Shown here: positions 1 to 40,809 of the stretch, in pieces
Layout of the letters: each line of letters begins with the position of its first letter
How positions within the stretch are numbered: position 1 is the stretch's first letter
IMG/VR virus record: IMGVR_UViG_3300045996_001274
Location: 1-40,809 of that record
Length of the DNA stretch: 40,809 nt
Origin: a virus
Reading direction: 5' to 3' (one strand)
Program-made: the position numbers and the translations under genes
The notes under the pieces: generated by a model
What the model was told of the DNA's origin: nothing
Databases searched by the model: none
Seen by the model: the letters and a program-made list of their open reading frames with translations, nothing else

Positions 1-335
1 TGGACGAACTGGCAAAGCGGGAATTCGCCGACGAGCAGCTGAAGGCCATCCCGCAAGGGTGGCGGCTCGCCAGCGCGATCAAGGGAATGGCCCGGAAGGC
101 TGCGGCGCGGACGCTGCGGCATGCCGGGAGCAAGCTGATGTCGTGGTGCATCGGCAACGTGAAACAGGAACCAAGGGGAGCAAGCGGCGTGGCAATCACC
201 AAGCAGTCCCCGAGCGCGAAGATCGACCCGGTCGCGGCGATGTTCTCCGCAGGGATGTTGATGAGCCTCAATCCTGAGGCGTCGAACGACAATTCGCTCG
301 CGGACTTCATCGCGCAGATGAAGGCGACGGGCTGA
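1..335 (+). CDS. terL: Terminase large subunit, C-terminal fragment
   Basis: The gene is cut by the left edge of the window and is open from codon position 3. The last 110 residues are visible. They carry the usual end of HK97-type large terminases: a segment reading LRHAGSKLMSWCIGNV, then a Lys/Ser-rich stretch (KQSPSAKIDPVAAMFSAGML) that closes the nuclease domain. In the full enzyme an N-terminal ATPase pumps DNA into the prohead and this C-terminal nuclease cuts the concatemer. The ATPase part is not in the window. The TGA overlaps the portal ATG by one base, the normal terL-portal order. Identification is by motif and position; the fragment alone could not be assigned to a terminase subfamily. 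Confidence 0.85.
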   Translation, partial: DELAKREFADEQLKAIPQGWRLASAIKGMARKAAARTLRHAGSKLMSWCIGNVKQEPRGASGVAITKQSPSAKIDPVAAMFSAGMLMSLNPEASNDNSLADFIAQMKATG

Positions 336-1696
336 TGGGTATGTGGAGTTGGGTCGGCTCGACGATCGCGCGCTTCGGGACCGGGGAGTCCGGCAAGCTG
401 AGCGGCGCACCCGAGGATGAGGCGACCCGCAAGGCAATCTCCTATGGGTCGCGGATCGATTCCGCAGGGCAGAACGTAAACCAGAAGACCACCCTCGGCC
501 TCGCCGCTGCCTGGGCGTGCGTTCGGCTCAAGTCCGACGTCGTCGGCTCGATGGGCATGGGCGTCCACGAGAAGGCCGGCGACGGAGGTCGGGTCGATCG
601 CTCGGATCACTGGCTCTACGATCTTGTTCACGAGGAACCGAACCGCGATCAGACGGCGCCGGAATTCTGGGCTGGGCAGGTGGCCGCACTGGATCTCTGG
701 GGTAATGCCTACGCGGAGAAGGAAACGCTCGGGCTGCGTACGACAGCTCTGACACCGCTGGCACCTGACCTTTGCCGCGTGGCGCGCAATTCGAACAACG
801 AGCGGATCTATCGCTATCTCGATCGCGGCAAAATCGAGACGCTGCCGGCTGACAAGATTTTCCATATGCGCGGCCTGACCCTCGGCGGCGACGAAGGGCT
901 ATCCGCGATCGAGTTCGGGCGCCGCACGTTCGGCGGCGCAATCGCGGCCAACAAGGTCGCCGCCGACACCTTCCGCAGCGGGCTCCAGTTGGCCGGCTTC
1001 ATGGACGTCGCGCAGACCAAGCTTTCTGCCGACCAGCGCGCGGATCTGCTCGAAATTTTCGATACCTTCGTGGGCGATGCGATGCGCGGCCGGATCGTGC
1101 CGCTGGAAAAGGACTTCAAGTTCCAACCGCTCAAGATGAACCCGATTGACGTTCAGCTCTTGGAATCGCGCGGCTGGGACGTCGAAGAGGTCTGCCGGTG
1201 GTTCGGCATGCTGCCCGTCCTGATCGGCCATGCGGCCAAGGGGCAGACGATGTGGGGCAGCGGCATCGAGCAGCTGCTGCTCGGCTGGCAGACCCTCATG
1301 CTAAACCCGCTGCTGCGAAACATAGAAACGGCGGTCAAAAAGCAGCTGCTGCCGCGCGCTGACCGCAAGACGATCTACCCCGAGATCAACCGCGAGGCGC
1401 TGATGGCGGCCGACAGCGCGGCGCGCGCGGCGCTTTATTCGGCCTTCGGTCAGAATGGCGTGATGACGCGCGGGGAGATGCGGCGGCGCGAAAACCTGCC
1501 CTCGCTGCCCGGCGACGACTTCCTGACGGTGCAGTCCAATCTCGTGCCGCTCGATCAGCTCGGGAAGGCGCCCAGCGCTGAGCAGGGCGCCCGCTCTGCG
1601 CTGATCAACCTGCTCGGTGGCGACATCGATGCGATCATTGACGCCCGGCTCAAGGCTCTTCCGACGAGCATTGGCCCGGCTGACTTCGGAGACTGA
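335..1696 (+). CDS. Phage portal protein, HK97 family
   Basis: A 453-residue protein of normal size for the HK97-type portal, the dodecameric ring at the capsid vertex through which DNA enters and to which the tail connectors bind. The family's N-terminal signature is present: a run like LAAAWACVRLKSDVVGSM at residues 56-73, then the NRDQTAPEFW and LWGNAYAEK segments at about 100-130. The middle contains a Trp/Phe-rich stretch (RGWDVEEVCRWFGMLP) typical of the stem and clip region. The start ATG overlaps the terL stop (TGATG), so translation is probably coupled. The next gene, a prohead protease, starts three bases after this stop. Confidence 0.95.
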   Translation: MGMWSWVGSTIARFGTGESGKLSGAPEDEATRKAISYGSRIDSAGQNVNQKTTLGLAAAWACVRLKSDVVGSMGMGVHEKAGDGGRVDRSDHWLYDLVHEEPNRDQTAPEFWAGQVAALDLWGNAYAEKETLGLRTTALTPLAPDLCRVARNSNNERIYRYLDRGKIETLPADKIFHMRGLTLGGDEGLSAIEFGRRTFGGAIAANKVAADTFRSGLQLAGFMDVAQTKLSADQRADLLEIFDTFVGDAMRGRIVPLEKDFKFQPLKMNPIDVQLLESRGWDVEEVCRWFGMLPVLIGHAAKGQTMWGSGIEQLLLGWQTLMLNPLLRNIETAVKKQLLPRADRKTIYPEINREALMAADSAARAALYSAFGQNGVMTRGEMRRRENLPSLPGDDFLTVQSNLVPLDQLGKAPSAEQGARSALINLLGGDIDAIIDARLKALPTSIGPADFGD

Positions 1697-1698
1697 AC

Positions 1699-2406
1699 AT
1701 GATCCAGCTCGGCGAGTTCGGCCGCAAGCATAGCGGCGCCCTGAAGGTCCGCGACTTCGATTTCGAGATCAAAGCCGTCAACGACGACGGCAGCTTCAAC
1801 GGGTACGGCTCGGTCTGGGACGTGGTGGACAGCTATCAGGAAGTCGTCGCGAAGGGCGCCTTCACCGAGAGCCTCGCCGAGATCCAGGCAAAGGGCCGCC
1901 CTGTGCCGATCCTGTGGCAGCATCGCTCCAGCGAGCCGATCGGCGCCTGGTCGAACCTGCGCGAAGACGATCACGGCCTGTTCGGTGACGGGCAGATCCT
2001 GCTCGAAGCTGGCGCGATGGAAAAGCGCGCCTACGCCCATATGAAGGCGCGCACCGTCACCGGCCTGTCGATCGGCTATTGGGTGCGCGAGAGCAGCTAC
2101 GACGAAAAGACCGGCATCCGCACGCTGACCAAGCTCGACTTGGTCGAGATCAGCCTGGTGACCTTCCCGGCCAATGATGACGCTCGCGTCGAGGCAGTGA
2201 AATTCAAGCTCGCGCATGGCGAGCTGCCCACGGAACGAGAATTTGGGAAGTACCTGCGGGAGGCAGGGTTCTCGAAGACGCGCGCGACATTCCTCGCGGG
2301 CGCAATCGACGAGCTGCGTCGGAAGGAGTCCGACAGCGAGGCGACCACCCCGAGCCTGAAGGCTCTTTCGGACACTCTGGCCGGCTTCTCGCTGAAGTCC
2401 GCCTAA
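1699..2406 (+). CDS. HK97-family prohead protease
   Basis: A 235-residue serine protease that matures the capsid by cutting the scaffold-like N-terminus off the major capsid protein and then digesting itself. The herpesvirus-assemblin-type fold is recognisable from the FNGYGSVWDVVDSYQEVVAKG start (33-53), the catalytic His in ILWQHRSSEPIG (His75), and the Ser in TVTGLSIGYWV (Ser124). LDLVEISLVTFPAN (about 147-159) is the usual closing motif. Length is typical. It lies between portal and capsid genes as expected. The residues after about 165, rich in Lys and Glu, are a C-terminal tail that probably targets it into the procapsid; that last point is inference. Confidence 0.95.
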   Translation: MIQLGEFGRKHSGALKVRDFDFEIKAVNDDGSFNGYGSVWDVVDSYQEVVAKGAFTESLAEIQAKGRPVPILWQHRSSEPIGAWSNLREDDHGLFGDGQILLEAGAMEKRAYAHMKARTVTGLSIGYWVRESSYDEKTGIRTLTKLDLVEISLVTFPANDDARVEAVKFKLAHGELPTEREFGKYLREAGFSKTRATFLAGAIDELRRKESDSEATTPSLKALSDTLAGFSLKSA

Positions 2407-2417
2407 GGAGACCCACC

Positions 2418-3686
2418 ATGAAGACCAATGCCATGCTGGTCGCTGCGGCGGCTTGCGAAGTCGCGCGCGAAATTGCCGCGATCCCCGAGTTCGGCCGGAA
2501 GGACGGCGGCGCCGATCCGGCCACGCTCGAACAGCGCCTCGCCCATGCGCTGGAAGAGGTGAAGGGCTTCGCCATCGAGTTCAAGACGAAGAATGAGTCT
2601 GGCGAAAAGGTATCGACCGAGACCAAGGAAAAGGCCGACAAGGCGCTCGTCGAGCTGACCGAGATCCGCGGCGAGGTGACCGAACTTTCGCAGAAGCTCG
2701 CGCAGTTCAAGAGCGGGCGCGGCGGCGACGACGAAGCGGCGCTCAAGTCGCTCGGTTTCGAAGTTGCCAACCACCCCGACATCAAGACCTTCGCCGAGGG
2801 TGGATCGAAGGGCACCGTGGGGATTACCGTCAAGGCGGTGACCAGCGGCAGCGGCTCGGCAGGCCCGCTGATCGTGCCGGATCGCCAGCCCGGCATCGTC
2901 GGCCTGCAGCGTCCCCAGCTGCGCGTGCGCGATCTGCTCACGCCGGGACGCACCACCGGCAACGCGATCGAATATGCGCGGCAGCTGGCGCGCACGAATA
3001 ACGCCGCCCCGGTGGCGGAAACTGCTCAGAAGCCCGAGTCTGACTACACTTGGGAAGTCGACACGGCGCCGGTTCGCACGATCGCGCACTGGGTTCCGGT
3101 TTCGCGCCAGGCAATGGACGATGTGCCGCAGCTGGAAAGCCTGATCGACGGCGAGCTTCGCTGGGGCCTGGACGATGTGGAAGACGGCGAGCTGTTGCTC
3201 GGCGACGGCACCGGCCAGCATCTCGAAGGGCTCTACACGCAGGCAACCGCCTATGCGGCACCCCTCGCTATCGCCAACCCGACCCGGATCGACCAGATGC
3301 GCCTCGCGATCCTGCAGGTCGAACTGGCCGACTATGCTCCGGACGGCATCGTGATGCACCCGAGCGCGTGGGCCGGCATCGAGCTGACCAAGGATGCGGC
3401 AGGCGGCTATATCTTCGCCAACCCGCAGGGTATTGCCGGCTCGGTCCTCTGGGGCCGTCCGGTCGTGCCGACCAAGCGGATCGGCGCGGGCAACTTCCTG
3501 ACCGGTGCGTTCAAGCTCGCCGCGCAGATCTTCGATCGGATGGACACCGAAGTCCGCATCTCCGACCAGGACCGCGACAACTTCATCAAGAACATGCTCA
3601 CCGTCCGCGCGGAGAAGCGCCTCGCGCTCGTCGTGCGCCGGCCTGGTGCGCTGGTGAAGGGCGCTCTGGTCGCGCTTCCCGCCTGA
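2418..3686 (+). CDS. HK97-family major capsid protein
   Basis: A 422-residue capsid subunit. Residues about 35-98 are charged and helical with heptad-like spacing, matching the N-terminal delta (scaffold) domain that the protease removes. The HK97 fold starts after the Gly/Ser-rich stretch at about 142-150. Recognisable fold segments are LLTPGRTTGNAIEYAR, PVSRQAMDDVPQLESLIDGE and the loop GDGTGQHLEGLY. An AAGGAGA ribosome site lies just upstream of the ATG at 2418. No crosslinking Lys/Asn pair can be assigned by eye. A very stable hairpin follows the stop codon, which suggests this gene's transcript level is set apart from the genes downstream. Confidence 0.95.
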   Translation: MKTNAMLVAAAACEVAREIAAIPEFGRKDGGADPATLEQRLAHALEEVKGFAIEFKTKNESGEKVSTETKEKADKALVELTEIRGEVTELSQKLAQFKSGRGGDDEAALKSLGFEVANHPDIKTFAEGGSKGTVGITVKAVTSGSGSAGPLIVPDRQPGIVGLQRPQLRVRDLLTPGRTTGNAIEYARQLARTNNAAPVAETAQKPESDYTWEVDTAPVRTIAHWVPVSRQAMDDVPQLESLIDGELRWGLDDVEDGELLLGDGTGQHLEGLYTQATAYAAPLAIANPTRIDQMRLAILQVELADYAPDGIVMHPSAWAGIELTKDAAGGYIFANPQGIAGSVLWGRPVVPTKRIGAGNFLTGAFKLAAQIFDRMDTEVRISDQDRDNFIKNMLTVRAEKRLALVVRRPGALVKGALVALPA

Positions 3687-3700
3687 TCTCGATCATCACT

Positions 3701-3726
3701 TCCGGGCGCCCTTCGGGGCGTCCGGG
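3701..3726 (+). terminator. UUCG-tetraloop hairpin after the capsid gene
   Basis: The arms GGGCGCCC (3704-3711) and GGGCGTCC (3716-3723) enclose TTCG, forming a C(UUCG)G tetraloop, and two or three more pairs extend the stem outward. No T-run follows, only a CT-rich stretch. It could act as a partial terminator, a 3'-end stabiliser for the abundant capsid message, or both. It sits in the 92-base gap between the capsid gene and the next gene. Nothing else is visible in that gap apart from the next gene's ribosome site. Confidence 0.6.
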
Positions 3727-3778
3727 CCTCTTCCATCGGCCGTGCGCGACCGATCGGAGAAGCCTTGAGGAGACCATC

Positions 3779-4300
3779 ATGAAGAATGCCTTGGTTATCG
3801 AACATCACCTGGGTGACAGCGGCAATGTCACCGAGGGCATGATCCTCGTCGATATCAGCGACAAGCGCTTCAACGCGCTGGAGAAGAAGGGGCTCGTCCG
3901 CGAGGCCACGCCCGAAGAAGTCAAGAACGGCCACCAGCATGCCTTCGTCGCCGAGGCCGATCGCGACGATGACGACCACGTCGACCCCGTGCTCGCTGCC
4001 CGTCTCGAAGTGATCGGCGAAGCCGAGCGCCGCTTCGCCGACATGCGCGACGAGCACGCCAAGGCGCTGCAGGCGCAGGGCGACCGCGTCACCCACCTCG
4101 AACAGCAGCTCGACGATGCTCGTCGCGAGGCCGGCGAGCTATCGACCGCGCGTGCAGAGGCCGAGAAGCAGCTGGAAGAAGCTCGCTCGGAAATCGATAA
4201 GCTGCGCGGCGATCTCGCCAATGCCACCGAGAAGCTGGAAAAGCAGCAGCAGGCGCCGGCAAACAAGAAGGCGGTCGATCCCGCCAACAAGGGCGCCTGA
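3779..4300 (+). CDS. Phage structural-region protein with coiled coil
   Basis: The 173-residue product is of unknown function. A GAGGAGA ribosome site at 3767-3773 fixes the start at the ATG at 3779. Residues 1-50 form a small domain (VTEGMILVDISDKRFNALEKKGLVREA) that resembles the short head-region proteins found after the capsid gene in alphaproteobacterial phages. Residues about 75-160 are a long charged helix with heptads of Leu, Ala and Glu, a probable coiled coil, ending in a Lys/Ala-rich tail. The position suggests a head accessory or decoration role, but nothing in the sequence proves it. Confidence 0.75.
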   Translation: MKNALVIEHHLGDSGNVTEGMILVDISDKRFNALEKKGLVREATPEEVKNGHQHAFVAEADRDDDDHVDPVLAARLEVIGEAERRFADMRDEHAKALQAQGDRVTHLEQQLDDARREAGELSTARAEAEKQLEEARSEIDKLRGDLANATEKLEKQQQAPANKKAVDPANKGA

Positions 4301-4302
4301 AC

Positions 4303-4617
4303 GTGGCCCGCTCTGCACAGCGCTCGCGCGGCTTCATGTGCGCCCCGGCCTTCACTGCGGCGCCCTCGATCACCGGCACCGCGCAGAGCGGGCAACTGCT
4401 CACCGGCGCGTCTGGCACCGTCGTGCGGGGCACCGTGACGGGGCGCCAGTGGCGTCGGGACGGCGTCGCGATCGGCGGTGCGATCAATGCCACCTATGTC
4501 CTGCAGGCGGCCGACGTCGGAAAGCGCATCACGTTCGCGGTTACCGCGACAAATGGCTTGAACGCCGCGAACAAGGTCACTGCGGTCTCGGCGCCGACTG
4601 CTCTGGTCACCGCCTGA
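4303..4617 (+). CDS. Small Ig-like head-region protein
   Basis: A 104-residue protein starting with GTG two bases after the previous stop. The core, from ITGTAQSGQLLTGASG through GRQWRRDGVAIGGAINATY to VGKRITFAVTATNGL, has the alternating hydrophobic pattern and the conserved Trp of a bacterial immunoglobulin-like or fibronectin-like beta sandwich. Domains of this kind often decorate phage capsids or tails and bind surface carbohydrates weakly. Placed between capsid and connector genes, a capsid decoration role is likely, but this is inference. The stop TGA overlaps the next ATG (TGATG). The ATG at 4336 is a possible alternative start. Confidence 0.65.
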   Translation: MARSAQRSRGFMCAPAFTAAPSITGTAQSGQLLTGASGTVVRGTVTGRQWRRDGVAIGGAINATYVLQAADVGKRITFAVTATNGLNAANKVTAVSAPTALVTA

Positions 4618-5186
4618 TGCGCGTCGTCGTCGTCACGCCTCCCGAGCCCTTGGTGGCTTGGGAGGCGGCAGCGCAGCATCTGAAGCTGGACGATGACGCT
4701 GCGGATCAGGCGTACGTGGAAGGACTGATCGCGGCGGTGGCCGCACATCTCGACGGCCCTGACGCGTGGCTCGGCCGCGCGATCGGCGTGCAGACGCTTG
4801 AAGCCCGGTTCGACCTGTTCACCTGCGCGAGCCGTGTGAAGCTGCCGTTCCCGCCAGTGATCGAGCTGGTCTCGATCCAGTATCTGGATGGCCAGGACGT
4901 TCTGCAGACCGCCGATCTTGGGGACTTCGAGGTCCTCGGGCGGGAGCTGGTGTCCGCTGGATCTTCCTTCGCCTGGGAAGGCGGCTCGTTGCGCCGGGAA
5001 GCGGTTCGCGTGCGGTATCAGGCGGGGTACGAGACCCTGCCGGCGCCGATCAAGGCAGCGATTCTGCTGATGGTGGGCGACCTCTACGCCAATCGCGAGA
5101 CCACGATCGCGGGCGGCAGCGTCACGCCGGTGCCGATGTCGCTTACTGTCGAGTCACTTCTGGCGCCGTACCGGGTGTTCGCCTGA
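4617..5186 (+). CDS. Head-tail connector protein (gp6-like)
   Basis: A 189-residue adaptor of the HK97 gp6 / phage QLRG-like group, which forms a ring under the portal. The family's short helical start (PEPLVAWEAAAQHLKLDDDAADQAYVEGLI) is followed by LGRAIGVQTLEARF, then the beta segment KLPFPPVIELVSIQYLDGQD and the closing RVRYQAGYETLPAPIKAAILLMVGDLY. That arrangement is diagnostic. Both ends overlap neighbours (TGATG), placing it in a tightly coupled run of connector genes. The expected next proteins, head closure and tail completion, follow directly. Confidence 0.92.
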   Translation: MRVVVVTPPEPLVAWEAAAQHLKLDDDAADQAYVEGLIAAVAAHLDGPDAWLGRAIGVQTLEARFDLFTCASRVKLPFPPVIELVSIQYLDGQDVLQTADLGDFEVLGRELVSAGSSFAWEGGSLRREAVRVRYQAGYETLPAPIKAAILLMVGDLYANRETTIAGGSVTPVPMSLTVESLLAPYRVFA

Positions 5187-5524
5187 TGGGTCTCTCGCGC
5201 GGAAAGCTGGATCGGCGCATCCGGATCGAGCGAGCAACGCTCACGACGGATGGATCGGGAGCGGAGATCCCGGCGTGGAGTGAGCTGAAGACGGTATGGG
5301 CGCAACGGCTCACGCAGCGGCCAGTAGAGGCTTGGCGTGCGGGAGGCACAGCTGCGACGCTCGAAGCTGCCTGGATCGTCGGCTGGAGCCCCACGACGGC
5401 GTCGGTCACTTCGGAGGACCGCATCGTCGCCGACGGGAAGACCTTTGTCATCCTTGGCGTCACGGAAGTCGGTCGTCGGGACGGCATTCAGATCGTCGGA
5501 GTCGCTGGGACCGATGTCGCATGA
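5186..5524 (+). CDS. Phage head closure / head-tail adaptor protein
   Basis: A 112-residue protein of the SPP1 gp16 / HK97 gp7-like head-tail joining family. It is recognisable from LDRRIRIERATLTTDGSGAE, then WSELKTVWAQRL, the acidic-to-beta transition, and the end ADGKTFVILGVTEVGRRDGI. The protein plugs or closes the connector after packaging and makes contact with the tail terminator. It overlaps the preceding connector gene by one base and the following gp10-like gene by four (ATGA). Confidence 0.9.
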   Translation: MGLSRGKLDRRIRIERATLTTDGSGAEIPAWSELKTVWAQRLTQRPVEAWRAGGTAATLEAAWIVGWSPTTASVTSEDRIVADGKTFVILGVTEVGRRDGIQIVGVAGTDVA

Positions 5525-5985
5525 TCGACGAGGTTGAGGGCCTCGCGGATCTCGATCGCGCGCTTGGGGAGTTGCCGAAGGCGACGGCACGCGCAGCGCT
5601 GCGGCGGGCAGGGCTGGCAGCGCTGGTGCCGTTCGTCGAGCGTGTCCGGTCGATGGCGCCGGTGGATGCCGATCCGCAGAGCAGCCCGAAGCGCCCGCCC
5701 GGCACGCTGCGCGACAGCTACATCGCCGGCACTAAGCTGAACAAGTCGCAGGCTCGAACGGCGAGGCGCGAAGGCAGGAGCTTTGTCGAGGTCTATGCCG
5801 GCACGAACGATGCTGCGGGCGCCCAGACCGAGTTTGGCAACGCGCATCAGGCAGCGCAGCCGCACGCGCGGCCGGCCTGGGATGCCAGCCAGGGCGACGT
5901 GATCGAAGGCGTCGGCCGCAACCTGTTCGTCGAAATCGTCAAGTCTGCCGCGCGGCTCGCGCGGAGAGCCGCGAGGGGGCGATAA
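5521..5985 (+). CDS. HK97 gp10-family tail completion protein
   Basis: A 154-residue protein. The ATG at 5521 forms an ATGA overlap with the previous stop. Family features are EVEGLADLDRALGELPKATA, then ALRRAGLAALVPFVERVRSMAPVD, GTLRDSYIAG, and FGNAHQAAQPHARPAWDAS near the C-terminus, where the conserved Pro-His/Phe-x-Arg-Pro-Ala motif lies. The product joins head and tail. The last 15 residues are rich in Ala and Arg. Translation of the next gene begins at a TTG two bases after this stop. Confidence 0.9.
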   Translation: MIDEVEGLADLDRALGELPKATARAALRRAGLAALVPFVERVRSMAPVDADPQSSPKRPPGTLRDSYIAGTKLNKSQARTARREGRSFVEVYAGTNDAAGAQTEFGNAHQAAQPHARPAWDASQGDVIEGVGRNLFVEIVKSAARLARRAARGR

Positions 5986-5987
5986 AA

Positions 5988-6380
5988 TTGGAAGAGGCAC
6001 TTCGCTTGAAGCTGTTGGGCAATACGGCATTGGCCGCGCTCGTGCACTCGATCGCATGGGTCGAGCGGCCCCAAGGCAAGACTTCGGTGCTCACGCTGCA
6101 GCTGATCACGCCGGATCGGCAATACACTCACAGCGGCGCTCAGCGGCTCGCACTCCCGCGCGTCCAGATCGATAGCTGGGGGCAGAGCGTGGAGGAGGTC
6201 TGGGCGATCTCGCGCGCCGTCATCCCGGTAATGGAAGCCGAGGCCGAGCTGCTGGCCGGCTGGCGCATCGGGCCGGCGTTCCTCGATGCCGATCGCGACA
6301 TGGACCCTGAGACCGTCGGGGCGACGAAATTCTATCGGCGCACGCAAGACTGGTTCGTAACCACCAGGCCGGTGGCCTGA
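5988..6380 (+). CDS. DUF3168-family tail terminator protein
   Basis: The 130-residue product belongs to DUF3168, the group of tail terminators that cap the tail tube and dock it to the head. Signatures are LRLKLLGNTALAALV at the start, VLTLQLITPDRQYTHSG, then LALPRVQIDSWGQSVEEVWAISRAV, in which the Asp/Ser-Trp-Gly motif is characteristic. The start codon is a TTG at 5988. No ATG or GTG gives a complete domain, so the weak start may limit output of a protein needed in only six copies; that is inference. Confidence 0.88.
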   Translation: MEEALRLKLLGNTALAALVHSIAWVERPQGKTSVLTLQLITPDRQYTHSGAQRLALPRVQIDSWGQSVEEVWAISRAVIPVMEAEAELLAGWRIGPAFLDADRDMDPETVGATKFYRRTQDWFVTTRPVA

Positions 6381-6400
6381 GATTTGATAGGGAGTTGGCA

Positions 6401-6832
6401 ATGGCAGATGTGACGATTGGCTACGGCGCGACCGTGGCCTTCAAGATCGGTGCGGGTGCAGCGGTAGAGTTGGCGGAGGTGATCTCCCTCGGCCTTCCGA
6501 ACCCGCAGCAGGGCGACGTGCTGGCGACGCACTTCAAGAGTCCCGGTCGGGCGAACGAATATATTCCGGGGTTGATCGAGAATGGCGAGATCCCGGTCGG
6601 CATCAACTATGATGCGGGCTCTACTGACGACGCCCTGGTCAACTCGGCAATGGCCGAGACCTCGCCGATCGAAGTGATCATCACGATCCCGACTAGCTCC
6701 GGCGCAGAGCAAAAGTTCACGTTCCCCGGCATCGTCAAGGGATATGAGAAGACGATCCCGCTCGAAGATCGCCAGACCGCCATCATCACCATTCGCGTCG
6801 CCGGCGCGGTGGTTCAGGCGGCGGTGGCCTGA
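6401..6832 (+). CDS. Major tail tube protein
   Basis: The 143-residue product is the likely building block of the tail tube. A GGGAG ribosome site at 6390-6394 is well spaced for the ATG at 6401, so that start is preferred over a TTG six bases earlier. The sequence has the features of short tail tube proteins of the GTA and lambdoid type: GYGATVAFKIGAGA, ISLGLPNPQQGDVLATHFKSPGRANEY, and a C-terminal beta segment GIVKGYEKTIPLEDRQTAIITIRVAG. Gene order (tail terminator, tube, chaperone, tape measure) supports the call strongly. Confidence 0.9.
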   Translation: MADVTIGYGATVAFKIGAGAAVELAEVISLGLPNPQQGDVLATHFKSPGRANEYIPGLIENGEIPVGINYDAGSTDDALVNSAMAETSPIEVIITIPTSSGAEQKFTFPGIVKGYEKTIPLEDRQTAIITIRVAGAVVQAAVA

Positions 6833-7248
6833 TGGTCGCCGTGAACCCTCTGCGCGGTGAGGCGTCGCTCGACGGCGGGGTACGGGGTCCGCTCAAGCTG
6901 TGCTTCGACGCCAACGCCTTCTGCTATGCCGAGGAGCGCCTCGGCAAGTCGACCGACGAGATCGTCGAAATGGTGTCGATGGAATTCGCGAGCTGGGACA
7001 AGAAGGCGCTCGCAGCGGGCGCGACGCCGAAGATCAATGCGAACCTGACGCGAGCGCTCCTGTGGGCGGGTCTGCAGCGGCACCATCCCGGCATCCATCT
7101 CGCCGAGGCGGGAGAGATCATGTCCGACGCCGGGCTCGCGCACACCGTCGGCGCGCTGCTCAGCGGCTTCTTCGCTGCGTTCGGCAACGCGGAGGGTGAG
7201 CAAGGCTCGCGCCCTCAGCAGGGCATAGAGCCGACTGGAAGTGGCTAA
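6832..7248 (+). CDS. Tail assembly chaperone, GTA gp10-like (short form)
   Basis: A 138-residue protein of the Phage_TAC_11 / GTA gp10-like group, which keeps the tape measure protein soluble during tail assembly. Visible family features are GEASLDGGVRGPLKLCFDANAFCYAEERLGKS and NLTRALLWAGLQRHHPGIHLAEAGEIM. The ATG overlaps the tail tube stop (TGATG). In many siphophages this gene ends in a -1 frameshift that yields a longer second product. Here a conserved chaperone-like segment lies in the -1 frame over the end of this gene without an ATG, GTG or TTG start ahead of it, listed separately. Confidence 0.85.
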   Translation: MVAVNPLRGEASLDGGVRGPLKLCFDANAFCYAEERLGKSTDEIVEMVSMEFASWDKKALAAGATPKINANLTRALLWAGLQRHHPGIHLAEAGEIMSDAGLAHTVGALLSGFFAAFGNAEGEQGSRPQQGIEPTGSG

Positions 7249-7496
7249 GGCTGCACGCCGATTGGTGCGAGGCCGGATTTGACCCGGACTCTTTCTGGGG
7301 TCAGGCACCGCGCACGATCCGCTCGGCAATGGCGGGGTATCAGGAGCGGCTGTTCAAGGCTGTCGAGGTGGCGGGTGGCAAAGTGAAGCGACCCGCGAGC
7401 GCTCCCGTCCGGCAGACCCGAGATCAATTGGCGAGCGTGATGCAGGCCTGGGTGAACGCTACTCGCGGTCGCGGCGCTGAAGCAAAGCCTGCGTGA
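7200..7496 (+). CDS. Second tail chaperone segment in the -1 frame (probable frameshift product)
   Basis: This frame is open from 7200 (after a stop at 7197-7199) to the TGA at 7494-7496. It encodes a segment reading DWKWLRLHADWCEAG, then FDPDSFWGQAPRTIRSAM and a basic Gln/Arg/Ala tail. The Trp-x-Leu pattern followed by Phe-Trp-x-x-x-Pro-Arg resembles the small second chaperone of GTA and phage tail operons (TAC_6-like). No ATG, GTG or TTG lies in frame upstream of this motif. The segment is therefore probably reached by a -1 shift from the 6832-7248 reading, giving a fused long form as in lambda G/GT. A CTG at 7251 behind GGAAG is the alternative. No classic X-XXY-YYZ heptamer is visible; CCC-T at 7212-7215 would allow a one-codon slip. 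Confidence 0.7.
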   Translation, partial: ARLAPSAGHRADWKWLRLHADWCEAGFDPDSFWGQAPRTIRSAMAGYQERLFKAVEVAGGKVKRPASAPVRQTRDQLASVMQAWVNATRGRGAEAKPA

Positions 7497-7692
7497 TTGC
7501 GCCGGTGGCGAAGCATATTGCGCTGATGATCCCGCTCCCGAGTGCCGCGGTAAGCGCGGTCACCTGACCTAGCTGGAAGTTGGCCAACTCGACGGCGGTG
7601 AAGACCTGTTCGGTATGGGCGGCGGCGCCATAAGAGAAGTTGGCGCAGATCGCAGCGAAAATGAGTCCGAAGACATAGAAGACCGCAGGCAT
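7459..7692 (-). CDS. Small two-helix membrane protein, antisense in the tail operon
   Basis: A 77-residue ORF on the opposite strand fills the 230-base space between the tail chaperone and the tape measure gene. Two strongly hydrophobic segments are visible: residues about 2-25 (AVFYVFGLIFAAICANFSYG) and about 44-66 (ALTAALGSGIISAICFATGA). A basic end follows (QRRDRE), consistent with a membrane hairpin. Third codon positions are GC-rich, as in the genes around it, which argues for real coding. Its 3' end overlaps the chaperone's last 38 bases. The ATG at 7692 is chosen because a longer reading would need a TTG inside the tape measure start. No clear ribosome site is seen. Function unknown; superinfection exclusion or a lysis-related role is speculative. 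Confidence 0.6.
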   Translation of the reverse strand: MPAVFYVFGLIFAAICANFSYGAAAHTEQVFTAVELANFQLGQVTALTAALGSGIISAICFATGAITQALLQRRDRE

Positions 7693-7727
7693 GCGCCGCG
7701 GTCTAATCCAACCAATGGAGTGCGGCA

Positions 7728-10085
7728 ATGGCAACCGGGGGCAGCCTGATCGGCGCGCTGCGCGTCACGCTTGGTCTCGACTCTTCGCAGTTCGAGGCGG
7801 GGACCAAACGGGCTCGACAGGTCGCGAACCGCGATGTCCGTGCGATCCAAGCGGATCTCTCGAAGGTTCGCCAGGGTTTCGACAATCTGCGCAACGCCGC
7901 GCTCACCACGGCGCTTGGCGCGGCGGGCAAGCGTGCGCTCGAATATGCTTCCAGCCTGGGCGAAGTGGCGCAGCAGGCGGGTGTGTCGGCCAAGGAGCTG
8001 CAGGAATATCGCTATGCCGCTAGCCAGGCCGGTGTTTCGTCGGACGAGATGGACAAGGCGCTTGCCAAGCTGACGCGCACCATCGGCGAAGCGAAGGCCG
8101 GCTCGAAGGAGCAGGCAACCGTATTCCGCGACTTGGGTGTTGCGATCCAGGATGCCAATGGCCGGGTCTATTCGGCGGGGGAGATCATTCCGAGGCTCGC
8201 CGACGCGCTGTCGCGGATAAAGGACCCAGCGACGCGGGCGCGGTATGAAGTCGACCTATTCGGGAAGGCCGGGCAGAAGCTCGACACGCTGCTGGCTGGT
8301 GGTAGCGGGGCGATCAACGAATTGCGCGACGCCGCACAAAAGCTCGGAATCGTTCTGTCCGATCGCCAGATCCAGAACGCCGACGAGACGGCAGACAAAC
8401 TCGCTGCGCTCAAGCAGGTCTTAGAAGCGAGGATTGCGGGCGTCGTCGCGGACAATGCCGACTCGATCATGTCGTTGGCGAACGCGCTCGCTAACCTCGC
8501 CAACATGGCAGCTCAGGCGAACAAGTCAGTTCCCGGCCTGCTCTCGGTTCTGGCTGGCGCGACTATCGGCGGCACATTCGGCGGTAAAGTGGGCGCCGGC
8601 GTAGGGGCGGCGGCTGGCTTCGGCTCCTTCCTTTTGGATCGCGCGAAGAACGATCCACTCGGGCTCAAGAACGAGACGCCTGCCAACCTAGTCGCGCGCC
8701 AGCGCAAGCTGACGTCGCAGATCAAGACGTCGAGCAAATCAGGCAACGCTGGATCAGCTGAGTTCGGCGAGCTGGTGCAGATGTCGAACATGATCGATGC
8801 GGAGATCGGGCGCCGGATGGCGGCCCTTCGCGCCGGCAAGCCTGCGGCATCGCCCGAAGCCGTAGCCGACGGGGCATTGCCGACCATCAAGCCGAGCGGT
8901 GGCGGGAAGAGGAAGCCCAAGGATCGTTCGCAGGATTATCTCGAACGCTATGAGCGAGAGCTCGCCGGGCTGCAGGACGAGCAGCTACAGCTGCAGCAAT
9001 CGATTACCACCGATGTCCACGAGCGCGCGCGGCTTGAGCATCAGCGGATAGAGACGGCGCAGGCGGCATATGACCATGACGTCGACGGTCGGCAGAAGGC
9101 GGGGGAGCTTGACGCGGCGCAGGCGGAGCGGCTCCGCCTCGCCTACGCAGCCAATGCCACGCGGGAACACACGCTGGCGAACTGGAGGCTCGACGACGAG
9201 CTGACTCAGCAGGAACTCGATCTCAATCGCTCTCGCCTGGAGAATGCGAGCGAGCTGCTGCGCGGCGAGCTGGACGGCGCGAGAACTCAGGCCGAGCGGC
9301 GGCGCATCCAGCTGGCGATCCTGGAGAACGAGCAGGCGCTGGAGCGAGCGTCGCTCGAGGCCGTCCTGGCGCGGCGCGACGCCACCGAGGCCGACAAGCG
9401 GATCGCCCAGGCGAAGCTCGATCAGTTGAGTGCCGAAACGGCGCAGCGGGCCGGGGCGATCCGACGCGGCACGATGGGGCCGATGGAGAGCTATCTCGAC
9501 AGCCTGCCGCGCACAGCCGCGGAGCTTCAGGAAAGCTTCGAGAATATCCAGGTGGACGCGCTCAATAACGGACTCGACCTCGCCTCGCGCAACATAATCA
9601 AGCTCAAGGGCTTCGCTGGCGACCTGTTCAATCAACTGATCAGCGACACGATCCGGCTGAACATCCAGTCCTCACTGACCGGCGGCGGTGGCCTCCTCGG
9701 CTCACTCGGTAAGCTGCTCGGGCTGGCTGGCTCGGCAGTCACTGCAACTACGGCTGGATCAAGCCTGTCCGGCGTCGGCCGCGGCATGGTGCCAAAGATG
9801 GCGGGCGGCGGTCGCTTTAACGTCGGTGGCATTCCCGGTGTCGATCGCAATGTGCTGGCCGTCAACGGCATTCCCCGCGCGATGGTATCGGCGAATGAGA
9901 ATGTGAGCGTCGGTTACGGTGGTAGCCAAGGAGGTGGCGGCGTCGTCCGGATCATTCTCGACAACGATCTGCTCGATGCGCGCATTGTATCTGGGTCAGT
10001 GGAGGTAGTCCGCACCTCGGCGCCCACTCTCACTCAGGGTGCCATCGCTGGCACGGTTGCCGAACTGAGCCGGAGGCGCATCTAA
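7728..10085 (+). CDS. Tape measure protein
   Basis: A 785-residue protein that sets tail length and is ejected at infection. The N-terminus (SLIGALRVTLGLDSSQFEAG, then KRARQVANRDVRAIQADL) is the usual tape-measure start. A helical region with phage minor-tail features follows (AGVSAKELQEYRYAASQAGV at about 85-104, then DKALAKLTRT). A Gly/Ala-rich hydrophobic stretch lies near 270-305 and long charged coiled coils run from about 400 to 600. The C-terminal part is Gly-rich (GLLGSLGKLLGLAG, MAGGGRFNVGGIPGVDRN), as in lambdoid tape measures. GGAG about 10 bases upstream supports the ATG at 7728. The product implies a fairly short tail. The stop overlaps the next ATG. Confidence 0.92.
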   Translation: MATGGSLIGALRVTLGLDSSQFEAGTKRARQVANRDVRAIQADLSKVRQGFDNLRNAALTTALGAAGKRALEYASSLGEVAQQAGVSAKELQEYRYAASQAGVSSDEMDKALAKLTRTIGEAKAGSKEQATVFRDLGVAIQDANGRVYSAGEIIPRLADALSRIKDPATRARYEVDLFGKAGQKLDTLLAGGSGAINELRDAAQKLGIVLSDRQIQNADETADKLAALKQVLEARIAGVVADNADSIMSLANALANLANMAAQANKSVPGLLSVLAGATIGGTFGGKVGAGVGAAAGFGSFLLDRAKNDPLGLKNETPANLVARQRKLTSQIKTSSKSGNAGSAEFGELVQMSNMIDAEIGRRMAALRAGKPAASPEAVADGALPTIKPSGGGKRKPKDRSQDYLERYERELAGLQDEQLQLQQSITTDVHERARLEHQRIETAQAAYDHDVDGRQKAGELDAAQAERLRLAYAANATREHTLANWRLDDELTQQELDLNRSRLENASELLRGELDGARTQAERRRIQLAILENEQALERASLEAVLARRDATEADKRIAQAKLDQLSAETAQRAGAIRRGTMGPMESYLDSLPRTAAELQESFENIQVDALNNGLDLASRNIIKLKGFAGDLFNQLISDTIRLNIQSSLTGGGGLLGSLGKLLGLAGSAVTATTAGSSLSGVGRGMVPKMAGGGRFNVGGIPGVDRNVLAVNGIPRAMVSANENVSVGYGGSQGGGGVVRIILDNDLLDARIVSGSVEVVRTSAPTLTQGAIAGTVAELSRRRI

Positions 10086-10693
10086 TGGCGCAGGTGCCCT
10101 TCCCGACCGTCGCCAATATGGTGGAGGTGACCTGGGACATCGATGTCCCGATGCAGCGCAATCGTTCCGGCTGGACAGGAACCAGCAAGGGAGTCGGCTT
10201 GCCCGGCTCAACATCTTGGTTTGCGACCGTCCGTCCGCACGATGTGTTCGATCCGGCAGACAAGCGCGCACTACGGGCTTTCGTGGCGCAGATGCGAGGG
10301 CAAGGGAACTGGACAGCCGTTCCCGCTCCCGTGCCCCAGCAGACCAGCGCGGCCAACCCGGTTACGCGGTCAACGGGGCTGTCGGGCGGCTTCACGCTAC
10401 CCCTTCAAGGTCTTCCGCTTAGCACGACGGTTCTGCTCGCCGGCGACTTTATGACAGTCCCACTGCCAAGCGGTCACTACCGCATGGGCATCCTCATGCA
10501 GGACTTGGCTTCGAACGGGTCGGGGCAAGGAACCGCCGTACTCGACCGTGAAATTCGCGAAGTGCCCGCAGCTGGCGTCACCGTGGAAATCCGCAACCCG
10601 TTCGCTGCGATGCGCTTCGCCAACGCCCGCAACGGCTGGTCCGACGCCTATGCCGCCGCTTCCTTCGCGTTCGAGCTCGAGGAAAACCTATGA
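10085..10693 (+). CDS. Tail tip protein after tape measure (gpM-like position)
   Basis: The 202-residue product is not recognised as a named family by sequence alone. It is rich in short beta segments (WDIDVPMQRNRSGWTG, GSTSWFATVRPHDVFDPAD, PLSTTVLLAGDFMTVPLPSG), like the distal tail and baseplate hub proteins of siphophages. Position supports this: the first gene after the tape measure corresponds to lambda M or to a distal tail protein. The stop TGA overlaps the ATG of the next gene by four bases. Calling it a tail tip component is inference from place and composition. Confidence 0.65.
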   Translation: MAQVPFPTVANMVEVTWDIDVPMQRNRSGWTGTSKGVGLPGSTSWFATVRPHDVFDPADKRALRAFVAQMRGQGNWTAVPAPVPQQTSAANPVTRSTGLSGGFTLPLQGLPLSTTVLLAGDFMTVPLPSGHYRMGILMQDLASNGSGQGTAVLDREIREVPAAGVTVEIRNPFAAMRFANARNGWSDAYAAASFAFELEENL

Positions 10694-11343
10694 GCCGCAT
10701 GGATACCGCCGCCGCAGCCGCACTCGGCGCCCAAGTCATCCGACCTGTTTTCTTCGCCTATCTCGATATCCTCGGCGACCCGCTACGCGCCAACACGTCG
10801 GGCGCGAGCATCACTATTACCGGGACGCCCGACCCAGACCTGAACCAAACCTTCGATGGCCTTGATCCTACCATCGTGGATATCGGTCCCGTGCGAATGA
10901 AGGACGGCGGGTCGGACGCGGTATCCGCGAAGCTTTCGGGAATCGTTCAGCTCGACGAGGCGTTGCTGAATATCCTTGGCGATCCGGCCAACTGGCAGGG
11001 GCGCACTGCCCGCCTGTGGCGTATGATCCGAGATGCGAACGGAACCCAGCAAGGTGCCATCCAGCACTACTACACTGGGTACATGATCGCATTGGAGATC
11101 GGCGGTTCGCCAGAGGGGCAGACGATCGAGATCACGATCGAGAGCTATCTCGCAGCCTTCAGCCAAGCATCGAACCGGACCTATCTCGATCAAGCCAGCT
11201 TCGACCCTGGCGATCTTTCCGCGCGCGCCGCCATCGCCATCGCGAACGGTATCAGCGGCAACCCGACGATCAGCAACACGCCAACTTATGGCGGACAAGC
11301 GGGTTCCGGCGGTAAATATGGCGAAGCGGAACAACGCTGGTGA
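10690..11343 (+). CDS. Tail tip / baseplate hub protein (gpL-like position)
   Basis: A 217-residue protein with a short Ala-rich start and then VIRPVFFAYLDILGDPLRA and DGLDPTIVDIGPVRMKDGGSD. The later segment GQTIEITIESYLAAFSQASN, followed by RTYLDQASFDPGD, resembles the hub-like proteins of GTA and related phages, which have an ESxLxDF-type strand and then a DQ-rich, Pro-Gly-Asp loop. It occupies the position of lambda L. The likely role is in the tail tip complex that holds the tape measure and the central fibre. The last bases overlap the next GTG start (GTGA). Confidence 0.7.
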   Translation: MSRMDTAAAAALGAQVIRPVFFAYLDILGDPLRANTSGASITITGTPDPDLNQTFDGLDPTIVDIGPVRMKDGGSDAVSAKLSGIVQLDEALLNILGDPANWQGRTARLWRMIRDANGTQQGAIQHYYTGYMIALEIGGSPEGQTIEITIESYLAAFSQASNRTYLDQASFDPGDLSARAAIAIANGISGNPTISNTPTYGGQAGSGGKYGEAEQRW

Positions 11344-11747
11344 CGCGCCTCCCCGATTGGGAGCCTCGGCTCGCCGCATATATTGAGAGCGTTCGGGACA
11401 GTGAGTTCGCGTGGGGCAAGCATGATTGCGCTCTGCACTCTGCGAACGCCGTACTGGCCGTCACGGGGGACGACATAGCTACGAAGTTTCGTGGCAAGTA
11501 CTCTACTGCTCGCGGCAGCTTGCGGGCGCTAAAGCGCTATGGCGCGGGCACGCTCAAGTCCACGATCGACGATGCCCTGCCCATCATTACGCCAGCCTTT
11601 GCCCAACGCGGCGACCTTGTCTGGAGGCATGGGATGGTAGGCGTGTGCTTGGGCGCCGATGCTGCTTTCGTCGGCGAAATTGACGCAGTGCCGGGCTTGG
11701 TACGCTTCCCGCGCCGGGACTGGACTCGAGCCTGGGCGGTGCGCTGA
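11340..11747 (+). CDS. DUF6950-like tail assembly protein (NlpC/P60-like, gpK position)
   Basis: A 135-residue protein starting at a GTG that overlaps the previous stop by four bases. The segment DSEFAWGKHDCALHSANAV contains a Gly-Lys-His-Asp-Cys motif, and RGDLVWRHGMVGVCLG supplies a later Asp/His segment. This combination is typical of the DUF6950 / NlpC-P60-like cysteine hydrolases that sit at the lambda K position and are thought to help the tail tip cross peptidoglycan. The protein is short, so the catalytic His assignment (in WRHGMVGVC) is tentative. The next gene is the J-like protein, as expected. Confidence 0.8.
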   Translation: MTRLPDWEPRLAAYIESVRDSEFAWGKHDCALHSANAVLAVTGDDIATKFRGKYSTARGSLRALKRYGAGTLKSTIDDALPIITPAFAQRGDLVWRHGMVGVCLGADAAFVGEIDAVPGLVRFPRRDWTRAWAVR

Positions 11748-14700
11748 TGGGTAAGGCTGTTGGCTCGATCCTGAAGGTAGGCGGCGTCATCCTCGGCGTG
11801 GCGGCCGTGGTCGCATCGGGCGGGCTTGGCCTCGCCGCAGCGGGCGCGGTGACCGGATTTCTCGGGATGGGCGCCGCAACGATCGGGCTCGTTGCGGCCG
11901 GGCTCTCGCTGGGCTCGTCACTCCTTGCGCCGAAGCCTAAAGCGCCGGCTGTCAGTCCGGCTTCGTCGGATCGTCTGGTCGCGTCAATCGATCCGCGCGC
12001 CGCTCGGAAGATCTGGCTCGGCGACACCGCCGCCCCGACAGACATCCAGGATCAAGAGTTTACGGGTGCCCAGGAATTTCTGCATCGCTTCATTGCGATC
12101 GCGAGCCACAAAGCGTCCCAGGTCCGTGAAGTCTGGTTCGACGACAAGCTTGCGTGGACGAGCGGCGGCGGAGCGCAGGGGGAGTTCGCGGGTTATCTCG
12201 CCATCACGCCTATCCTTGAAGGCTCTGCGGGCAACGCGATCAACATATCTCCGCGTATGGGTGCGACGCGTCGCTACACCGGCTGCGCCTATTTGCACGT
12301 CCGGTACAAGCTAACCGGTGCTTCCAAGAGCACGCAGAGCCCGTTCGCGCAGGCCATTCCGTCGCGGGTGACGATCCGCGGCAAAGGCGCCCCGGTATAC
12401 GATGTTCGACTAGACAGCACCGCGGGCGGTAGCGGCTCGCAACGTGCCAATGATCAAACGACCTGGGCATGGAGCGATAGCGCTGCGCGCAATCCGGCGC
12501 TCCACCTGTTGTGGTATCTCTTGGGTTGGCGGATCAACGGGAAGCTAGCCGTGGGCAAGGGCATCCCGGCCGATCGCATCGACCTAGAAAGCTTCATTAC
12601 CGCAGCCAATCTCTGTGACGAAGCGGTGGCACGTTCCGCTGGCGGCACCGAGCCCCGCTATAGGAGCGACGGCGTATTCAGCGAGGCTGACGATCCGAGC
12701 ACGGTTCTCGACAACCTGAAGGCCGCCATGAATGCGGTTCTCGATGACGTGGACGGTAAGATCCGCATCACCGTCCTGCACAATGATTTAGCGACGCCAC
12801 GCGCAGCACTGACCACCGACGATGTTCTCGGCGAATTTAAATGGTCGCAAACTCCACCACTGACCAGTTCCTTCAATGCGATCCGGGGCACCTATACTGA
12901 CCCGTCCGACGCCTCGCTCTACCAGTCGATCGACTATCCCGAAGTGCGCATTGACAGCCCGGATGGCATCGATCGCATCGAGACGATCAACTTGCCTTTG
13001 GTGCAATCCGCGAGCCAGGCGCAGCGTCTCGTAAAGCAGCGCCTACAGCGGCAGCTGTACGGCGGCATGTTCCAGGCCACCTTCCAGGCTACGGCGTGGC
13101 GCTACCTGAAGGGCGACGTTGTCCCCTTCACCTTCTCTCCGCTCGGCTGGACCAACAAGCTATTCCGGATCGTTGACATCGAGGTCCGCGTCGACGGCAC
13201 GGTCCCGATGACTCTGCGTGAAGAGCACGCCGAAATCTATCAGTGGGATGCCGATGACGCCGCACCTATTTCCGGTGCGGACCCCACGGCTTACGACTAT
13301 GAGCTCAACCCCATCTACCAGGACTTGGTAGCGATCGGCGATACAGCGGAGGCGGCATTGTCCGCAGCCGAAGCGGCCGGACAGCTCGCCGGCGGCAAGT
13401 CCACGATATTCTACCAGACCACGCCGCCGACAGTTGCGGAAAGCGAGGTCGACGACCTCTGGATCGACACCGACAACGGCAACGTCTCCTATCGGCGCCT
13501 CGCGGGCAACGGGCGCATTTCCTATGGCGGCACAGTCGTGCTTTACGGAGTAGCGGGTGCGATCGTCTATCCGCCCTGGGCGCCGATCGATGACCAGCGG
13601 ATTGCACAGGCCCTCACCGACGCAGCCGGCGCCCAGGCCACGGCAGACGGTAAAGTCGCGACCTTCAACCAAGAGGCCGAACCTGTGGCAGAGGGCCTTG
13701 GAGACCTCTGGTACAAGCCGTCGACCAAGTCCCTAAAGCGTTGGGATGGCGATAGCTGGGAGGAGGTGGCGACGGTCGGCGCAACGCCTCAACAAATCGC
13801 CCTGATCGAGAATGCGCTGACCAGCGCCAGCAACGCGCAGGCGACCGCGGATGGGAAGATCCAGAGCTTCTACCAGGCGACGGCCCCCGCCGTGTTCGGC
13901 GAGGGTGATTACTGGACCGACACGGACGATGCGAACAAGCTATATCGGGCATCCGCAGACTCAACGGCGGGCGGCACTTGGGTAGCGATCCGCGATACGG
14001 GAATATCGACGGCGATCGTTGCCGCTGCTGGCGCACAGGCGACCGCAGACGGCAAGGTGACGAGCTTTGTAGCGACGAGCGCACCGACCGCGGAAGGCAT
14101 TGGCGACCTTTGGTACAACCCCTCCAGCGGCGAACTTCGTCGTTGGGATGGCGATAGCTGGGAGCCCACCGCCGATGCCACGGCACTGGTCCAGCCGAGC
14201 GTAACCGGCCCGACCCCGATCACCTTCACCGCCAATTATCTCGGCACGCTCGACCCCGGCCAGGTGCCGCGTGATGTGCCCTACAAGAGGCTCCAAGGCG
14301 ACGCAGATGTGACGGCATCGACAGCCTGGTCGATCCTCAGTCGCGATGGCGTTTCCAATACGATCGGTGCCAGCGACGGTGTGGTAAACATCACCGACGT
14401 CACCAAAGACGTGGCGAGCTTCGTCATTCGCACCGAGCGCGGCGGCGTCACTCGCGATTATCGCGTGGAGGTCCAGAAGTCCAAGAGCGCCCCGCCGGTC
14501 AACACGGGAGGCGGTGGCGGCAACCCCGGCACGACCGGATCGACGAACGTCAGCGCCTCGGCGACCTCGACGACTTATGGTTCTGCCGACAGCCCTTCGT
14601 TCAGTTGCGTTGCCGGCACGGCCGGCCAGGTTGCGCTGAGCGCCGCGCTCGACGTGTCTCTCTACGCGAGCGGGGGCAACTTCTCGCAGGTCGGTTACGC

Positions 14701-14944
14701 GAAGTGGCAGTGGCGTCCCGTCGGCGGATCGTGGGCTGACGTGGCAGCCGAAACCGCCTCCGATGGCCCTGCGATCTACGACAAGTTCAACGGCCCCGAG
14801 AACACGACGCTGAGCGCGAGTGCCACTAAGACCGGGCTGACGAGCGGCACGACCTACGAGTTCCGTCTTAGCTATCGCAAAGGCTCGGGCACTGCCCTGC
14901 AGTATATGAGCTTCTCCGGCACCGGCGTGGGTGAGGGATCATGA
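11747..14944 (+). CDS. J-like central tail tip / host specificity protein
   Basis: A 1065-residue protein, the counterpart of lambda J. Residues about 8-62 form a hydrophobic Gly/Ala/Val segment (GSILKVGGVILGVAAVVASG) like that of gpI/gpJ N-termini. A phage-tail domain runs to about residue 510 (SFNAIRGTYTDPSDASLYQS, then TINLPLVQSASQAQRLVKQ and a strand after GDVVPFTFSPLGWTNKLFR). From about 530 to 810 there are about four repeats of a Trp/Asp-rich unit (GDLWYKPSTKSLKRWDGDSW, GDYWTDTDDANKLYR, GDLWYNPSSGELRRWDGDSW) separated by AQATADGK linkers. The C-terminus holds fibronectin-like sheets and a Gly-rich linker (NTGGGGGNPGTTG), the probable receptor-binding end. ATG overlaps the previous stop. 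Confidence 0.9.
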   Translation: MGKAVGSILKVGGVILGVAAVVASGGLGLAAAGAVTGFLGMGAATIGLVAAGLSLGSSLLAPKPKAPAVSPASSDRLVASIDPRAARKIWLGDTAAPTDIQDQEFTGAQEFLHRFIAIASHKASQVREVWFDDKLAWTSGGGAQGEFAGYLAITPILEGSAGNAINISPRMGATRRYTGCAYLHVRYKLTGASKSTQSPFAQAIPSRVTIRGKGAPVYDVRLDSTAGGSGSQRANDQTTWAWSDSAARNPALHLLWYLLGWRINGKLAVGKGIPADRIDLESFITAANLCDEAVARSAGGTEPRYRSDGVFSEADDPSTVLDNLKAAMNAVLDDVDGKIRITVLHNDLATPRAALTTDDVLGEFKWSQTPPLTSSFNAIRGTYTDPSDASLYQSIDYPEVRIDSPDGIDRIETINLPLVQSASQAQRLVKQRLQRQLYGGMFQATFQATAWRYLKGDVVPFTFSPLGWTNKLFRIVDIEVRVDGTVPMTLREEHAEIYQWDADDAAPISGADPTAYDYELNPIYQDLVAIGDTAEAALSAAEAAGQLAGGKSTIFYQTTPPTVAESEVDDLWIDTDNGNVSYRRLAGNGRISYGGTVVLYGVAGAIVYPPWAPIDDQRIAQALTDAAGAQATADGKVATFNQEAEPVAEGLGDLWYKPSTKSLKRWDGDSWEEVATVGATPQQIALIENALTSASNAQATADGKIQSFYQATAPAVFGEGDYWTDTDDANKLYRASADSTAGGTWVAIRDTGISTAIVAAAGAQATADGKVTSFVATSAPTAEGIGDLWYNPSSGELRRWDGDSWEPTADATALVQPSVTGPTPITFTANYLGTLDPGQVPRDVPYKRLQGDADVTASTAWSILSRDGVSNTIGASDGVVNITDVTKDVASFVIRTERGGVTRDYRVEVQKSKSAPPVNTGGGGGNPGTTGSTNVSASATSTTYGSADSPSFSCVAGTAGQVALSAALDVSLYASGGNFSQVGYAKWQWRPVGGSWADVAAETASDGPAIYDKFNGPENTTLSASATKTGLTSGTTYEFRLSYRKGSGTALQYMSFSGTGVGEGS
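13620..14180 (+). repeat. Internal repeats in the J-like gene
   Basis: The reading contains repeated units beginning AQATADGK, at about 13633, 13837 and 14035, each followed by a Trp-rich segment. Two units also share an exact DNA stretch of about 24 bases (roughly 13740-13763 and 14143-14166) encoding RWDGDSWE. The repeats could allow unit number to change by recombination, altering the length of the receptor-binding shaft. Confidence 0.75.
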
Positions 14945-15543
14945 CGCACTGGATCGTCCGCCACCGAGAGACCGGCGAAGAGCAGATGGTCCGGCACGAT
15001 GATGGCTATCCGCCATACAATGCTGTCGACTACGAGGCGGTGCATCTGCCGCGCGAGCTTGGTCCCGAAGAGCGATGGGATTGGGAGGCGGCGGCGATTG
15101 TCAGCCGCTTCACGCCTGCCGAGGCGGCGGCGATCATGTGGGAGCGCGCGAAGGCGTATCGCGATGAGCGTTCGCGCGGCGGCTTCACCTTGCCCGGCAT
15201 CGGCGTCGTGCAAACCCGCGACCAAGACCGGGAAGCCATCACCCGCCTGGCGAAGCGTGCCGAGAAGAAGGTTGCGGCGGGCGAGCCGGAATGGACGACT
15301 AGCTTCATCAATGAGGCGAACGAAGAGGTGCCCGTTGATATTCCGGCGATCCTGTTCGTCGATGATGCGGTCGACCTGTTTCTCGCGGCAATCCACGCGC
15401 GCAGCCAGGGCATTCGCGGCGAGATCGATGCTGCTGCCACGCTGCCTGACGCGACCGCTGAGGACATCTTCGCAATCGACATCACCGCTGGCTATCCGGC
15501 CGGGCCAATCAGCCCGCCAACGCCGCCTCAAGAGGAAAGCTGA
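14941..15543 (+). CDS. DUF4376-containing tail fibre assembly-like protein
   Basis: A 200-residue protein whose middle region reads RAKAYRDERSRGGFTLPGIG, then VVQTRDQDREAITRL, the pattern of DUF4376, a domain common in tail fibre assembly and small tail proteins. The region before it (WEAAAIVSRFTPAEAAAIMWE) is helical and precedes DUF4376 in related proteins. The C-terminus is acidic and ends in a Pro-rich tail. It starts with an ATG overlapping the J-like stop by four bases and precedes the fibre gene by two bases. The position supports a role in assembling or capping the fibre. Confidence 0.8.
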   Translation: MTHWIVRHRETGEEQMVRHDDGYPPYNAVDYEAVHLPRELGPEERWDWEAAAIVSRFTPAEAAAIMWERAKAYRDERSRGGFTLPGIGVVQTRDQDREAITRLAKRAEKKVAAGEPEWTTSFINEANEEVPVDIPAILFVDDAVDLFLAAIHARSQGIRGEIDAAATLPDATAEDIFAIDITAGYPAGPISPPTPPQEES

Positions 15544-15545
15544 TC

Positions 15546-16616
15546 ATGGCCGATACGGAATACAGCGCGCTGCCCTTGACCGATGAAATCCAACAGGGCG
15601 ATGGTCTTGTGCTGGCACGCGGCGGAACTCCTTATCGGGTGGCGCTCCGCGATATCACCTATGCTTCCAACATCGGCAACTGGAACGCGGGTGTTCCAGC
15701 CGGGCAAAACCGCTGGCGGGTGCGCGAGAACCAATTTGGGATCGAGGCGCTGTCGATCGAGGGGCAGGGAAATGTCGGGATCGGGACGTCTGCGCCGTTC
15801 AACGTCAACGGTCGCAATCTCGAAATCTCCTCCCCCACATATGCGCGCGTGCACCTTGTCTCCACCGGAGGTAGCGGGCGGCGATGGTGGTTCGACAGCC
15901 TCGACGACGGCACCTTCAGCTTGACGGACGGCACCGCGGGCGCACGCCGGTGGATTGTCGACCCCAGCGGCAACCTGCTCGTTGGTGCGCCAAGCGGCGG
16001 TTATCACCGGTTCCTGAAACCCGCCGCGACCGGGAGCGAAATTTTTCAAGTCGACAACAATGTCGGATTGTCGCTGCAGTGTCGGGCGGTCGACCAGAAC
16101 CTTTTTAGCCTCGCGAATGCAGCGGTTCTCGTCGGCCGCAATTCGGCCACCGGCCGCTCGATCAACGCCGGCGGCACGATCAACGCCAGCGGCGCGGACT
16201 ATGCCGAGTACATGCGCAAGGCGCCCGGGTGCGGCGAGATCGCCAAGGGCGATGTCTGCGGCGTCGACAGTAACGGTCAACTCACTCGCAAATGGGCGGA
16301 CGCGATCAGCTTCGTGGTGAAGTCTCTCGAGCCCGGCTTCGTCGGCGGCGACACTTGGGGCATCGATCGCGAGGGTGACGAGCTCGAAGCCGCGCGCCTG
16401 GGTGTCGATCGCATCGCTTTCTGCGGCCAGGTGCCGGTCAATGTCACGGGCGACGTCGCAGTGGGCGATTACATCATAGCGGCCGCCAAAGGCTCCGGGA
16501 TCAAGGCGGTCGCGGTAGCCGAGGCAGATATCACTTTCGAGCAGTACCGTCGGCGTCTGGGTAAGGTCTGGGCGATCCGCGACGGTCGCCCGATCGTCGA
16601 CGTGCAGCACGGCTGA
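15546..16616 (+). CDS. Tail fibre protein
   Basis: A 356-residue protein. The N-terminus (LPLTDEIQQGDGLVLARGG, then PYRVALRDI) resembles a tail-attachment region. The middle has repeated short strands with GNVGIGTSAPFNVNGRN and GNLLVGAPSGG, a pattern of trimeric beta fibres. Near 215-235 there is a GGTINASGADYAEYM segment; a Gly-Ala-Asp-Tyr-Ala-Glu-Tyr motif of this type begins the Peptidase_G2-like autoproteolytic or chaperone domains at fibre C-termini. The last part (VAVGDYIIAAAKGSGIKAVA) fits that fold. Self-cleavage is possible but no catalytic residue can be assigned. It lies two bases after the assembly-like gene. Confidence 0.75.
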   Translation: MADTEYSALPLTDEIQQGDGLVLARGGTPYRVALRDITYASNIGNWNAGVPAGQNRWRVRENQFGIEALSIEGQGNVGIGTSAPFNVNGRNLEISSPTYARVHLVSTGGSGRRWWFDSLDDGTFSLTDGTAGARRWIVDPSGNLLVGAPSGGYHRFLKPAATGSEIFQVDNNVGLSLQCRAVDQNLFSLANAAVLVGRNSATGRSINAGGTINASGADYAEYMRKAPGCGEIAKGDVCGVDSNGQLTRKWADAISFVVKSLEPGFVGGDTWGIDREGDELEAARLGVDRIAFCGQVPVNVTGDVAVGDYIIAAAKGSGIKAVAVAEADITFEQYRRRLGKVWAIRDGRPIVDVQHG

Positions 16617-16621
16617 GGGTT

Positions 16622-16888
16622 GTGACCGCCTCTGTCGCCCCGCGGGCCAAATGGCTCGACTTCATCCCCGTGATCTCCCTTGCCGTCGTGTTGGCGGGCA
16701 TGCTGATCGCGAGCGGCGGCTATATCGGCCAGCTCAAGGAAAATACCCGCCGCATCGACAAGATGGAGGTGGAGGCCCGCGCCGAGGCGAAGGCGCGGAC
16801 GGAGATGCTCCAGCAGCTCGACCTTCGCCTCGCGCGCATCGAGGTCAAGCTCGAGATGATGGTGCCAGAGAAGGACAAGGCGCGATGA
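16622..16888 (+). CDS. Small membrane protein with coiled coil, lysis region
   Basis: An 88-residue protein starting at GTG. One hydrophobic segment spans residues about 13-35 (FIPVISLAVVLAGMLIASGG), followed by a charged helix of about 45 residues with heptads (ENTRRIDKMEVEARAEAKAR). The form, one anchor and a long coiled tail, is common just before the endolysin in alphaproteobacterial phages. It may regulate a holin or anchor the lysis complex, but its role is unknown. The stop overlaps the next ATG by four bases. Confidence 0.75.
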   Translation: MTASVAPRAKWLDFIPVISLAVVLAGMLIASGGYIGQLKENTRRIDKMEVEARAEAKARTEMLQQLDLRLARIEVKLEMMVPEKDKAR

Positions 16889-17136
16889 GCGGCGACGGCG
16901 GCCTGGTGCTGGTGCTCTGCGGCGCGCTCGCCCTTATCGCATCGCTGACTGAGCGGGTGATCGCGCAACGCCGCTGGCTCGACGCCACGATCGAGACGGT
17001 GCTTGACCCTGCGATGCGAGCGGCTTTCCCGCCGCCAGCGCAGGCGTGGGAACTGGAGCGCCTCGCCGCGGAAGCAGACGCAGTGCTCGAAAGTCACGAG
17101 ATTCGGCGGCGTCAGCAACGGGCATCCCGCCACTAA
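16885..17136 (+). CDS. Small membrane protein, lysis region
   Basis: The 83-residue product has one hydrophobic segment near the N-terminus (GLVLVLCGALALIASLTERV, residues about 6-25), then a helical, Arg/Ala/Glu-rich cytoplasmic-type region. The ATG at 16885 overlaps the previous stop (ATGA). It is placed directly ahead of the endolysin and may be a pinholin-like or accessory lysis protein. Neither the number of helices nor motifs settle this; a class III single-helix holin is one possibility. Confidence 0.7.
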   Translation: MSGDGGLVLVLCGALALIASLTERVIAQRRWLDATIETVLDPAMRAAFPPPAQAWELERLAAEADAVLESHEIRRRQQRASRH

Positions 17137-17157
17137 TCCGAACCGGAGTAATGCAAA

Positions 17158-17841
17158 ATGGACGTAGCGACGCTGCAGCGGCGCATGAAAGCGCTCGGCT
17201 ATCCGCTGTCGATCGACGGCGCCTATGGACCGAAGACGCGCGCCGCCGTGATGGCCGCGCTCACCGATCCCGCCGACACGCCGGTCAATCCCGCGGACAT
17301 CCGCGGCCTCGCCGAGACGTGGGAGGTGGAGCCTCCCGCGCTGTGGGCGGTGCGCGACGTGGAGGCCAGCGGTGCGGGTTTCGAGGAGGGGCGCCCCAAG
17401 ATCCTGTTCGAGCCGCATCGCTTCAGCCGCGCCACCGGGCATCGCTTCGACCAGTCGCACCCGACGATCAGCTATCGCGCCTGGCGCACGCGGCCATATC
17501 CAGCAAAGCAAGCTGACCGCTATACCCAGCTGCTCGACGCGGTCGCGCTCGACGTCGACGCGGCGTTCGCCAGCGCCAGCTACGGCGCCTTTCAGATCCT
17601 CGGCGAGAACTGGAAGGCCTGCGGCGAAGATAGCCCTCTCGACTTCGCGCTGACCGAGGCGCGCGGCGAGCTGGGCCAGCTGCGGCACTTCACTCGCTTC
17701 TGCGCCAGCAACGGCCTGGTGCCGCATCTGCGGCGCAAGGATTGGGCGGCGTTCGCGCGTGGCTACAACGGCACTGCGTACAAGGTGAACCGCTACGACG
17801 AGAAGCTTGCGGCCGCGTACCGCGCGCGAGGTGGGCTGTGA
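17158..17841 (+). CDS. Endolysin, N-acetylmuramidase with peptidoglycan-binding domain
   Basis: The 227-residue lysozyme-type enzyme begins with a short peptidoglycan-binding domain (TLQRRMKALGYPLSIDGAYG, then PKTRAAVMA at 5-34). It continues into the N-acetylmuramidase fold (PF11860): ALWAVRDVEASGAGF carries the likely catalytic Glu69, followed by KILFEPHRFSRATGHRFD and ASASYGAFQILGENWK. It cuts the glycan backbone of murein. No signal peptide or signal-arrest anchor is visible, so release should depend on a holin. A GGAG site 11 bases upstream supports the ATG at 17158. The stop overlaps the next GTG by four bases. Confidence 0.93.
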   Translation: MDVATLQRRMKALGYPLSIDGAYGPKTRAAVMAALTDPADTPVNPADIRGLAETWEVEPPALWAVRDVEASGAGFEEGRPKILFEPHRFSRATGHRFDQSHPTISYRAWRTRPYPAKQADRYTQLLDAVALDVDAAFASASYGAFQILGENWKACGEDSPLDFALTEARGELGQLRHFTRFCASNGLVPHLRRKDWAAFARGYNGTAYKVNRYDEKLAAAYRARGGL

Positions 17842-18146
17842 GCCGCTGGGACTGGACGAGCATCTTTCGGGGCTCGGGCGGAGACTACGAGGTCAACCGG
17901 TTCGTCGGCGGTGTGGGCGTGCTCGCCTACATCGTGACCGTGCCCGCGCTCGTCGCTTTCGAGGTCATCGTGCGCGGCCGCGAGTTCGACATCGTCGCAT
18001 TCTGCGCTGCCTATCCGGCTGGCCTCGGCGTGGCGATCGGCGCGATCGCCGGGGCCGTCGCGATCAAGGATCGGCAGGTTGCCAAGGCGAAGACCGAGAC
18101 GGCAGCCGCGGCGGTCGTTCAGGCGGATGCGGAGGGCCGGTCATGA
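17838..18146 (+). CDS. Holin-like two-helix membrane protein
   Basis: A 102-residue protein starting with a GTG that overlaps the endolysin stop. Two hydrophobic segments are visible, at about 24-43 (GGVGVLAYIVTVPALVAFEV) and 51-76 (DIVAFCAAYPAGLGVAIGAI), followed by a charged tail rich in Lys, Ala and Gln. Size, hairpin topology and the place between endolysin and spanins fit a class II holin. The Tyr/Asp-rich N-terminus (SRWDWTSIFRGSGGDYEVNR) is not known to be diagnostic. The other small membrane proteins nearby are competing candidates. Confidence 0.72.
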   Translation: MSRWDWTSIFRGSGGDYEVNRFVGGVGVLAYIVTVPALVAFEVIVRGREFDIVAFCAAYPAGLGVAIGAIAGAVAIKDRQVAKAKTETAAAAVVQADAEGRS

Positions 18147-18556
18147 TGGCGCTCGCCATCCGCAACTGGAAGCTGATCGCGGGCGCGCTCGTCGTGCTCG
18201 CCCTCCTCGCTGCCGTCTGGGCGATCCGCCGCGGCGGCGAGAAGGCCGGCGAAGCCAAGGTCACCGCCAAGGTCGAGCGCGAGCGCACCGAACGCATCGT
18301 CGAGGCCCGCGCGGACGAGCGCGCCGCCAGCGTCGTCGCCGATTCGATCAGCCGGCGGGTCACCCGTGCCGACGACCTCTCAACCGCCGCCGTGCGCGGC
18401 ACGATCAAGGATCTTCGCGATGCTCTCGACGCTGTTCCGCCCGCGCCTGCTGGCGCTCCTACTCCTGCCGCTCCTGTCGACAGCCTGCGCGACCAGATCA
18501 ACGCCAGCATCGATCGCGCGAACCGAGCGGCCGACGCTGCCGATACTATCCCCTGA
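18143..18556 (+). CDS. Inner-membrane spanin, Rz-like
   Basis: A 137-residue protein with a short N-terminus, one transmembrane segment at about 9-26 (KLIAGALVVLALLAAVWA), then a long charged helix (KVERERTERIVEARADERAA) ending in a Pro/Ala-rich stretch. This is the layout of an i-spanin, anchored in the inner membrane and reaching across the periplasm. The second gene of the pair lies nested in another frame within its 3' half. The start is the ATG at 18143, overlapping the previous stop; a second ATG follows directly and could also be used. The pair would fuse inner and outer membranes in the last step of lysis. Confidence 0.82.
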   Translation: MMALAIRNWKLIAGALVVLALLAAVWAIRRGGEKAGEAKVTAKVERERTERIVEARADERAASVVADSISRRVTRADDLSTAAVRGTIKDLRDALDAVPPAPAGAPTPAAPVDSLRDQINASIDRANRAADAADTIP

Positions 18557-18776
18557 ACTGACCAAGGCGGAGCGCCTGGCGCCGATCAGCGGGCGGAAGT
18601 CGGGCGAGCTGGTGACCGTCGATAAGGGCTGGCTCGGCGAAGTGCTGGAGCGCCTGGCCGACGCGGTCGGCGCTGTCGAGCGCGGCAACGCCCGCGCTGC
18701 CGGCGTGAAGCTGGAGCGCCGCTGTACCACGGCGATCCTCGCAACCGGCACGGCGCCCGCCGACTGCCCCCGCTGA
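18420..18776 (+). CDS. Outer-membrane spanin lipoprotein, Rz1-like, nested in Rz
   Basis: The 118-residue product is read in a different frame and overlaps the last 137 bases of the Rz-like gene. The N-terminus is basic, then strongly hydrophobic (LLALLLLPLLS), ending in the lipobox-like LSTAC with Cys23 as the lipidation site. The residue at -3 is Ser rather than Leu, which still fits the broader lipoprotein pattern. It is longer than lambda Rz1 and carries a helical tail (KGWLGEVLERLADAVGAVER). The ATG at 18420 is preferred over an upstream in-frame start because it begins the signal peptide directly. Frame, lipobox and position together make the spanin call reliable. Confidence 0.85.
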   Translation: MLSTLFRPRLLALLLLPLLSTACATRSTPASIARTERPTLPILSPELTKAERLAPISGRKSGELVTVDKGWLGEVLERLADAVGAVERGNARAAGVKLERRCTTAILATGTAPADCPR

Positions 18777-18803
18777 AATCCCCTTCCATCCAGGAGACCT
18801 ATC

Positions 18804-19115
18804 ATGGCAACCGTTCACGTCACCCTCTCGCGCGTTGACGATCGTGGCGACACCGGCGGCGCTCTGCCGGTTATTACGTCCGTTCCGACCTTGGTCGACA
18901 CAATCCTTTCCACCGCAGTCTCCCAGAAGTCGACGCTCGCCGCGCCTAAGGCCGATGGGCTGGTCTGGTCGATCACCGCCCTTGGCAATGTCTGGATCGC
19001 CTTCGGCGCCGATCCGACCGCTGCGGCGGAGGCGGGCCACCTGGTCGCCGCCGGGCAGACGCGCGACTTCTCGGTCACGACGGCCGGCGAGACCGTCGCC
19101 GTGAAAGACGCCTGA
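18804..19115 (+). CDS. Small phage protein of unknown function
   Basis: A 103-residue protein with an AGGAGA ribosome site six bases before the ATG. It is rich in Thr, Val and Ala and looks like a small beta domain (VWSITALGNVWIAFGADPTA, then GHLVAAGQTRDFSVTTAGET). Similar small proteins precede tail-spike-like genes in sphingomonad prophages and may be minor virion components or carbohydrate-binding modules. No family is recognised. It lies four bases ahead of the SGNH hydrolase gene and probably forms a two-gene unit with it. Confidence 0.7.
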   Translation: MATVHVTLSRVDDRGDTGGALPVITSVPTLVDTILSTAVSQKSTLAAPKADGLVWSITALGNVWIAFGADPTAAAEAGHLVAAGQTRDFSVTTAGETVAVKDA

Positions 19116-19118
19116 CCG

Positions 19119-20549
19119 ATGGCGCTCGGCCTCGCAATCTCGCGGCTCGCGCTCTCGGCGTCGCCACTAGCAGGAGCGACTGGAGGAGTTCCGGCCCCCA
19201 TTCCGACGACATCGAACTTCACCTTCACCCAGATCGGCAGCGGTTGGGGCGGCTCTACCGACAGCACGACGAATGCTGCCCGCCTCGGCCTGGTCTCAAG
19301 CATCGATACCCGCAACGGTTCGCTATGGTACGGAGTGATCACCGGGACGGACGCTTTCATTCGAATGGCGCGTAGCTCCGGCGCGTCTCAGACGAACATG
19401 ATCGAAGTGTCGGTCGACGGCGGCGCTTTTGCCGCTCCGGTCTATGACGGCGTGGCTGACGAATTCCCGCTGTTCGTCGGCTTGGCGCAGGGCGCGCATG
19501 TCGTGCAGATTCGCGTGGGCAGCGCCTACGCCAACGCTGTTTATATGGCAAAGACGGGCAACGTTCTGCGCGTGGTGGGTGTCAACCCTGCGGTGAGCGT
19601 CCCGAGCAGTTGGAAGAACCCAGGCGACGCCAACACTGTGACGTCGGCCGGCCTGTCGGCCAACACCGCCAATTATGTGCCCGCCTTTCGGCCGGCGACG
19701 GCTCCGCTCCAGAACTTCGCGACTGTCGCGCTCCGCCACAGCCAATCTGAAATGCTGGTGGTAACGGCGTCTCGGTACGTGTGGGTCGCGGTCGACCAGT
19801 CCACCACGCCGACGCGCCACGAAGTCTCCCCACCCGGCGCCACGCCGACGAAAACCCGTGCGGTGCGGATCGTTGGCCTGCCCGCTGGGTCTCATCGATA
19901 CACGATTTGGACGGCCACCCCGCAGAGCGATAACAGCAGTCGCTTTATGGCGGTGGCGCTGTTCAGCGGCGCATTCGAGGCGCTTGGCGCCGCGATCCGG
20001 GTGCTAGATCAGTTCGGTGACAGCATCACCGAGGGCCAGCGCGGCAATACCGACACAATGAAAGTTGCGCCCGCCCTCAACATGATCGGGAACAATGGCG
20101 GCGTTTCCGGCAATACCGTCGAGGACCTGCTCGCTCGCATAGACGCTTACCTGGCGACGCTTGCGGTGGGACCGGCGGCTGCGTACCGCCGTGTCGCTGT
20201 GATCGCGGTTGGCAGGAACAACACCGCGAGCTGGTCCGCTGCAACGACCACAGCCTACACAGACCTGGTCAACAAGATCCTCGCGACTGGGCTATATGAC
20301 CGAATCCTCTGCCGCGGAGTGCTGAGCGAGGCATCGATTGCAGCTTCGATCGCGGCGATCAATGGCAACATCCAAGGGGTGGTCGCTTCGATAAACAACC
20401 CGATCGTCAAGTTCGCGGATACTCTCCCGTGGACCAGCAACGGCAATACCATAGATCGGCCCGACCTCGTCCACCCGAACGACAACGGTTATGACCAGAT
20501 GGTAACATACGAGCAGAGCGCTACGTACGGCTATCCGGCTTTTTTATGA
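19119..20549 (+). CDS. SGNH/GDSL hydrolase, probable virion esterase
   Basis: The 476-residue product has an N-terminal part (about 1-295) of beta-rich, Thr/Ser/Gly segments with no clear family, and a C-terminal SGNH hydrolase. Block I is DQFGDSITEGQ, with the nucleophile Ser302. Block III is VGRNN (365-368), with the expected Asn. Block V is DLVHPNDNGY, with Asp449 and His452 completing the triad. Such enzymes remove acyl groups, often O-acetyls, from glycans. Position after the lysis genes and the beta-rich N-terminus suggest a tail-attached receptor-modifying enzyme, but virion attachment is inference. An acyltransferase gene lies immediately beyond on the other strand. Confidence 0.85.
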   Translation: MALGLAISRLALSASPLAGATGGVPAPIPTTSNFTFTQIGSGWGGSTDSTTNAARLGLVSSIDTRNGSLWYGVITGTDAFIRMARSSGASQTNMIEVSVDGGAFAAPVYDGVADEFPLFVGLAQGAHVVQIRVGSAYANAVYMAKTGNVLRVVGVNPAVSVPSSWKNPGDANTVTSAGLSANTANYVPAFRPATAPLQNFATVALRHSQSEMLVVTASRYVWVAVDQSTTPTRHEVSPPGATPTKTRAVRIVGLPAGSHRYTIWTATPQSDNSSRFMAVALFSGAFEALGAAIRVLDQFGDSITEGQRGNTDTMKVAPALNMIGNNGGVSGNTVEDLLARIDAYLATLAVGPAAAYRRVAVIAVGRNNTASWSAATTTAYTDLVNKILATGLYDRILCRGVLSEASIAASIAAINGNIQGVVASINNPIVKFADTLPWTSNGNTIDRPDLVHPNDNGYDQMVTYEQSATYGYPAFL

Positions 20550-20586
20550 GCGAGTAGCGCCCGAGGCGCCCGGTGCGGACAGTTAA

Positions 20587-20691
20587 GTGTTGAAGCGGCT
20601 ATTTGATAGAATACCAGATGAGGCACTCCTCGCAAGGATGCCCGACCCGGCAATCCTCACGGTCGCACGGTTGATGAAGGCGCACCATTGA
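20587..20691 (+). CDS. Possible 34-aa ORF after the SGNH gene
   Basis: A short reading starts at GTG 20587 and ends at 20691. It encodes an amphipathic peptide beginning VLKRLFDRIPDEALLARMPD and ending LTVARLMKAHH. It lies 37 bases after the SGNH stop and overlaps the end of the oppositely oriented acyltransferase gene by 35 bases. Composition is protein-like, but no ribosome site is visible and the length is at the edge of chance. Treat as tentative. Confidence 0.28.
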   Translation: MLKRLFDRIPDEALLARMPDPAILTVARLMKAHH

Positions 20692-21832
20692 CTTCAGCCA
20701 TTCCCAAAGTTGCTTCACCTGGCGCCTCCGAAAGAACCGGATGATTGTCGCTCATTTCAGTGGGTGAGGCAACCAAAGGTCGTGCCGTTACAATCAGCCT
20801 TCGGACGGCCGTCGTGACCGGCACCTCTATCCATCGGTAAACGATGGCGGCGAGTACAACGGCTCCCGCCACGGCGGCAACGGGAAACAGCGCGATAGGA
20901 GCAAAGGAGAGTGCGCGCCTCCAAACGAACCCAGCCGCCGACAGCGCGATAGGATGAGACAGGTACAAGGAGTACGACCAATCTCCGAGATGCTCGAGTG
21001 GCTTGAAGTGGATCGCCGGACCGAACACGGCACCGGCCACGATGAGGGCGGCCGGCCCACCCCAGACCAAGGCGCGGCGCGCTCCTGCGGCTGGGTACAG
21101 TGCATCGAGAGCCAAGCCGGCTATCCCGATCAGGATCAGCACCCACCAGCCACCTCCCTTTGGTAGTGCCCGATACTCGTAGGCCACCCCGATCGCGATG
21201 CCGAAGCCGAACTCGGCAACGATGCTGTTAGTGTAGAATCCTGCGACGCCAGTTGGCTTTAGAGCGAGCCCGGCCAGAATGACCGACCCGAGGAGGAGAG
21301 CGATTAGCGCCCGCCGGATCTGCAGCGACCCTCGATCAAATGCGACGGCCATCGCGAACAGGAAGTAGAAGAACATCTCCATGTTGAGCGTCCAGCCGGG
21401 TATCAGCACCGGCTGCATTCGGCCTGTGACTGGATGCTCTGCGGGAATGAATAGCGCCGATTTCAGAACGTGCGCCATTTGAAGATCGGTTGTTGATGCG
21501 AGGCGGGGCGCCAGTAAGGCGACGACCACGACGAAGGCGGTGATTACCCAGTAGATGGGCGCAATCCGAGTGAGCCTTTCAAGGAAGAAGCGATGGCCCG
21601 ATAGGCCCGGCTTCTGGGCCGAAGTGACCCACATGATGAAGCCACTGATAACGAAGAACAGGTCGACCCCGGAACGCAAAATGGGTGCATCCCACCCGTT
21701 GGCGCCAAGTCGTTCGACCTGCACCCCCAGATGATGAACGACGACCATCAGGGCTGCGATCGCACGCAGCACCTGTATAGACGCGATGTTCTGTAAAGTC
21801 CCCGGTTTCACTGCCACACCCCGACTGGGCAT
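20657..21832 (-). CDS. OafA/Acyltransferase-3 family membrane O-acyltransferase
   Basis: The 391-residue, multi-spanning protein is of the acyltransferase-3 (OafA/YrhL) family, which transfers acetyl or other acyl groups to cell-surface sugars. The start motif IQVLRAIAALMVVVHHLG contains the conserved Arg23 and His33/His34, and LFFVISGFIMW (58-68) follows. About ten hydrophobic helices alternate with short loops, ending near residue 340; the last 50 residues are a soluble tail. No separate SGNH domain is fused to it. The ATG at 21832 overlaps the stop of a 37-aa ORF (TAATG), so translation is probably coupled, and no ribosome site of its own is seen. As phage cargo it would convert the host's surface antigen and can block superinfection. 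Confidence 0.92.
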   Translation of the reverse strand: MPSRGVAVKPGTLQNIASIQVLRAIAALMVVVHHLGVQVERLGANGWDAPILRSGVDLFFVISGFIMWVTSAQKPGLSGHRFFLERLTRIAPIYWVITAFVVVVALLAPRLASTTDLQMAHVLKSALFIPAEHPVTGRMQPVLIPGWTLNMEMFFYFLFAMAVAFDRGSLQIRRALIALLLGSVILAGLALKPTGVAGFYTNSIVAEFGFGIAIGVAYEYRALPKGGGWWVLILIGIAGLALDALYPAAGARRALVWGGPAALIVAGAVFGPAIHFKPLEHLGDWSYSLYLSHPIALSAAGFVWRRALSFAPIALFPVAAVAGAVVLAAIVYRWIEVPVTTAVRRLIVTARPLVASPTEMSDNHPVLSEAPGEATLGMAEVNGAPSSTVRP

Positions 21833-21945
21833 TATCCCAAGGTGTGACGCGCGGCAACCGTTGGGGCTGCCTGCCTCTGATCACGCTGGAAGCGGGACAG
21901 GAACGCCAAGAGCGCTTCGGCCAAGCGTTCTCTTTCGGGCGTCAT
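21832..21945 (-). CDS. 37-aa linker ORF between antitoxin and acyltransferase
   Basis: The reading starts at ATG 21945, overlapping the antitoxin stop (ATGA), and ends in a TAA that overlaps the acyltransferase ATG. It encodes MTPERERLAEALLAFLSRFQ and then RDQRQAAPTVAARHTLG, a short amphipathic helix and a basic tail. Both junctions are of the translational coupling type, so this ORF probably passes ribosomes from the antitoxin to the acyltransferase. Whether the peptide has a function is unknown. Confidence 0.55.
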   Translation of the reverse strand: MTPERERLAEALLAFLSRFQRDQRQAAPTVAARHTLG

Positions 21946-22232
21946 GCCCCAGCGCGCGCAATCAGCTTCTCGACCGCTTCGGGCTCCGCCTGGATGAGCG
22001 AGAGCAGCACGCGCGCGGGCGCGTCCGGCTGGCGCCTGTTCTGCTCCCAATCGCGCACCGTGCCGACCGGAAGCCGATAGGTGGCGGCGAACGCCTCCTG
22101 CGACTTGTTCGTGCGCTTGCGGATCGCCTTCACGTCAAGCGGCTCCGCCACGCGAGCGCGGCTGGTGTCGCCCTCGGTGTAGGCAATGGCATCCTCCAGC
22201 CCCGCCGCGATTTTGTCGAATGCGCTCTTCAT
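21942..22232 (-). CDS. Helix-turn-helix antitoxin (HigA/XRE-like)
   Basis: A 96-residue protein. The ATG at 22232 is preferred because an AAGGAAG ribosome site lies about 7 bases upstream; a longer reading lacks one. Residues about 33-70 form an XRE-type helix-turn-helix (AIRKRTNKSQEAFAATYRLP, then VGTVRDWEQNRRQPD), a typical antitoxin and operator-binding domain. The C-terminus is helical (AEPEAVEKLIARAG). It follows the toxin gene by 37 bases, the reverse order of most pairs but normal for HigBA-type systems. It likely neutralises the toxin and binds the two palindromes upstream. Confidence 0.88.
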   Translation of the reverse strand: MKSAFDKIAAGLEDAIAYTEGDTSRARVAEPLDVKAIRKRTNKSQEAFAATYRLPVGTVRDWEQNRRQPDAPARVLLSLIQAEPEAVEKLIARAGA

Positions 22233-22269
22233 GGTCGTTCTTCCTTCTATCTGCGTCACTGACCGGGCT

Positions 22270-22593
22270 TCAGCCGGTCAGCCGCTTCGTCATTGCAGCG
22301 AGGGCGTTGCGCTCGCCCTTCGTAAGATTTGCTTTCTCGTTCTTGCCGAACACGGTCAGCAGGAACACCGGCACCGCCCTACCCGCATAGTAGGTAATGA
22401 CACGATAGCCGCCCGACTTGCCCTTGCCGGGCTTCGCTACGCGCAGCTTACGGGCACCACCGCATCCCGGCATGATTTCGCCCGCCTCGGGGTTGCTGGC
22501 GATCAGGTCGACTACTGCGGCCATCTCGTCGGCGGTCATCCCCGCGTCCTTGGCGGCGGCGATGTAGGCGTTGGTTTCGATGACCGTGTGCAT
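22270..22593 (-). CDS. RelE/HigB-like toxin
   Basis: A 107-residue protein of the RelE/ParE superfamily, mRNA interferases that cut ribosome-bound message. The order of elements fits: an N-terminal helical pair ([20 protein letters not shown]), then [20 protein letters not shown], a Lys/Gly-rich turn and [20 protein letters not shown] leading to [17 protein letters not shown]. These are the strand and helix positions of the RelE/HigB fold with conserved basic residues. The ATG at 22593 is chosen because earlier in-frame starts lie within or upstream of the operator palindromes and promoter. The predicted transcript would start at or next to this ATG. Confidence 0.88.
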
Positions 22594-22599
22594 GCATTC

Positions 22600-22628
22600 T
22601 ATGTACGGCATTGCCGTAGTACGTGCAA
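22600..22628 (-). promoter_or_regulatory. Sigma-70-like promoter of the toxin-antitoxin/acyltransferase operon
   Basis: On the minus strand, a -35 TTGCAC (22628-22623) is followed after exactly 17 bases by a -10 TACATA (22605-22600). The expected transcription start is 6-8 bases further, at about 22593, which is the toxin's ATG. The message would be leaderless or nearly so. The palindrome at 22604-22618 overlaps the spacer and the -10 start. Confidence 0.6.
22604..22618 (-). promoter_or_regulatory. Operator palindrome 1 of the toxin-antitoxin promoter
   Basis: TACGGCATTGCCGTA is a perfect inverted repeat with 7-base arms around one central base. It covers the promoter spacer and the first bases of the -10 box. 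The antitoxin's helix-turn-helix is the obvious candidate to bind it. Confidence 0.65.
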
Positions 22629-22637
22629 GCGGAAAGA

Positions 22638-22652
22638 TACGGCTCTGCCGTA
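22638..22652 (-). promoter_or_regulatory. Operator palindrome 2 upstream of the toxin-antitoxin promoter
   Basis: TACGGCTCTGCCGTA has 6-base arms identical to those of palindrome 1, with a 3-base centre. It lies just upstream of the -35 box. The two centres are 34 bases apart, about three helical turns, which would place two bound antitoxin dimers on nearly the same face of the DNA. Confidence 0.6.
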
Positions 22653-22818
22653 GTTTTTTAGAGGTAGTCACGTTAGGCTCCTTCGTTTGGAGCCACCCCC
22701 ACTACGCACGTTTTTGGCCGAAACCAGAGTTATTTCGCGCACCAAAAGCAACCAGGCGAAGATTACCAAAATTACCGAACACGTCCGCAGGTGCGCTGGA
22801 GAGCGGCCGAGCGGGGGT

Positions 22819-22909
22819 GCTGGGCGGCAACCCAGCAACCGACAGGCTAGCACCTGTCACGCGCGGCTGGCCTAGCCGCTAACGCCCCGCGCCCGTGCAT
22901 GGGCGGGGC
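22819..22909 (+). other. Four consecutive hairpins upstream of the methylase gene
   Basis: Within 91 bases there are four separate inverted repeats: GCTGGG/CCCAGC (22819-22836), GACAGG/CCTGTC (22841-22858), GCGGCT/AGCCGC (22863-22879), and a long GC arm pair with GCCC/GGGC inside (22884-22909). Together they cover nearly the whole leader before the methylase ATG at 22931. No tRNA or known riboswitch could be matched. The rest of the 22672-22930 gap shows no gene, and no clear rightward promoter was found in it. Confidence 0.55.
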
Positions 22910-22930
22910 TCGTTTGGATGACCTAACATC

Positions 22931-23782
22931 ATGGAGTCGAGTCACCTTTTTGACGATTTCGTTCGGCCGGTCTCGCCGGCAGCATCTTACATCGGCGGCA
23001 AGCGCCGCCTTGCGCGGCCGATCACGCGCGCGATCGACCGCATTCCCCACCAAATGTACGCCGAGGCCTTCGTTGGCATGGGCGGCGTGTTCCTGCGCCG
23101 CGGCCGGGTCGCGCCAGCGGAGGTAATCAACGACTGGTCGGAAGACGTCTCGACGTTCTTCCGCATCCTGCAGCGGCACTACGTCGCGTTCCTCGACATG
23201 CTCCGCTATCAGCTCACGACACGAGCCGGGTTCGAGCGGTTGCTCAAGGTCGACCCGTCGACGCAGACTGACTTGGAGCGGGCGGCCCGCTTTCTGTATC
23301 TGCAGCGGCTTTCGTTCGGCGGTAAGGTCGACGGGCGGAACTTCGGGATCAAGCCCGGCAGTCCCGCCACGTTCGACGTGACTAAGCTCGTGCCGATCCT
23401 CGAACAGATACACGAGCGCCTCGCGCCCGTGACGATAGAGCGGCTACCATGGTCGGCGTTTCTCGAACGCTGGGATCGGCCCGACGCGCTCTTCTACCTC
23501 GACCCGCCCTATTACGGCTGCGAGGGCGACTATGGGCGCGAGCTATTCAGCCGAGATCAGTTTCCGCTGATGGCCGCCTCGCTCGCCGAGCTGCAAGGGC
23601 GCTTCCTTCTGAGCCTCAACGATCGACCGGAGGTCCGCTCGATCTTCGCGGCCTTCCCGATGGTGCGGCTCGATCTGCACTATGGCGTGGGCGGCGGCGC
23701 GACCGAGGTCAGCGAAGTGATCATCAGCAATCTAGACCGGGATCGCCTCGGCGGGCTGTTCCCCTCGGCCGAGCTGCTCTGA
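22931..23782 (+). CDS. DNA adenine methylase (Dam/D12 class)
   Basis: A 283-residue N6-adenine methyltransferase of the D12 group. The N-terminus PAASYIGGKRRLARPI (16-31) and the AdoMet-binding AEAFVGMGGVFLR (44-56) precede the target-recognition part, with FLYLQRLSFGGKVDGRNFGI in the middle. The catalytic DPPY is at 191-194 (FYLDPPYYGCEGDYG). No restriction enzyme gene is nearby, so it is an orphan enzyme, possibly protecting phage DNA or timing gene expression. No ribosome site is seen before the ATG at 22931, and the leader carries four hairpins. It is the only rightward gene in a block of leftward genes. Confidence 0.93.
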   Translation: MESSHLFDDFVRPVSPAASYIGGKRRLARPITRAIDRIPHQMYAEAFVGMGGVFLRRGRVAPAEVINDWSEDVSTFFRILQRHYVAFLDMLRYQLTTRAGFERLLKVDPSTQTDLERAARFLYLQRLSFGGKVDGRNFGIKPGSPATFDVTKLVPILEQIHERLAPVTIERLPWSAFLERWDRPDALFYLDPPYYGCEGDYGRELFSRDQFPLMAASLAELQGRFLLSLNDRPEVRSIFAAFPMVRLDLHYGVGGGATEVSEVIISNLDRDRLGGLFPSAELL

Positions 23783-23829
23783 TTGCCCTGGCAGCTTGCA
23801 TTCTCGCTCGTCCATGCGTCTTATCCGGC

Positions 23830-23863
23830 GCCATGGACGGCGAGCTTCGTCGCGGTCCATGGC
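23830..23863. terminator. Strong hairpin between convergent genes
   Basis: GCCATGGAC (23830-23838) pairs with GTCCATGGC (23855-23863). After one G/G mismatch, GCGA pairs with TCGC around a six-base loop, GCTTCG. The stem has 13 pairs and lies between the methylase stop (23782) and the stop of the leftward gene at 23878, so it may end transcription from both sides. No T-run is present on either strand. Confidence 0.55.
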
Positions 23864-23877
23864 GTGATCGACGTCGA

Positions 23878-24072
23878 CTAGCTGGAGGTCATCAGGCTCT
23901 CGACCGCAGTCTGCGCGAGCTGGCGAAATATATTCTGCCAATGCGGTCCTGCCTCGCTCCATGGCCGATCGTCCAGCGTGCCGTGCCGGCGGCTCTCCCA
24001 AAGATCAGCCGCGAGCTTCTCGATCACCGCGTCCCGATCGTTTGCAGCGCAAAGGCGACAGCGGCCGGTCAC
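23878..24072 (-). CDS. Small hypothetical protein (64 aa)
   Basis: The reading starts at GTG 24072, overlapping the stop of the zinc-protein gene upstream by four bases (GTGA). The protein begins MTGRCRLCAANDRDAVIEKL, with a Cys-x-x-Cys pair, and continues with ADLWESRRHGTLDDRPWSEA and HWQNIFRQLAQTAVESL. The helical, Trp-containing second half resembles short hypothetical proteins in sphingomonad phages. Function unknown. The overlap with the neighbour and protein-like composition support the call. Confidence 0.62.
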   Translation of the reverse strand: MTGRCRLCAANDRDAVIEKLAADLWESRRHGTLDDRPWSEAGPHWQNIFRQLAQTAVESLMTSS

Positions 24073-24374
24073 CCGCGGAGGCCTCGCACGAGGCGCTTCC
24101 AGCCTTCCTCATTCGCCGGGAAGCGGCCGCTCGGCCCGGTGGGGAGGGAGGCCGTAATCCCGACCCGCGCGCTCGGCGGCCTCCCTCCGCAGCCGAGACA
24201 ATAGAGATGGTCGCGAAGCTCGTGCTTCTTGGTCGACCACATATGGCACATGTACCAGCGTTCCATTTTAGCAGCATCGATCACGCCGCGGTGACCGCAT
24301 TCGCACTGGACGGCGAGATTGAACCCGTGGCGCACAACGTCGCCCAGCACCTGGAATTTGAGGTTCGCGCCCAT
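24069..24374 (-). CDS. Small zinc-ribbon-like protein (101 aa)
   Basis: The ATG at 24374 gives MGANLKFQVLGDVVRHGFNL, then AVQCECGHRGVIDA. Cysteines at 24, 26, 43, 59 and 62 and His28 form a likely metal-binding ribbon, the last pair lying in HLYCLGCGGRPP. Similar short proteins with a GYxLxVxCxxCGH-type core occur in alphaproteobacterial phages and are of unknown function. A TTG at 24410 would extend it by 12 residues; no ribosome site decides. It precedes the 64-aa gene with a four-base overlap and follows the 58-aa gene by about 50 bases. Confidence 0.65.
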   Translation of the reverse strand: MGANLKFQVLGDVVRHGFNLAVQCECGHRGVIDAAKMERWYMCHMWSTKKHELRDHLYCLGCGGRPPSARVGITASLPTGPSGRFPANEEGWKRLVRGLRG

Positions 24375-24422
24375 GCGCGCTTGTTCGCGCAATGTTCCGG
24401 CGCGTGGCAATAGCGCGAATCG

Positions 24423-24599
24423 CTATTCGAAGCCTCGAAGCCGCTTAATCTCGGCGATCAAATGTGGCGCCGCCCAATGAGCCGCTGCCGTGTATTCGTT
24501 GCGCTCGGCCGGCGTGCTGCCGGCGCGGCGATAGGCGCCCAACTTCGCCTCAAGCTCAGCGATCAGGTCATCGATATCGGGGGGCTCTGAGGTCGCCAT
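24423..24599 (-). CDS. Small hypothetical protein (58 aa) next to attP
   Basis: The ATG at 24599 opens a 58-residue reading: MATSEPPDIDDLIAELEAKL, then GAYRRAGSTPAERNEYTAAA and a helical end (IAEIKRLRGFE). It is acidic-amphipathic and protein-like, with GC-rich third positions. It is the first gene leftward of the attachment region, and no ribosome site is clear. On integration it and the two genes after it would be at one end of the prophage, the integrase at the other. Function unknown. Confidence 0.6.
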   Translation of the reverse strand: MATSEPPDIDDLIAELEAKLGAYRRAGSTPAERNEYTAAAHWAAPHLIAEIKRLRGFE

Positions 24600-24693
24600 T
24601 TTGTTTTGCGGCCGATTTCTAAGCTTTTGATCGGAAAGGCAAGTTTTCGAAGCTGTTTTGCAGCGAAACCCGCAGAAATCCGCCAGTCATGCC

Positions 24694-24733
24694 AGCTTGG
24701 GAAGCTTCTGCTCTACCATTGAGCTACACCCGC
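24694..24733 (-). other. attP core: 5' 40 nt of a tRNA-Gly(CCC) gene
   Basis: On the minus strand the sequence from 24733 reads as positions 1-40 of an alphaproteobacterial tRNA-Gly(CCC): acceptor GCGGGTG, TA, D-arm GCTC-AATGGTA-GAGC, anticodon stem GAAGC, loop TTCCCAA and GCT. After that it no longer fits: the rest of the anticodon stem, T-arm and acceptor 3' strand are absent. It is therefore a tRNA fragment marking the attachment core and not a working tRNA gene. Confidence 0.85.
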
Positions 24734-24735
24734 AA

Positions 24736-24751
24736 ACGGTTGTTAAACCGT
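24736..24751. terminator. Short hairpin at the integrase stop
   Basis: ACGGTT (24736-24741) and AACCGT (24746-24751) form a perfect six-base inverted repeat with a four-base loop, between the integrase stop and the tRNA core. No T-run follows in the leftward direction. It may weakly end the integrase message or be a protein-binding element of attP. Confidence 0.4.
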
Positions 24752-25905
24752 CATTTTCTCGCGGCCTCGGCAGATTGTTTTGCAATCTGTTTTGCAGCGA
24801 TACGCTCGCCGAGTGCCACAACGACCCGCTCGTGGTCAACATAGACCTTGCGGATTTGTGAGACGCGCTGCGGCGACCAGCCCATGATATCCGCCGCCTC
24901 GTCGTCGGTCAGCTGCCATTCGGTGAGCAGCATCGTGCAGAAGGTGCCGCGAACGTCGTGCAGATGCTTGAGGCGCTCGTTGCCATCCTCGTCGACGTGC
25001 TTGATCCCGGCGAGGTCGCGGATGCGGTTGAAGCTGCCGCCGAGGCCGTCGCCCGTCCACGGTAATCCGCGGCTGTTCACCAGCAACGTGTTGACGCCTT
25101 CGGCGCGCTCGCGCGTGCGCAGCTCGGCGAGCACGGCCTCGAGCTGGGGTGTCTGCGGGATGACCGCGCGGCGCCGCTTGCCGCGGCTGCGCTTGAGCGC
25201 CTTCTTGACGATCGCGAACTCGCCGACCTGGTCCCATGTGAGGGTGACGAGATCTTGGCGGCGTAGGCCAGTGACTGCCGCGAGCTGCAGCGCATCGATC
25301 AGGTGCGGCCGGCCTTCATTCCAGCAATGCCATTCGAACGCGGCCATATCGTCGTCGGTCCAGACGATCTCGTCGCGATCGGAGCCGCGATAGAGGTTGG
25401 GGATCTTCTGTGCGACGTTGATGGCGACGAAGCCGCGCAGGCGTGCGAACTCCAAGAGGGAGTTCAGCACCGTTATGCCGATATCGGCCGAGCGCGGTGT
25501 CTCGGCGCGTTCGTCGCGCCACTTAACGACCTTGGCCACCATGCGTGGATCGTTCCAGATCGTGCGCGGGAATTTGCCCCAGCGCTCTTCGATCAGATCG
25601 ATATGGCCGCGCCAGACGCGGCGCGTCGACGGGGCGAGGGCGATCCATTCGGGGCTCGCCTTGGCGGGATTGTCGTCTTCCTGCGGATTGACGGGGCACC
25701 ATTGCCGGATGACCCAGCGGAAGGTGGCGGCGTCGACCGATCGATCGTCGATCATCGCCGCGGCAATCGCCTGGTGGTCGGCCTTGGTGAGCGCTGGCTT
25801 GCGTGGGGCCTCGACCTTGCGGATCAGCGGGCCGCCGCGAAAGGCATAGATGTACCAGGTGACGGGCTTGCCCTTGCGCGCCGACTTGATGAACTGGACG
25901 CTCAT
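24751..25905 (-). CDS. int: Tyrosine-family integrase
   Basis: A 384-residue site-specific recombinase. The N-terminal part (about 1-75) is an arm-binding type domain, and a SAM-like core-binding domain with APSTRRVWRGHIDLIEERWG follows. The catalytic domain has Arg215 in VTGLRRQDLVTLTW, the HxxR box at 316-319 in LKHLHDVRGTF, and the nucleophile Tyr355 in QIRKVYVDHE. It inserts the phage at attB, here a tRNA-Gly(CCC) gene to judge from the adjoining core. The ATG at 25905 overlaps the stop of a 68-aa gene (ATGA). It is the last of ten leftward genes, so its expression should follow the leftward early promoter. The attP right arm lies within its 3' end. Confidence 0.95.
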   Translation of the reverse strand: MSVQFIKSARKGKPVTWYIYAFRGGPLIRKVEAPRKPALTKADHQAIAAAMIDDRSVDAATFRWVIRQWCPVNPQEDDNPAKASPEWIALAPSTRRVWRGHIDLIEERWGKFPRTIWNDPRMVAKVVKWRDERAETPRSADIGITVLNSLLEFARLRGFVAINVAQKIPNLYRGSDRDEIVWTDDDMAAFEWHCWNEGRPHLIDALQLAAVTGLRRQDLVTLTWDQVGEFAIVKKALKRSRGKRRRAVIPQTPQLEAVLAELRTRERAEGVNTLLVNSRGLPWTGDGLGGSFNRIRDLAGIKHVDEDGNERLKHLHDVRGTFCTMLLTEWQLTDDEAADIMGWSPQRVSQIRKVYVDHERVVVALGERIAAKQIAKQSAEAARK

Positions 25906-26108
25906 AGCTGGTCCTTGAACCGATCGAAGTCGCTCTGTGGCGCCGTCGCCGGCGCGGCCGGCGCTTCGAACACCCGAATCGAGCCATTAGGGGAGACCTC
26001 GAAACCGGCTACGTCAAGGCCGAGGTCGCGGGCGATCTGGACGTAGGAGAGCACCTTCGCCTTGTGAGGATAGCACGCCTTCTTGGGCTTGCTGGTCTGC
26101 GCGTTCAT
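25902..26108 (-). CDS. Small protein upstream of integrase, possible excisionase
   Basis: The ATG at 26108 overlaps the previous stop by four bases, and the gene's own stop overlaps the integrase ATG. It encodes 68 residues: MNAQTSKPKKACYPHKAKVL, then SYVQIARDLGLDVAGFEVSP and NGSIRVFEAPAAP. The Arg/Asp helix followed by a beta pair (VAGFEVSPNGSIRVF) is common in small phage proteins of alphaproteobacteria. Position next to the integrase suggests an accessory or excision factor, but no excisionase family is recognisable. Confidence 0.65.
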   Translation of the reverse strand: MNAQTSKPKKACYPHKAKVLSYVQIARDLGLDVAGFEVSPNGSIRVFEAPAAPATAPQSDFDRFKDQL

Positions 26109-26512
26109 ATATTCAGGTCCAGGCCGAGCTTGATCCGCCAGCGTGTGTATTCGGTCCACTCCATGCGGCCGGCCTCGCGATCCTCGTCGCGATACTGGCG
26201 CATCAGCTGATTGGCGCGATTGCTGGCACGGCGCCCAGCCTCCTTGGCTTCTGGCTTACCCTGGGTGCCGTTGCGGGTGATGCGCGCCGTGATCGTCAGT
26301 GGGATCAGCACCACGCCGCGCTTCTTGGACCGATCGTGCCAAGCGCCATTGTGCTTGGGGCAGCAGAAGAGCTGATTGGCCACCTTCGGCTCAAAGAGCT
26401 TCATGCACTCGGGGCAAGGCCGTGCCGCCCATCCGCCCACGTTCTGGCCGGGCAGGCGGTTGTGGCCAATCTGAGAGCCGCCTTGGTCCAAGGGGGCTGG
26501 ATCAGTCGGCAT
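26105..26512 (-). CDS. Zinc-binding hypothetical protein (135 aa)
   Basis: The ATG at 26512 is preferred; it overlaps the previous gene's end by 11 bases. The segment WAARPCPECMKLFEPKVANQ, then LFCCPKHNGAWHD, contains Cys33, Cys36, Cys50, Cys51, His54 and His59, the pattern of a small zinc finger. A basic helix follows (EAKEAGRRASNRANQLMRQY). This suggests a nucleic-acid-binding protein. Its role is unknown; the coupled position in the leftward operon is the only context. Confidence 0.65.
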   Translation of the reverse strand: MPTDPAPLDQGGSQIGHNRLPGQNVGGWAARPCPECMKLFEPKVANQLFCCPKHNGAWHDRSKKRGVVLIPLTITARITRNGTQGKPEAKEAGRRASNRANQLMRQYRDEDREAGRMEWTEYTRWRIKLGLDLNI

Positions 26513-27689
26513 TGTGCCCAGCGGCCTTCGCGTCGGCTGGCGGATCGGTGAGGTTGGCGGCTGCGAGCATGGCACGCTCATCGGCAAGCTCGACCTTTAG
26601 GCGAACGATGCTTTCAAGATCCCCGCACGTTATCATGATCGTGTCGGGGTGCTCGGGGTCAGCCGGGTCCGTCTCGCAGGCCGATTGCAGAACCTCGACT
26701 GCGATCGTCTTGGCGTCCCTTGCCCCCTCCCCCGCGCGCATGGAGGCTGCGGAGAGCGAGAGGGCGTCGGTTGTCGCAAGGCACAGCCTCTTGGCCGCCC
26801 ATGCCCATCCGATCGCACGCGCCTCGTCAATGTTCGCGACGCCGGAAATCTGAAGCTCGATCGGATCATCTTCAAGCGTCAGGATGATATGGCCGGTCCC
26901 GTCTTCCTCGATATGAACATCTAGACAGACGCCATTTACGTGCCAGTGCTCATGCGGGCAGTCGCAGTCAGGTACGGTGCCGAACTCGACATTACATTGA
27001 TCGTCACGCTCGAAAATCGCCTCCCGCTCCCCGCCCCTCGCGACTTCCGTGGAAGGTGCGGCGGGGGCTTCTGGGATGTAGGCGATGATGCGATCAGCAG
27101 CCCGGTCGAAACCTCGAAGCGTGTCGCCGCATTCCAGGGAAATCGCGCTTCTCAGAATGCCGATGATGGTGTCCCGCAAAGGCTGTGGAGTGTAAGCGAC
27201 CACCTGGGGCCACGACTCGCTATCCTCGGAACTGATCTTCAGAGGATGAACGCTGCCGTCAGGGCGACTATAAAGGACGATCCCGCGGTCCCAATCCTCG
27301 GGCTCCCTATCGGCGCCATGCCAAGGCTTCATGCCCTCGGGGATGGAAGGTGCGGCGGGGGCTTCTGATGCTGCGGCGAGCTTGTTTATCTCTTCGAGTA
27401 TGAGGACCGCGCACCCTCCCGCACCGGCAGTGAAGCCCTTTCGGTAATCGGGTGATGCAGCGTCGGTGTGCCGGCTTTCGTATCGTACCCGCTCGCAGAT
27501 GCGCTTCGCCGCGCGCAGGGCTTCCACCACCTCCCCCGAAACGCTGGCCGGTTGCGTGGGCTTGGCGAGGGCGGCGGGCGGATGAGGGATAAAATACACC
27601 GTCTCCGGGCATTGCAAATCCCGTCCGATATGGCGCGACTTTGGACGGCAACACGCTAGGCACATCGCGCGGGGTGCGGTGTCGGTCAT
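26502..27689 (-). CDS. Large early leftward hypothetical protein (395 aa)
   Basis: A GGAAGGAA ribosome site five bases upstream sets the start at ATG 27689; the reading is open for 148 further codons upstream, but that part is a shadow of the neighbouring gene. The product begins with a Cys-rich tip (MCLACCRPKSRHIGRDLQC), then acidic, Trp-containing segments (GMKPWHGADREPEDWDRGIV) separated by Pro/Ala linkers reading EAPAAPS. Near 255-265 there is a Cys/His cluster (CDCPHEHWHVNGVCLDVH). The layout looks modular, and a 24-base exact repeat lies in the linkers. No family is recognised. Low-complexity linkers and the operon context suggest a phage-specific regulatory or anti-host protein, but this is speculative. 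Confidence 0.7.
   Translation of the reverse strand: MTDTAPRAMCLACCRPKSRHIGRDLQCPETVYFIPHPPAALAKPTQPASVSGEVVEALRAAKRICERVRYESRHTDAASPDYRKGFTAGAGGCAVLILEEINKLAAASEAPAAPSIPEGMKPWHGADREPEDWDRGIVLYSRPDGSVHPLKISSEDSESWPQVVAYTPQPLRDTIIGILRSAISLECGDTLRGFDRAADRIIAYIPEAPAAPSTEVARGGEREAIFERDDQCNVEFGTVPDCDCPHEHWHVNGVCLDVHIEEDGTGHIILTLEDDPIELQISGVANIDEARAIGWAWAAKRLCLATTDALSLSAASMRAGEGARDAKTIAVEVLQSACETDPADPEHPDTIMITCGDLESIVRLKVELADERAMLAAANLTDPPADAKAAGHNAD
27050..27073 (-). repeat. 24-base direct repeat, first copy
   Basis: This copy, beginning TGGAAGGTGCGGCGGG, is identical over 24 bases to 27344-27367, exactly 294 bases (98 codons) away. Both copies encode the EAPAAPS-type linker of the 395-aa protein. 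Recombination between them would delete or duplicate 98 codons in frame. Confidence 0.8.
27344..27367 (-). repeat. 24-base direct repeat, second copy
   Basis: Identical over 24 bases to 27050-27073. It encodes the upstream EAPAAPS linker. Because the spacing is a multiple of three, loss of one copy would leave the reading frame intact. Confidence 0.8.
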
Positions 27690-28126
27690 GCGGATTCCTT
27701 CCGAGTGTAGCGCTCGCGGGCGAGCAGGTTCGCTTCGTGAACGTGCATGATCCACGGCAGATCGGCGCCGGGCATGCAGCCGCGGTGGTTCCATTCGAGC
27801 GCGACGGCGAGCGCGAGCTGCTGGGCGAGCGTGGTGTTTTCCGGCGCGGCGGCGGCGCGGGTGGAAATGGCGGCGCGGGCGCTGGCAAGGTCGAGCCGGA
27901 TCTCTGCATGGTAGGCCTGAAGCTCGGGCATTGGCTCGCGGCGCACGACGGCGCGCCAGATGGCGACGGCGGCGCCCATTACGCGGGCGCGATCGTCGGC
28001 CTGCGCCTGGGTGAGCTTGCCTGCCTTCACTGCCTCGGGATCGGCGGCCAGGCGCTGGGCGAGCAGCTGCTCGGCGAATGCCGCGATCGAGCGCCAATCG
28101 CCATAGAGGGGCGGGGAACCGTTCAC
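27686..28126 (-). CDS. Hypothetical protein (146 aa), leftward operon
   Basis: The ATG at 28126 overlaps the previous stop, and this gene's stop overlaps the next ATG; both junctions are ATGA. The product begins MNGSPPLYGDWRSIAAFAEQ and is largely helical, with an Ala/Arg-rich middle (QAYHAEIRLDLASARAAIST) and a C-terminal LEWNHRGCMPGADLPWIMHV. No family is recognised. It is a well-formed coding frame with GC-rich third positions. Only its operon membership points to an early function. Confidence 0.7.
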   Translation of the reverse strand: MNGSPPLYGDWRSIAAFAEQLLAQRLAADPEAVKAGKLTQAQADDRARVMGAAVAIWRAVVRREPMPELQAYHAEIRLDLASARAAISTRAAAAPENTTLAQQLALAVALEWNHRGCMPGADLPWIMHVHEANLLARERYTRKESA

Positions 28127-29328
28127 AGGGCACCTGTCGCGACGCCGCCGAGCGTCATGTCGGGATCGCGGCGGCGAGGCTCGAACTTCTCGGCCAGGGC
28201 GGCGCCAGCGCGGACGCGTGCGAGCTGTTCCTCGAACGTGAGAGGCCGCGCGCGATCGGCGGCGATCTCACGAGCAAGGATCAGCCGCGCTTCCTCTTGG
28301 CCATGCTCGCGCACCAGCTCGCGGAAACGAAAGAGCTTGTCGCGCGGGATGCCTTCAGTTGCGCGGAAGCGCACAGCGCTGGGGGTAAGGCGGCCGGGTC
28401 GCTTCGGCGCGGGCAAGTGACCGCCCTCGGCCTCGAGCTCGGCCTTTAGCGCATCGCGAATGAAGTAGGCGGATGACTGGCCGATGCCGCACAGCTTGGC
28501 GGCACGTCGCACTGGCATGCCATCGAGCAGCTTCTGCCGAAGGGCAGCCTTCTGTTCCGGGGCGATCCAGCGGCGCGAGTCGGCCTGGTTGTGGCGTACG
28601 CCGTCCAGATCGCAGCCGGGGAGGCTCTGGCCTTTGCGGCGCAATCTCTGGACCAAGCGGTTGCGGATGCGCCCAATCGACGTGTGGCTGACGCCAGTAC
28701 GTTCGTTGATCTTCTGAGCGCCAAGGCCTTCGAGGAACAGAACCTCGACCTCTTGCCGCTTGTCCTTCGAGATCTTGACGCCCGAATAAGGTTCGCCTGC
28801 GCCCGGTGCCGGGAGGGGCGCCTTGTCCCGCGCCTTCAGTTCGCGGTTGTAGCGGCGCCGCTCTTCGGCGACCCGGCCCGCGCTCAGACCGAGCCTAAGC
28901 TGGATATCGATACCCTTGTAGCCCTTGCGGAGTGCGAAGCGCAGGCGCTCGATGCCCTCGGGCAACAGCCTGCCGCTCGCGTCGCGCTCTGCCGGGCGAT
29001 AACCGCGGGCGGTGCACTGCGCGATCACGATCGCGTTGCAGGCTGCGCTTTCGCTGACGCCGAAGTGGGCACCGATCCGAGCAAAACCCCAATTGCTCTC
29101 GTCGCGAAGGGCGACCGCTTCGGCCAGGCGCGCGCCGACAAGCTTTGCCTCGCGGCGGGGCGGGGGCGCGCTCGACCGGATTCCGAGCTTCGCGGCCATG
29201 ACGTAGATCGCGCGCCAAGAGCGATCGGGGAGGGCATCACACGCACCGCTAATCCCCTCGCGCGGATAGACATCGTTGAGGATGGCGCGTTCTTCGCTGG
29301 TCCAGGCGGGGGCCTTGGGGCGCGGCAT
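28123..29328 (-). CDS. Multi-helix-turn-helix DNA-binding protein (401 aa)
   Basis: The ATG at 29328 overlaps the previous stop by one base. The N-terminus (PAWTSEERAILNDVYPREGI) resembles a SANT/Myb-like domain. At least two later helix-turn-helix units are visible: FLEGLGAQKINERTGVSHTS with GRIRNRLVQRL (about 205-235) and LLDGMPVRRAAKLCGIGQSS (about 270-292). A third, VALRDESNWGFARIGAHFGV with SESAACN, lies near 75-100. The protein is unusually long for a phage regulator and looks like an array of DNA-binding modules. It may control early genes or bind host DNA. No catalytic motif is visible. Confidence 0.75.
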   Translation of the reverse strand: MPRPKAPAWTSEERAILNDVYPREGISGACDALPDRSWRAIYVMAAKLGIRSSAPPPRREAKLVGARLAEAVALRDESNWGFARIGAHFGVSESAACNAIVIAQCTARGYRPAERDASGRLLPEGIERLRFALRKGYKGIDIQLRLGLSAGRVAEERRRYNRELKARDKAPLPAPGAGEPYSGVKISKDKRQEVEVLFLEGLGAQKINERTGVSHTSIGRIRNRLVQRLRRKGQSLPGCDLDGVRHNQADSRRWIAPEQKAALRQKLLDGMPVRRAAKLCGIGQSSAYFIRDALKAELEAEGGHLPAPKRPGRLTPSAVRFRATEGIPRDKLFRFRELVREHGQEEARLILAREIAADRARPLTFEEQLARVRAGAALAEKFEPRRRDPDMTLGGVATGAL

Positions 29329-29480
29329 CAGTTGGCGACCACGCGAGAGAGGACAATCTCGACCGCGAAACCGAACCAAACGACCAGGATGCTACGACCT
29401 TCAGCGTAGTCAATGTCGTCGTCGTCGACGCCACCGGACCAAGGATAGGTCCGGATCCTCGGAAGAAGAGAGCGGATCAT
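29328..29480 (-). CDS. Small membrane-like protein (50 aa)
   Basis: The ATG at 29480 overlaps the previous stop (ATGA), and the TGA overlaps the next ATG. The protein reads MIRSLLPRIRTYPWSGGVDD, then an acidic linker and a hydrophobic C-terminal segment (SILVVWFGFAVEIVLSRVV). This may be one membrane helix with the N-terminus in the cytoplasm. Function unknown. It sits in a run of small overlapping leftward genes. Confidence 0.62.
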   Translation of the reverse strand: MIRSLLPRIRTYPWSGGVDDDDIDYAEGRSILVVWFGFAVEIVLSRVVAN

Positions 29481-29755
29481 TCGGTTGCTCCAAGCTCGTC
29501 GCGCTCGCCGAGCTGGGCGGCGATGCGGGTGTAGGTTGCGGTGGAGGCGTCGGCGGGCTTGCGGCCGAGCAGGCGCAGCAGTTCGCGGCCGATCTCGCCG
29601 GCGATGCGGGTAAGCTTGGCCTTGCGGGCGCGGACGTACCGGTTGCGCGCCGCCCAGGGCAGCTCGGCCCAGCAGCCGTCGCAGGTCAGCTTCCACTTCT
29701 CGCGCGGGCATTCGCAGCCGCGGCGCTTGCAGATGGAGGGCGCGTGGCGGCGCAT
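29477..29755 (-). CDS. Small Cys-rich zinc-finger-like protein (92 aa)
   Basis: The start is ATG 29755. The N-terminal third (SICKRRGCECPREKWKLTCD, then GCWAEL) has Cys9, Cys14, Cys16, Cys25 and Cys28, which fits a compact zinc-binding knuckle. The rest is a basic helical domain (RNRYVRARKAKLTRIAGEIG) ending in an acidic tail. This is typical of small phage-encoded nucleic-acid or protein-binding factors. It overlaps the next gene by four bases and lies four bases after the 35-aa gene. Confidence 0.7.
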   Translation of the reverse strand: MRRHAPSICKRRGCECPREKWKLTCDGCWAELPWAARNRYVRARKAKLTRIAGEIGRELLRLLGRKPADASTATYTRIAAQLGERDELGATE

Positions 29756-29759
29756 CGGA

Positions 29760-29867
29760 TCAGCGCCACAACGCGAAGGCGAGCACGGCCCAGAAGCCGA
29801 TGCCGAATGCGAGGCCCGCGGCGAGCGCGCGGCAGCACCCGCGGCAGAACCGGCCCGCGCGGCTCAT
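29760..29867 (-). CDS. Small membrane protein (35 aa)
   Basis: The ATG at 29867 overlaps the stop of the 42-aa gene (ATGA). The peptide begins MSRAGRFCRGCCRALAAGLA and ends with a hydrophobic helix (FGIGFWAVLAFALW). Cys8, Cys11 and Cys12 are near the start. One transmembrane segment at about 14-34 is predicted by eye. The coupling and the composition support a real gene; the role is unknown. Confidence 0.55.
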   Translation of the reverse strand: MSRAGRFCRGCCRALAAGLAFGIGFWAVLAFALWR

Positions 29868-29992
29868 TGGGCGGCGATCCCGTAGGCCATCGCGAACGCG
29901 ACGACGACCCCCGCGATAAGGCCGAGGGCAAGGTTCTTCCAGGCATCGCTCTCACGATGCTGCGCGAACATGGGATGAGGACGATGCGGCAT
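29864..29992 (-). CDS. First leftward early gene, small membrane protein (42 aa)
   Basis: A GGAGG ribosome site lies five bases before the ATG at 29992, so this is the first gene of the leftward operon. It encodes MPHRPHPMFAQHRESDAWKN followed by a hydrophobic helix, LALGLIAGVVVAFAMAYGIA. The Shine-Dalgarno bases lie in the 3' arm of a perfect hairpin just upstream. A small membrane protein made first after infection could act in superinfection exclusion or host takeover; that is inference. Its stop overlaps the 35-aa gene's ATG. Confidence 0.62.
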   Translation of the reverse strand: MPHRPHPMFAQHRESDAWKNLALGLIAGVVVAFAMAYGIAAQ

Positions 29993-29997
29993 GCGGA

Positions 29998-30016
29998 CCT
30001 CCGATCAAATCGGAGG
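29998..30016 (-). promoter_or_regulatory. Hairpin covering the first leftward ribosome site
   Basis: CCTCCGAT and ATCGGAGG are perfect 8-base arms around a three-base centre. In the leftward message the 3' arm contains the GGAGG that precedes the ATG at 29992. Pairing would hide the ribosome site until the hairpin is opened, for example by a protein, a second RNA or translation. It lies directly between the predicted leftward start site and the first gene. Confidence 0.65.
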
Positions 30017-30018
30017 CT

Positions 30019-30048
30019 TGCATAATGTTAGCAGATGCTAACAGTCAA
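30019..30048 (-). promoter_or_regulatory. Leftward early promoter (PL-like)
   Basis: On the minus strand a -35 TTGACT (30048-30043) is followed after 17 bases by TTATGC (30025-30020), or after 18 by TATGCA (30024-30019), as the -10. The perfect operator palindrome at 30026-30043 occupies the spacer. This promoter would drive all ten genes down to the integrase and be shut by the repressor. Confidence 0.6.
30026..30043. promoter_or_regulatory. Operator O1, in the leftward promoter
   Basis: TGTTAGCAGATGCTAACA is a perfect palindrome with 8-base arms and a GA centre. It is the best-formed of five related 18-base sites around the repressor gene (shared form TGTYRGC, eight-base halves around a two-base centre). 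Confidence 0.8.
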
Positions 30049-30054
30049 CAACAA

Positions 30055-30072
30055 TGTTGGCAAAAGCTGAAA
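30055..30072. promoter_or_regulatory. Operator O2, upstream of the leftward promoter
   Basis: TGTTGGCAAAAGCTGAAA fits the same form as the other operators, with an imperfect right half (AGCTGAAA against AGCTGACA). It lies just upstream of the leftward -35, within a few bases of the repressor gene's end, so cooperative binding with O1 is plausible. Confidence 0.55.
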
Positions 30073-30075
30073 ACG

Positions 30076-30798
30076 CTAAAACGCCACCAGTTCGTCCCAC
30101 GGTATGATGCGATGCATATGCGCCACGTCTTTCCGATCCACACGGAAGGATATCGAAGGGTTGAACTGCTCAAGCTCGATGTACGACGCGCTCACCTTGA
30201 CCAGTCGCTTAGCCAGAACCTTGTAGATTCGCTCGCCATCGTCCTCCGGCTTGCGCAGCTGAACCACCACGTATTCGCGCGCCTTGGGAGCGCGCTTTGG
30301 ATCGACATAGGCGACTTCGCCCGGCTCGTAGCGCGGCTCCAGTGAAGTGCCGGTGAAATAGATCGCATAGACGTCGCGCCGGTTGTCGAGCGATGCCGGC
30401 CGGCGAACATGGTCGACGACCTCATTGTCCAGCATCATCGTCTCGACCCAAACGCTCGCGTCTTCGCCGGTGAATTCGAGGTCGGCGCATTCTGCGGTTC
30501 CCATCACCGGAACGTCGCGGGGCCGATCGTCGCCGCGGAACGCGAGGCGTGGTGCCTGAACCACGGGCGGCGATGCATCTTTCTCATCCGCGCGTGCGCC
30601 GGCCTCGAACTCGGCAAACGTCACGCCGATCGCGGCGAGAAGCTTCTCGATGGTCCTATGGTGCGCGGCACCCCGGCTTCGGATGTTGGCGAAGATGCTG
30701 CGATTGACTTGCGCCCTGGTGGCCCATCCGTTTTCCGACAAGCCTACCGGCTTCACCGCCAGCAGCCGTTCGTAGAGGGAGGTTGGGTCGCGATCCAT
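30076..30798 (-). CDS. CI-like repressor with S24 peptidase domain
   Basis: The ATG at 30798 gives a 240-residue repressor; earlier in-frame codons run through the operators and are rejected. The N-terminal part (about 5-65) is helical, with NGWATRAQVNRSIFANIRSR as a probable helix-turn-helix. The C-terminal half is an S24/LexA-type domain: YFTGTSLEPRYEPGEVAYVD contains the likely nucleophile Ser152, and ERIYKVLAKRL the partner Lys193. No Ala-Gly or Cys-Gly lies at the usual 30-40 residues before Ser152. The protein would maintain lysogeny by binding the five operators on both sides of its gene. The promoter was not identified with confidence. Confidence 0.9.
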   Translation of the reverse strand: MDRDPTSLYERLLAVKPVGLSENGWATRAQVNRSIFANIRSRGAAHHRTIEKLLAAIGVTFAEFEAGARADEKDASPPVVQAPRLAFRGDDRPRDVPVMGTAECADLEFTGEDASVWVETMMLDNEVVDHVRRPASLDNRRDVYAIYFTGTSLEPRYEPGEVAYVDPKRAPKAREYVVVQLRKPEDDGERIYKVLAKRLVKVSASYIELEQFNPSISFRVDRKDVAHMHRIIPWDELVAF

Positions 30799-30800
30799 GT

Positions 30801-30818
30801 TGTCGGCATTAGCTGACA
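30801..30818. promoter_or_regulatory. Operator O3, next to the repressor start
   Basis: TGTCGGCATTAGCTGACA fits the operator form, a near palindrome differing at two positions per half. It ends two bases from the repressor ATG, so binding here should control repressor synthesis. Confidence 0.65.
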
Positions 30819-30834
30819 AGGGCAAAGAATGCGC

Positions 30835-30852
30835 TATCAGCCTTTGCCAACA
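30835..30852. promoter_or_regulatory. Operator O4, middle site
   Basis: TATCAGCCTTTGCCAACA shares the right half TGCCAACA with the leftward site O2 (reverse complement TGTTGGCA); the left half is degenerate. It lies midway between O3 and O5 and has the weakest left half of the set. Confidence 0.5.
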
Positions 30853-30860
30853 AATATCGC

Positions 30861-30890
30861 TTGCAATGTCAGCGGATGCTAACATATCAA
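30861..30890 (+). promoter_or_regulatory. Rightward early promoter (PR-like)
   Basis: A -35 TTGCAA (30861-30866) is followed after 18 bases by TATCAA (30885-30890). The operator O5 fills the spacer exactly. The expected start is about 30897, two bases before the Cro-like ATG at 30899, so the message would have almost no leader. The -10 match is moderate. Confidence 0.55.
30867..30884. promoter_or_regulatory. Operator O5, in the rightward promoter
   Basis: TGTCAGCGGATGCTAACA has the right half TGCTAACA identical to that of O1 and the same GA centre. It lies between the predicted -35 and -10 of the rightward promoter, the same geometry as O1 in the leftward promoter. Confidence 0.75.
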
Positions 30891-30898
30891 CGCCCGTC

Positions 30899-31195
30899 AT
30901 GGACATTCCGACACCCGACGAGCTGATCGCCAAGATCGAAGAGTTCATCGAACGCCATGCGATGGCGGAGACGCGCTTCGGGCGCGACGCCGTGCGCGAT
31001 CCCAATTTGCTCAATGACTTGCGCGCGGGTCGCCGGTTGCCCGGCCTGACCAAGCTCAACGCCATTGCCGACTTCATTCGGGCGAAGGATGCTGGTCTGG
31101 CTGCTGCTGATCATGCCGCCAGCGATACGATCGCTACGGACGCGGCGTCATCCGGAAAGGGCGGCGAAGTTTCCGCCCGGCAGGTGGCGGCGTGA
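30899..31195 (+). CDS. Cro-like early regulator
   Basis: The ATG at 30899 gives a 98-residue protein divergent from the repressor. The helical region IAKIEEFIERHAMAETRFGR, then DPNLLNDLRAGRRLPGLTKL and NAIADFIRA, is a typical compact helix-turn-helix of small phage regulators in alphaproteobacteria. A Thr/Ala/Ser-rich tail follows. It should bind the same operators and favour lytic growth. The predicted transcript begins about two bases before the start codon, and no ribosome site is present, so leaderless translation is likely. Confidence 0.82.
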   Translation: MDIPTPDELIAKIEEFIERHAMAETRFGRDAVRDPNLLNDLRAGRRLPGLTKLNAIADFIRAKDAGLAAADHAASDTIATDAASSGKGGEVSARQVAA

Positions 31196-31258
31196 GCGCG
31201 GTGGACTCTCCCGTCGGGCGCGGAGGCTATCGCCGGCTCGGCCGCCTGGTGGCCGCGG

Positions 31259-31504
31259 CTACTGTGGCGTACCCAAATTCTGCGCGTCTATGCGATCTGC
31301 CATATGCAGTAGATCCTGCGACAGTGCGCGAAGTTGCACCGGCGTCAAATGCACCTGAACGGGCACGCCGCCCGCTTCGAACGCCGCTTCGCTTGGTGCG
31401 TACCGCAGACGCAACAGCCCTATCATCGGTGCAATGGCTGTGTCCCAGCCAATCACCGGAAACACGGCGAGATTGCCTTCGGCGTTCGTGTCCCAATCTT
31501 TCAT
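31259..31504 (-). CDS. Antisense small protein in the early region (81 aa)
   Basis: This leftward reading lies between the Cro-like gene and the next rightward early gene. The ATG at 31504 has a weak AAGGG ribosome site upstream. The protein begins MKDWDTNAEGNLAVFPVIGW and has LRYAPSEAAFEAGGVPVQVH and LTPVQLRALSQDLLHMADRI, a balanced, protein-like composition that the opposing + strand reading lacks. It resembles small conserved phage proteins with a C-terminal LxxxLxxMAxxI helix. Function unknown. It would be read against the early transcript, perhaps as independent cargo. Confidence 0.62.
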   Translation of the reverse strand: MKDWDTNAEGNLAVFPVIGWDTAIAPMIGLLRLRYAPSEAAFEAGGVPVQVHLTPVQLRALSQDLLHMADRIDAQNLGTPQ

Positions 31505-31569
31505 CGGATTGCCCTTCGGTCGCTTCCTTGCCCGGATCGACCGTAGCCGAAGGGGAGGGTGCAGGAAAC

Positions 31570-31585
31570 GCCCTCCCCGGAGGGC
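31570..31585 (+). promoter_or_regulatory. Hairpin covering the ribosome site of the 155-aa early gene
   Basis: GCCCTCC (31570-31576) and GGAGGGC (31579-31585) form a stem around a very small loop. The 3' arm contains GGAGG, the only ribosome site before the ATG at 31593. Its position mirrors the hairpin in front of the first leftward gene. The rest of the 31505-31592 gap shows no gene. Confidence 0.5.
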
Positions 31586-31592
31586 GGCGCGC

Positions 31593-32060
31593 ATGAAGCC
31601 CGAGCGGATCAACCTAAAGCTGGCCACGGCCGAGATGGTCAAGGGCGTCGGCGGGCTCGAGGCTGCGGCGGGATTCTGCCGCGTCGGCAAGAGCGTGCTG
31701 CACGAAGCGCAGAGCATCAACTGCCCCGAACGCTTCGCGGCGATCGACGTGGTGGCGGACCTGGAGCCGCTGGCGCGCGAGCGCGAGGGCTGGCCGCATG
31801 TGACGCGGGCGCTGTGCCACCTGATGGGCGGCGTGTTCGTGGCGGTGCCCGAGCGGCCGGCGGCGCGCGGCGACCTGATCGGATCGGTCGGGCGGCTAGC
31901 CAAGGAAGCCGCGGACGTGACGCAATCGATCTGCGCGGCGCTGGAGGACGGCGTGGTCGAAGCGCCCGAGGTAGCGGCGGCGCGGGTGCAGATCGAGGAG
32001 GCGATGGCGGTGCTCGCCGCGCTGGACAAGCAGCTTTCGGCAATGGCGGGGGACGTTTGA
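31593..32060 (+). CDS. Phage CII-type regulatory protein
   Basis: A 155-residue protein. The N-terminal MKPERINLKLATAEMVKGVG, then LEAAAGFCRVGKSVLHEAQS, is a helix-turn-helix like that of phage CII-family regulators in this group of bacteria. The middle (VVADLEPLAREREGWPHVTR, then LCHLMGGVFVAVPE) is well structured, and the C-terminal third is helical and may form oligomers. It likely controls the lysis-lysogeny decision or early gene expression. The family call rests on the helix-turn-helix and position. The stop overlaps the next ATG (TGATG). Confidence 0.72.
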   Translation: MKPERINLKLATAEMVKGVGGLEAAAGFCRVGKSVLHEAQSINCPERFAAIDVVADLEPLAREREGWPHVTRALCHLMGGVFVAVPERPAARGDLIGSVGRLAKEAADVTQSICAALEDGVVEAPEVAAARVQIEEAMAVLAALDKQLSAMAGDV

Positions 32061-32365
32061 TGGCGTTGTGGGACTTGCGTTGCGCGGTGCCCAACGAGGG
32101 CGCGCATCGGCTGGCCTGGGTTCTTGGGCTCCGGCCCGATCCGCTGGCCGCAGTGACCCGGCTGGAAGTGATGATCGGCGTCAATGTGGTGGAGCGGCTG
32201 CTGCGCGGCGAGATCGAGCCGAGCTGGACGATGGGCGCACGGATCGAGCTGTTCAGCGGAGGCGAAGTCACCACGCGGATGTTCTACCGACCGGCCAATC
32301 GCCGCTGGTACGATGCGCCCGCCGGGCTGCGGCTTCCCAAGCAACTGCTGAAGAAGGCTGCCTGA
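32060..32365 (+). CDS. Small Cro/YdaS-like protein (101 aa)
   Basis: The ATG at 32060 overlaps the previous stop by one base. The 101 residues include VMIGVNVVERLLRGEIEPSW, then TMGARIELFSGGEVTTRMFY. The pattern of a short helix pair followed by ARIExxSGGxV is that of small Cro/YdaS-type helix-turn-helix proteins. The Arg/Trp-rich end (RPANRRWYDAPAGLRLPK) is unusual. It is probably a second small early regulator; its target is unknown. Confidence 0.68.
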   Translation: MALWDLRCAVPNEGAHRLAWVLGLRPDPLAAVTRLEVMIGVNVVERLLRGEIEPSWTMGARIELFSGGEVTTRMFYRPANRRWYDAPAGLRLPKQLLKKAA

Positions 32366-32367
32366 CC

Positions 32368-32655
32368 GTGGCCGGGGGGACCGTGATCATCGACGACGCC
32401 AGCGACGGCGGCAGCGATGCCGGCGCCTGGCGGACGCACATCGCGCATACGCCCGCGCTGCGGGCGCAGTGCGAAGATTTCGGCGCGCGACCCTCGGGTC
32501 GAAACAGAGACGCGCGCTTTGACGGGAGCGTCCCTAGCGCAGCCCGTCACACCGGCGAGGGCGAGGCAATTGCCCCCTTTGTTGCCGGGACCGGTTGCCT
32601 CCCCGGCAGTGCCGATCCCATGCCCTCGCCGGCAGTCTCGCGGGAGGCGCGCTGA
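32368..32655 (+). CDS. Uncertain small ORF (95 aa), early region
   Basis: The reading starts at GTG 32368, two bases after the previous stop, and ends at 32655, directly before the next ATG. It encodes MAGGTVIIDDASDGGSDAGA, a Cys/Arg-containing middle and a Pro/Ala-rich end. The first half has GC-rich third positions; the second half less so, and another frame (from 32417) reads equally well there. It may be real, frameshifted or non-coding. It is listed because it fills the space between two coupled genes. Confidence 0.42.
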   Translation: MAGGTVIIDDASDGGSDAGAWRTHIAHTPALRAQCEDFGARPSGRNRDARFDGSVPSAARHTGEGEAIAPFVAGTGCLPGSADPMPSPAVSREAR

Positions 32656-33174
32656 ATGGCCTCGCGCCCCTCCGATAGTCCGTTGTCGATGGCGGTGGAG
32701 GCGTCGGCGCTCGACCGCTGGGCGGCGTCGGCGGCGCCGCGTGCGCGCATCGTCTATGCGACCGGGCCCGAGCTGCCGCGCGAGGCGCCGGCAGTGTCGC
32801 TGGCGCGGCGCCTGGCCGATGTCGGGCTCGTCACGCTGACGACCGAGGCGATCGAGGGCGGGCGGAATTACATCGCGGTGCGGCTGCCGTTCGCGGCAAG
32901 CACGGCGCCGGTCGCGCTCGATCCGCTGCCTGAGGATGCGCTGGCGGCAAGGGTGCTGCAGCGGCTGCGGCGCGCGGCCAATCTCGACCAGGTCTGCCCG
33001 ACCAATGCCGAGCTGGCGCGCGAATGCGGCCTGAAGGATGCCGCGGTCGCGAGCTATCGCATCCGCAAGCTGATCGCCGCGGGCAAGATCCGCGTGGAGG
33101 ATCAGGGGCCGAACGCGCGGCGGATCGTCACGATCGTCGCGACGGGCCGGCGCACGATGCCGGGTGCGCTGTGA
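32656..33174 (+). CDS. Winged-helix DNA-binding protein (172 aa)
   Basis: A 172-residue protein starting at the ATG next to the previous stop. The C-terminal part (LQRLRRAANLDQVCPTNAEL, then ARECGLKDAAVASYRIRKLI with AAGKIRVEDQGPNARRIVTI) is a winged helix-turn-helix: a Cys-Pro-Thr-Asn-Ala-Glu-Leu-Ala turn, a recognition helix and a beta wing. This kind is common in phage replication-region proteins and regulators. The N-terminal half (about 1-95) has beta strands and may sense a partner. It precedes several small early genes and could bind the origin or an early promoter. Confidence 0.75.
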   Translation: MASRPSDSPLSMAVEASALDRWAASAAPRARIVYATGPELPREAPAVSLARRLADVGLVTLTTEAIEGGRNYIAVRLPFAASTAPVALDPLPEDALAARVLQRLRRAANLDQVCPTNAELARECGLKDAAVASYRIRKLIAAGKIRVEDQGPNARRIVTIVATGRRTMPGAL

Positions 33175-33683
33175 TGGGCGCCGCGGTGCCGATGGTGCAG
33201 CTGATGGGCAGGCGGCTGAGCATCCCAGAGCAGGAGTCGACGCTTGCGTTGCTCGACAAGATCGCGGCACGCGGCGGCAAGCTGACGCCGCGCGAGGCCG
33301 AGATCCGGCGGACGCTGCGCAAGGTGCAGTATAACCGCAAGTATAGCGCGGCGGCGTATCGCCCGAAGCGCACGCGGCGGGCAGCCCCGATGACGCTGGC
33401 CGCCGTGGTGAACGAGCTGACGGCGCTGCAGGCGATCGAGCGTGCGCGCGGGCTGAGCCCTGACGAGAGCGAGCGGCTGGGCGTGCTGGTGCTGATCGAG
33501 CAGCGGCGAGCGCGGACTCGACCGGCGCGGATCGCGAAGCTGCGTGCCGAGCTGGAGCTGCTCGAGTCGCTGGAGATCGCCGAGCATGGCGCCGGAAAGC
33601 TGGCGACGATCGAGGCGCCGGCGGTGGAGATGGTGTGCGGCGCGAGCGGCACCTGGTCGACCAGCGGGCGGGAGGCGGCGTGA
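33174..33683 (+). CDS. Hypothetical early protein (169 aa)
   Basis: The ATG at 33174 overlaps the previous stop (TGATG). The product contains PEQESTLALLDKIAARGGKL, then TPREAEIRRTLRKVQYNRKY, a basic stretch, and a leucine-rich helix (RARTRPARIAKLRAELELLE). It is Arg-rich and probably binds nucleic acid or forms coiled coils. No family is recognised. Both ends are coupled to neighbours, as is usual in this early operon. Confidence 0.65.
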   Translation: MGAAVPMVQLMGRRLSIPEQESTLALLDKIAARGGKLTPREAEIRRTLRKVQYNRKYSAAAYRPKRTRRAAPMTLAAVVNELTALQAIERARGLSPDESERLGVLVLIEQRRARTRPARIAKLRAELELLESLEIAEHGAGKLATIEAPAVEMVCGASGTWSTSGREAA

Positions 33684-33877
33684 TGGCCGATCAGATCGAC
33701 CTGGCGCAGCACTATGCCGATACGATGCTGGCCGAGGCGATCCGCATCGCGCGGGCGCCGGTGCCTGCCGGAGAGCCCGGCACTTGCGAGGATTGTGGAG
33801 ACGAGAGCCCGCGGCTGGTGGGGCGCCTGTGCGCGCCCTGCCGGGAACCACGCGTGCCGAAGCGGAGGGTATGTTGA
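33683..33877 (+). CDS. DksA/TraR-like small zinc protein (64 aa)
   Basis: The ATG at 33683 overlaps the previous stop. The protein is MADQIDLAQHYADTMLAEAI, then GEPGTCEDCGDESPRLVGRL with CAPCRE following. Cys35, Cys38, Cys50 and Cys53 form the four-Cys zinc finger of the TraR/DksA group, shortened as in phage TraR proteins. Such proteins bind RNA polymerase in the secondary channel and change promoter choice. The coiled coil of DksA is almost absent here, so the effect may differ. Confidence 0.78.
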   Translation: MADQIDLAQHYADTMLAEAIRIARAPVPAGEPGTCEDCGDESPRLVGRLCAPCREPRVPKRRVC

Positions 33878-34086
33878 TGCGAACCGAGGGTGGGCCGCGG
33901 CCGTCGAAGGTCATGTACGACATCGGCCAGGATAAGCACGGTCGTCGCCTGGAGCTGCGACTGGAGGGCGAGGATTGGACGCTGTGGCGTGGGGCTGCGA
34001 ACCAGCGGGACGATGAACAGGCCATCGGCCTGAACCTGAACCATCTGCGCACGATGGTCGCGATCGTTCGGGGCGCGGACCTATGA
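33877..34086 (+). CDS. Small hypothetical protein (69 aa)
   Basis: The ATG at 33877 overlaps the previous stop and is eight bases after a GAGG ribosome site. Another in-frame ATG at 33871 is too close to that site. The product has a compact alpha-beta look: MYDIGQDKHGRRLELRLEGE, then DWTLWRGAANQRDDEQAIGL and NLNHLRTMVAIVRGADL. It is a common type of small phage protein of unknown function. The stop overlaps the next ATG by four bases. Confidence 0.65.
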   Translation: MRTEGGPRPSKVMYDIGQDKHGRRLELRLEGEDWTLWRGAANQRDDEQAIGLNLNHLRTMVAIVRGADL

Positions 34087-35135
34087 GTAAGATCGAGTGG
34101 ACCGGCGAGACGTGGAACCCGCTGGTCGGCTGCACCGTCCACTCGTCGGGGTGCAAGGGCTGCTATGCGATGAAGGACGCGTATCGCCTGATGCACAATC
34201 CGCATCCGGCGATCGCGGCGAAGTTTGCCGGCACCGCCAAGATGGTCAACGGCCACGCGGTGTGGACGGGCCGGATCAACTTCGACGAGGCGACGCTGCT
34301 GAAACCGCTCAAGCGGCGCGGGGCGACCACCTACTTCGTCAACAGCATGTCGGACCTGTTTCACCAGGCAGTGACCGACGAGCAGATCGACCGGATCTTC
34401 GCAGTGATGGCGCTTTGCCCGCAGCACACGTTTCAGGTGCTGACGAAGCGCGCTGATCGGATGCGGGCCTATCTGAGCGACCCGGCTTGGCCCTCGCGCG
34501 TTAGTGACATCGTCAACGCCTGGCCGGAAAAGGAAATCGGCCACGGCAACGAGTTCTCGGGCGACTTCGCGCTTTGCTTCGGTAGTCAGCTGCCCAACGT
34601 GTGGCTGGGCGTTTCGGTCGAGGATCAGCCCGCGGCCGATGAGCGCATTCCGGATTTGCTGGCGACGCCGGCGGCGGTGCGCTTCCTGTCGTGCGAGCCG
34701 CTACTCGGGTTCATTGATCTCGGAGCCGCTTGGCATGGTGAGAGCGCACTAGCCAGCGAATGCTGGGGTGAATGTAATTGGTGCCGCAACGGTGCCAGCT
34801 TCCCGCCGCTGTGGAACTGTCAGCAAGGCCGCCAGTCCGGCGCCGACGCTGACAAGATGCGATCGGGCGTCGATTGGGTAATCTGCGGCGGTGAGAGCGG
34901 ACCGCGCGCCCGGCCTATGGAGGCCGAATGGGCGCGGTTGCTCCGCGATCAATGTGCTTCCGCAGGCGTGCCGTTTTTCTTCAAGCAATGGGGCAACTAC
35001 CTTCCGGCAGGGCAGGTCGCGACGCAAACAGGGCTGTGGAGCCCATCGGGCGACAATCCGCCGCCGCTCTGCACCACGAAGAAGAACGCCGGCCGGCAGC
35101 TCGACGGAGTCGAGCACAGCGGGATGCCGGCATGA
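34083..35135 (+). CDS. DUF5131 (phage Gp37/Gp68) family protein
   Basis: A 350-residue protein of DUF5131. It begins MSKIEWTGETWNPLVGCTVH with SSGCKGCYAMKD following. Cys17, Cys24 and Cys27 form a C-x6-C-x2-C cluster, which resembles a radical-SAM-like iron-sulfur motif. Later conserved segments are TYFVNSMSDLFHQAVTDEQI, HTFQVLTKRADRM, and VRFLSCEPLLGFIDL, and the end has WVICGGESGPRARPMEAEWA. The family is widespread in phages and often next to methyltransferases; its reaction is unknown, and DNA modification is suspected. A Cys/Trp-containing insert (about 220-240) may bind another metal. Confidence 0.88.
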   Translation: MSKIEWTGETWNPLVGCTVHSSGCKGCYAMKDAYRLMHNPHPAIAAKFAGTAKMVNGHAVWTGRINFDEATLLKPLKRRGATTYFVNSMSDLFHQAVTDEQIDRIFAVMALCPQHTFQVLTKRADRMRAYLSDPAWPSRVSDIVNAWPEKEIGHGNEFSGDFALCFGSQLPNVWLGVSVEDQPAADERIPDLLATPAAVRFLSCEPLLGFIDLGAAWHGESALASECWGECNWCRNGASFPPLWNCQQGRQSGADADKMRSGVDWVICGGESGPRARPMEAEWARLLRDQCASAGVPFFFKQWGNYLPAGQVATQTGLWSPSGDNPPPLCTTKKNAGRQLDGVEHSGMPA

Positions 35136-35389
35136 GGAATCCTCTCGGCCCCATTGGCGCGCTTCGCATCATCGACGCGGAATCTGTCGGTGATCCGTAC
35201 GAAGATTGGTCGCAGGTTAGATCGCCCGGTCGGGCCGCGCGCCGCCGTCGGCTCGGGCATCCTCAGCGCATTGTCATCCGCTATCGTGCGAACGGCAAGG
35301 CGATCCACGATACCGTCCGCGGTGTCATCTGTCTGCATCCTCACGATCGGGTGGTTTTCGATCAGATGATGCGAGGCGCTGGACGGTGA
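35132..35389 (+). CDS. Small hypothetical protein (85 aa)
   Basis: The ATG at 35132 overlaps the previous stop. The protein reads MRNPLGPIGALRIIDAESVG, then a basic middle (RSPGRAARRRRLGHPQRIVI) and KAIHDTVRGVICLHPHDRVV. It appears to be a small alpha-beta domain with a basic patch, perhaps nucleic-acid binding. It lies between DUF5131 and the methyltransferase in a coupled run. No family is recognised. Confidence 0.6.
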   Translation: MRNPLGPIGALRIIDAESVGDPYEDWSQVRSPGRAARRRRLGHPQRIVIRYRANGKAIHDTVRGVICLHPHDRVVFDQMMRGAGR

Positions 35390-36123
35390 TTGGCCAGAAC
35401 CGATCTTCAGCCGTGATGCAGCAGCGTCACGAGGCGCTCGATAGTTTGGACGACTTCCCGACGCCGCCCTGGGCGACGCGGGCGCTATGCGAGCGGCTGT
35501 TGGCGCTCGGGCATCCTCTGGCGTCGCAGACGGCTTGGGAGCCGTGCTGCAACCGCGGCTACATGGTGAAGCCGCTGCGCGAGTATCTCGCCAACGTGCG
35601 CGCCAGCGACGTCCATCGCTATCCCGACTATGCGCTCGACGACGAGCCCGAGCTGATGGACTTCACGTTGACCGGCGCCACCGAGCCCAAGGTCGATTGG
35701 ACCGTGGGCAATCCCCCGTTCAATCTAGCCGAGGCGTTCATCCGCACGGCGCTGGCGGTTTCGCGCGTCGGCTGCGCGATGCTGGTGCGCGGCGCCTTCA
35801 CCGAGGGCGAGCGGCGGTATGAGCAGCTGTTCTCGCGGCTGCCGCCCGCGTTCGAGCTCAAATTCTCCGAACGCGTAGTGATGCTGCGCGGGCGGCTGAT
35901 CCGTGCCGGCGCGCCGGACCCGTTCAACCTCGACGAGCAGGGCAATCCGAAGGCCGCTTCGAGCGCGACGAGCTACGTCTGGCTGGTCTGGCTGCACGGC
36001 GAAAGTGACACGCGCGCCCGCTGGATCGCGCCGACGCGGCGCCGACTCGAGCGGGCCGGGGACTACCCCATCTATCCGCGCACGGTCGCGGCGCTAGGCG
36101 GGTTGTTCGAGGCGGTGGCATGA
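35386..36123 (+). CDS. Putative N6-adenine DNA methyltransferase
   Basis: A 245-residue protein starting at GTG 35386, overlapping the previous stop. An FPTPPWATRALCERLLALGH start and a TAWEPCCNRGYMVKPL segment (AdoMet-binding, motif I-like) precede the catalytic WTVGNPPFNLA, with NPPF at 109-112. This is the pattern of phage adenine-N6 methyltransferases. The rest fits a small target domain. It is separate from the Dam-type enzyme at 22931 and belongs to the early genes, so it could modify replicating phage DNA. Confidence 0.82.
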   Translation: MIGQNRSSAVMQQRHEALDSLDDFPTPPWATRALCERLLALGHPLASQTAWEPCCNRGYMVKPLREYLANVRASDVHRYPDYALDDEPELMDFTLTGATEPKVDWTVGNPPFNLAEAFIRTALAVSRVGCAMLVRGAFTEGERRYEQLFSRLPPAFELKFSERVVMLRGRLIRAGAPDPFNLDEQGNPKAASSATSYVWLVWLHGESDTRARWIAPTRRRLERAGDYPIYPRTVAALGGLFEAVA

Positions 36124-36587
36124 AGATCGTGCCACTCACGCTGCGTGAGGCGAACGACTTCGTCGAGCGGCATCATCGCCACAGCGCCCGTACGTCGAAT
36201 GACGGGGGAAAATTCGCGATCGGGCTCGCCGTTGCCGGCGACCTGGTGGGCGTGGTGATTGTCGGTCGCCCGGTCGCCCGGCTGCTCCAGTTGCCCGGTA
36301 CCGCGGAAGTGCTGAGGCTTTGCGTTTCGGATCGCGCTCCGCGCAATAGCTGTTCCCGCCTCTACGGCCGAGCAAAGCGCGTCTGGCAGCTGATGGGTGG
36401 CGACCGCGTCGTGACCTACACGCTGGCGTCTGAAAGCGGCGCGAGCCTCCGCGCTGCCGGCTTCGAGCTTGAAGCCGCTGTTCCTGCTAGGGCGTGGGAT
36501 ACACCGACACGACCGCGCGAGCCGCGTGAGATCGAGCAGTTCGACAAGCTGCGATGGGGGTGCAGCTTGGCCGAAGCGCCCGCCTAA
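36120..36587 (+). CDS. XF1762-family protein
   Basis: A 155-residue protein of the XF1762 family of phage proteins. Typical features are the HHRHSARTSNDGGKFAIGLA start, then GDLVGVVIVGRPVARLLQLP, EVLRLCVSDRAPRNSCSRLY and ASESGASLRAAGFE. The fold is thought to resemble GNAT acetyltransferases, and the family occurs near DNA-modifying genes, but the reaction is not known. It overlaps the methyltransferase stop by four bases. A 58-base gap follows before the primase. Confidence 0.85.
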   Translation: MKIVPLTLREANDFVERHHRHSARTSNDGGKFAIGLAVAGDLVGVVIVGRPVARLLQLPGTAEVLRLCVSDRAPRNSCSRLYGRAKRVWQLMGGDRVVTYTLASESGASLRAAGFELEAAVPARAWDTPTRPREPREIEQFDKLRWGCSLAEAPA

Positions 36588-36645
36588 GTCAGCCCGCATC
36601 CGCTCAATCTAGATCAAGTTTAGCCCGTGTTCTCGGGGGGATTAC

Positions 36646-39480
36646 GTGTCGCCTTCTACCTCCCAACCGCTCTCCCCGATGGGGCAGGCGGCACTCCAAT
36701 ACGCCCGCATGGGGTGGCCGGTGTTCCCGTGCCGCGAGCGGGACGACAGCTACAAGAACGCGAAGGGTGAGGACGTCATCCTGAAGGCCAAGCAGCCCTA
36801 TGTGGGCAACGGCTTGAAGGACGCGACGTGCGACGAGGAAGTGATCAAGGGCTGGTGGCGCCGTTTCCCCGAGGCGATGATCGGTGTGCCCGCTGGCGTG
36901 ACCGGCTGCTTCGTCACCGACTTCGACCCACGCACCGACGAGACGATCGACGAAGATACCGGCGAAGTGCTCAAGACGAAGGTCTGGACGCTCGACGAGT
37001 TGAAGGGCGTGCTGGCCGACTTCATCGGTTCGCCGCTGCCGCCGACGCCGGCGGCGTCGACGCCATCGGGCGGCGAGCATCACTATTATCGCCAGCCGGA
37101 CGGCGATCCCGTCCGCAACCGGAATGCGCTGCCCAGGCACATCGATGTGCGCGGGCATGGCGGCTACACGATCGTGCCGCCGAGCCGGTGCATCCAGAGC
37201 GACTATAGCGCGACCGGTGAGTATCGCTGGCTGCGCGAGCTGGGCGACTGGCGCGATCCCGCTTCCTTCGCCGCGGCCCCGGACGAGCTGATCAAGATCC
37301 TGCGGGCGCCGAAGAAGCGCGAACCCTCGCTGGCGGGTGCAGGGCCTCGGCCGAGCGGCCGCACCGACGTATCGGCCGAGGTCGACGACGACATTCGAAA
37401 GTACGCGCTCAGCGCGCTCGACGGCGAGTGCAAGGCGATTCGGCAGGCGGGAACCGGCAAGCGCCAGAACCAGCTGAACGAGAGCGCCTTCAAGGTGGCC
37501 ACGCTCGTCGGCGCCGGCGCGATCGATGAGGGCATGGCGCTTGCTGCGGTGACCTCGGCCGCGCGTGCCAATCCCGGTCGCGATGATGATCACGCGCTGA
37601 CCGCGACGATCGAGAGCGCATGGACAGCCGGGATCAACAGCCCTCGCGATCTCAGCGAGATCGCGGCCGCAGCGCGCTCCCGTCGGGAGCGCGGACCGCC
37701 TCGGGGAACCTCCCGCGGCTCCCGCCCCCGGCCCCCCGCTTCCGATGATGATGGCCAGCCAAGCTCCCAGACGGGAGGCAACGGCGATTTTGGCCGTGAG
37801 AAGGGGCCGGGGCGGGCGTCGGATGCCGAGCTGACGCGGGAATGCGCGTTCCTGCCCCATACCGACCTGGGCAACCTACAGCGCTTCCTGCGGCGCTACG
37901 GGCGGAATTTCCTCTACGTCGAGGCGTGGGGCTGGTTGGCGTGGGACGGCAAGCGCTGGGCGCGCGACCTCGCGGTGCCGATGCTCGGCCGCGCCGTGCA
38001 GGATACGATGCGCGCGATACAGGAAGAGGCGGACCTGGTGCGCGAGAGCGGCATCCCCGAGCCGCCGATGGCGCTCTACGACGCCGAGCAGCTGCGCGCG
38101 CACGAGGTTCAGCAGCGTGGCAAGCTCGACCGCATCGTCAAGCCGGCGACCGATCGCGCGCCGGCGGTGCTGCTGAGCGATACGATCGCGAAGTGGGGTC
38201 GCACGTCCGAGGGCGCGGGGCATATCGCGTGCATCGCCAAGATGGCGGAGGCGCGGCGATCGGCGCGAACCGAGGATTTCGATGCCGAGCCGCTGGCTCT
38301 GAACGTCCAGAACGGCACGCTTGTATTCCTGCGGCCCGAGGACGGCTTTGCGGCCTCGGTCGCGATCCGCGAGCATCGTCGCGAGGATCTGATGACCAAG
38401 GTGGCGGCGGTCGCGTACGAGCCCGCTGCCACATGCCCGAAGTTCGATGCATTCCTCAAGGAAGTGCAGCCGAGCGATGACATGCGCGAGTTCCTCGACG
38501 TGTGGGGCGGCTACAACATGCTCGGCGAGGCCTCGGCCCAGAAGATGGCGCTGTTCTATGGCGAGGGCTCGAACGGCAAGGGCGTGTGGATCAACACGGT
38601 CGCGCATCTGCTCGGCGACTATGCCTGGGCCGCTGCGATCGAGACGTTCATCGATCAGGGGAAGTATCGAAAAGGCAGCGATGCTTCGCCCGATCTCGCG
38701 ATCATGGCGGGACGTCGCATGGTCTACGCCAACGAGCCGGAAGACGGGACGAAATTCTCCGATGGCTTGATCAAGGCCATGACCAGCGACGAGCCCTTGA
38801 ACGTTCGCGAGCTGCTGAAGCCGCCGTTCCAGCTGATGGTCGGGTTCAAGAACACGGTCTCGGCGAACAACAAGCCGAAGATCGGAACCGATCACGGCAT
38901 CCAGCGGCGCGTGCAGGTAGTGCCATGGGACACGATCATTCCCGACGAGCGAGCCGATCTGCAGCTGAAGAGCAAGCTGAAGGCCGAGGCGAACGGCATC
39001 CTCAACCGATTGGTGCGAGGAGCGCTGCAGTACCTCACCAGCGGCATTCCGGTTCCCGAGGCGGTGCGGGCCGCGACCGAGGTCTATAAGGCCGAGAACG
39101 ACATTCTGGGGCAGTTTCTGGCGCTATGCATCGCGAGGGTGCCGGGCGAGGTCATGGGCTCGACGGCGCTGCACGAGCTGTTCGCCGCGTGGCAGACGTG
39201 GGCGCAGCTGCTCCCCGCATCGGGCAAGCCGTGGTCTCCCAAGTATCTCGCCGCTCAGATGGAGAGGCGGAAGTTTGTCAAGCGCAAGTCCAGCACGATG
39301 ATGTGGGACGATATCGCGGCGCGCTTCGATCGTCTCGACTTCGTCGATGAGGGCGGAAAGCCGATCGAGCGCGAGCTTCCCGAACCGCGTCATTGGCCGA
39401 ACGAAACGCCCGCTGCTGGCCGGCCCGTGCCCACGGCGCCCCCTGCGCCCCCGGAAAGTGAGGATTGGCTTGTTCCCTGA
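36646..39480 (+). CDS. Replication protein: prim-pol primase and P4/D5-type helicase
   Basis: A 944-residue protein, the likely replication initiator. The start is GTG 36646 after a GGGGGG site. The N-terminal 1-230 or so is a bifunctional primase-polymerase domain (ALQYARMGWPVFPCRERDDS, then AMIGVPAGVTGCFVTDFDP and GGYTIVPPSRCIQSDY). A basic Pro-rich linker lies near 345-375. The C-terminal part is a D5/P4-type SF3 helicase: LDVWGGYNMLGEASAQKMAL, Walker A GEGSNGKG at 639-646, MAGRRMVYANEPEDGTKFSD with acidic residues, and TVSANNKPKI as the sensor. Such a protein would open and prime at an origin by itself. The next gap holds repeats that may be that origin. Confidence 0.93.
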   Translation: MSPSTSQPLSPMGQAALQYARMGWPVFPCRERDDSYKNAKGEDVILKAKQPYVGNGLKDATCDEEVIKGWWRRFPEAMIGVPAGVTGCFVTDFDPRTDETIDEDTGEVLKTKVWTLDELKGVLADFIGSPLPPTPAASTPSGGEHHYYRQPDGDPVRNRNALPRHIDVRGHGGYTIVPPSRCIQSDYSATGEYRWLRELGDWRDPASFAAAPDELIKILRAPKKREPSLAGAGPRPSGRTDVSAEVDDDIRKYALSALDGECKAIRQAGTGKRQNQLNESAFKVATLVGAGAIDEGMALAAVTSAARANPGRDDDHALTATIESAWTAGINSPRDLSEIAAAARSRRERGPPRGTSRGSRPRPPASDDDGQPSSQTGGNGDFGREKGPGRASDAELTRECAFLPHTDLGNLQRFLRRYGRNFLYVEAWGWLAWDGKRWARDLAVPMLGRAVQDTMRAIQEEADLVRESGIPEPPMALYDAEQLRAHEVQQRGKLDRIVKPATDRAPAVLLSDTIAKWGRTSEGAGHIACIAKMAEARRSARTEDFDAEPLALNVQNGTLVFLRPEDGFAASVAIREHRREDLMTKVAAVAYEPAATCPKFDAFLKEVQPSDDMREFLDVWGGYNMLGEASAQKMALFYGEGSNGKGVWINTVAHLLGDYAWAAAIETFIDQGKYRKGSDASPDLAIMAGRRMVYANEPEDGTKFSDGLIKAMTSDEPLNVRELLKPPFQLMVGFKNTVSANNKPKIGTDHGIQRRVQVVPWDTIIPDERADLQLKSKLKAEANGILNRLVRGALQYLTSGIPVPEAVRAATEVYKAENDILGQFLALCIARVPGEVMGSTALHELFAAWQTWAQLLPASGKPWSPKYLAAQMERRKFVKRKSSTMMWDDIAARFDRLDFVDEGGKPIERELPEPRHWPNETPAAGRPVPTAPPAPPESEDWLVP

Positions 39481-39493
39481 GCATCCGCCCTAA

Positions 39494-39656
39494 GCTCCCG
39501 CGCTCCCATGTTGGGACGATCGCTTATTCTCGGGAACCACGCTTTTCTGCGGGTTAGGGAGGATAAGGGAGCTTGGGAGCGAAATCCGGACCCTTCCGCA
39601 TAGCATGCGCGCAGATGCGCGCGCGGGATTACCCCGCATATCGCTCCCACGTTCCC
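39494..39656. repeat. Paired GCTCCC repeats in the intergenic region after the primase
   Basis: Three sites each have two hexamers spaced by two bases: GCTCCC-GC-GCTCCC (39494-39507), the same on the other strand as GGGAGC-TT-GGGAGC (39567-39580), and GCTCCC-AC-GTTCCC (39643-39656). Further TCCTCCC motifs and a TGGGAGC lie just inside the next gene. The 189-base gap (39481-39669) has no gene. Such direct half-site pairs fit iterons or a regulator's operator. Confidence 0.6.
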
Positions 39657-39669
39657 ATGAGATAGCTAT

Positions 39670-40194
39670 ATGACTGATAATACTACATTTGATCCTCCCA
39701 ATTATCCTCCCAACACTGGGAGCATCCCTGAGCAGGCCACAGGTGGGGATTTCTCGAACGGCGCGCGCCTGCGCGGCGAATTCCTGACCTATGACGATGT
39801 CGAGGGGCGCTTGATCGAGGCGGTGCAGCTGCAGTGGCGCACCGAAGGCGGCAGCTGGCCGTTCGCCGGCGACGGGCCGTGGCACCTGATCCGCAAGGAA
39901 TGGGAAGATTGGGACGCGCGCGATCCCAAGCCGATGCCGCGCGTGCCGCTGAGCAAGGCCGAGCTGATGAGGATGCGCGAGGCATTCGGATGGCTGCTGC
40001 TGGTGCCGGAGGACACGGATCGGCGGCTCGTGCTGCTCAGTGTCACCGAGCGGGCGAAGGGCCCGAAGCGGGTGCCGTGGGCGCGGGTGGCCAAGCTGGT
40101 GGCCGGCGGGCACGAGCCCGATGCGCTGCGGATGCGCTATCGGCGGGCAATGGGCGCGCTGACCGGAAGGGTCAATGTGGCCTCCCTGCGCTGA
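39670..40194 (+). CDS. DUF6362-family protein
   Basis: A 174-residue protein. The first 35 residues are a low-complexity Asn/Pro/Thr stretch. From there LTYDDVEGRLIEAVQLQWRT, then SWPFAGDGPWHLIRKEWEDW and LMRMREAFGWLLLVPEDTDR match the DUF6362 layout. The C-terminal VPWARVAKLVAGGHEPDALR with MRYRRAMGALTGR is a helix-turn-helix-like end. The family is found just before terminase genes in alphaproteobacterial phages and may regulate late genes or packaging. It lies between two repeat regions that such a protein could bind. The ATG at 39670 lacks a strong ribosome site. Confidence 0.8.
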   Translation: MTDNTTFDPPNYPPNTGSIPEQATGGDFSNGARLRGEFLTYDDVEGRLIEAVQLQWRTEGGSWPFAGDGPWHLIRKEWEDWDARDPKPMPRVPLSKAELMRMREAFGWLLLVPEDTDRRLVLLSVTERAKGPKRVPWARVAKLVAGGHEPDALRMRYRRAMGALTGRVNVASLR

Positions 40195-40212
40195 AACCCG
40201 CAGAAATCTGCA

Positions 40213-40277
40213 CCTAGAGGCCGTCAAGCCCTAGAATGCCTCTAGGGGTCAAATAAAGTTGTTCGGCTCTAGGGGTC
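40213..40277. repeat. CTAG-rich repeat cluster upstream of HNH
   Basis: CCTAGAGGC (40213-40221) and GCCTCTAGG (40238-40246) are perfect inverted 9-base arms. CTCTAGGGGTC occurs twice (40240-40250 and 40267-40277), 27 bases apart. Four CTAG tetramers fall within about 60 bases, although CTAG is rare in many bacterial genomes. The region between DUF6362 and HNH (40195-40415) has no gene apart from this cluster and the hairpin at 40361. It may be a late operator or packaging site. Confidence 0.55.
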
Positions 40278-40360
40278 TGTGGGCGTAATTCTCCCTAAGT
40301 TGGTCGGTGACGTATGAGTTCGACTGACACCTTTGCTTCGGCAGACCTCTCCTAACCTTC

Positions 40361-40398
40361 GCAACGGGCGGCGCGGCTTCGGTCTCGCCGCCCGTTGC
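40361..40398. terminator. Strong hairpin before the HNH gene
   Basis: GCAACGGGCGGC (40361-40372) and GCCGCCCGTTGC (40387-40398) form a perfect 12-base stem with a 14-base loop. Only a short CTTT follows. It probably ends the early or replication transcript before the packaging genes, and its end is 17 bases from the HNH start. Confidence 0.65.
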
Positions 40399-40415
40399 GC
40401 TTTCAGGGTGACATC

Positions 40416-40763
40416 GTGGCCAAGCTCAAGGGACTGTCGTCCAGGCTGAGCCCACTGCGGTCGAGGATCGGTGGCGTCGCCGTTGATCGGCAGAGCTTCG
40501 ATCGAGCGCGCGACCAGCGGCCTTGGCGCAAGTGGTACAAGACGGCGCGGTGGCAGGCACTGCGGTGGCAGGTGCTCGTCCGCGATCTGTTCACCTGCCA
40601 GATGTGCGGGCGACTTGAGGGCGACACGTCGAAGCTGGTCGCGGACCATCGCGAACCGCATCGCGGGCTCGCGGGGCTGTTCTGGGACAGCGCAAACCTC
40701 TGGACCCTTTGCGAGCACTGCCATTCGAGCGTGAAGCAACGCGAGGAGGCGCGCGAGGCCTGA
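40416..40763 (+). CDS. HNH endonuclease (packaging-associated)
   Basis: A 115-residue HNH nuclease of the type next to the terminase genes in HK97-like phages, where it works with the terminase at cos cutting. The start is GTG 40416, with AGGGTGA ahead of it; an upstream TTG lies inside the hairpin and is rejected. Motifs are CQMCG (Cys61, Cys64), VADHREPHRG with the catalytic His78, and NLWTLCEHCHSSVK with Asn94, Cys99, Cys102 and His103. Basic residues early in the protein would bind DNA. The small terminase gene is expected just beyond the window. Confidence 0.92.
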   Translation: MAKLKGLSSRLSPLRSRIGGVAVDRQSFDRARDQRPWRKWYKTARWQALRWQVLVRDLFTCQMCGRLEGDTSKLVADHREPHRGLAGLFWDSANLWTLCEHCHSSVKQREEAREA

Positions 40764-40809
40764 CAGGGGAGGGGGGGGCAAAAGTCGGCAGGGGCGCTGG
40801 CGGCTAGAC
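40764..40809. other. Possible cos region at the right edge
   Basis: After the HNH stop the sequence has a G-run of eight within GGGGAGGGGGGGGC, then CAAAAGTCGGCAGGGGCGC. In HK97-type phages cos lies between the HNH gene and the small terminase gene, so this is the expected place. No cos overhang can be proved from one copy, and no start codon for the next gene is seen. Confidence 0.35.

Follow-up and report, generated by a model that had tools for sequence, protein, structure and literature searches.

The immunity region and its operators

The window analysed here, 40,809 bases long, is a complete IMG/VR virus record. Its immunity region holds a cI-type repressor gene, a divergent Cro-like gene, two predicted promoters and five operators. 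The genes and sites of the switch are as follows (coordinates in the window, strand, feature):

24751-25905, minus strand: tyrosine integrase (PF00589, E=6e-9; phrog_1), at the distal end of the leftward genes, 4 kb downstream of PL
30020-30048, minus strand: predicted leftward promoter PL (-35 TTGACT at 30048-30043, -10 region at 30027-30020), TTGACT and spacing conserved in relatives
30026-30043, no strand assigned: operator O1 (OL1), TGTTAGCAGATGCTAACA, in the PL spacer, position conserved in relatives
30055-30072, no strand assigned: operator O2 (OL2), 3 bp past the repressor stop codon, position conserved in relatives
30076-30798, minus strand: cI-type repressor, 240 aa, with an N-terminal five-helix HTH domain and a C-terminal S24 (LexA/CI-like) domain
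30801-30818, no strand assigned: operator O3 (OR3-like), 2 bp upstream of the repressor ATG
30835-30852, no strand assigned: operator O4 (OR2-like), O3-O4 spacing of 34 bp, identical in L002, L003 and L007
30861-30890, plus strand: predicted rightward promoter PR (TTGCAA-18-TATCAA), identical hexamers and spacing in L002 and L003
30867-30884, no strand assigned: operator O5 (OR1-like), filling the PR spacer, O4-O5 spacing of 32 bp, identical in L002, L003 and L007
30899-31195, plus strand: Cro-like protein, 98 aa, assigned by position and by homologous ORFs in L002 and L003
31593-32060, plus strand: CII-like regulator of the rightward operon (phrog_101, E=3e-19; PF06892, E=1.5e-6)

The original prediction had proposed five related 18-bp sites starting at 30026, 30055, 30801, 30835 and 30867, and all five are present there, with 0, 1, 0, 1 and 0 mismatches to TGTYRGCNNNNGCYRACA for O1 to O5, respectively. 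When the whole window (40.8 kb) was scanned for further sites, these five remained the only matches with at most one mismatch to TGTYRGCNNNNGCYRACA (0.09 expected; 0 of 100 shuffles reach five); a looser scan of the window, allowing up to three mismatches, was uninformative (20 matches vs 16.5 expected). A weight matrix built independently from 15 operators of three relatives only, leaving out the window's own sites, puts O3, O2, O5 and O4, in that order, in the top four places in the window and O1 in sixth place.

O3, O4 and O5 lie between the repressor and the divergent Cro-like ORF, and O2 and O1 lie behind the repressor stop codon, giving a 3+2 layout. The proposal that one operator fills the -35/-10 spacer exactly in each promoter holds for PR, where TTGCAA (30861-30866) is followed by the 18 bp of O5 and then by TATCAA (30885-30890). 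It holds only nearly for PL, where O1 overlaps the -35 TTGACT (30048-30043) by one base and extends to the -10 region. A consensus promoter scanner applied to the window reported neither PR nor PL, and both promoter calls rest on conservation across relatives, not on the scanner.

The cro ATG is found only 8 nt past the PR -10 (likewise in L002 and L003), so the cro mRNA is predicted to be leaderless or nearly so. The same is predicted for the repressor mRNA, whose ATG is 2 bp from O3 in the window and in L002, L003, L006 and L007. Leaderless mRNAs are established in Alphaproteobacteria, with 171 mapped in S. meliloti (PMC3616915). The Cro-like protein has no Pfam or PHROG match, and a search of the viral contigs with this protein alone found no relative. 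Other genes of the two operons include one (34083-35135, plus strand, rightward operon) for a DUF5131 / phage Gp37-Gp68 family protein of unknown function, a family also annotated near the repressor of Rhizobium phage RR1-A, and one (28123-29379, minus strand, leftward operon) for a 418-aa protein with several HTH motifs resembling sigma-region-4 and transposase DNA-binding domains.

The repressor and its relatives

The repressor matches Pfam PF00717 (peptidase S24; E=1.5e-6) and phrog_4 (transcriptional repressor; E=7e-8). Its AlphaFold model (mean pLDDT 75) contains five N-terminal helices and a beta-rich C-terminal domain, and the best PDB fold matches of the model are lambda repressor entries (2ho0, 3bdn and 2hnf). 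The HTH has no Pfam match and is visible in the predicted model only, and a sequence-profile search of solved structures gave no match. In the S24 domain, Ser152 and Lys197, which correspond to the Ser-Lys dyad of self-cleaving repressors, are invariant among 11 aligned sequences. Despite these conserved residues, SOS-type self-cleavage of the repressor appears doubtful as judged from the alignment, because neither Ala-Gly nor Cys-Gly occurs in the aligned cleavage region (residues 95-106) in any of the 11 sequences.

Relatives of the repressor were drawn from viral contigs and genomes; the named-phage collection contained no close relative of the immunity-region DNA. Relatives with 43-79% of the repressor shared keep the 3+2 layout, the spacings and both promoters, while the site sequences drift. 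L002, L003 and L007 have all five sites in place (O5-O4 32 bp, O4-O3 34 bp, O1-O2 29-30 bp) and the intervening DNA has diverged, and L006, L010, L011, L012 and L013 retain the operator arrangement with altered half-sites. This conservation of layout, spacing and promoters supports the proposed immunity region, in which operators flank the repressor and control two divergent operons, in the absence of repressor-binding data.

Two of the relatives come from named bacteria, L004 from Sphingosinithalassobacter portus and L005 from Sphingomonas abaci. The latter (L005 4917-5720) is a lone repressor homologue beside an apparent tRNA gene, with O5- and O3-type sites only and no left operators, and it looks like a prophage remnant or a domesticated repressor.

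A conserved hairpin at the left promoter

Aligning the region behind PL revealed a conserved inverted repeat just outside the interval covered by the original prediction. Its 5' arm (GCCTCCGA-like) is complementary to the Shine-Dalgarno sequence (SD) of the first leftward gene. The features of this leader, which we call the lock hairpin, are:

30009-30017, minus strand: 5' arm of the lock hairpin (GCCTCCGAT), located after the PL -10 and reaching slightly beyond the predicted start (30013-30011), defined by folding and by comparison of 37 leaders
29997-30005, minus strand: 3' arm of the lock hairpin (ATCGGAGGT), including the SD GGAGG (30002-29998)
29864-29992, minus strand: first gene of the leftward operon, 42 aa, with one hydrophobic stretch, start codon 6 nt past GGAGG

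Read on the minus strand, the order is TTGACT-O1-TTATGCAA-GCCTCCGAT-TTG-ATCGGAGGT-CCGC-ATG. PL directly abuts the repressor gene, with no terminator or rex genes in between. Rfam gave no match in the immunity region, and the 42-aa protein has no Pfam match above the cut-off.

All 12 leaders that were chosen irrespective of the hairpin fold the lock (dG -12.8 to -19.0). Measured in 37 leaders from the initial base of the -35, the 5' arm starts at 28-33 nt and occupies a median of nt 31-38, and the start codon follows at 50-59 nt; the mean dG of these leaders is -16.0 at full length vs -2.3 when cut at nt 37. No transcription start has been mapped, and +1 was predicted from the -35/-10 spacing: sigma-70 spacing places it around nt 36-38. 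In 36 of 48 leaders, nt 36-38 is also where the first purine at least 6 nt past the best -10 falls, although the group to which the window belongs has weak -10 boxes. With starts so predicted, RNA initiated at PL should lack most or all of the arm, and RNA coming from upstream carries it. The predicted probability that the SD is unpaired has a median of 0.0003 in read-through RNA vs 0.25 in RNA cut at nt 37 (47 leaders), and the SD is predicted to be more open in the PL-started RNA in 44 of the 47. This result does not depend on the exact start, because the SD is predicted to open for any RNA starting at nt 34 or later. Bulged arms leave the SD partly open even in read-through RNA in L010, L011, L042, L022, L050, L051 and L064. 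Most of the genes that come first after the lock are unrelated to one another (19 related pairs among 47 proteins), which indicates that the leader, not the gene, is conserved.

Distribution of the hairpin

Among 35 repressor relatives from viral contigs, 20 (L030 by eye) have the lock downstream of the repressor and on its strand; the other 15 have none, and in some of these PL is absent behind the repressor. Some of the 20 have quite different operators (L018, L028, L037 and L038). A pattern scan blind to the repressor (TTGAC-22/32-GCCTCCG-3/9-CGGAGGC) returned 46 stretches, of which 22 have a start codon right after the SD, all 22 with a gap of 24-28. In a control with the arm displaced to 40-50 nt, a start codon was found in only 5 of 37, and one of these five is the same lock. 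Upstream of the pattern-scan positives that were checked we found HTH-only, HTH+S24 and S24 repressors, some of them below the Pfam cut-off, and for several of the checked positives no repressor was recognised. The exact short-loop pattern occurs once in 385 alphaproteobacterial genomes, in an already known prophage, so the lock is no common type of host leader.

Rhizobium phage 16-3 (NC_011103), with annotated operators and promoters, is among the named relatives. Its PL (TTGACT-17-TATAAC, with the annotated -10 at nt 24-29) is directly followed by TCTCCTC (nt 30-36) and then by A, and this arm pairs with the SD GAGGAGA of a leader ORF about 50 nt further on, across inner hairpins. The same pairing of arm and SD is found in AP-16-3, NV1.1.1, RHph_X2_25 and RHph_TM3_3_14B. 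Of 17 stretches found by scanning with a 16-3-style pattern, 16 directly follow a C-repressor homologue, and the operators there vary.

We also observed that the 16-3-type leaders (L107 3455-3520; L110-L114 and L154-L170) contain an extra hairpin followed by ACCAC, which is retained in the PL RNA and has no known function. In Rhizobium phage RR1-A (L108 3546-3734), a strong intrinsic terminator lies between the repressor and the next promoter and there is no SD lock. This is a single case, and we do not claim a general rule by which terminator and lock exclude each other, as intrinsic terminators are rare in the other relatives without a lock too.

Proposed mechanism and alternative explanations

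Given the observed sites and their layout, repressor dimers would bind O5, O4 and O3 on one side and O1 and O2 on the other, shutting PR and PL; O3, beside the repressor start, makes repressor autoregulation possible, and the Cro-like protein probably reads the same operators. The operator spacing is compatible with cooperative binding, looping and PRM activation, for which there are no biochemical data. PL directly follows the repressor gene and has the same orientation, with no terminator in between; in a lysogen, the polymerase making the repressor mRNA would therefore continue into the lytic left operon. In such read-through RNA, the 9-nt arm (30017-30009) would fold onto the SD (30002-29998) and the first left gene would remain untranslated, and Rho-dependent polarity may, by inference, silence the rest of the operon. 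RNA started at PL would begin within or after the arm, leaving the SD free for translation. Only PL is in the path of repressor transcription; PR is outside this path and feeds a gene predicted to be leaderless. The lock fits this asymmetry between PL and PR.

We consider it quite likely that the locus is a lambda-type immunity switch with an added translational lock, a reading in which the transcription starts, repressor binding, translational effect and polarity are all inferred. The switch model first put forward for this region, presented as complete, was not wrong but left out the leader hairpin beside O1 and PL, the predicted leaderless starts of cro and cI, and the fact that PL follows the repressor gene and faces the same way. 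The switch itself is ordinary in kind, of a known lambda-like type; the lock beside it is apparently widespread.

The hairpin might instead act within the PL transcript, for instance by stabilising its 5' end, by antitermination (like put or boxB) or by limiting translation of the first gene from its leader. In favour of such a role, the hairpin is strong and conserved and stands at the head of the operon, and the 16-3 group keeps an inner hairpin in its PL RNA. We nevertheless find it unlikely. With the arm beginning 28-33 nt after the initial base of the -35, a -10 cannot be fitted far enough upstream of it (unless TTGAC is not the -35); the annotated -10 of 16-3 abuts the arm; and the 3' arm is the SD region of the next gene in every case.

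Ordinary lambda-like immunity alone, with repressor at O1 and O2 road-blocking the read-through and a hairpin without consequence in vivo, deserves little credence as well. Two bound dimers would indeed sit in the read-through path (O2 begins 3 bp past the repressor stop codon), but this leaves unexplained why the arm is conserved across unrelated operators, repressor types and first genes. Repressor on O1 and O2 could itself stop read-through, and the lock would then be a backup.

The arm might also be merely a pyrimidine-rich promoter discriminator that resembles an anti-SD sequence without any regulatory pairing, as the core CCTCC complements any strong SD. For this question we used an arm-swap permutation test instead of column counts, as the MAFFT alignment of the leaders misregistered the 5' arms (loop lengths differ). 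On average, arms pair with their own SD region at -15.7 kcal/mol vs -11.6 kcal/mol when swapped, and 0 of 5000 permutations reached so low a value, whether the 12 unselected leaders or the full set of 20 repressor-derived leaders were used; 5' windows displaced to other parts of the promoter gave about -5 kcal/mol. The pairs flanking the SD core vary on both sides, and the match of arm and SD in L019 extends to 12 bp. The preference for the own arm is weaker in a pattern-picked set of 17 (100 of 5000 permutations as low), which is in favour of the discriminator. The result for the unselected set, the covarying flanks, the 12-bp match and the displaced-arm control, which lacks the start-codon geometry, make this explanation very improbable.

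As for the protein that reads the operators, recognition-helix residue 35 is A in L006, L008 and L010, where the half-sites are TGTAAGC, and I, V or F where they are TGTYRGC. Although weak and limited to a few cases, this correspondence points to the repressor itself as the reader, on sequence comparison only. No binding data exist that would rule out another phage or host protein at the 18-bp sites, but we can hardly credit this, given a layout conserved around the window's repressor family, a repressor fold that matches lambda CI and the (weak) residue 35 correspondence.

Returning to the switch with a translational lock, we think that the lock is probably a general insulation device of temperate phages with unrelated repressors and operators, mainly in Alphaproteobacteria on present evidence. 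The PL discriminator and the first transcribed bases would double as an SD-sealing arm, such that the lytic left operon would be translated from PL RNA alone, unaffected by repressor read-through. Repressor transcription heads directly for the lytic left promoter in many temperate phages, and a lysogen risks lytic expression by read-through. The proposed lock would solve this without a terminator or an extra protein, by means of eight or nine promoter bases that are transcribed only from upstream, and would add a second, translational layer to the textbook genetic switch. In this analysis the proposed device recurs in dozens of temperate phages of diverse kinds, with S24, S24+HTH or HTH-only repressors upstream of it, and it extends to phage 16-3, the switch of which has been under study for decades.

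Comparison with known systems

Like bacteriophage lambda, the window has an HTH + S24/LexA-like repressor with a cro-like gene diverging from it, three operators on the right and a CII-like gene in the right operon; in both, operators lie within PR and PL, and PL follows the repressor gene and points the same way. Lambda has three left operators (the window has two). The window also differs from lambda in its operator spacing of about 3 helical turns, its predicted leaderless cro, the leader lock at PL, a repressor without Ala-Gly or Cys-Gly at the CI/LexA-type cleavage position, and the lack of rex genes or a terminator before PL.

Phage 16-3 (C repressor, OL1/2, OR1/2, PL, PR and Pc) shares with the window a homologous S24 domain (31% identity over 57% of the query), the gene order, an operator inside the PL spacer and a PL right behind the repressor gene. 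It also shares the arm between the -10 and the predicted +1 that pairs with the leader SD, which is newly noticed in 16-3 here. It differs in its 14/12-bp ACAA/TTGT-type operators, its two right operators and a long loop with inner hairpins, and no similarity to the window repressor was detected in the N-terminal DNA-binding part of the 16-3 repressor.

No precedent for a prophage read-through lock was found in the papers searched. In the fold-back inhibition of IS10/Tn10, read-through RNA of the transposase gene hides the SD, and RNA from its own promoter does not. There, a transposon is guarded from outside promoters; here, a prophage would be guarded from its own repressor transcript. In phage T4, the SD of gene e (lysozyme), and also of soc and I-TevI, is sequestered in long transcripts initiated upstream; for gene e these long transcripts are early ones, and its late promoter, just upstream of the ribosome site, starts inside the structure, and RNA without the 5' part is well translated, an effect of about 100-fold (PMC3014915). 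The arrangement proposed here is like that of T4 gene e in that the SD is sealed in the long transcript and free in RNA from the gene's own promoter (in our case by prediction). In T4 it times late genes in a lytic phage, whereas here it would separate lysogenic repressor transcription from the lytic early operon.
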